Shown here: positions 1 through 39,285 of the stretch, piece after piece
Position numbering within the stretch: position 1 is the stretch's first letter
How the letters are laid out: the number at the start of each line of letters is the position of its first letter
Source: Clostridiales bacterium
GTDB taxonomy: Bacteria > Bacillota > Clostridia > Christensenellales > DTU072
NCBI GenBank assembly: GCA_012800525.1
Contig: JAAZJD010000015.1
Coordinates: 1 to 39,285 of the forward strand
Direction: 5' to 3'
Length of the DNA: 39,285 nt
The notes under the pieces: model-generated
The model's database searches: none
What the model saw: only the letters and a program-made list of their open reading frames with translations
Told to the model about the DNA's origin: nothing
Translations under genes and position numbers: made by a program

Positions 1-3000
1 CTTGGACTTCATTAAAAACTGATGGAGTTGCAGGAAAAGAAAATTTTAGTTTAGTTAACAAGAAAGGTTATTTATGTGTAGAGCATTTGACAACAAAATT
101 TAAGACTGCAAATCCTGAAGCACAAGAATATAGAAGAATGATATACTTTAGAGCTAGGCAAGCAGACTCCGACAATCCTGGCACATATGTATACTATTAT
201 TACACTTTCCCAGTTTGGGATGTTTTTGTAAATTTAGCATCACCTTCAGATGAACTAAAATATGAACTAGAAATAACTCCCCATGGATTCACTCCAAGTA
301 TTGTTACATACAAAACTGAACTTGGTGAAGATGGAATGGGCTTTAGTGTTAGATTTAAATCAGAGAGCACTCAAAATAACATTACATCTATGAATTTTTC
401 TTTTATCATGCTTGATGAAACTCTTGCAGCAAATCCGTTTCAAAATCTAGAAAACTGGATTCCTTTTACAGATTGTGCTTTTGTAGATGACCCATATAAG
501 ATTTGTTTAGCAAAAAAAGATGTTGAGTTGGATGACCGCTTTTTCCCAAATAAGACGACTTTAAGCATTAGATATATATATTTTCAAATAGAAGATACAA
601 CCGATTCACCTTCGGTTAAATATCGTTCGCCTTTGTGGTTTGAAATAAAACTTGAGCCCTCAAATCCACCTGAGGATCTTCAAATTTTAAATGTAAATGC
701 AACATATGAAGGAAATAGAGATTATCCACTTCATATTTCAAATGCATCGGGATTGCCTAAAATATGGTCAAAAGAAGGCATATCCATGGAAGTTTCTACT
801 AGCATACAAGCAACAGACGTTAGAGCTGTATTTATGAATGGTATTTTAGCTAGTCAATCAGTATATTTTTCATATAATGAAGAGACATTGAGATATGAAG
901 CAAATATTTTACATGAAAATATAAGCATTGGAAATGATAGCGTTGGTATGTATTCTGGTGAACTCAAAATTTTTGCTCAAGCAGGAGATATTACAAGGGA
1001 GGTTTCTGTATATGTACACATAGACAGGACAATTCCTAACATTAACTGTGATGCAAAAACGGAAGGTGGGCTTGCTTATAATTATAACGACCCTAATGCA
1101 TGGTCATATGAAAATATAACTTTTGATGTTATAGATACGGTAAGTACAAGACCAATATCTGGCGTGACTTATGAATATCTTAGCGAAGTTGGTTGGAAAG
1201 TTTTGCAAGATTTTGGAAGTTATAAAAGGGTAACAGTATCGCGTACACAAGACATATATATTAGGGCAACAACAGGTGCAGGAAAAATCAATATGCTTTC
1301 AACTAGGGCTAGAATAGATAAAAAGGCCCCTAAGTTAGGTATAGTTGCGAAAGATGGAATCGATGCAAATGGTAAGCAAATATTATCATCTAATCATGAT
1401 TTAGGTGGAGAACCTTTGGGTTCTAGAAGAATTGGTTATGCACAAGATAAACTGACATTTGAATTATTTAATTTGACTACTCAAGATCAAACTGCAAATA
1501 TAATTGAATATTATTGGAAAAAATCTACAGAAGCCACAGGAAGTTATAGGCCTGTTTTGAAGCAAAACAATAAATATATCTTTGTATTAGAAGAAAAATC
1601 TCAAAATTCGTATCTTCCTATTATTAACATAACCATAAACATAAAAATATTAGCAAAGACAGGACTTGGGGAGGTAAAAGATTTTAATGTCACAATTCTC
1701 CCAAGTGGATATTCTGTTGGCATGAATTTGAATTTAGATGATATTCCAAAAGTAGCAAGTAGAACGGGCGAAAAAGTAAACAATGAATTAATAATGTGGT
1801 ATGCTACAGCTCTTCCAATAAAATTTACAGCAAGGAATAATTTAGCAGCACTTGGCACAAGCCAATATAAAGCCTTTAGTTTTATAAGAGGTCAAGAGTT
1901 AGAAACAACACAAGAGTTAGCTTTGATAAAAGATCCAAGTCAAGCTGGAGTACCAACAGGCAGCATAAGAATGGTTGGATATATAGATAGAAGCTTAAAA
2001 AATCAAGAGCTTGGGTTTTATCTTGTTGATAAAGCAGAAAACAAAGTAGATATGAATGCTAACGTTACTCCAAGTGAAAAAATGTTTTCGCCAGCTCTTT
2101 ATTTAGATACAAAAATACCAGAGGCTAATGTTGAAAAGTTTATAGTTGGTGGCTCAGGAAATCCACAAAAACTAGAAGAGGGTGATTGGGCCAAAGGTGC
2201 AGTACAAATAGTTGTTGAAATTGCAACTAATACATTGCCAGTTTCAGGGGCGGCCCTATTTGAAATATATGCTAATGGTGGAGAATCAGGTACTGAGATA
2301 GATGAGAAACAAATTACAGCAACAAAAATTATATATACCATCAATAAGGATACAAAAGGCATATACAAGTATATGCTTCGTTCTGGTTCTGGTGTTGGGG
2401 CCGAAATAGTCGTTGAAGTGAATATTGATAACACAGATATTGTATTGCGTGAAATCAATGCAAAAACTATAGATTCTACAACTGGAAATACTATAAAAGA
2501 TGGTCTCGCGATTGATGGATCTGAAAAGGTATCTTCAACAATAAGAATTGAATTTGACACAAATCATCAAGGTCACTTCGTATATGAGTATATTGATTTT
2601 TCTATGAGTGGTGATCCTAATAGTCCAGATGAAGGCCCAATTAAAATTACAGATAAAGAATATTTTGATATTTTCATGCCTGCAGAAGGCGGTGAAGGAT
2701 GGAAGCGTTTCGGGTTTAGATTATATTCAAAAGCAAAAGATCAAAATGAAGAGGTTTCTACAACAGGCCCTGAATATACGATAGTGAAGTTTCAATATGA
2801 TACAAGATCATATAATATTACATCTACTCCATCAAGTTCAGGTGTAAATTGGATAACTTCTGAAACAAGCATTACATTAGAATTAGATGCAGATTCTATC
2901 AATGTAGCTATTGTTAAATATCAAGTTAAAATAGACCTCGCTTCGGCTCCTGCTGGTACTGAAGCAAAGTGGGTTGATATTGTTATACAAAGTGAGGAAG

Positions 3001-6000
3001 ACCAACTTAAAGCAAGCGACAATTATAAACTAACGTATTTATTCCCTGGATTAAAGTGGTATTTTAATGAACAAGAGAGAATAGGTGATACAGGTGTTAC
3101 TGATATTGGGACATTATATGCTGCTCTGACAGACGAACAAAAACAATATTCTTCATATAACGGAAAATTATATTTTAGAGCAATTAGCGAAAGTGGTATG
3201 CCGAGTGAAGAAAATCATGTTGATATAAAACAAGACACCTCATCAATTAATCCTATATATGGCTTGCATCAGCAATCTGGAGAAAGAGAGTTTGACGCAG
3301 GTGGCTGGATTGCTTATTCTAAACATGATTTTAAATATTGGGATCCAAGTAAAAATGATCTAAGCAAAGCAGTATTAGTTTCAAATAGAGCACCAGTTAG
3401 TTATTTTATTGCAAATACCGCTGACCAACCAGCACTAGATTCATCGGAGTGGGTGGCAGTAAATTCTTTGCAAAATGCATATGTTTTAAATCCTTTGACA
3501 ACAACATACTGGTTAAAGGCAACAAGGGCTGATACATCAGCAGTTTCAAAATTAACAATAAATAAGCAAGCTTCTGAAAATCCTCTCACGATTAGTTTTG
3601 TAGATGCTGAAAATGGTAATCTAGGAAATCAAGAGAATTTATATTTATTTGAATGGGTTGAGAAAGCAGGAATCACTGTAAAGGTAAAAAGCACCTCAAA
3701 AATTTACTATTGGTATAAGATTGGTGAGGGGGAATGGCAGCAATATTTTAATGGAGCGATGACTCCAGGTGCTGAATATACAGACTTTTCTAGATCTATG
3801 ATTTTTGTTGGTGATTTAGATGCTGCAGGCGAAGATGAGAAAGCACATGCAAAAGTAGTGAATATTAAAAACACAGTTCGCATTAAGGTAACAAATCAGG
3901 CTGGTGATGAGGCTATTTTATCGACAAGTTTTTATATCAAAATTGATGTTAATTATCCAAAACTTGATAGTGAGAATATTATTGTTAAAACTGCTTCAGG
4001 GGAGACGCTTGACATAGCAAGTATCAACACTATGTGGCATTCAGAAGATTTAATTATTGAAATTTCAAGAAATTATCAAAATGCAAGTGGTGTTGAATAT
4101 TCATATCGCATGGAAGGACAAAGTGAATATGTTCCGATAGGAAATAATCGAATAAATACGAGTCATATGGTTTCATTCCCAGAAAAAGGCGGAACCGCAA
4201 CAATCGTTTTAAGAGCCGAGCAAAAGTCTCATGGTTATTCTAAAGAGTTTACATTATCCTTTAAGATAGATAAAGTTGTGCCTGACTTTTTATTAGAAGG
4301 CGTTGCATATAAGAGCATCAATAACATATTAACTCCAGTTGGAGGAAAGCTTGATTCTGGCATATGGGTTAATGCGGATGAAGTAAGATTGTTCATTAAG
4401 CCTCGCTTAGATTCTATAGCAATCTCTCCATCAAGATATTATAGATTTGCTGTTGATGAACAAGCATGGACGGAAATTGAAATTGCAGAGTCTTATAAAA
4501 TAAGATCACTAGAGACCGTTCGAATTAAATGTGTAACGGAAGCAGGTAGAGAGGTTGAAAGAATATTCCAAGCTAATATTGACAATGTGGCTCCAACTAT
4601 TAATGCTGGGAAATTCCAAAATCCAACTCCGCCAGAAAATATAACAGATCCTTTAGTATATAACGAATATTATATAGATCAACAAATAACATATATTGAA
4701 GACAATTTGAAAAGTGCTGAATATAATGGATATCCACTGCCATACGGACATATTATAGCGACAAATACCATCGATAACACTGTTTCATATGTTCATATCG
4801 TTGTTGAGGATTTGGCTGGGAATAAGACAGAATTAAAGTTTAAAATGCGTCCATTCCCATTGACAGCAGCTGGTGATGAAAGTGCGATAACTCTCAGTGA
4901 AGAACATTTAAATATGCTTAGGGAATATGAAAATCAATATGAAGAAGCAAAACTTTATGGTTGGTTTAGTCAATCAAGAGATGAGTATTTTTCATCACAA
5001 ATAGCTAGGCTGAAAGATAGAGTTGCTACTATGAGAAAGCAAATTGCAGATTTTCAAGCATTTTTAAGGGATTTTGATACAAGAGCTACATTTGAACTTC
5101 ATTTAGATTATGTAAAGATGAAATCATATTGGGATAAGTTTTATTCTGGTGATCCTCTAATTGAGTACCCACAATGGCAACAAGAACAAATCGTAGAAGG
5201 TTATACAAGTCAATTTGAAAAGTTTAAAGCAGAATACAATAGGTTGCTTGCTAAAATGGTTTCAGTTATTAGAGTTCAAAAGAGTATAGCTTTATTGCCA
5301 GCAACTAATGTTGTAGAAGCATCAGATTATCAAAATGTAATGGCTGTATATGCAAAATATATTGAACTAGCAAGTGATCAAAAAGCTGTATTTAATTCAA
5401 ATTTGAAAAATAAAATTGTTGAGTTGAAGAGAATTTGTGAAGTGTACTTGTTACAGGATAATGAAACTGGAGTTAAAATTTATGGTGAGACTTTAGTTTC
5501 AGAAAACCCTGGTAAACAATTAGAAGTTGAAAGTATTGATAAAAATAGCGAAGTCTTTATTACAACGCAAGACTATTTGATGCAAACACAAACTTCTGAT
5601 AAGGCAAGAAGTGTAATTTCAATCAACACATTATCTCTTAGTGGAACAGGTTCTTCTTATGAACTTGGAACATTTGATATAACACTCACAATTCCAGAAG
5701 AATATAGGCAATATAAATTATTTGCGGTATATAAGAGATCTCCTGATAGGACTTTACATGTCGTCGAAAATATTCAAAGAACCCCTGATGGTAAGCAAAT
5801 TGTCTTTGCTTCTCAAGAGCTTGGAACATATGTACTTGCTGCTTCTTCAAATATACAACCAAGAAGTGACTCAGGAGAGATTTATGGAACTATTGGTGGT
5901 ATAGATATTGATGCTAAAATACTTACATATATTACTTTTGCTGTAATAGGTATTTTCGTTGTCTTTGTCGCAGTAATGGTCTTAATAGGTATTCGTAGGC

Positions 6001-6179
6001 ATCGCTTCTTAGCTAAATACAACAAAGCTCATAAGGGTGCTTTAGTCAAACGTGGAATTGATAAAATTCCAAAAGGAAACCCAGCACCAGCATCAAATCC
6101 AGCAAGACCAGAAGAGAGGGTGCCAACTGAAAAAATTGTTAGGTACAAAACAAGAAAAGCGAAAAACAAAATTAAATAA
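1..6179 (+). CDS. Giant repetitive surface protein (Ig-like/beta-sandwich repeats, helical region, C-terminal TM and basic tail), 5'-truncated by window edge
   Basis: Frame stays open from base 3 to the listed TTG at 87 (WTSLKTDGVAGKENFSLVNKKGYLCVEHLTT...), so 87 is not a real start. Recurrent junctions IDRTIPNI, IDKKAPKL, LDTKIPEA, IDVNYPKL, IDKVVPDF, IDNVAPTI. C-term TM ILTYITFAVIGIFVVFVAVMVLIGI followed by RRHR and a Lys/Arg-rich tail; no LPXTG. Confidence 0.85.
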   Translation, partial: WTSLKTDGVAGKENFSLVNKKGYLCVEHLTTKFKTANPEAQEYRRMIYFRARQADSDNPGTYVYYYYTFPVWDVFVNLASPSDELKYELEITPHGFTPSIVTYKTELGEDGMGFSVRFKSESTQNNITSMNFSFIMLDETLAANPFQNLENWIPFTDCAFVDDPYKICLAKKDVELDDRFFPNKTTLSIRYIYFQIEDTTDSPSVKYRSPLWFEIKLEPSNPPEDLQILNVNATYEGNRDYPLHISNASGLPKIWSKEGISMEVSTSIQATDVRAVFMNGILASQSVYFSYNEETLRYEANILHENISIGNDSVGMYSGELKIFAQAGDITREVSVYVHIDRTIPNINCDAKTEGGLAYNYNDPNAWSYENITFDVIDTVSTRPISGVTYEYLSEVGWKVLQDFGSYKRVTVSRTQDIYIRATTGAGKINMLSTRARIDKKAPKLGIVAKDGIDANGKQILSSNHDLGGEPLGSRRIGYAQDKLTFELFNLTTQDQTANIIEYYWKKSTEATGSYRPVLKQNNKYIFVLEEKSQNSYLPIINITINIKILAKTGLGEVKDFNVTILPSGYSVGMNLNLDDIPKVASRTGEKVNNELIMWYATALPIKFTARNNLAALGTSQYKAFSFIRGQELETTQELALIKDPSQAGVPTGSIRMVGYIDRSLKNQELGFYLVDKAENKVDMNANVTPSEKMFSPALYLDTKIPEANVEKFIVGGSGNPQKLEEGDWAKGAVQIVVEIATNTLPVSGAALFEIYANGGESGTEIDEKQITATKIIYTINKDTKGIYKYMLRSGSGVGAEIVVEVNIDNTDIVLREINAKTIDSTTGNTIKDGLAIDGSEKVSSTIRIEFDTNHQGHFVYEYIDFSMSGDPNSPDEGPIKITDKEYFDIFMPAEGGEGWKRFGFRLYSKAKDQNEEVSTTGPEYTIVKFQYDTRSYNITSTPSSSGVNWITSETSITLELDADSINVAIVKYQVKIDLASAPAGTEAKWVDIVIQSEEDQLKASDNYKLTYLFPGLKWYFNEQERIGDTGVTDIGTLYAALTDEQKQYSSYNGKLYFRAISESGMPSEENHVDIKQDTSSINPIYGLHQQSGEREFDAGGWIAYSKHDFKYWDPSKNDLSKAVLVSNRAPVSYFIANTADQPALDSSEWVAVNSLQNAYVLNPLTTTYWLKATRADTSAVSKLTINKQASENPLTISFVDAENGNLGNQENLYLFEWVEKAGITVKVKSTSKIYYWYKIGEGEWQQYFNGAMTPGAEYTDFSRSMIFVGDLDAAGEDEKAHAKVVNIKNTVRIKVTNQAGDEAILSTSFYIKIDVNYPKLDSENIIVKTASGETLDIASINTMWHSEDLIIEISRNYQNASGVEYSYRMEGQSEYVPIGNNRINTSHMVSFPEKGGTATIVLRAEQKSHGYSKEFTLSFKIDKVVPDFLLEGVAYKSINNILTPVGGKLDSGIWVNADEVRLFIKPRLDSIAISPSRYYRFAVDEQAWTEIEIAESYKIRSLETVRIKCVTEAGREVERIFQANIDNVAPTINAGKFQNPTPPENITDPLVYNEYYIDQQITYIEDNLKSAEYNGYPLPYGHIIATNTIDNTVSYVHIVVEDLAGNKTELKFKMRPFPLTAAGDESAITLSEEHLNMLREYENQYEEAKLYGWFSQSRDEYFSSQIARLKDRVATMRKQIADFQAFLRDFDTRATFELHLDYVKMKSYWDKFYSGDPLIEYPQWQQEQIVEGYTSQFEKFKAEYNRLLAKMVSVIRVQKSIALLPATNVVEASDYQNVMAVYAKYIELASDQKAVFNSNLKNKIVELKRICEVYLLQDNETGVKIYGETLVSENPGKQLEVESIDKNSEVFITTQDYLMQTQTSDKARSVISINTLSLSGTGSSYELGTFDITLTIPEEYRQYKLFAVYKRSPDRTLHVVENIQRTPDGKQIVFASQELGTYVLAASSNIQPRSDSGEIYGTIGGIDIDAKILTYITFAVIGIFVVFVAVMVLIGIRRHRFLAKYNKAHKGALVKRGIDKIPKGNPAPASNPARPEERVPTEKIVRYKTRKAKNKIK

Positions 6180-6204
6180 GCTCACAACTGTGAGTTTATT
6201 TTTT
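6175..6204 (+). terminator. Rho-independent terminator after the giant surface protein
   Basis: aataagCTCACaactGTGAGtttatttttt. Confidence 0.75.
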
Positions 6205-6336
6205 AATTTGTATTAATTAAAACACTATTTTGTCTTGTTTTATAATTAGTTTTTAAGTCTATAAAACCATTTTACAATTTAGTTTTAAGGTGTAAATAAT
6301 TATTTTTTATTGCCTCTTTATTTATGATATTTTTGG

Positions 6337-6345
6337 TGGTATAAT
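6337..6345 (+). promoter_or_regulatory. Extended -10 promoter for the SCP2-like operon
   Basis: TGGTATAAT, about 138 bp upstream of the ATG. Confidence 0.45.
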
Positions 6346-6360
6346 ATTATGTATAGTATA

Positions 6361-6454
6361 GTTTACATCGCTTTAATAGAGGGCTTAAGTGATACAGTTT
6401 TATTGATGTAAACAAAATATAAATTGAACCCGATAACAGCAATAAAATATGCTG
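6361..6454 (+). promoter_or_regulatory. Structured 5' leader (two hairpins)
   Basis: GTTTACATC(6361-6369)...GATGTAAAC(6405-6413) perfect 9-bp inverted repeat; CAGCA(6437-6441)...TGCTG(6450-6454). Confidence 0.4.
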
Positions 6455-6483
6455 AAATTTAATATGTAGGGAAGGAGGTAAAA

Positions 6484-7266
6484 ATGGCATTATCAGAAAG
6501 AACACAAGCTTTTGTAAATTTATATGCAGGTATAGGTGTCCTTGAAAAATATCTAGAGCTTGATGAATCGGCAAAAGAGCTTGCAAAACAACACAATGTG
6601 GCAATTCGCTTTAAAGTTAAAGGTGGGCCAGATGGTGTGGTAGATATTAAAAATGGTGCATGCAAAGTATATCCTTATGAAGAAGGTGTAAAAACAAATG
6701 TTGTTTTATATTTTGATTCATGTGATAAGTTTAATAGGCTAGTTGCAGGTGAAAACGTTATGCCAATTCCAACAAAAGGAATTTTAAAGGTTTTAACACT
6801 TTTAGCAAAACCAGACCAATGGTTTAATGTTTTGACAGGTGATATGGCAGCTTTGATGAGGAAAAAAGAGTTTGATAACGATGATGAGAAAAAACGTTCT
6901 GTAACATTGGCTTTTTATGCAATGACCCTTGGAGCTGTTGTGTTAGGAAACGAAGACCCTATTGCACAGTGGGCAATGAGAGCAACTGCGGATGGCGAAG
7001 TTTCTCTTGGTATTAAAGATGTAGCTTATTCGACAATTGTAAAATCTGGCGGGAAAAATGGTAAGTTTACTGCAGTTTTAGAAAAAAGTCAAAATCCAAG
7101 ATCAATAATGGAGTTTGCTGATATTGATACTGCAGGTGGAGTTATCAATGGAACACTAGATGCTATGACTGCAGTTTCAACTGGAAGGTTAGAAACTAAA
7201 GGACATATGCTAATGTTAGACAGTTTTAACAAGATAGCGGCAATATTACCTAGATATCTATCTTAA
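6484..7266 (+). CDS. SCP2 sterol-binding-domain-like protein
   Basis: 260 aa; strong SD ggaaggagg; IRFKVKGGPDGVVDIKNGACKVYP...NVVLYF...GDMAALMR pattern resembles SCP2-like domains. Confidence 0.6.
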   Translation: MALSERTQAFVNLYAGIGVLEKYLELDESAKELAKQHNVAIRFKVKGGPDGVVDIKNGACKVYPYEEGVKTNVVLYFDSCDKFNRLVAGENVMPIPTKGILKVLTLLAKPDQWFNVLTGDMAALMRKKEFDNDDEKKRSVTLAFYAMTLGAVVLGNEDPIAQWAMRATADGEVSLGIKDVAYSTIVKSGGKNGKFTAVLEKSQNPRSIMEFADIDTAGGVINGTLDAMTAVSTGRLETKGHMLMLDSFNKIAAILPRYLS

Positions 7267-7285
7267 GTTTAAGGAGGCAAATAGA

Positions 7286-8542
7286 ATGACATATACGTAT
7301 AAGAAAAACATTGAAATGATGATGAGGGCAGCTAGAGTTGTTCCCAATGGTGTTTATGGGCACTTAGGGCCGGCAGAGGGCTGTATGATACCAATGTCTG
7401 CATATCCATTTTTTGTTTCAAAGGCAAAAGGTAGTGAGATGTGGGATGTAGATGGAAATCGCTTTATAGACTATATGTGTGGGTATGGTCCAAACATATT
7501 AGGATATGGTGATCCAGAAGTCGATGCAGCTGCAGTAGCTCAAATGAAAAAGGCAAACTGCACAACTCTTTGTGCAGATATAATGGTGGATTTTGCAGAA
7601 CTCTTGACAGATACAGTTAAGAAAGATTGGGCATTTTTCTGTAAAAATGGAGGGGATGTAACATCTCTAGCAGTATTAGTTGCTCGTTTTTATACTGGAA
7701 AACCTAAAATTGTTTTTGTAGATGGTTACTATCATGGTGTTGCACCTTGGACACAGCGTCCAGATAGCCCAGGGACACTAGAGGATGATTGTAAAAATCG
7801 TTTTCAAGTTAGATGGAATGATGTAGAGCAAGTTAGACAATTGTTTGAAGAACATGGAAAAGAAATTGCTTGTTTTATTGCTACCCCATATATGCATGGT
7901 AATTTCCTAGATAATGAACTCCCTGCTGAAGGATACTGGAAACAAATTCGTGAACTATGTACTAAACACGAAATTATTCTAATTATCGACGATATTCGTT
8001 GTGGCTTTAGATTAGATACAAGTGGATCTGACCATTACTTTGGTATAGAAGCAGACCTTATTACATTTTGTAAAGCTCTAGCAAATGGTTATCCAGTTTC
8101 AGCACTTTGTGGAAAAGAGTTTTTGAAAGGTGCTGTTGCTTCTATTCCATATACTGGCTCATATTGGTTACAAGGTATTCCTTTTGCAGCTGGAATAGCA
8201 ACATTAAATAAGCTTAAAGCTACTGATTCAGTAGGATATATGAAAGAAATGGGCGAGAGACTTGGAGCAGGTTTAACAAAAACTGCAAAAGAATTAAATG
8301 TTCCATTGCATGTTAGTGGTGCACCATCAATGTTCTATTTGAGAATTGCTGATCCTCTTGGAAACTTCTTGTTACACCAAGAATGGATTGCAGAGTGTGT
8401 AAAACGTGGGGCGTTTTTAACTAATCACCATAACCACTTTACAAATATGTCCTTGACACCAGAACTTGTTGATGAAACTATTACAATAGCTTCAGAAGCA
8501 ATGGATATAATGGTTAAAAATCATCCAGAAATTTTCAGATAA
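7286..8542 (+). CDS. Class-III PLP aminotransferase, glutamate-1-semialdehyde aminomutase-like
   Basis: 418 aa; VPNGVYGHLGPA, DVDGNRFIDYMCGYGPNILGY, IDDIRCGFR, FCKALANGYPVSALCGK (PLP Lys); SD aaggagg. Confidence 0.8.
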   Translation: MTYTYKKNIEMMMRAARVVPNGVYGHLGPAEGCMIPMSAYPFFVSKAKGSEMWDVDGNRFIDYMCGYGPNILGYGDPEVDAAAVAQMKKANCTTLCADIMVDFAELLTDTVKKDWAFFCKNGGDVTSLAVLVARFYTGKPKIVFVDGYYHGVAPWTQRPDSPGTLEDDCKNRFQVRWNDVEQVRQLFEEHGKEIACFIATPYMHGNFLDNELPAEGYWKQIRELCTKHEIILIIDDIRCGFRLDTSGSDHYFGIEADLITFCKALANGYPVSALCGKEFLKGAVASIPYTGSYWLQGIPFAAGIATLNKLKATDSVGYMKEMGERLGAGLTKTAKELNVPLHVSGAPSMFYLRIADPLGNFLLHQEWIAECVKRGAFLTNHHNHFTNMSLTPELVDETITIASEAMDIMVKNHPEIFR

Positions 8543-8560
8543 GAAAGATTATCTAAATCA

Positions 8561-8594
8561 AAAAAAGGGGCTCAAGCAGCCCCTTTATTTTTTG
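8561..8594 (+). terminator. Rho-independent terminator
   Basis: aaaGGGGCTcaagcAGCCCCtttatttttt. Confidence 0.9.
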
Positions 8595-8790
8595 TTATTT
8601 AAAAATACAACATTAAATTTGTGCTAAATTTGGTATCTATAGCTACATTTAGAGTTTGGCAAATAATAAAAAATATCTATACTTTTTGTGCTAAAAATGA
8701 TACAATATATTTGATAAAAAAATAATTTATTAAAAATACGATTAATTATAGATAATATGAATATTTAAATAAATTTTATAAGAGGTGAAA

Positions 8791-10116
8791 ATGGAAAATG
8801 TAATTTTAGGTTTGCTTATTTTGGCAATATTGCTAATTTTAGGAGTTGCAATTGCAATAATATTTTTATTTAAAAAGGGTTCTCTTTCAAATGGTGGCGA
8901 CAGTGAAAAATTGTATGAAAAATTAAATGTGGCTGTAGATAGTTTAAGTGATATACGAATTGAAATAGCAAGGATACAAACTGAATTTACTATCAAGCTT
9001 GAAAGTTTTGAAAAAAGCAATAAAGAGCTTCGTGATAGCAACACAGAGTTTATCAAGGAATTAAAGGGCTCAATTGAAAAAGAACTTAAAAATAGTAGTA
9101 CCGTTTTAGAAAACAATTTAAAAAAAGTTGAAGAGCAGCTTGAAAAAATAGGCGAAAATGTCACCAAATCCTTAAAAGAAGTAAGGGCAGATAACGAAAA
9201 ACAACTTGAAAAAATTAGAGAAACAGTTGATGAAAAACTTCAAAAGACATTAGACGAAAAATTAAAAGCAAGTTTCGATTCTGTTTCAAAACAGTTAGGA
9301 GATGTAAATACAAAGATAGGAGAAATTAATGAATTAACTACAGGAGTTCAATCATTGCAAATGACATTAACTGGTATTAAAACACGTGGCAGTTGGGGTG
9401 AAATGCAACTTGAAAACTTACTCAAAGATATTTTGGCTCCTACACAATATGAACTTCAAAGTACGTTGGGTGTAATTAAAAACAATGCAAGTAAAGTTGA
9501 TGCTGCAGTACTGATGAGAAATGATGATGGGGATGTGCAATATATTCCAATTGATTCAAAATTTCCAACTTCTGAATTTATTAATATGAACGATGCTTTA
9601 GCTGCAGGAGATAAACAAAAATATGAATCTTTACAAAAAGCGCTTAGAAGCAAAGTTTTAGAAGAAGCAAAGAGTATATCTAAATATATTTCACCACCTA
9701 CAACAACAGATTTTGCTTTTATGTTTTTGCCAACAGAGAGTTTGTATTCTGAAGTTATGAAAATCGCTGGACTATATGAAGAAATGCAAGAAAAGCATAG
9801 AGTAATAGTTGTTGGCCCAGTAACATTGACGCCAATGCTTTATGCACTTTATCAGGCATATAAAAATTATCAAATTCAATCAAAAGGACAGGAAATTCAA
9901 GATTTACTTGTTGAAGTTGCAAAAAGCTTCAAAGTATTTAGAGAAAATTTAACAAAGGCCATAAAGCAAGCAGATACTTTGCAAAAAACATTAAAAGCAA
10001 CCAATAAGGGGTCTGACAAGATTTTAAAGAAATTGGAAACTACTTTTATAGAAGAAAGCGAGTTATACATAGAAGAGGGTTCAGTTGAAGTAGAAATAGA
10101 AGAAGATGAAGATTAA
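8791..10116 (+). CDS. rmuC: DNA recombination protein RmuC
   Basis: N-term TM, long coiled coil, then RGSWGEMQLENLLKDIL, DAAVLMRNDDGDVQYIPIDSKFP. Listed GTG at 8785 lies inside the SD (agaggtg); ATG at 8791 preferred. Confidence 0.9.
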   Translation: MENVILGLLILAILLILGVAIAIIFLFKKGSLSNGGDSEKLYEKLNVAVDSLSDIRIEIARIQTEFTIKLESFEKSNKELRDSNTEFIKELKGSIEKELKNSSTVLENNLKKVEEQLEKIGENVTKSLKEVRADNEKQLEKIRETVDEKLQKTLDEKLKASFDSVSKQLGDVNTKIGEINELTTGVQSLQMTLTGIKTRGSWGEMQLENLLKDILAPTQYELQSTLGVIKNNASKVDAAVLMRNDDGDVQYIPIDSKFPTSEFINMNDALAAGDKQKYESLQKALRSKVLEEAKSISKYISPPTTTDFAFMFLPTESLYSEVMKIAGLYEEMQEKHRVIVVGPVTLTPMLYALYQAYKNYQIQSKGQEIQDLLVEVAKSFKVFRENLTKAIKQADTLQKTLKATNKGSDKILKKLETTFIEESELYIEEGSVEVEIEEDED

Positions 10117-10135
10117 AATTAAGAAAAACATATAT

Positions 10136-10166
10136 AAAGGGCTGCAAAATAAAAATGCAGCCCTTT
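10136..10166. terminator. Bidirectional terminator between convergent genes
   Basis: AAAGGGCTGCAaaataaaaaTGCAGCCCTTT. Confidence 0.85.
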
Positions 10167-10180
10167 GTACATTGAATAGT

Positions 10181-11227
10181 TTACCACTTATTTCTAACTT
10201 TTTCTGCAAATCCAAGTCTATCTTTAATTATTATTTCCGTTCCATCATCTAAGATTGCTTTTCCTGAGAATAAGCCAAAAACTTGATGTGGTATCATTGC
10301 AATAACACCTATGCTTACGGCTGCATTTCTATCAATTATTGGTTTAAAATCAAGTTCTAATCTACCATCAGATGATGTAAATGTCCAATCATCCATATAT
10401 CTTGGCTTTCCTTCATCATCACCTGGGATATTAAATTTTACATGTTCGATTTTATGAGATTTCCCTTCATAAAATAGCATATTTTCAGAAGCAGCAGATG
10501 TGTCGCCAAAACCATAGCCAATATTGAATCCAAATGTCTTTCCATCCTCTAAATATGTTTGGAGGCTTCCCCAATACCAAGTATTATCGTACGTCCAAAC
10601 TCCTCTTCCCCAATCTAAGGTTCCTAAAGCATCTGAAACATCATATTTAACATCACCAATTGAAAAATATCCTTTAGCTTTTAGGCAATTAATTTTTGCA
10701 TTGTAATAAAAATGTTTTGGTTTTTTAAATGGTGTTGCAATAAACATATATTCTTCTGGCGGATCGTATAGTATTATGTCTACTAATAGGTCTTCTTTGT
10801 TTTTCCCGAATTTAGGAAATTTAGCAGTGAGATGTCTTTCTTTTCCATCATTTGTGATATTGAATTTCGCTCCTGCAATTTCCCTGCCGACATTTCCAAT
10901 TTCTGGGTTTGAGGGCATATTAAATTTTCCAAGAGGAAAGAAACTAGCCTTACTTGTATTAATTTGATAGGGGTTTTTAAAGTCTAAAAATGAAGCTGAA
11001 ATAACGCCAATAAAACCTGAATCAGATATAGTTAAGCAAAGTCCAAAATCTTGATTTCCAATATAATAATAATCCCATTCTTTTATCCTAATTTTTTTAG
11101 CTTTAATCTCATTTCTATCGTATTGTAGATAATATTTTTTAGCAAACCCTGGGGTTTTAATATTCCCATTTTCATCTAGCAATGGACCAACTTTTGTAAT
11201 TTCCACCATGTCTTTTAATTTAATCAT
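10181..11227 (-). CDS. DUF2804 family protein
   Basis: 348 aa; SDALGTLDWGRGVWTYDNTWYWGSLQTYLEDGKTFGFNIGYGFGDTSAASENMLFY is characteristic of DUF2804. Confidence 0.8.
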   Translation of the reverse strand: MIKLKDMVEITKVGPLLDENGNIKTPGFAKKYYLQYDRNEIKAKKIRIKEWDYYYIGNQDFGLCLTISDSGFIGVISASFLDFKNPYQINTSKASFFPLGKFNMPSNPEIGNVGREIAGAKFNITNDGKERHLTAKFPKFGKNKEDLLVDIILYDPPEEYMFIATPFKKPKHFYYNAKINCLKAKGYFSIGDVKYDVSDALGTLDWGRGVWTYDNTWYWGSLQTYLEDGKTFGFNIGYGFGDTSAASENMLFYEGKSHKIEHVKFNIPGDDEGKPRYMDDWTFTSSDGRLELDFKPIIDRNAAVSIGVIAMIPHQVFGLFSGKAILDDGTEIIIKDRLGFAEKVRNKW

Positions 11228-11406
11228 TAAATCACCTCTTTTTTATAATATTTATTAAATTAGTTATATATAAATTAATTATATATTATTTATATAGTAT
11301 TTTCAAATTCAGTTTTTTTAGAAATTGAACTAAAAAATATTTTAAAGATATGATGTTTTCAAACTAGTTTTTCAAATTATTTGTTTAAAACTAGAAGTTT
11401 GTTGCA

Positions 11407-11436
11407 TTGACAGAATAGAGGGGGGTTGTATATAAT
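11407..11436 (+). promoter_or_regulatory. Consensus sigma-A promoter for the DUF1846 gene
   Basis: TTGACA(11407-11412)-N18-TATAAT(11431-11436). Confidence 0.8.
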
Positions 11437-11484
11437 GAGTAAGGTGGAATTTCAATTTTTTAGTTGATAAAAATATTTTAAATT

Positions 11485-12972
11485 ATGAAGAAAATAGGAT
11501 TCGATAATAAAACTTATAAAAAAATGCAAACAGAGCGCATTTTAGAACGAATGCAAGAGTTTGACAACAAATTGTATATGGAGTTTGGTGGCAAAATGTT
11601 TGATGACTTCCATGCTGCAAGAGTGTTGCCAGGCTTTGATCCTAATGTTAAATCTGAAATTTTGCAAGATTTAAAAGATAAAATTGAAGTTATTTTTTGT
11701 ATAGGTGCTCCGGATATTGAAAAAAATAAAATGAGAGCTGATTTTGGTATTACTTATGGCGATGAATTGATTAGACTGATAAAACTATTGCAAGAGCGAG
11801 AAATACCTGTTAACAGCATAGTTATTACTCAATATAATGATCAAGTAGCTGCAGATATATATAAAAGGCAACTTGAGAGAATGGGCTTTTTAGTGCATGT
11901 TCATAAATATACAAAAGGGTATCCAAATAACATAGATGTTGTGGTTTCTGATCAAGGCTATGGTGCAAATTCATATATTGAAACTACAAAACCAATTGTA
12001 GTAGTTAATGCTCCAGGTGCAAGAAGCGGTAAACTTGCAACATGTCTTTCTCAGCTTTATCACGAATATAAACGTGGAAATAAAGCAGGTTATGCTAAAT
12101 TTGAAACTTTTCCAGTATGGAATTTGCCAATAAAACACCCAGTCAATGTGGCATATGAAGCAGCAACCGTTGATGTTAGTGATCGCAATATGATTGACTA
12201 TTACCATTTTGAAGCATATGGAGAAAGTGTTGTTAATTATAATAGAGATTTAGAAGTCTTTCCTATTGCAAGTAATATTATGCATAAAATTATGGGAAAA
12301 GATATATATAAATCTCCAACAGAAATGTCAGTAAATATGGTAGGCAAGGCCATTATTGATGACGAAGCTGTGCAAGAAGCGGCAAAGCAAGAGGTTATAA
12401 GAAGGTATTTTTTAGCAAATAATGAATATAGATTAGGTCGCATGGATTTAGAGCATGCTAAAAGAATTGAAAGATTGATGCAAGAAATAGGGGTTGCAGC
12501 TTCCGATAGAGTTGTTGTTGGAAAAGCTCTTGAATTATCGCATAAGAGCAAAAGACCTGTCATAGCACTAGAATTAGAAAATGGAAAAATAATTACTGGG
12601 AAGGAAAAAGAGACCATAAATGCTGCAGCAAGCGTTATAATGAATGCCGTTAAAGAGCTTGCTGGTATTGAAGATAGCATTGATTTGATTAGCCCAGTTG
12701 CAATTGAAACAATACAAAAATTAAAAAAGAATGCTTTAAAGCTAAATTCAGATAGATTAAGTTTAGAAGAGGCTTTAATCGCACTGGCTTTTTCTGCTGC
12801 ATCAAATCCAACAGTATCGCTAGCTTTAAAGCAGTTGAAGTTTTTAGACAATTGCGAAGCACATTCATCCATTATGATTTCAGAGTCTGAACAACAAATG
12901 TTTCATAGACTTGGTGTAAATATTACTTGTGAATCAGTTTTTATATTGCCACAAAACGGACTTGAAAAATAG
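11485..12972 (+). CDS. DUF1846 family protein
   Basis: 495 aa; MKKIGFDNKTYKKMQTERILERMQEFDNKLYMEFGGKMFDDFHAARVLPGFDP; no obvious SD but N-terminus fits the family. Confidence 0.9.
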   Translation: MKKIGFDNKTYKKMQTERILERMQEFDNKLYMEFGGKMFDDFHAARVLPGFDPNVKSEILQDLKDKIEVIFCIGAPDIEKNKMRADFGITYGDELIRLIKLLQEREIPVNSIVITQYNDQVAADIYKRQLERMGFLVHVHKYTKGYPNNIDVVVSDQGYGANSYIETTKPIVVVNAPGARSGKLATCLSQLYHEYKRGNKAGYAKFETFPVWNLPIKHPVNVAYEAATVDVSDRNMIDYYHFEAYGESVVNYNRDLEVFPIASNIMHKIMGKDIYKSPTEMSVNMVGKAIIDDEAVQEAAKQEVIRRYFLANNEYRLGRMDLEHAKRIERLMQEIGVAASDRVVVGKALELSHKSKRPVIALELENGKIITGKEKETINAAASVIMNAVKELAGIEDSIDLISPVAIETIQKLKKNALKLNSDRLSLEEALIALAFSAASNPTVSLALKQLKFLDNCEAHSSIMISESEQQMFHRLGVNITCESVFILPQNGLEK

Positions 12973-13001
12973 AAAACAAACAATTTTATTTTTAGATTTT
13001 A

Positions 13002-13034
13002 AAAGCACATAGAGCGTTGTATGCTATGTGCTTT
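13002..13034 (+). terminator. Terminator hairpin after the DUF1846 gene
   Basis: AAAGCACATAGagcgttgtatgCTATGTGCTTT; short T tail. Confidence 0.65.
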
Positions 13035-13036
13035 AA

Positions 13037-13065
13037 TTGTTATTTATATACTGTTTTGATATAAT
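13037..13065 (+). promoter_or_regulatory. Promoter for tilS, predicts leaderless mRNA
   Basis: TTGTTA(13037-13042)-N17-TATAAT(13060-13065), 7 nt before the ATG at 13073. Confidence 0.6.
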
Positions 13066-13072
13066 TTAGTAT

Positions 13073-14347
13073 ATGAAAATAGCATTTGATCGAAACAAAA
13101 AAATAGGCATTGCTGTTTCTGGTGGAGTAGACAGTATGGTTTTGCTTGACCTTATGTCAAAGCAGTCAAAAAATATTGTTATATTAAATGTAGAGCATGG
13201 AATACGAGGTGAGATTTCTCGCAGAGATACACTTTTTGTTAAAAAATATGCAGACAATCTTGGGATAAATTGTATTTTTAAATCGGTAGATGCGATTTCA
13301 TATTCTAAAGAAAAAAACATTTCGATTGAGCTTGCTGCAAGGGAATTAAGATATCAATTTTTTGACTCTTTAATACAATCAGGAGTAGTAGATGAAATAG
13401 CTTTAGCTCATCATTTAGACGATCAAGCCGAAACTATTTTAATGCGAATATTTAGAGGGACAGGGGTTAGAGGACTTCGTGGAATAGTTGATAGATTGGG
13501 CTACATACATCCATTAATTAGTATCACTAAAGCAGATATACTAGAATATGCTTTGAGAAATAAAATCCCCTTTGTTGATGATCATACAAATCTGGAATCA
13601 GATTATACAAGAAATTATATTCGCAATGAAATAATGCCTTTAGTTAAAGAAAAATATAATGATGTATTGAGTTCTTTTGATGTACTATCTAAAAATGCAA
13701 TTGAAATTGAAGACTATTTGTTAAAGCAAATTGTTGAATATAAAAAATTTGATGATGATAGTATATATCTACCTATTTCTGTATTTGATTTGCATCCTTT
13801 AATATTAAAAAAATCAATAGTAGAAGCTTTGAGATATTTTGATATTGAAAAAGATATTGAATATGCCAATTTAGAAGAAATACAAAAATTAGTGACTGCA
13901 CAAAACAATAGTCTAATCCATTTACCATTTAATGTAGACGTAATAAAAGAGTATGATAAACTTGTGTTTTGCAAAAGACTTAAGTTAAGTCAATATTGTA
14001 AAGAATTTGATGTTTTAAGCAAATATACATATGCAGGTAAAGAATATGTTTTGAGCAAAATGAAACCAGAAAAGAAAAAAGGTTTTTTTGATATTGAAAA
14101 ATTACCAAAAGATACAGTTATAAGAACAAGAAAAGATAAAGATATATTTACTCCATATGAGGGTAAAAGACAGTTATTATCTGATTATTTGACAAACAAA
14201 AAAGTTCCCAAAAGGGTTAGGGAAAAGCTGTTAGTAGTAGCAAAAGGGAGTGAAGTTTTTATAGTTTTAGGGATAGAAATTTCAGATAAAGTAAAAATTA
14301 CAAATGATACAAAATTAGCTTATTTTTTTGAAGAAATAAAATATTAA
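13073..14347 (+). CDS. tilS: tRNA(Ile)-lysidine synthase
   Basis: SGGVDSMVLLDL PP-loop; LAHHLDDQAETILMRIFRGTGVRGLRGI; N-type ATP pyrophosphatase, followed by hpt. Confidence 0.93.
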   Translation: MKIAFDRNKKIGIAVSGGVDSMVLLDLMSKQSKNIVILNVEHGIRGEISRRDTLFVKKYADNLGINCIFKSVDAISYSKEKNISIELAARELRYQFFDSLIQSGVVDEIALAHHLDDQAETILMRIFRGTGVRGLRGIVDRLGYIHPLISITKADILEYALRNKIPFVDDHTNLESDYTRNYIRNEIMPLVKEKYNDVLSSFDVLSKNAIEIEDYLLKQIVEYKKFDDDSIYLPISVFDLHPLILKKSIVEALRYFDIEKDIEYANLEEIQKLVTAQNNSLIHLPFNVDVIKEYDKLVFCKRLKLSQYCKEFDVLSKYTYAGKEYVLSKMKPEKKKGFFDIEKLPKDTVIRTRKDKDIFTPYEGKRQLLSDYLTNKKVPKRVREKLLVVAKGSEVFIVLGIEISDKVKITNDTKLAYFFEEIKY

Positions 14348-14371
14348 AAGTAGATAATTAGGAGGTATAAG

Positions 14372-14938
14372 TTGGGTGAAATGAAAAGAGTAGAAAAAGA
14401 TATTGATAGAATATTAATATCTAGTGCTGAAATTGAACAGAGAACAAAGGAGATTGCTGCACAAATAACAAAGGATTATGAAGGCGAAGAAGTTGTAGTT
14501 GTATCTATTTTGCGTGGTTCAGTAGTGTTTTTTGCAGAATTAGTAAAACAAATTGATTTAGATTTAAGATTTGATTTTATGTATGTATCAAGTTATGGGG
14601 CAGGTACGGAATCTAGTGGTGAAGTAAGAATTATAAAAGACATAACTCAATCTATAAAGGGAAAAAACGTGTTGATAATTGAAGATATTATTGATAGTGG
14701 TAGAACACTTAGTAACTTAAAAGAATTACTAGGAACAAGAAATCCAAAATCACTAAAAATTTGTGCACTTTTAGATAAGCCTACAAGAAGAGTTGTTGCA
14801 TTAGAGGGTGACTATGTCGGTTTTTCAATACCGGATGAATTTGTTGTTGGTTTTGGTTTAGATTATGATGAGCGTTATAGAAATTTACCTCATGTTTGTG
14901 TGCTAAAAAAAAGTGTTTTTTCAAAACAAGACAACTAA
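14372..14938 (+). CDS. hpt: Hypoxanthine phosphoribosyltransferase
   Basis: VSILRGSVVFFAELVKQID, VLIIEDIIDSGRTL (PRPP loop), CALLDKPTRR; TTG start behind aggagg. Confidence 0.93.
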   Translation: MGEMKRVEKDIDRILISSAEIEQRTKEIAAQITKDYEGEEVVVVSILRGSVVFFAELVKQIDLDLRFDFMYVSSYGAGTESSGEVRIIKDITQSIKGKNVLIIEDIIDSGRTLSNLKELLGTRNPKSLKICALLDKPTRRVVALEGDYVGFSIPDEFVVGFGLDYDERYRNLPHVCVLKKSVFSKQDN

Positions 14939-14990
14939 ATAATAATTAGAGAATATTTTATAAGTTGATCAAATTACAAGTTTTTTGGGA

Positions 14991-16328
14991 ATGAAAAATG
15001 TAGTTAGTAAAAATTTAATTGATTTATCAAATCTTTTAGATAGACCCATTTATATTGTAGGTGGGGCAGTGAGAGATTTTTTGCTTGGTAATAAAATGCA
15101 AGATTTTGATTTAGCAGGAAGTATATTGCCAGGAGATATTAAAAATCAATTAGAAGGCTCTAAGTTTCATGTAACAAAAGCTTCTGATAGATTGGGAACA
15201 GTTAGGATTGTAGTTAAAGGTGAAGCCTTTGAATATACAACATTTAGAAAAGATAGTTATGATATGTCGGGTGGGCATACACCAATTGAGGTTGGTTTTG
15301 TTGATGATATTATCGTAGATTCTAGGCGTAGAGATTTCACAATTAATGCAATATATTATGATTTTAAAGCCGATGAATTTTTAGATTTTAATGGAGGTAT
15401 TGAAGATTTAAAAAACAAGATTATTAGGACTCCATTGTCACCTAAACAAACTTTCAAAGAGGATGCTTTAAGAATTTTAAGAGTTATAAGATTAGCTGCA
15501 GAATTGGGATTTAGTGTAGAAGAAAAAACGTATATCGCCTCTAAAGAAATGCTTCCTGGTATAAAAAATATTTCATATGAAAGGATACAAGAAGAGTTTA
15601 ATAAAATAATACTTGCTGATTCAAAAAATAATATTAATAATGCACATGTTAAAGGATTTTTAGGATTATATGAATTAGGAGCATTAGAGTATATTTTTCC
15701 TGAGATATTATCTTGTGTTGGTGTGAAACAAAATCCAAAGTTCCATAAGTTTAATGTTTTTGAACACATAGTTGAAGTGTTTAAATATTCAAAGCCCATT
15801 CTTTCAGAAAGATTATCAGCATTACTGCATGATTTAGGAAAAGCAAATTATGCTGATAAATGTAATATGTCAGGCCATGCAGATGAAAGTGTAGAATATG
15901 CAAAAGGTTTTCTAAAGAGAATGAAATATTCAAGCGCTATGATTAATAAAGTTTTAACTATTGTAAAAATGCATATGTTTGATTCAAATGAAAAAAAGAC
16001 GGAACTCGAAAGGATGCATTTTATTCAAGAAAATTATAAATATATTGATGATATTATTTCTTTTAAAGAAGCAGATAAAAGGGGAAAAACTGATGACCCC
16101 CAAACACCAATTATACCTTTGAAAAAAACAAAACAAGAAATGGAATCAAAAAAAATCCCATTTAGTGTAAAGGATTTGCCAGTTAATGGAAAAGATCTAA
16201 TAGATTTGTCTATAAAAGAAAGTGAAAGAGCTAAAGTGTTGTCAGTTTTATTAAAAGCCATAGCAGAAAATAATCTTTTAAATGATAGGGATAAAGCCTT
16301 AGAATATATTAAAAATAATTTTAAATAA
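14991..16328 (+). CDS. cca: CCA tRNA nucleotidyltransferase / poly(A) polymerase family with HD domain
   Basis: YIVGGAVRDFLLGNKMQDFDLAG, RRRDFTINAIYYD, EDALRILRVIRLAAELGF; HD motif LSALLHDLGKA. Listed TTG at 14985; ATG at 14991 preferred. Confidence 0.85.
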   Translation: MKNVVSKNLIDLSNLLDRPIYIVGGAVRDFLLGNKMQDFDLAGSILPGDIKNQLEGSKFHVTKASDRLGTVRIVVKGEAFEYTTFRKDSYDMSGGHTPIEVGFVDDIIVDSRRRDFTINAIYYDFKADEFLDFNGGIEDLKNKIIRTPLSPKQTFKEDALRILRVIRLAAELGFSVEEKTYIASKEMLPGIKNISYERIQEEFNKIILADSKNNINNAHVKGFLGLYELGALEYIFPEILSCVGVKQNPKFHKFNVFEHIVEVFKYSKPILSERLSALLHDLGKANYADKCNMSGHADESVEYAKGFLKRMKYSSAMINKVLTIVKMHMFDSNEKKTELERMHFIQENYKYIDDIISFKEADKRGKTDDPQTPIIPLKKTKQEMESKKIPFSVKDLPVNGKDLIDLSIKESERAKVLSVLLKAIAENNLLNDRDKALEYIKNNFK

Positions 16329-16354
16329 ATTTATATTAATTAAAGTAAATACAG

Positions 16355-16389
16355 TATTGTTAACCTTGTTTTTTTGATGGTTGACAATA
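16355..16389. promoter_or_regulatory. BirA operator (biotin box)
   Basis: TATTGTTAACC-N13-GGTTGACAATA inverted repeat upstream of birA-bioY. Confidence 0.85.
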
Positions 16390-16409
16390 TTTTTTTTATG
16401 CTAAATAAT
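16381..16409 (+). promoter_or_regulatory. birA promoter overlapping the BirA box
   Basis: TTGACA(16381-16386)-N17-AATAAT(16404-16409); the -35 sits inside the right operator arm. Confidence 0.55.
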
Positions 16410-16454
16410 ATTATTATGTGGTTTTGAAGATAAATTAAAGGGATAATAATTAAT

Positions 16455-17420
16455 ATGCAAATAAAAGATCAAGTTTTACAAAAGTTAGAAGAAAATATAG
16501 GAATATATATTTCAGGGGAGGAGTTAGCTTTAAACTTGAATGTTTCTAGAACTGCGATATGGAAAGCTATAAAGCATTTAAAAGCTTTAGGGTATGATAT
16601 TGAGGGCATTTCAAATAGGGGATATAAATTAACAAAAAGTGATGATATTTTATCTGAAGCTAAACTTCGCAAATTGATTAAAGCAGATGTTAATATTGTT
16701 TGTTTCGATTCTATTGACTCAACAAATACTTATGCAAAAAAACTAGGAGAAAAATTAATTAAGCAAACTTTGATAGTTGCAAATTATCAAATGCAAGGAA
16801 GAGGTAGAATGGGGAGAAATTTCTATTCTCCAAAAGATATGGGAGTATATTTTAGTTTACTATTAAAGCCTCAAATAAATGCTTCAAAATCGATTAATTT
16901 GACTACTCTAGCTGCAGTTACAGTAGCTGAAGTTACTGAAGAAATGATAGGTAAAAAAGTTTCAATTAAATGGGTAAATGACTTATTGATTGATAATAAA
17001 AAGTTTTGTGGAATATTAACTGAAGGTTCCATTTCAATGGAGAATAGCGAGCTAAATTATGTAGTTGTAGGTATAGGGGTAAATATTTATAAACCTAAAA
17101 AAGGTTATCCAAAAGAAATAGAAAATATTGCAACATCACTATTTGATGGTACAGAAAGACAATATGATTTTAAAAATAATTTTATTGCAAATGTAGTAAA
17201 TAAATTTAATATTCTTTATAGAGAAATTGAAAGCCTATCGCATTTCAATGCATACAAAGAGCGTTCAATTTCAATTGGGAAAATTGTAGATGTCATAAAA
17301 TTAAATGAAATCAAAAAAGCAAAGGTTTTAGATTTAGATGAAAACTTTTCGCTTGTTGTGCAATATGAAAATGGGGATGTTGAACATTTATCTAGCGGAG
17401 AAATTAGCATTAGAAATTAG
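16455..17420 (+). CDS. birA: Bifunctional biotin-protein ligase / biotin repressor
   Basis: N-term HTH (GEELALNLNVSRTAIWKAIKHLKALGY), SIDSTNTYAKKL, QMQGRGRMGRNFYSP, VSIKWVNDLLIDNKKFCGILTE. Confidence 0.93.
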   Translation: MQIKDQVLQKLEENIGIYISGEELALNLNVSRTAIWKAIKHLKALGYDIEGISNRGYKLTKSDDILSEAKLRKLIKADVNIVCFDSIDSTNTYAKKLGEKLIKQTLIVANYQMQGRGRMGRNFYSPKDMGVYFSLLLKPQINASKSINLTTLAAVTVAEVTEEMIGKKVSIKWVNDLLIDNKKFCGILTEGSISMENSELNYVVVGIGVNIYKPKKGYPKEIENIATSLFDGTERQYDFKNNFIANVVNKFNILYREIESLSHFNAYKERSISIGKIVDVIKLNEIKKAKVLDLDENFSLVVQYENGDVEHLSSGEISIRN

Positions 17421-17427
17421 GTAATAA

Positions 17428-18048
17428 ATGGAAATAAAATCTGAACAAATTAAAAATATAGAAACGCAAAATGGAGTTTCGCGGTTTAAAAAGCGAGTGT
17501 CAACTAGAAAGATAGTTTATTCAGCTCTATTTACAGCTTTAATTGTAATTGGTAGTTATATAACCATTGACATACAGCCTGTGCCTTTTACAATGCAAGT
17601 GCCTTTTGTGTTATTAACTTCTTTGTTGCTTGGTCCAGTATGGGGAACAGTAAGCATCTTTGCTTATATCATGTTAGGTTTACTTGGAGTCCCCGTTTTT
17701 TCTAGCAAAGGAACAGCTGGAATAGCTTATATATTTAAACCTTCTTTTGGGTATTTAATAGGTTTTTTATTTGCAAGTGTTGTTATTGGAGTAATAAGTA
17801 ATTTTAAAAATAATGATGAGTTTACATCTTATCAAAAAATGCTTTTTGCAAACTTGATAGGTATATGTATCATTTATGCGATAGGGATGGGTTATATGTA
17901 TCTAATTATGAAGTTATACCTTAAATTTGAGATTACAGCAAAAAAGATATTTATTTTTGGTTTTTTAATTTTTTTACCAAAAGAACTTATATTTATATTT
18001 TTAACAGCATTTTTAGCTTCAAAGCTGAAACCTTATATTAAAATTTAA
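17428..18048 (+). CDS. bioY: Biotin ECF transporter S component BioY
   Basis: DIQPVPFTMQVPFVLLTSLLLGPVWGTVSIFAYIMLGLLGVPVFSSKGTAGIAYIFKPSFGYLIGF; 7 bp after birA. Confidence 0.93.
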   Translation: MEIKSEQIKNIETQNGVSRFKKRVSTRKIVYSALFTALIVIGSYITIDIQPVPFTMQVPFVLLTSLLLGPVWGTVSIFAYIMLGLLGVPVFSSKGTAGIAYIFKPSFGYLIGFLFASVVIGVISNFKNNDEFTSYQKMLFANLIGICIIYAIGMGYMYLIMKLYLKFEITAKKIFIFGFLIFLPKELIFIFLTAFLASKLKPYIKI

Positions 18049-18383
18049 TTATTTTCTTCTTCAAATTTTTTCAAATTAAAGCTACCGATAACATCTTCAA
18101 CAGGCAAAGCAAATAACAAACCTTGACCTTCTTTATCTAAACCAACAGCTTTATATATTGCTTTCATTATTTCACTTCTAGTGTCTTTTGGTGTTAGGAT
18201 TATTAAAATTTCTTTTTCAGGCTCAATAGCTGCACCTAAAAATGTTTCAATATAAAAATTTCCTGTCCCTCTTGCAGCTAAAACAGTCCCGCCTCTTGCA
18301 CCAGCTTCTCTTGCTGCTTCCATAGCAGTTTCAACATATCCACGTTGTATAATTGTAAAAAGTAATGAGTATCTATTTTCCAT
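18045..18383 (-). CDS. PII-family signalling protein
   Basis: 112 aa; RGYVETAMEAAREAGARGGTVLAARGTG...LGAAIEPEKEILIILTP...GLDKEGQGLLFALPVEDVIG (PII-like C-loop); SD gaggt. Confidence 0.85.
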   Translation of the reverse strand: MENRYSLLFTIIQRGYVETAMEAAREAGARGGTVLAARGTGNFYIETFLGAAIEPEKEILIILTPKDTRSEIMKAIYKAVGLDKEGQGLLFALPVEDVIGSFNLKKFEEENN

Positions 18384-18401
18384 AATGTTTACCTCTTTAA
18401 T

Positions 18402-18752
18402 TTAATCTTCAATAATTTTGCTTCTTAAATGTTTTATTATATCCATGTGAGCAATACTAACAATAGGGATAGTAAACGCAAGTCCCGCACCGTGTTTTGA
18501 AGTAAAATTAAATTCTTCATCTAACAATTTAAAAAGCTCTGAAACTCTGCTTTCTTCAACCACAAGAAAAAATATTGATTTTTCAGGCTCAGAAAATCCC
18601 CATAAGCTTGCAGCTTCTGATGGCGCCGTACCTTTGCCTAAAGAACCAAAATGACAGTTGAAATCATTGGAATTTAGGCATTTCGACAGTTTATTACGTT
18701 TAGTATCTTCAATGATGATAAATGCTATTTTATATTTTTCTAAATCTTGCAA
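18402..18752 (-). CDS. Divergent PII-like protein
   Basis: 116 aa, TTG start with ggag SD; GKGTAPSEAASLWGFSEPEKSIFFLVVEESRVSELFKLLDEEF...KHGAGLAFTIPIVSI aligns with the downstream PII paralog. Confidence 0.65.
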   Translation of the reverse strand: MQDLEKYKIAFIIIEDTKRNKLSKCLNSNDFNCHFGSLGKGTAPSEAASLWGFSEPEKSIFFLVVEESRVSELFKLLDEEFNFTSKHGAGLAFTIPIVSIAHMDIIKHLRSKIIED

Positions 18753-18808
18753 TGTTTTTCTCCTATATATTTACTATAAATAATTTATGTTTAATTCGCA
18801 ACATGGAA

Positions 18809-20431
18809 TTAATCAAAGTCAATTGGTTCATCGCTAATTTCTTCTGCAAAATCAGCAACGATAGGCTTTTCTATTTTGCTAGATTCAATCAATTCAGCTT
18901 CAACTTGGGGATGAGTAGTGAGAGCTGCAATTTCTGTTGTAGGTACAAGTTTTTTCCTTTGAATAGCCTCTGTTTTAATTTTATAAACAAGTCCTGTTAA
19001 TTGTAGTATTAAAATTGGTGTCATTGATATATAAGCAACAAGACCAAAAGCATCAAGCAAAGGATTCCCGCCAACCGAAACACTAGCACCAAGTGTAAAT
19101 GGAAGGGCAAAGGTTGCTGCCATTGCACCAGAAGCGGCGCTTCCGCTATCAAAAGCAATCGCTGTGAATATTGGCTTTACCACAAACATAAGTGCAAGGC
19201 TGACAATATATGTTGGGAGTAAAAACCACCAGATTTTTAATCCAGTTAAAACTCTAATCATAGCAAGTCCAACAGCAATACCAATTCCTGTGCAAAGAGC
19301 AATTAACATAAATCTTTTGGAAATAGAACCACCTGTAAGCTCATCCACTTGTTTAGCTAAAATATGTATTGAGGGTTCAGCTAGAGCTATCATAGCGCCT
19401 ATTGCAAGCCCTAAAGGAATAAGTACCCATTTAAAAGACTTAGAAGCAATTACAAATCCTAATTTCTGTCCTACTGGTGAAAAGCAAGAATTTGCAGCTG
19501 CTAAGAAAATTGATAACCCAAAAAAGGTATAAATAACACCAATTAATATTTTTAAAATAATTTGTTTAGGAAGTTTTAATGTTGTAAATTGGAAAATTAA
19601 GAAGATTATTACAGTTGGTGCTAGAGCAATTCCAACTAGTTTAAACTCAGCAGGGAGTGCTTGACCAAATGTTTTTAGTACATCAGAAAAGTTTTCAACA
19701 TCAATGTGTTCAAGGGGCTTTGGTGAAGCGTTTGGGCGTAGTATTAATGCCATTAACAAAACTGCCAATATTGGTCCTGCTGTAGCAAGGCCTAAAACTC
19801 CAAAACTATTTTGAGATTGATTTTTCCCACCTTTTGCATTTGCAAAACCTATTCCAAAAGCAAGCAAGAATGGTACAGACATAGGGCCTGTAGCAATTCC
19901 TCCACTATCAAAAGCAGTTGAAACGAAGTTGGGTGCATAGATTTCTGCAAGTATTGCTAGAGTGAAAATAATGCAGTAAATAACTAATATGATAATTCTT
20001 AAGGGCCAACTATAATTTGCTCTTAATGTTGAGATAAGGAGCATTATTGCAACAGCGACAGAAACAACAATAATAATTGTCATGTTTTTTTGCCCAGGTG
20101 TAGTTTGAAATAGCTCACCTAAAATTTGTATATCTGGCTCAGAGAAGGCTACAAAAAAGCCTAGTATTAAGGGAATAATGAATATTAAAATTTTTTTATT
20201 ACCTGCAATATTAGCTCCTATTTCTCTTCCAATTTCCATAATTGCCATGTCGGCCCCAAGGGTAAAAAAGGCCATCCCCAAAGTTAGCATAATTGCACCA
20301 AATGCAAACAACCCAAGTTGCATATTTCTTAATTCTGGAAGTCCCAAACCGACAAAAATTACAAGTAGAGTAATAGGGAGAACAGCTATAGCAGATTCTA
20401 GTAATTTTTTAGACAAGTTTTTAAGTATCAT
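18809..20431 (-). CDS. DUF1538 family polytopic membrane protein, internally duplicated
   Basis: 540 aa, many TMs; repeated motifs AFSEPDIQIL/ALAEPSIHIL and TAFDSGGIATGPM/IAFDSGSAASGAM; SD aaaggag. Confidence 0.8.
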   Translation of the reverse strand: MILKNLSKKLLESAIAVLPITLLVIFVGLGLPELRNMQLGLFAFGAIMLTLGMAFFTLGADMAIMEIGREIGANIAGNKKILIFIIPLILGFFVAFSEPDIQILGELFQTTPGQKNMTIIIVVSVAVAIMLLISTLRANYSWPLRIIILVIYCIIFTLAILAEIYAPNFVSTAFDSGGIATGPMSVPFLLAFGIGFANAKGGKNQSQNSFGVLGLATAGPILAVLLMALILRPNASPKPLEHIDVENFSDVLKTFGQALPAEFKLVGIALAPTVIIFLIFQFTTLKLPKQIILKILIGVIYTFFGLSIFLAAANSCFSPVGQKLGFVIASKSFKWVLIPLGLAIGAMIALAEPSIHILAKQVDELTGGSISKRFMLIALCTGIGIAVGLAMIRVLTGLKIWWFLLPTYIVSLALMFVVKPIFTAIAFDSGSAASGAMAATFALPFTLGASVSVGGNPLLDAFGLVAYISMTPILILQLTGLVYKIKTEAIQRKKLVPTTEIAALTTHPQVEAELIESSKIEKPIVADFAEEISDEPIDFD

Positions 20432-20510
20432 TTATAAGTTATTCTCCTTTAACATTTGTTTAGCCAAAGTCGTTATCTTAATTTATCATTTATTTCCATA
20501 AAGAATCAAA

Positions 20511-22967
20511 TTAAATATGCGACTTTCTCTTTTTTTGTATTTTATTTTTTGTCGAATTATATTTTGCAGATATTTTTCTCAAAGCTCTATCTAATCCACT
20601 TTTCCTGCTTGCTTTTTCTGTAATCACAGTTAACAATATAAATATTGGTGCAATCGCAAGACCAATTGGAGCAATTAAAGCTGCAGCATTTAATGGCAAA
20701 GTTGTAAGTTTAAATATATTTTGTGTAATTGGTATAAAAAATGCAATCACAAAAGCTATTAACATGGTAGTAAATAATACAATTCGCATACCATTTAACG
20801 GTAGTGAAGTTTTAAATAATACCATAAAAAATACAAGCCCCATCAATATTACTGTAATGGTTTTAAATTCAGACACTGTAAAAGCAGATTCTACCATTGG
20901 CGAAAATCTTCTTAGCATAGTCATTGTAAAAATAACAGCAAAAACGCAAAGAGCTCCAGGTAGGGCATTAAATACAATTTTATCTAAAAAAGTACCCGTT
21001 ATTCGTTCTTCATTTTTTTCAAGAGCTAAAAAGAATGAAGGTATGCCAACTGTTAGTGAGCTAATAAAAGTGATGTTGATAAGAGAATATGGTAGGTCCT
21101 GATTAACAAATAAAAACAAAAATGCCACAAGTAAACTGTAAATTGTTTTTACAATATATAGTGATGCTGATCTTTCAAGATTATTTACTGATCTTCTTCC
21201 TTCAGCAACAATATATGGTAAACTTGCAAAGTTATTGTCTAATAAAACTATTTGAGAAATGTTTTTTGCCGCATCACTACCTGCAACCATGGCAATAGAA
21301 CAATCGCTTTCCCTTAAAGCTAGCACATCATTTACACCATCTCCTGTCATAGCGACCGTATGTCCTTTTGTTTTTAGTGCTTTTACTAATGTTTGTTTTT
21401 GATCAGGATTTACTCGTCCGAAAACAGTATATTCATCTACTATTTTAGGTAAATCTGAATTTTGGACAGTTGATACATCTATATATTTTTCATAATGATC
21501 AACTCCAGCTTTTCTTGCAACATTTGAAACAGTGATTGGGTTATCTCCAGATATTATTTTTATATCTACTCCTTGATTTTTAAAGAAATTTAGAGTTGCT
21601 TTTGCTTCTTTTCTAATTTTATCTGTAATAAAAACTAAGCCAACTAATTCCATATCATCATTGAGTTTTTGATCAACTAAATGTTTGCTAGATTTTGCAA
21701 CAACTAAAACTCTATTTCCAAGTGCTGATTGCTGATCAATTATTTCTTGTATCTCAGGGGAAATTTCTTTTAAAACAAATTCTGCCGCACCCATCGCATA
21801 GCCTCTTTTCCCTATGTTAGCACCACTCCATTTTCTAGAAGATGAAAAAGCAATAAAAGAACTTGCAGTTTTGGTTTGTGGAGTATCAACAACAAATTCA
21901 CTTATGGCGATAGATGTTGGATTTTTGTCATTTATAGCGGCATCTATATTTTTCAATAATTGTCTAAGTTTTAATTCAGTTTGATTAATCGGCATTATAG
22001 ATTCAACTATCATCACACCTTCTGTTATAGTTCCTGTTTTATCAAGGCAAAGGACATCAACTCTTGCTAGAGTTTCTGTTACATATAAATCTTGTGCTAG
22101 GGCATTATGAGAAGAAATTCTAATAACAGATATGGCAAATACAGCGGTTGTCAAAGCCACAAGACCAGATGGAATTAGTGAAACCATCATTGTTACTGTG
22201 TCTAGTAATGCGGTTTTCATTTCAGTGTTTCTTGCTATAATTTTAATCACCAATAGTGCGATGCCTAGGGGTATTAATATAAAAGTAATTGTTTTGATTA
22301 ATGTATTGAGTGAAAACATAATTTCACTGTTGGGTTTTTTTAAGTACTTTGCACCAGTTTGTATTTTTGTTGCATAGTTATCCTTGCCTACATGGGTAAC
22401 CTTAGTTGTTGCTTTTCCCGATACAACAAAGCTTCCAGATAAAATAGTGTCACCTGGATTTTTAGGTATTGGATCTGGTTCTCCAGTTAACAAAGATTCA
22501 TTTACTTCTATGAAACCTGCAATGATTTTAGAGTCAGAGGAAACTTGATTTCCAGTTTTTAATAGTATTATGTCATCTTGTACAATTTCAGAAACTTCGA
22601 TAGTTGTCTCAACTCCATTTCGTCTAGCTAAAGCTTTTGGTTGAGATAGCAAAGTAAGCTTATCAATTGTTTTTTTTGCTTTGAGTTCTTGCCAAAGACC
22701 AGTTGCAGAATTAACAATAACTAAAACCATGAAACCTAGTTCTTGCCAGCCTAAATTGAATACAACAACAACAATAGCAAATGCTAAAAAGAGCATATTA
22801 AAAAAGGTTAAAGTATGTTCTCTTAAAATTTGTAAGACAGGTTTAGTTTTGACATTTTGATCACCATTGACCCTGCCATCTGCTACTCTTTCAGCAACGT
22901 CCACATCTGTAAGCCCAAACACATTGTCAACAGTTTCTAAATTCTCCACCAAATACCTCAATTCCAA
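20511..22967 (-). CDS. Cation-translocating P-type ATPase (CtpE-like)
   Basis: LTGEPDPIP, TM4 SLIPSGLVALTTAVFAISVIRI, CLDKTGTITEG, GRVNPDQKQTLVKALK, AMTGDGVNDVLALRESDCSIAM. Likely true start GTG at 22949 (gagg SD). Confidence 0.88.
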   Translation of the reverse strand: MELRYLVENLETVDNVFGLTDVDVAERVADGRVNGDQNVKTKPVLQILREHTLTFFNMLFLAFAIVVVVFNLGWQELGFMVLVIVNSATGLWQELKAKKTIDKLTLLSQPKALARRNGVETTIEVSEIVQDDIILLKTGNQVSSDSKIIAGFIEVNESLLTGEPDPIPKNPGDTILSGSFVVSGKATTKVTHVGKDNYATKIQTGAKYLKKPNSEIMFSLNTLIKTITFILIPLGIALLVIKIIARNTEMKTALLDTVTMMVSLIPSGLVALTTAVFAISVIRISSHNALAQDLYVTETLARVDVLCLDKTGTITEGVMIVESIMPINQTELKLRQLLKNIDAAINDKNPTSIAISEFVVDTPQTKTASSFIAFSSSRKWSGANIGKRGYAMGAAEFVLKEISPEIQEIIDQQSALGNRVLVVAKSSKHLVDQKLNDDMELVGLVFITDKIRKEAKATLNFFKNQGVDIKIISGDNPITVSNVARKAGVDHYEKYIDVSTVQNSDLPKIVDEYTVFGRVNPDQKQTLVKALKTKGHTVAMTGDGVNDVLALRESDCSIAMVAGSDAAKNISQIVLLDNNFASLPYIVAEGRRSVNNLERSASLYIVKTIYSLLVAFLFLFVNQDLPYSLINITFISSLTVGIPSFFLALEKNEERITGTFLDKIVFNALPGALCVFAVIFTMTMLRRFSPMVESAFTVSEFKTITVILMGLVFFMVLFKTSLPLNGMRIVLFTTMLIAFVIAFFIPITQNIFKLTTLPLNAAALIAPIGLAIAPIFILLTVITEKASRKSGLDRALRKISAKYNSTKNKIQKKRKSHI

Positions 22968-23091
22968 TGTCTTTATTATATATCATATATTACTAGGGGT
23001 GCAAACAGTAATATAAAATTTTATAGCGATGTTCTTAAATTTAAAGTTTAAACAACAATTTATTATACGAATATTTTGCATTTATTAAATA

Positions 23092-23126
23092 AAAACTCGT
23101 GGCAATTAAGCCACAAGTTTATTTTT
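23092..23126 (-). terminator. Terminator for nanA
   Basis: Minus strand ACTTGTGGCttaattGCCACGAGTttttattt. Confidence 0.75.
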
Positions 23127-23149
23127 GTATATGAGAAAAGGCTATACGT

Positions 23150-24037
23150 TTATGACAATTTTTCTTTGTAAAGTTTATCCAATATTTTTTTCTTGTCTAA
23201 AGAGAGTTTTGCAAAAGGTTTTTTGCAGTCTCCCATATCAAAGCCAGCTTTGGAAACAAGATATTTTTCTGATGGCAAAACTCCACATTCAATCAATGTA
23301 GTTATTATATCGCAAATTTCATCTTGTATAGATTTAGCTTTTTTCATATTTCCTTCATTAAATGCAGTATATAAATCAATGTATTTTTGGGGCATTATAT
23401 TATAAGTACTTCCAATTCCACCAGTAGCTCCCATTGAAAGTCCTGCAAGCATAACTTCATCATAACCATTAAATAATGCAACATCACCAAGAGCTTTAAA
23501 TTGGTTTAAAGCAAAAAGATTTTGTGAAGTATGTTTTATTCCTATAATATGTTCATTTTCAAAAAGTTTTTTAAATGTTTGAAGGGTTAGAGGGGAATTG
23601 CCGCTTGGCGAAAAATTGTATATAACCATATCATGTTTCACTGAGTTTACTATATCAAGATAATACTGTATTATTTCATCTTGTGAAAGTCCGTAATAGA
23701 AAGGCACAACAGCAGAAATCGCATCATAGCCTAGTTCTTTAGCATATAAACCCATATCTATTGCAGATTTTGTAGAAAGAGAACCTACATGTACAATAAG
23801 TTTAATATCTTTTGTTGTATATTTTTTTACTAGTTTAAAAAGCTCTTTACGCTCATTATCTTGCATCATTAATGCTTCACCAGTAGACCCTCCAACATAG
23901 AAACCTTGGATGTCAAATTTTAGTAAATAGTTAACATATTGCTCTAGTGCTTTTGCATTAATTTTTTCGTTTTTATCAAAAGGAGTCATTAATGCCACAT
24001 ATATTCCATTGTATTTATTTTTCATATTTTGCCTCAT
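23150..24037 (-). CDS. nanA: N-acetylneuraminate lyase (DapA/NanA family)
   Basis: GFYVGGSTGEALMMQDNERKELF, GIKHTSQNLFALNQFKAL, GYDEVMLAGLSMGATGGIGSTYNIMP. Likely true start 24025 (SD gatgagg). Confidence 0.85.
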   Translation of the reverse strand: MRQNMKNKYNGIYVALMTPFDKNEKINAKALEQYVNYLLKFDIQGFYVGGSTGEALMMQDNERKELFKLVKKYTTKDIKLIVHVGSLSTKSAIDMGLYAKELGYDAISAVVPFYYGLSQDEIIQYYLDIVNSVKHDMVIYNFSPSGNSPLTLQTFKKLFENEHIIGIKHTSQNLFALNQFKALGDVALFNGYDEVMLAGLSMGATGGIGSTYNIMPQKYIDLYTAFNEGNMKKAKSIQDEICDIITTLIECGVLPSEKYLVSKAGFDMGDCKKPFAKLSLDKKKILDKLYKEKLS

Positions 24038-24347
24038 CTTTTATTATTTGCCTATATGTTAACATACATTAAAAAAAAGAACACAATTTACATATCATAA
24101 TTTTTAATAAAACGATGCAATTTTTGCAAGCATCTTTTTATTGTTATTTTTTTTTTTTACTTTATAAATTGAACTTTCGCCATTTAAAAAATTATAAGCT
24201 ATACATGTCGGATGCCTAGATCGTAATTATATATATCATTTGACAAAATCATGTTAGGTGTTTATATTTTAGATAAGATTTTGAGATTAAATAGTGTTTG
24301 TTAAAGTGGTTTTTAATAAATATATGGCACTAGTTTATGGAGAATAT

Positions 24348-25682
24348 ATGTTTTATTCACAAAAAGTTTTTGGAAAAGGCATGGGTAATGCAGATAACTA
24401 TAGAATTCCTGCATTAGTTGTAACAAATAAAAACACGGTTATAGCATGTGCTGATGAAAGGTTTTTTACTGCAACAGATAATCCAAATAAAATCGACAAG
24501 GTAGTAAGAAGAAGTTTTGATGATGGTAAAACTTGGGGGAGATTAAGAACTGCTGTTGCTTCTATAGGGATTTCAGAGAAAAAATCTGTTGCTGCAATAG
24601 ATCCTGCTCTTTTACATGATGCAGTGACTAATACTACGTTTATGCTATATTGTAAAACGCCAGCTGGAATAGGCTTACTTAACAGCAAAGCTTCCGTTGG
24701 AATGGAAGATGGTGGATATATTGTTAGAAAAGATTATAAAAAGTTTATTTTGAAAAATGGCAGGCTATATAAAAATGGTAAAGCTACAGATGTCGAAGTT
24801 GACGAACAAGGTTTTATTGAAAATGATGGGAACATTTATTTAGGTACTAGCAGTTATCGCATAGAGCAAACATCATATTTGATGATTTGTAGTAGTGATG
24901 ACGAAGGTGAGAATTGGACAACACCTATTTGTTTGAATGAGTCTATAAAGAAAAAGCATTGGAGATTTATAGGACCTGGACCAGGTTGTGGCATTCAAAT
25001 CAAGGAAGGTAAGTACAAAGGTAGACTTGTGTTTCCAGTATACTATTCGTGGTTTGCAGGAGATGTAAAAATTGAATGTGCTGTCATATATAGTGATGAT
25101 CATGGTAAAACTTGGAATATAGGAACTAGTCCTTATGTGCCAGGCAAATGGCCAAAAGTTAATGCAAAGCTTATGTCTCCGTCTGCAAGATTAACTGAGT
25201 CTCAAATTGTTGAGCTTGAAGATGGCGTTTTAAAGATTTTCATGAGAAATCATAATCCTAAAAGAAGAATTGCAACAGCATTAAGTTATGATGGTGGTGA
25301 AACTTGGGTAGATTCAAAATATAATGCAACCTTAGTACAACCTGTATCTCAATTTGCAGCAATATCATTTGATTATGAAGGTAAAAGATTAGTTGTAACT
25401 TGTAATCCTGCAAATGAAAAAACAAGAATAAATGGAACCATAAGGATTAGCGAAGATGGTGGCGAAACTTTTCCATATTCACGTCAATTAACACCAGATG
25501 AAAAAACTATGACCGGATATTTTGGTTATAGCTCACTAGCTTTTTTGCCAGATAAGACTGTTGGTTTGCTTTTTGAACCAGATGAAACTTTTGAGGCGAT
25601 TGAGTTCGCTAAATTTTCAATAGACTGGATAAAAGGTAAAACAGATGAGCAGTTTGAAGGCTTTGATTTATTGGAAGACTAA
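24348..25682 (+). CDS. Exo-alpha-sialidase (BNR/Asp-box), no signal peptide visible
   Basis: YRIPALV (RIP motif); Asp-boxes SFDDGKTWG, SSDDEGENW, SDDHGKTWN, SYDGGETWV, SEDGGETFP. ORF listed from GTG 24294; ATG 24348 with ggaga upstream preferred. Confidence 0.85.
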   Translation: MFYSQKVFGKGMGNADNYRIPALVVTNKNTVIACADERFFTATDNPNKIDKVVRRSFDDGKTWGRLRTAVASIGISEKKSVAAIDPALLHDAVTNTTFMLYCKTPAGIGLLNSKASVGMEDGGYIVRKDYKKFILKNGRLYKNGKATDVEVDEQGFIENDGNIYLGTSSYRIEQTSYLMICSSDDEGENWTTPICLNESIKKKHWRFIGPGPGCGIQIKEGKYKGRLVFPVYYSWFAGDVKIECAVIYSDDHGKTWNIGTSPYVPGKWPKVNAKLMSPSARLTESQIVELEDGVLKIFMRNHNPKRRIATALSYDGGETWVDSKYNATLVQPVSQFAAISFDYEGKRLVVTCNPANEKTRINGTIRISEDGGETFPYSRQLTPDEKTMTGYFGYSSLAFLPDKTVGLLFEPDETFEAIEFAKFSIDWIKGKTDEQFEGFDLLED

Positions 25683-25685
25683 AAA

Positions 25686-25712
25686 GAAAGAGCGCTAGTT
25701 GCTCTTTTTTAT
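25686..25712 (+). terminator. Terminator after sialidase
   Basis: AAAGAGCgctagttGCTCTTTtttatt. Confidence 0.85.
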
Positions 25713-25814
25713 TGAAGAAAAACTTGCTACAATGATTATACAATTTTTCATACTTTAAAAAATAAAATTAATCAATTTTTCAAATACAAACAAAATACTG
25801 AAAAGGGGCTATAT

Positions 25815-27062
25815 ATGAAAAAAAACATTTTAAAGGTTATTTCGGCAGTACTAATTTGTGTAAGTATCGCTATAATTGTTTCTTCACTTTTAACAAATTT
25901 GATTTTTAGAGATAGTAAAGAGGTTTCAAAGTTTTTAAAGGCAGAAGGTAAGGACATTAAGTTAAATGATAAAACTATAGTTTTGAAGGGAGTAAATGCT
26001 GGTGGATTTCTCGTTCAAGAAGAATGGATGTGCCCAACAGAAATGTTAGATCAAGTTAGCTTAATATCAACATTAATAGATAGATTTGGGGAAAATTCAG
26101 CAAATGAATTGCTAGATGCATATCATAAATCTTGGTGGAGAGAAGAAGATTTTGTAAACATTAAAAATTTAGGATTTAATTGTATAAGACTACCTTTTAC
26201 ATATTTAAATTTGTATGACGAAAACTATATTTTAAAAGATGATGCTTTTTATTTAATCGATTGGTTTATAGAAAATTGCAAAGAAAATCAGCTGTACGTA
26301 ATATTAGATCTTCATGGAGCTATTGGCTCTCAAAATGGTGCACATCATAGTGGAAACACCTGGGGTGGCACAGGAGAATCTAGACTATTTTCAAATGATG
26401 ACTACAAAGAAAAAACAATTCAATTATGGAAAGATGTTGCAAATAGATACAAAGATGAACCCACAATTGCTGCATATGATTTATTAAATGAGCCAACTGC
26501 AGGTGAGGGTTTCGTATCTGGCCCTGTGCAATGGTTGTTTTACAATGATTTGTATCTAGCTATTAGGGAAATTGACAGTAACCATATAATTATGATGGAA
26601 AGTGCTTGGGATACAAAGGATTTGCCGGCACCAAAGGACACGTATATGGTTTGGTCTTGGGATTGGGAAAATGTTGTATATCAATATCATCATTACTGTT
26701 GGGATGGAGTTAATAATGCGACAATCACAAAAGAATTTATTGATCAAAAAGTTGAAGATATCCGAAACTTAGCATATGAAGTACCTATATTTATTGGCGA
26801 ATTTACTGGTTTTGAATTAGAAGAAAATTGGATTTCTCTTTTAAAAGCATATGATAGTGAGGGATATAGTTATACTATGTGGACATATAAAGTGGTTGGG
26901 AAAAATAGTAGCTGGGGTTTACATACATCCGATATTTTAAGGGTAGACCCAAGTACTGCAAGTTACGATGAAATTTTAACTACTTGGTCTAATCTTGGTA
27001 CCTCGGATAATTTTGAAAAAAATGACAAAATTTGTGATTATGCCACTAGATATATTTCTTAA
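25815..27062 (+). CDS. Glycoside hydrolase family 5 (cellulase-like), N-terminal membrane anchor/signal
   Basis: TM near residues 7-28; GVNAGGFLVQEEWM, NCIRLPFTY, VILDLHGAIGSQNG, YDLLNEP (acid/base), YHHYCWD, PIFIGEFTGFE (nucleophile). Confidence 0.85.
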   Translation: MKKNILKVISAVLICVSIAIIVSSLLTNLIFRDSKEVSKFLKAEGKDIKLNDKTIVLKGVNAGGFLVQEEWMCPTEMLDQVSLISTLIDRFGENSANELLDAYHKSWWREEDFVNIKNLGFNCIRLPFTYLNLYDENYILKDDAFYLIDWFIENCKENQLYVILDLHGAIGSQNGAHHSGNTWGGTGESRLFSNDDYKEKTIQLWKDVANRYKDEPTIAAYDLLNEPTAGEGFVSGPVQWLFYNDLYLAIREIDSNHIIMMESAWDTKDLPAPKDTYMVWSWDWENVVYQYHHYCWDGVNNATITKEFIDQKVEDIRNLAYEVPIFIGEFTGFELEENWISLLKAYDSEGYSYTMWTYKVVGKNSSWGLHTSDILRVDPSTASYDEILTTWSNLGTSDNFEKNDKICDYATRYIS

Positions 27063-27064
27063 TA

Positions 27065-27190
27065 ATGGTTTAAACAGCTAATTTAGACTAACATTCATTG
27101 ATACTTTATGTTGACTAGATAATAGCTTAAACCACTAATTTAGACTAATATTCAATTTTACTCTGATTGATATCCCATATTGACTAAGAA
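27065..27190 (+). repeat. Imperfect direct repeat upstream of the PfkB gene
   Basis: CTAATTTAGACTAA at 27078-27091 and 27135-27148; TTGACTA at 27111-27117 and 27180-27186. Confidence 0.7.
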
Positions 27191-27320
27191 ACACATGTGT
27201 GATTAAATTAAAATAGGGGATTATTTTTTATGTAATTACATAAAGATAAAACCTATATGGGAGATAGCAAGGTCAACCATTAAATTTCATAATACTTTGG
27301 TTAATTAAGGCCTTGTTAAT

Positions 27321-28247
27321 TTGAGAATTATGAAAGTTGTTAAAGGAGTAGGGTTAGCTGAAACTAATATTATTTTAAGCCGTTTAAATAAGTGGCCAAG
27401 AGAATCAGAGCAAGTTTTTGCTAAAGATTTTGATTATTCTTTAGGAAGTGGTCCACAAATCACACTGATACAGTTAATGAGTTTAGGCTTTAAAACCGGG
27501 TTTGCAACTTGGTTTTCTGAGGATGCAATTAGTAATTATTGCAAAGATAAGTATAAAGAATATGGATTAGAAAATATTAATATTGCCACTGAACCTATTA
27601 AATCTCCTATTAATATAAATGCAATTATAAATACTGCTTGGAATAAAACGATTTTTTCATATGATATAGCTGATAATATTTTCAAATATGATAGCAAAAA
27701 ATTATATGACTATTTGAAAGATGCAAACTATGTGATTATGCAAATAGGTGTGGATCCTAATATTTATAGACGTTTAAAAATTGAAGGCAAGATATTGCTG
27801 CTAGATGCAGGCTGGAGCGAAAATCTTAGTTTTACAACATTTAGAGAATATATTCAAATGGCTCATTATTTTTTTCCAAATAGAAAAGAAGCTGAAAAGC
27901 TCACAGGTCTATCAGAGCCAAAAGCACAAGCTAGAATTTTGTCTACATACTACAAAAAGGGAATTATAAAACTTGGAAAAGATGGAGTTTTGGGTTATGA
28001 CGGGCAAGATATATATACAATTCCAGCAATTAAAGAATTTAGACATATTGCTCAAACTGGCTCTGGTGATAGCTTTTTAACTGGTTTTATTTATGGTTTA
28101 AGCAAGGATATGAGCTTTAAAGATGCTGTTTTAAGTGGGGCAATAACTAGAGGTAAGTTTATGAGCGAAAAAGATGTTTGTGATGTTAATTTTACAGCAC
28201 GCGAATTGGATGCTTACATAACTAGATATAGAGATACGATAATCTAA
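27321..28247 (+). CDS. PfkB-family carbohydrate kinase
   Basis: FFPNRKEAEKLTG, IIKLGKDGVLGYDG, QTGSGDSFLTGFIYGL (PfkB C-term signature); start TTG 27321 or ATG 27330. Confidence 0.82.
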   Translation: MRIMKVVKGVGLAETNIILSRLNKWPRESEQVFAKDFDYSLGSGPQITLIQLMSLGFKTGFATWFSEDAISNYCKDKYKEYGLENINIATEPIKSPININAIINTAWNKTIFSYDIADNIFKYDSKKLYDYLKDANYVIMQIGVDPNIYRRLKIEGKILLLDAGWSENLSFTTFREYIQMAHYFFPNRKEAEKLTGLSEPKAQARILSTYYKKGIIKLGKDGVLGYDGQDIYTIPAIKEFRHIAQTGSGDSFLTGFIYGLSKDMSFKDAVLSGAITRGKFMSEKDVCDVNFTARELDAYITRYRDTII

Positions 28248-28435
28248 CATAAATTAGAAACGAAAATCAGCAAGTTATTATCGTTTGTTTTTTAAAATGA
28301 CCATTTTATCGGAGAATTGGATGTTTATATCAATAGATATAGAGATGCAATAATCTAACATAAAGAAAAAACTAAAATCAGTAAATGTTCTCTTAAATGG
28401 CTGTTTTATTGGTGAATTGGAGGCATTTGAATAGT
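28176..28435 (+). repeat. Tandem repeat (about 100-111 bp unit) derived from the 3' end of the PfkB gene
   Basis: GAATTGGA at 28203, 28314 and 28414; copies 1 and 2 share gaattggatg..tta..at.a.tagatatagagat.c.ataatctaacataaa. Confidence 0.85.
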
Positions 28436-30199
28436 TGTATTTGCACCTTGAGGTGGTTGCATAAAACAAGTGTGATTTTGTGTGTTTTGTTGCATTTGTT
28501 TTGCTATTATTTTTTGTTGCTCCAAAGTTTCTAACCCTTTTTTTTCTAAGTTACTTTTTTCAAGATTTGTTGCTCTTAACTCTAAAATTGCGCGATCAGA
28601 AATTTTTTGATTGCGTCTAAAATCATATAACCCCCAACCCTTTGTGGAGCTGTCATAAAGGTCTGCATAAACATATCCCATTGCTCCAGATTCTCTAATT
28701 ATTTCGACATATCTTTTGTAATAAAACAAAAAGTCTTCTTCTTTAAATGCAGGTAAGCCAAATTCTTGGCTTAAAGGATAAACCCCAAAACCACTAATGT
28801 ACAAAGGCATTTCATGCAGTATATCTGGATTTAGTAAAGAAGGATTTGATTTTAACAGTTTTTCTTCATCCTTTGGAGATAGTAAAGGACCATTAGTTGC
28901 ATATAAAACTGTCTCTTTGAAAAATTCTAGATCATCAGTAAAAATTCTTTTATCGTAGATATCAGTGTAGTATTGATATCCACCTGCAACAGATGAAATT
29001 AATCTTGTAGGATCACTTTGGCGAATCGAATTATATAGTTCTACTGAAGGTTCCTTGGAGCCAAAATAGTTGGATATGGGTGACCAAATTACAATTGAAG
29101 GATGTCTATAATCACGAATAATTATTCTATCAATTTCATTTATCAGCATATTTAAATCGTTTTTATTATCAACGTTATATCCAAGACCATCAAAGGCTAT
29201 GGTCACTAATAATCCAAGTTTATCAGCTATATATAGATATCTTGGATCTGGTATACTCCCTTCTACATACACTCCGTTAAAACCAAGTTTTAGGACTAAT
29301 GATAAGTCTTGTTTAATTTGAGCTATGCTAGAAATGGTATTTTTAGAATCTGGATAAATAAGCTTATCCCTAATTTGTCTTAAAAAGACTTGTGTGCCGT
29401 TGATCGCTAAATTATTTTCAACAATAGAAATTTCCCTAAATGCACAATAAGTGTATATAGTATCACAAATTCCACCTATCTTATTTTTTAAAATAATCTT
29501 AATATCATAGATGTTTCCATCGCCTGGATTCCAATATTTTAAGGGGGTAGGAATTTTTAATTGTATATTGATAGTTTCTTGTGCTAAATAGGTGCTACTC
29601 AATATCTTTTTTCCTTGGCAATATAAAGATATTTCCATTTTCATTTCATCAGATATGTTTTTAATTTTGCCTTGTAGAAAAATTTGTGATGATTTTAAGC
29701 CTGCTTGAGTATGTAAATTTTCAATGAAAGTTTTTGAAGCAAATTCTAGCCATATGTTTTGCCATACCCCAATATTTTCTAACAGCATCTGTTCCTTTGT
29801 TGAACTGACTTTTAACACTAGAGTATTGATGCCTTCCACCGCGAAATCAGATATATTAAAGGCAAAAGGAGAAAACGAAAAGGCGTTAGTGCCAATACTT
29901 ACTCCGTTTAAAAAAACTTCTGTATTTCCTTTTACTCCTGCAAAATTTAATATGATAGTTCCTGCAAGCTCAGCTTTTGTAATTTTAAATTTTTTTCTAT
30001 ACCATAAAAAATTTCCATCCACTGTTAGGTTTAGGTTAGAAAGCTCTGTATGTGGTAAATAAGGAACCTCGATAAAATAATTGTAAATATCATCGATAGC
30101 AATGTCATCAGCTTTGCTAATGTTAAAATCCCATCTTCCATTTAGCATTCTCAGCCTTGGACGGACAAAATCTGGTCTTGGAAATTCTTCTTGTAACAT
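28406..30199 (-). CDS. GH2-like protein with catalytic glutamates apparently replaced (pseudoenzyme candidate)
   Basis: PRPDFVRPRLRMLNGRWDF, VFLNGVSIGTNAFSFSPFAFNISDF, HPSIVIWSPISNYFG, DPTRLISSVAGGYQYYTDIYD, MPLYISGFGVY; Gln/Asn-rich C-terminus. Confidence 0.8.
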   Translation of the reverse strand: MLQEEFPRPDFVRPRLRMLNGRWDFNISKADDIAIDDIYNYFIEVPYLPHTELSNLNLTVDGNFLWYRKKFKITKAELAGTIILNFAGVKGNTEVFLNGVSIGTNAFSFSPFAFNISDFAVEGINTLVLKVSSTKEQMLLENIGVWQNIWLEFASKTFIENLHTQAGLKSSQIFLQGKIKNISDEMKMEISLYCQGKKILSSTYLAQETINIQLKIPTPLKYWNPGDGNIYDIKIILKNKIGGICDTIYTYCAFREISIVENNLAINGTQVFLRQIRDKLIYPDSKNTISSIAQIKQDLSLVLKLGFNGVYVEGSIPDPRYLYIADKLGLLVTIAFDGLGYNVDNKNDLNMLINEIDRIIIRDYRHPSIVIWSPISNYFGSKEPSVELYNSIRQSDPTRLISSVAGGYQYYTDIYDKRIFTDDLEFFKETVLYATNGPLLSPKDEEKLLKSNPSLLNPDILHEMPLYISGFGVYPLSQEFGLPAFKEEDFLFYYKRYVEIIRESGAMGYVYADLYDSSTKGWGLYDFRRNQKISDRAILELRATNLEKSNLEKKGLETLEQQKIIAKQMQQNTQNHTCFMQPPQGANTTIQMPPIHQ

Positions 30200-30205
30200 A
30201 GCTAA

Positions 30206-30214
30206 ATTTTAACA
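30206..30214 (-). promoter_or_regulatory. Extended -10 promoter of the GH2-like gene
   Basis: Minus strand TGTTAAAAT-N6-ATG. Confidence 0.45.
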
Positions 30215-30341
30215 TATAACCATTTACTGAAACAATATAATTATTTTTATAAAATGTTTTATAAAACTTCATTTTATTAAAATTGATTTGGTTTTTTAGA
30301 TTTATTAGCTAAAAATGTTCTTGTTAATTTCAGAAGTAACT

Positions 30342-30370
30342 GCACGCTCAGAGGCTAGTTCTTTGCGTGC
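30342..30370. promoter_or_regulatory. GC-rich dyad in the divergent GH2-like/GH32-like intergenic region
   Basis: GCACGC-N17-GCGTGC. Confidence 0.35.
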
Positions 30371-30431
30371 CATATAAAATGAATGCTTGCTTTTTGTCAA
30401 AAAACATATTAAAGTTTTTATACATATAAAA

Positions 30432-30440
30432 TGTTATAAT
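30432..30440 (+). promoter_or_regulatory. Extended -10 promoter of the GH32-like gene, predicts leaderless mRNA
   Basis: TGTTATAAT-N7-ATG. Confidence 0.55.
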
Positions 30441-30447
30441 AAAGAAG

Positions 30448-31677
30448 ATGGAGAATTTAATATCAAACAACTTATACTTATTTGAACCAGATGCGTTTTG
30501 TGGATCGATTGTTTACTATGAAGGTGAATACCACGTTTTTTATATAGCAAACAACCAGACATGCATTAGACACTATCAAGGAGAAAATCTTTTAAACTTA
30601 AAAAAGACAGATGACATAATTTCAAAACATAAAAAGATTTTATGTCTTTGCTCATATGTAAAATCAGGTATTTTATATGTCCTTTTTAGTGCAGGAAAAA
30701 GACCCAAAATGCATATCGCAAAAAGCAAAGATTGGCATAATTTTGATATAGATGAAGTTGAAAAAATTAAAGGTTTAGGGTTGGATTCTTTCAAAATAGT
30801 TCAATCTCAAGAGTTGATGTATTTGTTGACTTCTGAAAAAAGGGGAGAAAAATGCATAGGCATTCATGTATCTAGCAATCCATATGTTTGGGAACCGATG
30901 GGTCTAGCATTAGATGAAAAAAATGCTAATATAAAATCACCATCTATGATAGGAGTTAATGACTACCAATATTTAATTTATGAATTTGAAGGAATAATTT
31001 ATGCTCAAAAGGGAGTCTTTAACCAAGAAAGTGGTGAGTTTATCAAAATAGATATTCCTTGTTATTTAGATAAGGGGAATAATCCAAAGGCATATGTGCT
31101 TTCTAATGGTAAAATTGTTTTAGTTTCTGATTATAACGGAAATATAATTATTCAAGATTTAGGTGCTTTGGGTGGACTAACTTTAAATCCTAATGTTGAA
31201 AGGTTGCAAAATTTACATGCCAAAAGTTTCGATAGTAAACTTATAAAAACAGAAACATCACTTGTAGATGAATATAAAAAAGAATCGGAGTATGAGTTTG
31301 ATATTGAATTGCCAGAAAATACAAGTTTTGTTCTAAAAATAAGACAAAATGTTTTAAAGCAAATATATGTAGCATACAATAGCGATTATGGAAAGGTTGT
31401 TTTTAGTTCAGCTGCTTTGAAAGATGATATAAAACAAAGAACTAAAAACATAGGCACTTTTAATGAAATAAAAGTCAAAATTATTTTTTCAAATAACATT
31501 GGACAAGTGTACATAAACGGTGGAATAGCAGCCTTTGCCTTCAATGCTGAAGAGTTTATTCCCGATAATGCTGTTTTTGTAGCTTCTAAGCCAACAAATG
31601 TTAAAATTACAAGATATGATGTAATTGGCAATGTAAATGTAGGTAAAGATTTAAATATGCATTTTGAATTGCTTTAA
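30448..31677 (+). CDS. GH32-like protein (beta-propeller plus C-terminal beta-sandwich), divergent active site
   Basis: GSIVYYEGEYHVFY (GH32 blade 1-like), C-term IKVKIIFSNNIGQVYINGGIAAFAF resembles the GH32 C-domain; RDP and EC motifs not intact. Confidence 0.55.
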   Translation: MENLISNNLYLFEPDAFCGSIVYYEGEYHVFYIANNQTCIRHYQGENLLNLKKTDDIISKHKKILCLCSYVKSGILYVLFSAGKRPKMHIAKSKDWHNFDIDEVEKIKGLGLDSFKIVQSQELMYLLTSEKRGEKCIGIHVSSNPYVWEPMGLALDEKNANIKSPSMIGVNDYQYLIYEFEGIIYAQKGVFNQESGEFIKIDIPCYLDKGNNPKAYVLSNGKIVLVSDYNGNIIIQDLGALGGLTLNPNVERLQNLHAKSFDSKLIKTETSLVDEYKKESEYEFDIELPENTSFVLKIRQNVLKQIYVAYNSDYGKVVFSSAALKDDIKQRTKNIGTFNEIKVKIIFSNNIGQVYINGGIAAFAFNAEEFIPDNAVFVASKPTNVKITRYDVIGNVNVGKDLNMHFELL

Positions 31678-31717
31678 GGCTAAAAGAAATATAGGTTAAA
31701 ATTATTTAGGAGTAAAT

Positions 31718-32392
31718 ATGAGTAAAATTAATGATGAAAAAGTGGATGTAATTATCGACAAAAAGGGGTTGATTTCAGCTGATAGTTTGCCAGCCAAACC
31801 AGATAACCCAAGATTTGCCAAAGAACAATATATAGCAATATTTAAGGCAGAAATTAAACGTCCAGGAGCTGATGCGATGCTAGATTATTTAGAAAATAAA
31901 AGTGATTTTTTTGATGCTCCAGCATCGACAAGATTCCATTTAGCTGAAAAAGGTGGTTTAGTGATGCATAGTTTAAATGTCTATCATAGACTTAAAATGC
32001 TAGTTGCAAATGAAAAAGCTATAATTAAAAATAATATTAGCCAGGAAAGTATAGCAATTTGTGCTTTGTTGCATGATATTTGTAAAGCAAATTACTATAC
32101 AGTAAGTCATCGAAATGTTAAACAAATAGATGGGTCTTGGACTAAAGAGCCATATTATACTGTTGATGAAAAATTTCCCTTTGGACATGGTGAAAAATCA
32201 GTTTTTATGATTAGTCAATTTATAAAGCTAAGTGGGGATGAAGCACTTGCAATAAATTGGCATATGGGAGCATATGATGAAAGATTGGCAAGAAGCTTTA
32301 CAAAACTAGGGCAAGCATTTGAAAAATGCCCTTTGGCTGTTCTTACTCATATAGCAGATATGCAAGCCACATATCTCGATGAGATTGAATAA
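31718..32392 (+). CDS. HD-domain protein (putative phosphohydrolase)
   Basis: GGLVMHSLNVYHRL, ALLHDICKANYY; SD taggag. Confidence 0.7.
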   Translation: MSKINDEKVDVIIDKKGLISADSLPAKPDNPRFAKEQYIAIFKAEIKRPGADAMLDYLENKSDFFDAPASTRFHLAEKGGLVMHSLNVYHRLKMLVANEKAIIKNNISQESIAICALLHDICKANYYTVSHRNVKQIDGSWTKEPYYTVDEKFPFGHGEKSVFMISQFIKLSGDEALAINWHMGAYDERLARSFTKLGQAFEKCPLAVLTHIADMQATYLDEIE

Positions 32393-32515
32393 AAAACACT
32401 TTTAAAATATGGAATTGTGCGATATTTGATAATATCAACAAAAAAACACATTAATTAAACTCAAAGTATGTTAAAATACATTGTAATAAAAATAGAGATA
32501 TTTAGGAGAAAAAAC

Positions 32516-33124
32516 ATGGCAAAGAAAGAAAAAAAATCAAGAAAAAAAAGCACGTTTTTTAAGGATTTCAAAGATTTTGCAACACGTGGCAATGTCCTCG
32601 ATATGGCAGTTGGTGTTGTAATTGGTGGGGCATTTGGTAAAATTATTAGCAGTTTAGTTGCAGATATCATTATGCCAATTATTGGTATAATGATTGGTGG
32701 ATTCAATATAGCTGAAGCAAAGGTGACTTTAAGAGAAGCTGTTACAGAAACAGTTGAAGGGGTAGTCACAGTTGTTAAACCTGCCGTAGAGTTTAGATAT
32801 GGTAATTTTATACAGACAATAATTGACTTTGTAATAATAGCTTTTTGTATTTTTATGTTTATAAGAGTTATTATGAAACTTAAAAACGCAGCTGAAGAAT
32901 TAAAGGCTAAGCATGCAGCTGAAGAAGCGGCTAAATTAGCAGCTGAAGAAGCAGAAAAAGTAGCAAATGAAGAAGAAAATGCAGAAGAAGTTTTAGTCGT
33001 AGCTGAAAAAACTGTAGATGGGATGACATCACAAGATGCTGCTGATATTAAAGTATTGCTAGAAGAAATACGTGATTCACTTAAAGCAAAATCTACAGTA
33101 GCCACAAAAAAGAAAAAGGAATAA
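32516..33124 (+). CDS. mscL: Large-conductance mechanosensitive channel with long Ala/Glu-rich insertion before the C-terminal helix
   Basis: FKDFATRGNVLDMAVGVVIGGAFGKIISSLVADIIMPIIGIMIGG; FIQTIIDFVIIAFCIFMFIRVIMKL; end IKVLLEEIRDSLK. True start ATG 32516 (SD taggaga), not 32468. Confidence 0.92.
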   Translation: MAKKEKKSRKKSTFFKDFKDFATRGNVLDMAVGVVIGGAFGKIISSLVADIIMPIIGIMIGGFNIAEAKVTLREAVTETVEGVVTVVKPAVEFRYGNFIQTIIDFVIIAFCIFMFIRVIMKLKNAAEELKAKHAAEEAAKLAAEEAEKVANEEENAEEVLVVAEKTVDGMTSQDAADIKVLLEEIRDSLKAKSTVATKKKKE

Positions 33125-33211
33125 GATTAAAAGTTTTTAGCATAAAAAGGTCTTAATTTTGTTTCTCTTGTAGTTTAATAAGATAATAATATAGTAAAAA
33201 AGGAGTGTTAA

Positions 33212-33745
33212 ATGATTTGGCATAGTATATCTGAAGAAAGAATAAAGCCAGATGATTTCTTGGCGGTTATTGAAATACCAAAGGGTAGTAAAAATAAGTA
33301 TGAACTTGATAAACAGTCAGGGTATTTGATTCTCGATAGAATTTTGTATACTTCTACTCATTATCCAGCAAATTATGGGTTTATTCCAAGAACTCATACG
33401 GAAGATTATGATCCCCTTGATGTCTTAGTTTTATGTAGTGAACCCATAGTCCCAATGGCAATGGTGCGTTGTTATCCGATTGGTGTAATTACCATGATGG
33501 ATGGTGGTGAGCTAGACTGTAAAATACTTGCAGTTCCTTTTGAAGACCCTTCATTTAGAGGATATAAAGATATTGATGATATCCCCCCTCATTTAATTGA
33601 AGAATATACCCATTTTTTCACCGTATACAAAAGTTTAGAAGGTAAAAAGACCGCAGTTATGAAAGTTGGAAATGCAGAAGAAGCTAAAGATATTATTAAA
33701 GAAAGCATTTTAGATTATAAAAAAATCTTTTATCCAGGTAGATAA
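33212..33745 (+). CDS. ppa: Inorganic pyrophosphatase, family I
   Basis: [46 protein letters not shown] aggag. Confidence 0.93.
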
Positions 33746-33783
33746 ATGTATTGATTTAAATTAATTTAAAAAAGTTTGATGTT

Positions 33784-33830
33784 AAAAAAACGCAAAATTT
33801 TACTAAAGTATATGGTTTTGTGTTTTTTTT
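33784..33830 (+). terminator. Terminator after ppa
   Basis: aaaaaaaCGCAAAAttttactaaagtatatggTTTTGTGttttttt. Confidence 0.7.
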
Positions 33831-33877
33831 GTGTTTTTAAGTTAAATAAAATATTATTTTCTTGTTTTTTATGCAAT

Positions 33878-33906
33878 TTGCTTTTTTAATATGTTAAGTT
33901 TATATT
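33878..33906 (+). promoter_or_regulatory. Promoter of the HtrA-like gene
   Basis: TTGCTT-N17-TATATT. Confidence 0.4.
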
Positions 33907-33974
33907 AAGTAGTGTGTGCAGTAGGCCTCATATATAAAATTTTAAACTGCATGTGCACATGTGTGAGATTTTTT

Positions 33975-35183
33975 ATGTACGATAGAAACGACAGATACAA
34001 ATACGGAAACAATAAATACCGTTATGAACAAGTTTCAAATGTTCGTTACCCAAAACCAAGGGCTCGAGCTAAGGCTCACATGCCTATTGGCACAGTTGTT
34101 TTTATGATTTTATTTATTACTGCAATAGCAATAGGCTCCTTTTTTTTAGGGATGAAGACTTTTGAAACAAAATATGGGGTGCCTTCTCGAGAAGGTAATG
34201 TTGCAGAAAGAATTGTTAATGTTAAATCTGGGGATTCAGAAATTTCAGAAATTAGTGCTGCAGCTGAAATCGCAAGTGCGAGTTCTGTTGTTATTACTAA
34301 TGAAACAACGCAACAATCAGGGAGCGGTTTTGTTTATGACAATAAAGGCGCGATAATTACTTGCTATCATGTCATAGAAAAAGCAAATCAAGTAAAGGTT
34401 AAGCTAAGCAATGGGGAAGTTTTTTATTCTAGTGATATCCGTGGGGATGAAATGAGTGATATTGCTGTAATAATGTTAAAAGATTCAAACGGTCAACCAT
34501 TAAACACAAAATCAAGTCAAATTAACATAAGAGAAACTGATATTGATAAAACGGAAAATATTTTAATAATTGGACAAACAGGTTCTGCACATTCTGCTGC
34601 AGGTGCTGCAATTAGAGCGACTGTAACTCACAATAAAATGCAAAAAGAAAAAGATTTTGGTTATGGGGAATGTTATGAGATAGAAAATATTGTAATTAGA
34701 ACTCAAGACATACCGTTGTATCATGGTTTGTCAGGTGGATTTATAGCAGATCTAAACGGTAATTTTGCAGGAATGATTTATGGAATGGGTACTGAAGATG
34801 AAACTGCAGGCTATGTAATTCCAGCTTTTGAAGTGCGAAATATTGTAGATGATTTAATAGAAAAAAGAAATGTATCTGGGCGCCCTGAATTGTATGGTGT
34901 TGAATTTTCTCAAGTTGATAATCCAGGTGAAGATAGGCCTCATGTAGGTTTGTATGTTGCTAAAATCAATGTTGATAAAATAGAAGATACTTCATTAGTT
35001 GTCAATGATTATATAGTTAAAGCGGGTGGTTTTGAAATTAAAACGGAAGCAGATTGGATAGAATATTTGAAAACCAAAAAAGCAGGCTCTACTATTAACA
35101 TTGAAGTTAGAAGAAGTGGACAAACTGATACAATCCCAGTTATTTTAAAGTTAAAACAAAGACAAGGTAATGATATAAATTAA
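33975..35183 (+). CDS. S1C (HtrA/DegP-like) membrane-anchored serine protease with PDZ-like domain
   Basis: TM TVVFMILFITAIAIGSFFLGM; GSGFVYDNKGAIITCYHVI (His), DEMSDIAVIML (Asp), HGLSGGFIADLNG (Ser). Listed GTG start at 33912; MYDRNDRYKYGN at 33975 preferred. Confidence 0.82.
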   Translation: MYDRNDRYKYGNNKYRYEQVSNVRYPKPRARAKAHMPIGTVVFMILFITAIAIGSFFLGMKTFETKYGVPSREGNVAERIVNVKSGDSEISEISAAAEIASASSVVITNETTQQSGSGFVYDNKGAIITCYHVIEKANQVKVKLSNGEVFYSSDIRGDEMSDIAVIMLKDSNGQPLNTKSSQINIRETDIDKTENILIIGQTGSAHSAAGAAIRATVTHNKMQKEKDFGYGECYEIENIVIRTQDIPLYHGLSGGFIADLNGNFAGMIYGMGTEDETAGYVIPAFEVRNIVDDLIEKRNVSGRPELYGVEFSQVDNPGEDRPHVGLYVAKINVDKIEDTSLVVNDYIVKAGGFEIKTEADWIEYLKTKKAGSTINIEVRRSGQTDTIPVILKLKQRQGNDIN

Positions 35184-35270
35184 TAGAATTTGATATCTAA
35201 AGAAATATTTTTGAGATTTGTACTGTAACAAAAAAACAAATATGTAGACTATGCAAGTAATATTTTAAAA

Positions 35271-35279
35271 TGATATAAT
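35271..35279 (+). promoter_or_regulatory. Extended -10 promoter of the response regulator gene
   Basis: TGATATAAT. Confidence 0.45.
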
Positions 35280-35322
35280 AAATATGAGCAAAAATAGTTT
35301 TGTTTGTCCTTAGGGGGTAGTA

Positions 35323-36021
35323 ATGAAAAAAATATTGATTGTTGATGATGAACATGGTATTAGAGAAGTTGTTAAAAAATATGCTGTTTTTAATGGTTTT
35401 GAGATAGATGAAACGTCAGATGGTTTTAGTGCTATCGAAAAGGTAAAAAACAATAAATATGATTTAGTTATAATGGATGTTATGATGCCAGAGTTGGATG
35501 GATTTACAGCCGTCAGAAGAATTAGAGAATTTTCTAATATACCAGTGATTATGTTGTCTGCTAAATCTGAAGCATACGACAAAATCAATGCCTTTGAAAT
35601 AGGGATAGATGATTATGTTACAAAACCTTTTTCAGCAACAGAGTTAATGCTAAGGGTCAAGGCAGTATTAAGTCGAGCAGGCTCCCAAGATGTTGGTGAT
35701 ATTTTTGAGGCAGGTAAGCTAAAAATAGATTTCAAGGCAAGAATTGTATATATAGATGGTGAGCGGGTAAATTTATCCCCAAAAGAATATGATCTTTTAT
35801 CCTTTTTTATCAAGAATAATGGTGTTGCATTGTCTCGAGAAAAATTGTTGACTGAAGTTTGGGGATATGGATATTTCGGTGACGATAGAACTCTAGATAC
35901 CCATATAAAATTATTGCGCAAAAGTTTAGGGGCTTGTGCACCTATGATAGTAACTATTAGGGGATTAGGGTATCGCTTTGAATCTGATGCAACAGAATGT
36001 CCAGAGGATGAAGAACAATAA
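35323..36021 (+). CDS. OmpR/PhoB-family response regulator
   Basis: KILIVDDEHGIREVV, DLVIMDVMMPELDG, KPFSATELMLRVKAVL; winged helix LSPKEYDLLSFFIKNNG...VWGYGYFGDDRTLDTHIKLLRKSL; SD aggggg. Confidence 0.95.
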   Translation: MKKILIVDDEHGIREVVKKYAVFNGFEIDETSDGFSAIEKVKNNKYDLVIMDVMMPELDGFTAVRRIREFSNIPVIMLSAKSEAYDKINAFEIGIDDYVTKPFSATELMLRVKAVLSRAGSQDVGDIFEAGKLKIDFKARIVYIDGERVNLSPKEYDLLSFFIKNNGVALSREKLLTEVWGYGYFGDDRTLDTHIKLLRKSLGACAPMIVTIRGLGYRFESDATECPEDEEQ

Positions 36022-36040
36022 GAATTTTATATAAACAAAG

Positions 36041-36078
36041 AAAAAAGCCTTCAAAGATTTATGCTTTGAAGGTTTTTT
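36041..36078 (+). terminator. Terminator between response regulator and histidine kinase genes
   Basis: aaaaaaGCCTTCAAAGatttatgCTTTGAAGGtttttt. Confidence 0.85.
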
Positions 36079-36112
36079 AATAGAATCTTGTTATATAATA
36101 GATGTATAAAGC

Positions 36113-37567
36113 ATGAGTAGAGATTTGCTAAAACCAAAAAAAACATTAGATATTAAAAAAAAGATAGCTATTTATATTGCTATCAGTACTTTATTAATGC
36201 TTGTAGTGTTATGGGCATTTAATATTGGTTTTCTTGAGTTGTTTTATGGTGAATCCGCAAAAAATGACTCAAAAAGAGCAACAAGAATTATTTCTGAAAA
36301 TATAAATAGCATAAAAAGTGAAAATGCGCAATTTGCCATATTAGTTAAAAGATTAGCAAATGAACATTTGGTAAATATAGCAGTTGTTGATTCTGATGGG
36401 AATAGTCGTGCAAGTTATACGGTTCATGCAAATACTGAAATAGGATATGGTGATAAACAGGGAATGTTTTTTAGAGAAGCAAAAGACCACGGTGGATACT
36501 TTGAGCGAGAACAGCATATTTTTATAGAAGATTCTATTGTTAGATCATTTTTGATTCAGTCAACTATAATAAAAGCAAGTGATGGTGAAGAATATGCAGT
36601 TATAGTACAATGTCCTGTGTCATCAACAAAGAGGGAATTAAATATAGCTTTAAAGCAACTTGGAATTGTTTCTGCAATTTTGATTGTAATGTCACTGGGC
36701 ATTTCATATATAATCGGGCAATATGTTGCAATGCCTATAATAGATTTAAATGAATCTGCAAAGCACTTGACAACTGAAGAAGTAGAAATAGGCTTTGAAG
36801 GAAAAGGTTATAGGGAAATTATAGAGCTAAAAGAAACTCTAAATTATGCTCAAGCTGAAATTACTGCTTTAGATAAGTATAGGAAAGAGTTAATATCTAA
36901 CATTTCGCATGACCTTAGAACCCCTCTTGCATTGATAAAGGGATATAGCGAATTAATGAGAGATTTGCCAGGGGAAGCTACACCTGAGAACTTTGCAGTT
37001 GTCATAGGCGAAATAGATAGAATTACAAATTTAGTTTCTGATATGTTAGATTTATCCAAGCTTAATCAAAGTGAAAGAACATTAAACTTAGAATATTTTG
37101 ATATAGTTGAAGAAATGAAGGTTTTGTATGAAAGACACTCAAAACTGCTAGGGAATTTAGGATACATACTAGAGTTTCAAGCTGATGATGAAAAGGCATT
37201 TGTCTATGCTGATCAAGTAAAGATTTTGCAAGTTGTATATAATTTGATAAACAATGCTGTTACGTATTCTGGTGATGATAAACTAGTTATTTTAAAAGAA
37301 ACCTCAACAAAAGATAAAGTACGAATAGAAGTTATTGATAACGGCGAAGGTATTGATGTAGATATTTTGCCAAGAATTTGGGATAGATATTATAAATCAG
37401 AAAAAGCTCATAAGAGGGCAGATGTTGGAACAGGACTTGGTCTTTCCATAGTAAAAGGTGTTATGGGTTTACATCCAGGTGGAGTTTATGGGGTAATTAC
37501 CTCTAAAGGCGAAGGTTCAACTTTTTATATAGAACTTCCTAAAATTAAAGAAAGTGATATTGAGTAA
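36113..37567 (+). CDS. Membrane sensor histidine kinase (HAMP, HisKA, HATPase_c)
   Basis: Two TMs; ELISNISHDLRTPLALIKGYSELM (H-box), NNAVTYS (N), DNGEGID, GTGLGLSIVKGVM. Confidence 0.93.
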   Translation: MSRDLLKPKKTLDIKKKIAIYIAISTLLMLVVLWAFNIGFLELFYGESAKNDSKRATRIISENINSIKSENAQFAILVKRLANEHLVNIAVVDSDGNSRASYTVHANTEIGYGDKQGMFFREAKDHGGYFEREQHIFIEDSIVRSFLIQSTIIKASDGEEYAVIVQCPVSSTKRELNIALKQLGIVSAILIVMSLGISYIIGQYVAMPIIDLNESAKHLTTEEVEIGFEGKGYREIIELKETLNYAQAEITALDKYRKELISNISHDLRTPLALIKGYSELMRDLPGEATPENFAVVIGEIDRITNLVSDMLDLSKLNQSERTLNLEYFDIVEEMKVLYERHSKLLGNLGYILEFQADDEKAFVYADQVKILQVVYNLINNAVTYSGDDKLVILKETSTKDKVRIEVIDNGEGIDVDILPRIWDRYYKSEKAHKRADVGTGLGLSIVKGVMGLHPGGVYGVITSKGEGSTFYIELPKIKESDIE

Positions 37568-37604
37568 ATAGTTTTTAAGTTTTCAAAAAGCTAAATTTAC
37601 ATAT

Positions 37605-37634
37605 AAAAAAAGAGCCCGCTTGCTCGGCTCTTTG
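37605..37634. terminator. Terminator; stronger U tail on the minus strand
   Basis: aaaaAAAGAGCCcgcttgctcGGCTCTTTg. Confidence 0.8.
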
Positions 37635-37748
37635 TTTGTGGAGGAGGGATTGAGATTAAATAAAAATAAATAATTCATGAGGATGGTTATTTATTAAGTT
37701 TCATTTTACTGCTATAACCAGCAAGCGTGCGATGGTTTTTATTCCTTC
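37605..37748 (-). ncRNA. Candidate sRNA with C-rich anti-SD-like motifs
   Basis: Minus strand TATAAT (37759-37754), hairpin AACCA/TGGTT enclosing GCA/TGC, 9-bp hairpin AATAAATAA/TTATTTATT with loop CCATCCTCATGAA, single-stranded CCCTCCTCCAC, then a terminator with T-run. Confidence 0.4.
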
Positions 37749-37854
37749 GCTTAATTATATAATACATTATCAATATGAAGTTGAAGCAATGAAATATTGA
37801 TTAATTAGTGAAAATATTAAATTATTAAAGGGACAAAAATAGTCGTTTTTTGCT

Positions 37855-37882
37855 AAAAAGATTAAACGGATAGGGTTAAATC
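37855..37882 (-). terminator. Weak terminator for the HAD gene
   Basis: Minus strand GATTTAACcctatccGTTTAATCtttttagc (one mismatch). Confidence 0.4.
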
Positions 37883-37921
37883 GGCAAAAAATATGTTCAC
37901 ATTGGAGGAAACTTCAAATTA

Positions 37922-38557
37922 TTATTTTATTAATTTCCATAAATCGTGAGGGTGATCAATGAATCTTGTTGCTCCATCTTGTGCAATAACTTCCTTTAGT
38001 TCAAATCCCCATGTTACCGAAACATCCATAACATTTGCTGCAAGGGAAGTATGATAATCAACTCTACTGTCACCTAAGAAAACCGCATTTTCAGGTTTTC
38101 CTCCAACTTTATCTATAACATGTAAAAGCATATCTGGCTCAGGTTTCATTTTTATTTTTGGTGCTTCACCTAAGATATAGTCAAAAGCATTCGGAAAAAA
38201 ATGATTTAAAATAACGACAGCATCACGATGTCCTTTATTTGTGCATACACCAATTTTATAGTTTTTTCTTTTAAGTTCTTGAAGTAGTTCGCAAATTCCA
38301 TTATATGGTTTAGATTTAACATGATTACTGTGCGCATAATATGTTTTAAAGAGCCAAGTTGCTTTTTCAAGCTCTTTTATTTCGCCAAAAGCAGCTATTA
38401 TAAGTCTTTCAAATCCTCTTCCAACCAAAGATTGAACAGTCTCATAAGGAATGGCATCTCTTCCTAATGATACAAGAGTGTAGTTGAGTGCATTAGCTAA
38501 ATCTGGTAGCGTGTTAATCAATGTTCCATCTAAGTCAAATATTATTGTATCTTTCAT
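37922..38557 (-). CDS. HAD hydrolase, phosphoglycolate phosphatase-like
   Basis: IIFDLDGTLINTLPDLANALN, VCTNKGHRDAV, GEAPKIKMKPEPD, AVFLGDSRVDYHTSLAA. Start trimmed from 38587 to ATG 38557, which has a GGAG SD. Confidence 0.88.
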   Translation of the reverse strand: MKDTIIFDLDGTLINTLPDLANALNYTLVSLGRDAIPYETVQSLVGRGFERLIIAAFGEIKELEKATWLFKTYYAHSNHVKSKPYNGICELLQELKRKNYKIGVCTNKGHRDAVVILNHFFPNAFDYILGEAPKIKMKPEPDMLLHVIDKVGGKPENAVFLGDSRVDYHTSLAANVMDVSVTWGFELKEVIAQDGATRFIDHPHDLWKLIK

Positions 38558-38573
38558 TTGCCACTCCTTTAAG

Positions 38574-39260
38574 TCATTTTTTATCATCTTGTATTAAATC
38601 TTTAATAACTTCACTTGATATTATGAGTCCCATAATGGCTGGTGCATAGGGCATGCTGCCTGGTTGACTTTGCTCAGTTGTCACAGGCTTTTCTTTGCTA
38701 TAAACAACTTTTAAATCAGTAATACCTAAATCTTTTAGTTTTTTTCTCATGATTCTTGCAAGAGGGCATACAGAGGTCTTAGATATAGTAGAAATTTCAA
38801 ATAAAGTCGGTGAAATTTTGTTGCCAGCACCCATTGCAGAAATAATTTTTTTATTTGCTTCATAAGCTTTTTTTATTAGAAGAGTTTTGCTTTTAACACT
38901 ATCAATAGCATCAATAATATAGTTATATTTATCTAGTTTATAATTGTTAGCATTCGACTCATCATAAAATATATCAAAAGCTTCCACTTTGCAAGTAGGG
39001 TTAATGTCTAATACCCTCTCTTTTAAAACATCAACTTTTTTTAAGCCTATTGTTTTATGTGTTGCTATAATTTGCCTATTAATATTTGTAATATCAATTT
39101 TATCAAAATCAAATATATAAATGTGTCCAATACCAGCTCTTGCTAATGCTTCTACTACAAAGCCACCAACTCCACCAACACCAAAAACTGCTACATGAGA
39201 ATTGCTGAGTTTCTCTAAAGCTTCTTGACCAATTAACATTTGAGTTCGTAGAAATTGCAT
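38574..39260 (-). CDS. tcdA: ThiF/MoeB-family tRNA threonylcarbamoyladenosine dehydratase
   Basis: VAVFGVGGVGGFVVEALARAGIGHIYIFDFDKIDITNINRQI, DAIDSVKSKTLLI, MGAGNKISPTLFEI, PGSMPYAPAIMGLIISSEVI. Confidence 0.88.
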   Translation of the reverse strand: MQFLRTQMLIGQEALEKLSNSHVAVFGVGGVGGFVVEALARAGIGHIYIFDFDKIDITNINRQIIATHKTIGLKKVDVLKERVLDINPTCKVEAFDIFYDESNANNYKLDKYNYIIDAIDSVKSKTLLIKKAYEANKKIISAMGAGNKISPTLFEISTISKTSVCPLARIMRKKLKDLGITDLKVVYSKEKPVTTEQSQPGSMPYAPAIMGLIISSEVIKDLIQDDKK

Positions 39261-39285
39261 ATATCCCTTGAATACAATAATTTTA

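Follow-up and report, generated by a model that had tools for sequence, protein, structure and literature searches.

Sensing of nitrogen and carbon is the role for which PII proteins are chiefly known. Some of them control membrane transporters, GlnK acting on AmtB and SbtB on SbtA, and NifI1 and NifI2, PII-family proteins of differing type encoded in tandem, act together. A passage of PMC7726332 places PII-NG proteins next to CzcABC/RND cation/proton antiporters (citing Sant'Anna 2009) and presents them as proposed metal sensors. On the transporter side, UmpAB of Halomonas zhaodongensis, the sole characterised DUF1538 pair found, is a heterodimer with pH-dependent Na+(Li+,K+)/H+ antiport activity (PMC5484666). 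It showed activity in Escherichia coli KNabc when carried on a 4.2-kb insert for which no PII gene is described, and PII is not mentioned in the main text of the paper (PMC5484666). Targeted PII/antiporter literature searches found no published account of DUF1538 paired with PII. This pairing, together with the asymmetric split or fused double and triple PII that accompanies it, is new here, whereas a PII-regulated transporter is as such a known kind of system.

The locus lies in the window, the whole stretch of 39,285 nucleotides that was analysed, and comprises the following features:

20511-22967, minus strand: ORF of a P-type ATPase, 818 aa (Pfam PF00122/PF00702, E1-E2 ATPase and HAD hydrolase)
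18809-20431, minus strand: fused double DUF1538 (UmpA-UmpB-like) membrane protein, 540 aa (Pfam PF07556 twice, 1.4e-109)
18812-18919, minus strand: acidic C-terminal tail of the DUF1538 protein (residues 505-540), a candidate PII-docking region (AF2 pLDDT <50 from residue 521; motif count in homologues)
18402-18752, minus strand: PIIb, a divergent PII-like protein, 116 aa, TTG start (iterated PII profile; without a Pfam match)
18045-18383, minus strand: PIIa, a PII-like protein, 112 aa, with GGT and PEKE motifs and without K90 and R101 (PF00543, 1.7e-7)
23093-23120, minus strand: terminator-like hairpin between the aldolase gene and the ATPase (11-pair stem, then a T-rich stretch)

A re-check of the ORFs agrees with the first-pass annotation of this DNA: the four genes are co-directional on the minus strand, with gaps of 79, 56 and 18 bp. 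That annotation noted an SD before each of the last three genes. The ATPase probably starts at the alternative GTG at 22949, which has an SD-like GAGG upstream, and an SD is therefore possible for all four genes. A hairpin search found no terminator-like hairpin in the three gaps, and the hairpin at 23120-23093, upstream of the ATPase, is likely the upstream limit of the transcription unit; the ATPase may share a transcript with the DUF1538-PII genes. At the other end, the PIIa gene lies tail-to-tail with a convergent bioY gene (17428-18048), with a 4-bp overlap at 18045-18048. Scans for Rfam families and tRNAs gave no match in the window.

The two PF07556 stretches of the DUF1538 protein correspond to two copies per functional unit. 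Its AF2 model (50 homologues) contains 14 helices (mean pLDDT 90, pTM 0.86); in each half, helices are broken close to the SEP/AEP and AFDSG motifs. Lysine and arginine average 21.7 per protein in the predicted cytosolic segments vs 4.9 in the outer ones; these positive-inside counts point to N-in/C-in, and so the predicted topology is a 7+7 TM inverted repeat. Eight charged residues (E98, D100, R137, D175, E352, R393, D428 and D460) are invariant in 50/50 aligned homologues. Like UmpAB, the protein belongs to the PF07556 family and consists of paired homologous 7-TM halves, being the fused form of such a pair. Since UmpAB is a DUF1538 antiporter, the statement of the first-pass annotation that DUF1538 has no assigned substrate is out of date. 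By analogy with UmpAB, the DUF1538 family protein of the window is probably a sodium/potassium-proton antiporter. The relationship is, however, remote: the NCBIfam UmpA and UmpB equivalogs (NF041627 and NF041628) score 112 and 96 bits, below their cut-offs of 490 and 500, which the tested homologues also miss, split-pair ones included, and the transfer of substrate from UmpAB is correspondingly distant. In addition, the Halomonas proteins are encoded by two separate genes, and the paper names no PII gene. A PDB search with the DUF1538 profile gave no match, and the best Foldseek hit of the model against solved structures reached E 0.015 with TM <0.2, so that no superfamily is assigned; the model is without a counterpart among solved structures.

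The first-pass annotation proposed a gene-neighbourhood analysis of PF07556 homologues and held that PII-DUF1538 adjacency recurs in Firmicutes. The survey took as its unit a DUF1538 gene or gene pair and drew its loci from Spirochaetota, from plasmids and from the family, order and phylum to which the window belongs. The neighbourhood was taken for every relative with a match, for the 80 top-ranking loci in a scan of GTDB contigs, and for 20 places in spirochaetes, 40 in the phylum and 5 plasmids. PII-like domains lie directly downstream on the same strand in 183/185 units (median gap -4 bp), a count in which Proteobacteria are represented by plasmids only and the sets may share species, so that the units are not independent events. 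The two units without a downstream PII (L075 and L138) both end at a contig end. Adjacency is thus far from rare and stronger than had been supposed, being present in Spirochaetota and Alphaproteobacteria as well as in Firmicutes, and its recurrence excludes chance. DUF1538 itself occurs in 36/58 relatives, in 84/250 genomes of the window's phylum and in 27/149 of the phylum to which a Treponema genome belongs. Among the relatives, 36 have both DUF1538 and PII, two have PII only, none has DUF1538 only and 20 have neither (Fisher p = 1e-13, uncorrected for phylogeny). The 38 relatives found by the double-PII profile are accordingly the 36 DUF1538 carriers plus G026, in which the PII gene sits at a contig end, and G011, in which a PIIa gene has no DUF1538 gene nearby. 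This last case counts against reading the genes as a module, as does G002 (genus g3), where a C-type PII gene and DUF1538 lie on different contigs. Nevertheless, the core of the locus is a PII-DUF1538 module, formed by the last three genes and distributed far more widely than the window. Because DUF1538 is almost always encoded beside PII-type domains, the arrangement suggests that these sensors switch a DUF1538 transporter on or off.

The linkage is kept while the number of domains varies on both sides. The DUF1538 part consists of one gene, of two genes (umpA-umpB type) or of a fused double (the window form), and the PII part is most often a fused double, the other forms being a single domain, two genes and a triple. 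At L267-L272, a DUF1538 gene with one domain (7 TM) stands alone, with no second DUF1538 gene upstream, and is accompanied by a single PII; there, a homodimer of dual topology is possible. Pairs of the umpA-umpB type occur with one PII on Alphaproteobacteria plasmids (L149, L150) and at L248-L252, and with two PII domains at L233-L247. Fused DUF1538 with fused double PII is the commonest arrangement, and fused DUF1538 with two separate PII genes is found in the window and in much of its family. In Spirochaetota (L192-L200), a divergent long DUF1538 (about 500-737 aa) accompanies a triple PII of about 375 aa, in several of which the profile picks up only one or two domains. One of these loci (L192) holds two long-DUF1538/triple-PII units, facing apart.

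The two PII-like proteins of the window differ in how readily they are recognised. PIIa scores above the cut-off of the Pfam P-II model, whereas PIIb matches no Pfam or NCBIfam model, and a PDB sequence search with it returned chance matches only. On iteration, PIIb and PIIa join one profile, and both seeds converge on the same ORF set. PIIb matches the N-terminal domain of the fused double-PII proteins and PIIa is equivalent to the C-terminal one. The AF2 model of one such fused protein (L071) has two ferredoxin-like domains (pLDDT 84) that Foldseek relates to GlnK/PII with probability 1.0 and a TM by target of 0.6-0.7; the P-II fold is thus assigned to PIIa and the fused relative, and to PIIb by profile iteration only. 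The N domains form a clade (140 N and 2 single domains, support 0.98) separate from that of the C domains (140/160, support 0.86), a split that suggests an ancient duplication in which the two domains divided the labour.

In an alignment of 338 PII-like domains with two canonical PII proteins, I, V or L takes the place of K90, R101 is almost always lost (mostly to G) and Q39 is not kept. The T-loop is also shorter, with a G37-K58 span of 16-17 vs 22 residues in canonical PII. With these losses, a canonical nitrogen sensor role is unlikely, and comparison at Q39, K58, G87-K90, R101, R103 and the full T-loop did not place the proteins among the GlnB/GlnK sensors. The database name 'P-II family nitrogen regulator' is probably misleading for these genes. 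K58, however, is mostly kept, and GGT is present in nearly all C domains while mostly lost from N domains; together, these residues suggest a retained ligand pocket. A c-di-AMP receptor of the PstA/DarA type was also considered and rejected, as the genome has no PF06153 match, though a diadenylate cyclase is present.

Taken with the linkage, these features make it reasonably probable, in our judgement, that PIIb and PIIa are a dedicated paired regulator of a DUF1538 monovalent-cation/proton antiporter. The antiporter would consist of two inverted 7-TM halves of the UmpAB type in one chain. PIIb and PIIa, which most relatives have as a single fused chain, would form an asymmetric hetero-oligomer on its cytosolic face, contacting the loops of the antiporter and, in some lineages, perhaps also its acidic C-tail. 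PIIa, with its GGT/PEKE pocket region, would be the sensor of a small ligand, for which an adenine nucleotide or another anion is likelier than 2-oxoglutarate. Its ligand state would block or release cation/H+ exchange, much in the way of GlnK with AmtB and SbtB with SbtA. Those systems likewise have a PII-family gene beside the transporter that its product controls, but their transporters are of other families and the PII is single (canonical in GlnK, adenyl-nucleotide-sensing in SbtB) rather than an N/C pair, split or fused; the window genome, moreover, has no amtB. With two dissimilar PII-family genes in tandem, the locus recalls NifI1/NifI2, whose target is nitrogenase; no nif genes were seen near the window locus. 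If the proposed regulation is true, this near-universal pairing of PII-like proteins with an antiporter would extend PII signalling to ion and pH homeostasis and would provide DUF1538 with a regulator in addition to a substrate class, and a single operon would allow both to be tested.

An almost obligatory linkage would also be expected if the PII-like pair were a constitutive structural subunit or assembly factor, or a direct ion or metal sensor in the manner of CutA/PII-NG, rather than a nucleotide-responsive switch. The loss of canonical ligand residues from both domains, and of GGT from most N domains, fits this explanation, as does the position of PII-NG, proposed as metal sensors, beside CzcABC antiporters in the passage of PMC7726332. 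We nonetheless regard it as unlikely: nearly all C domains retain GGT and most domains K58, which suggests a surviving ligand pocket, and the activity of UmpAB from an insert with no described PII gene (PMC5484666) also counts against it. The likeness to PII-NG is that of a PII-type protein clustered with a cation/proton antiporter; as outlined in that passage, PII-NG has a single PII domain, an RND heavy-metal pump as partner and a mostly proteobacterial distribution. No CzcA/CusA RND pump was seen beside the module, whose neighbours are DUF1538, the P-type ATPase, bioY and the aldolase.

Where a paired regulator might dock was considered for the DUF1538 tail, which in the window reads ...EPIVADFAEEISDEPIDFD and holds only degenerate copies of the motif [IV][IVL][DE][FLY]. 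Of the 122 tails of homologues, 58% have this motif, against 3% of shuffled tails, a control that ignores shared ancestry. It is missing from several lineages that still have double PII, short-tailed ones among them, and was therefore rejected as a universal PII dock.

The first-pass annotation proposed that the two PII-type proteins regulate the DUF1538 protein as a transporter, possibly coupled to cation extrusion by the ATPase. The regulatory part stands as the best inference; the coupling finds no support. The ATPase has DKTGT, together with PSGL in place of the PEGL of many P2 ATPases. The generic P-type model alone reaches its cut-off, and no substrate subfamily does; the nearest solved chains, the Ca2+ ATPase lmo0841 and Na,K-ATPase, are related at superfamily level only. 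Orthologues adjoin DUF1538-PII in just 3/37 family and order units, namely the window and two genomes of genus g11 (L044, 51% identity; L048, 47%), in both of which they lie upstream; the contig of a third g11 genome stops where DUF1538 starts. The other 34 units have no orthologous ATPase beside them, and unrelated P-type ATPases (23-26% identity) lie near a handful of other loci. The ATPase is thus a lineage-specific accessory neighbour outside the conserved module, and any coupling would be equally lineage-specific. The co-directional genes, short gaps without a terminator and the g11 orthologues would suit a single four-gene unit in which ATPase and antiporter, controlled by PII, work together to expel or exchange cations, but with the ATPase absent from those 34 units and its substrate not assignable from a generic model, we hold this to be improbable.

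A nitrogen function is still less probable, indeed very doubtful. It would have DUF1538 carry ammonium (or K+/NH4+) while the PII pair senses nitrogen status in a genome without amtB; membership of the PII family and the transport of monovalent cations including K+ by UmpAB (PMC5484666) are compatible with it. The genome (95% complete) indeed contains no amtB (PF00909), although the same model matches in 14/14 control genomes, and no other PF00543 match above the cut-off, hence no canonical PII. However, neither amtB nor another nitrogen gene was seen near the module, and the PII-like proteins have lost the canonical 2-OG/ATP residues and the full length of the T-loop. Furthermore, Hungatella, Mobilisporobacter and Enterococcus have canonical PII genes besides the DUF1538 module, so that the two roles look separate. 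The earlier view that this is not classical ammonium control is therefore upheld.

Cation/proton antiporters of another kind also have PII-type neighbours. The window's own genome carries two tandem PF00999 cation/H+ antiporters (541 and 549 aa), each with a PII-like gene of 118 aa after it (L273, contig C17, 4312-8687); these pairs lie shortly upstream of a large ORF resembling rpoB. Adjacent PII-like and PF00999 genes occur in six more genomes (L289-L294), and the PF00999 family is unrelated to DUF1538. With PII-NG next to CzcABC, these cases make PII-type genes beside cation/proton antiporters a repeated theme. Tentatively, PII-like proteins could form a general class dedicated to the control of cation/proton antiporters, having joined at least three unrelated families on separate occasions (DUF1538, PF00999 and, by PII-NG, RND), with the DUF1538 branch having moved to an obligate asymmetric double or triple PII in which one domain only has the ligand pocket.

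Elsewhere in the window, a 2030-aa ORF at 87-6179 has no Pfam match at E 0.001. The region 23150-25682 encodes an N-acetylneuraminate-lyase-like aldolase on the minus strand, divergent from a BNR/Asp-box (sialidase-like) protein; GH5 and GH2 genes lie near these two and suggest host- or plant-glycan use.
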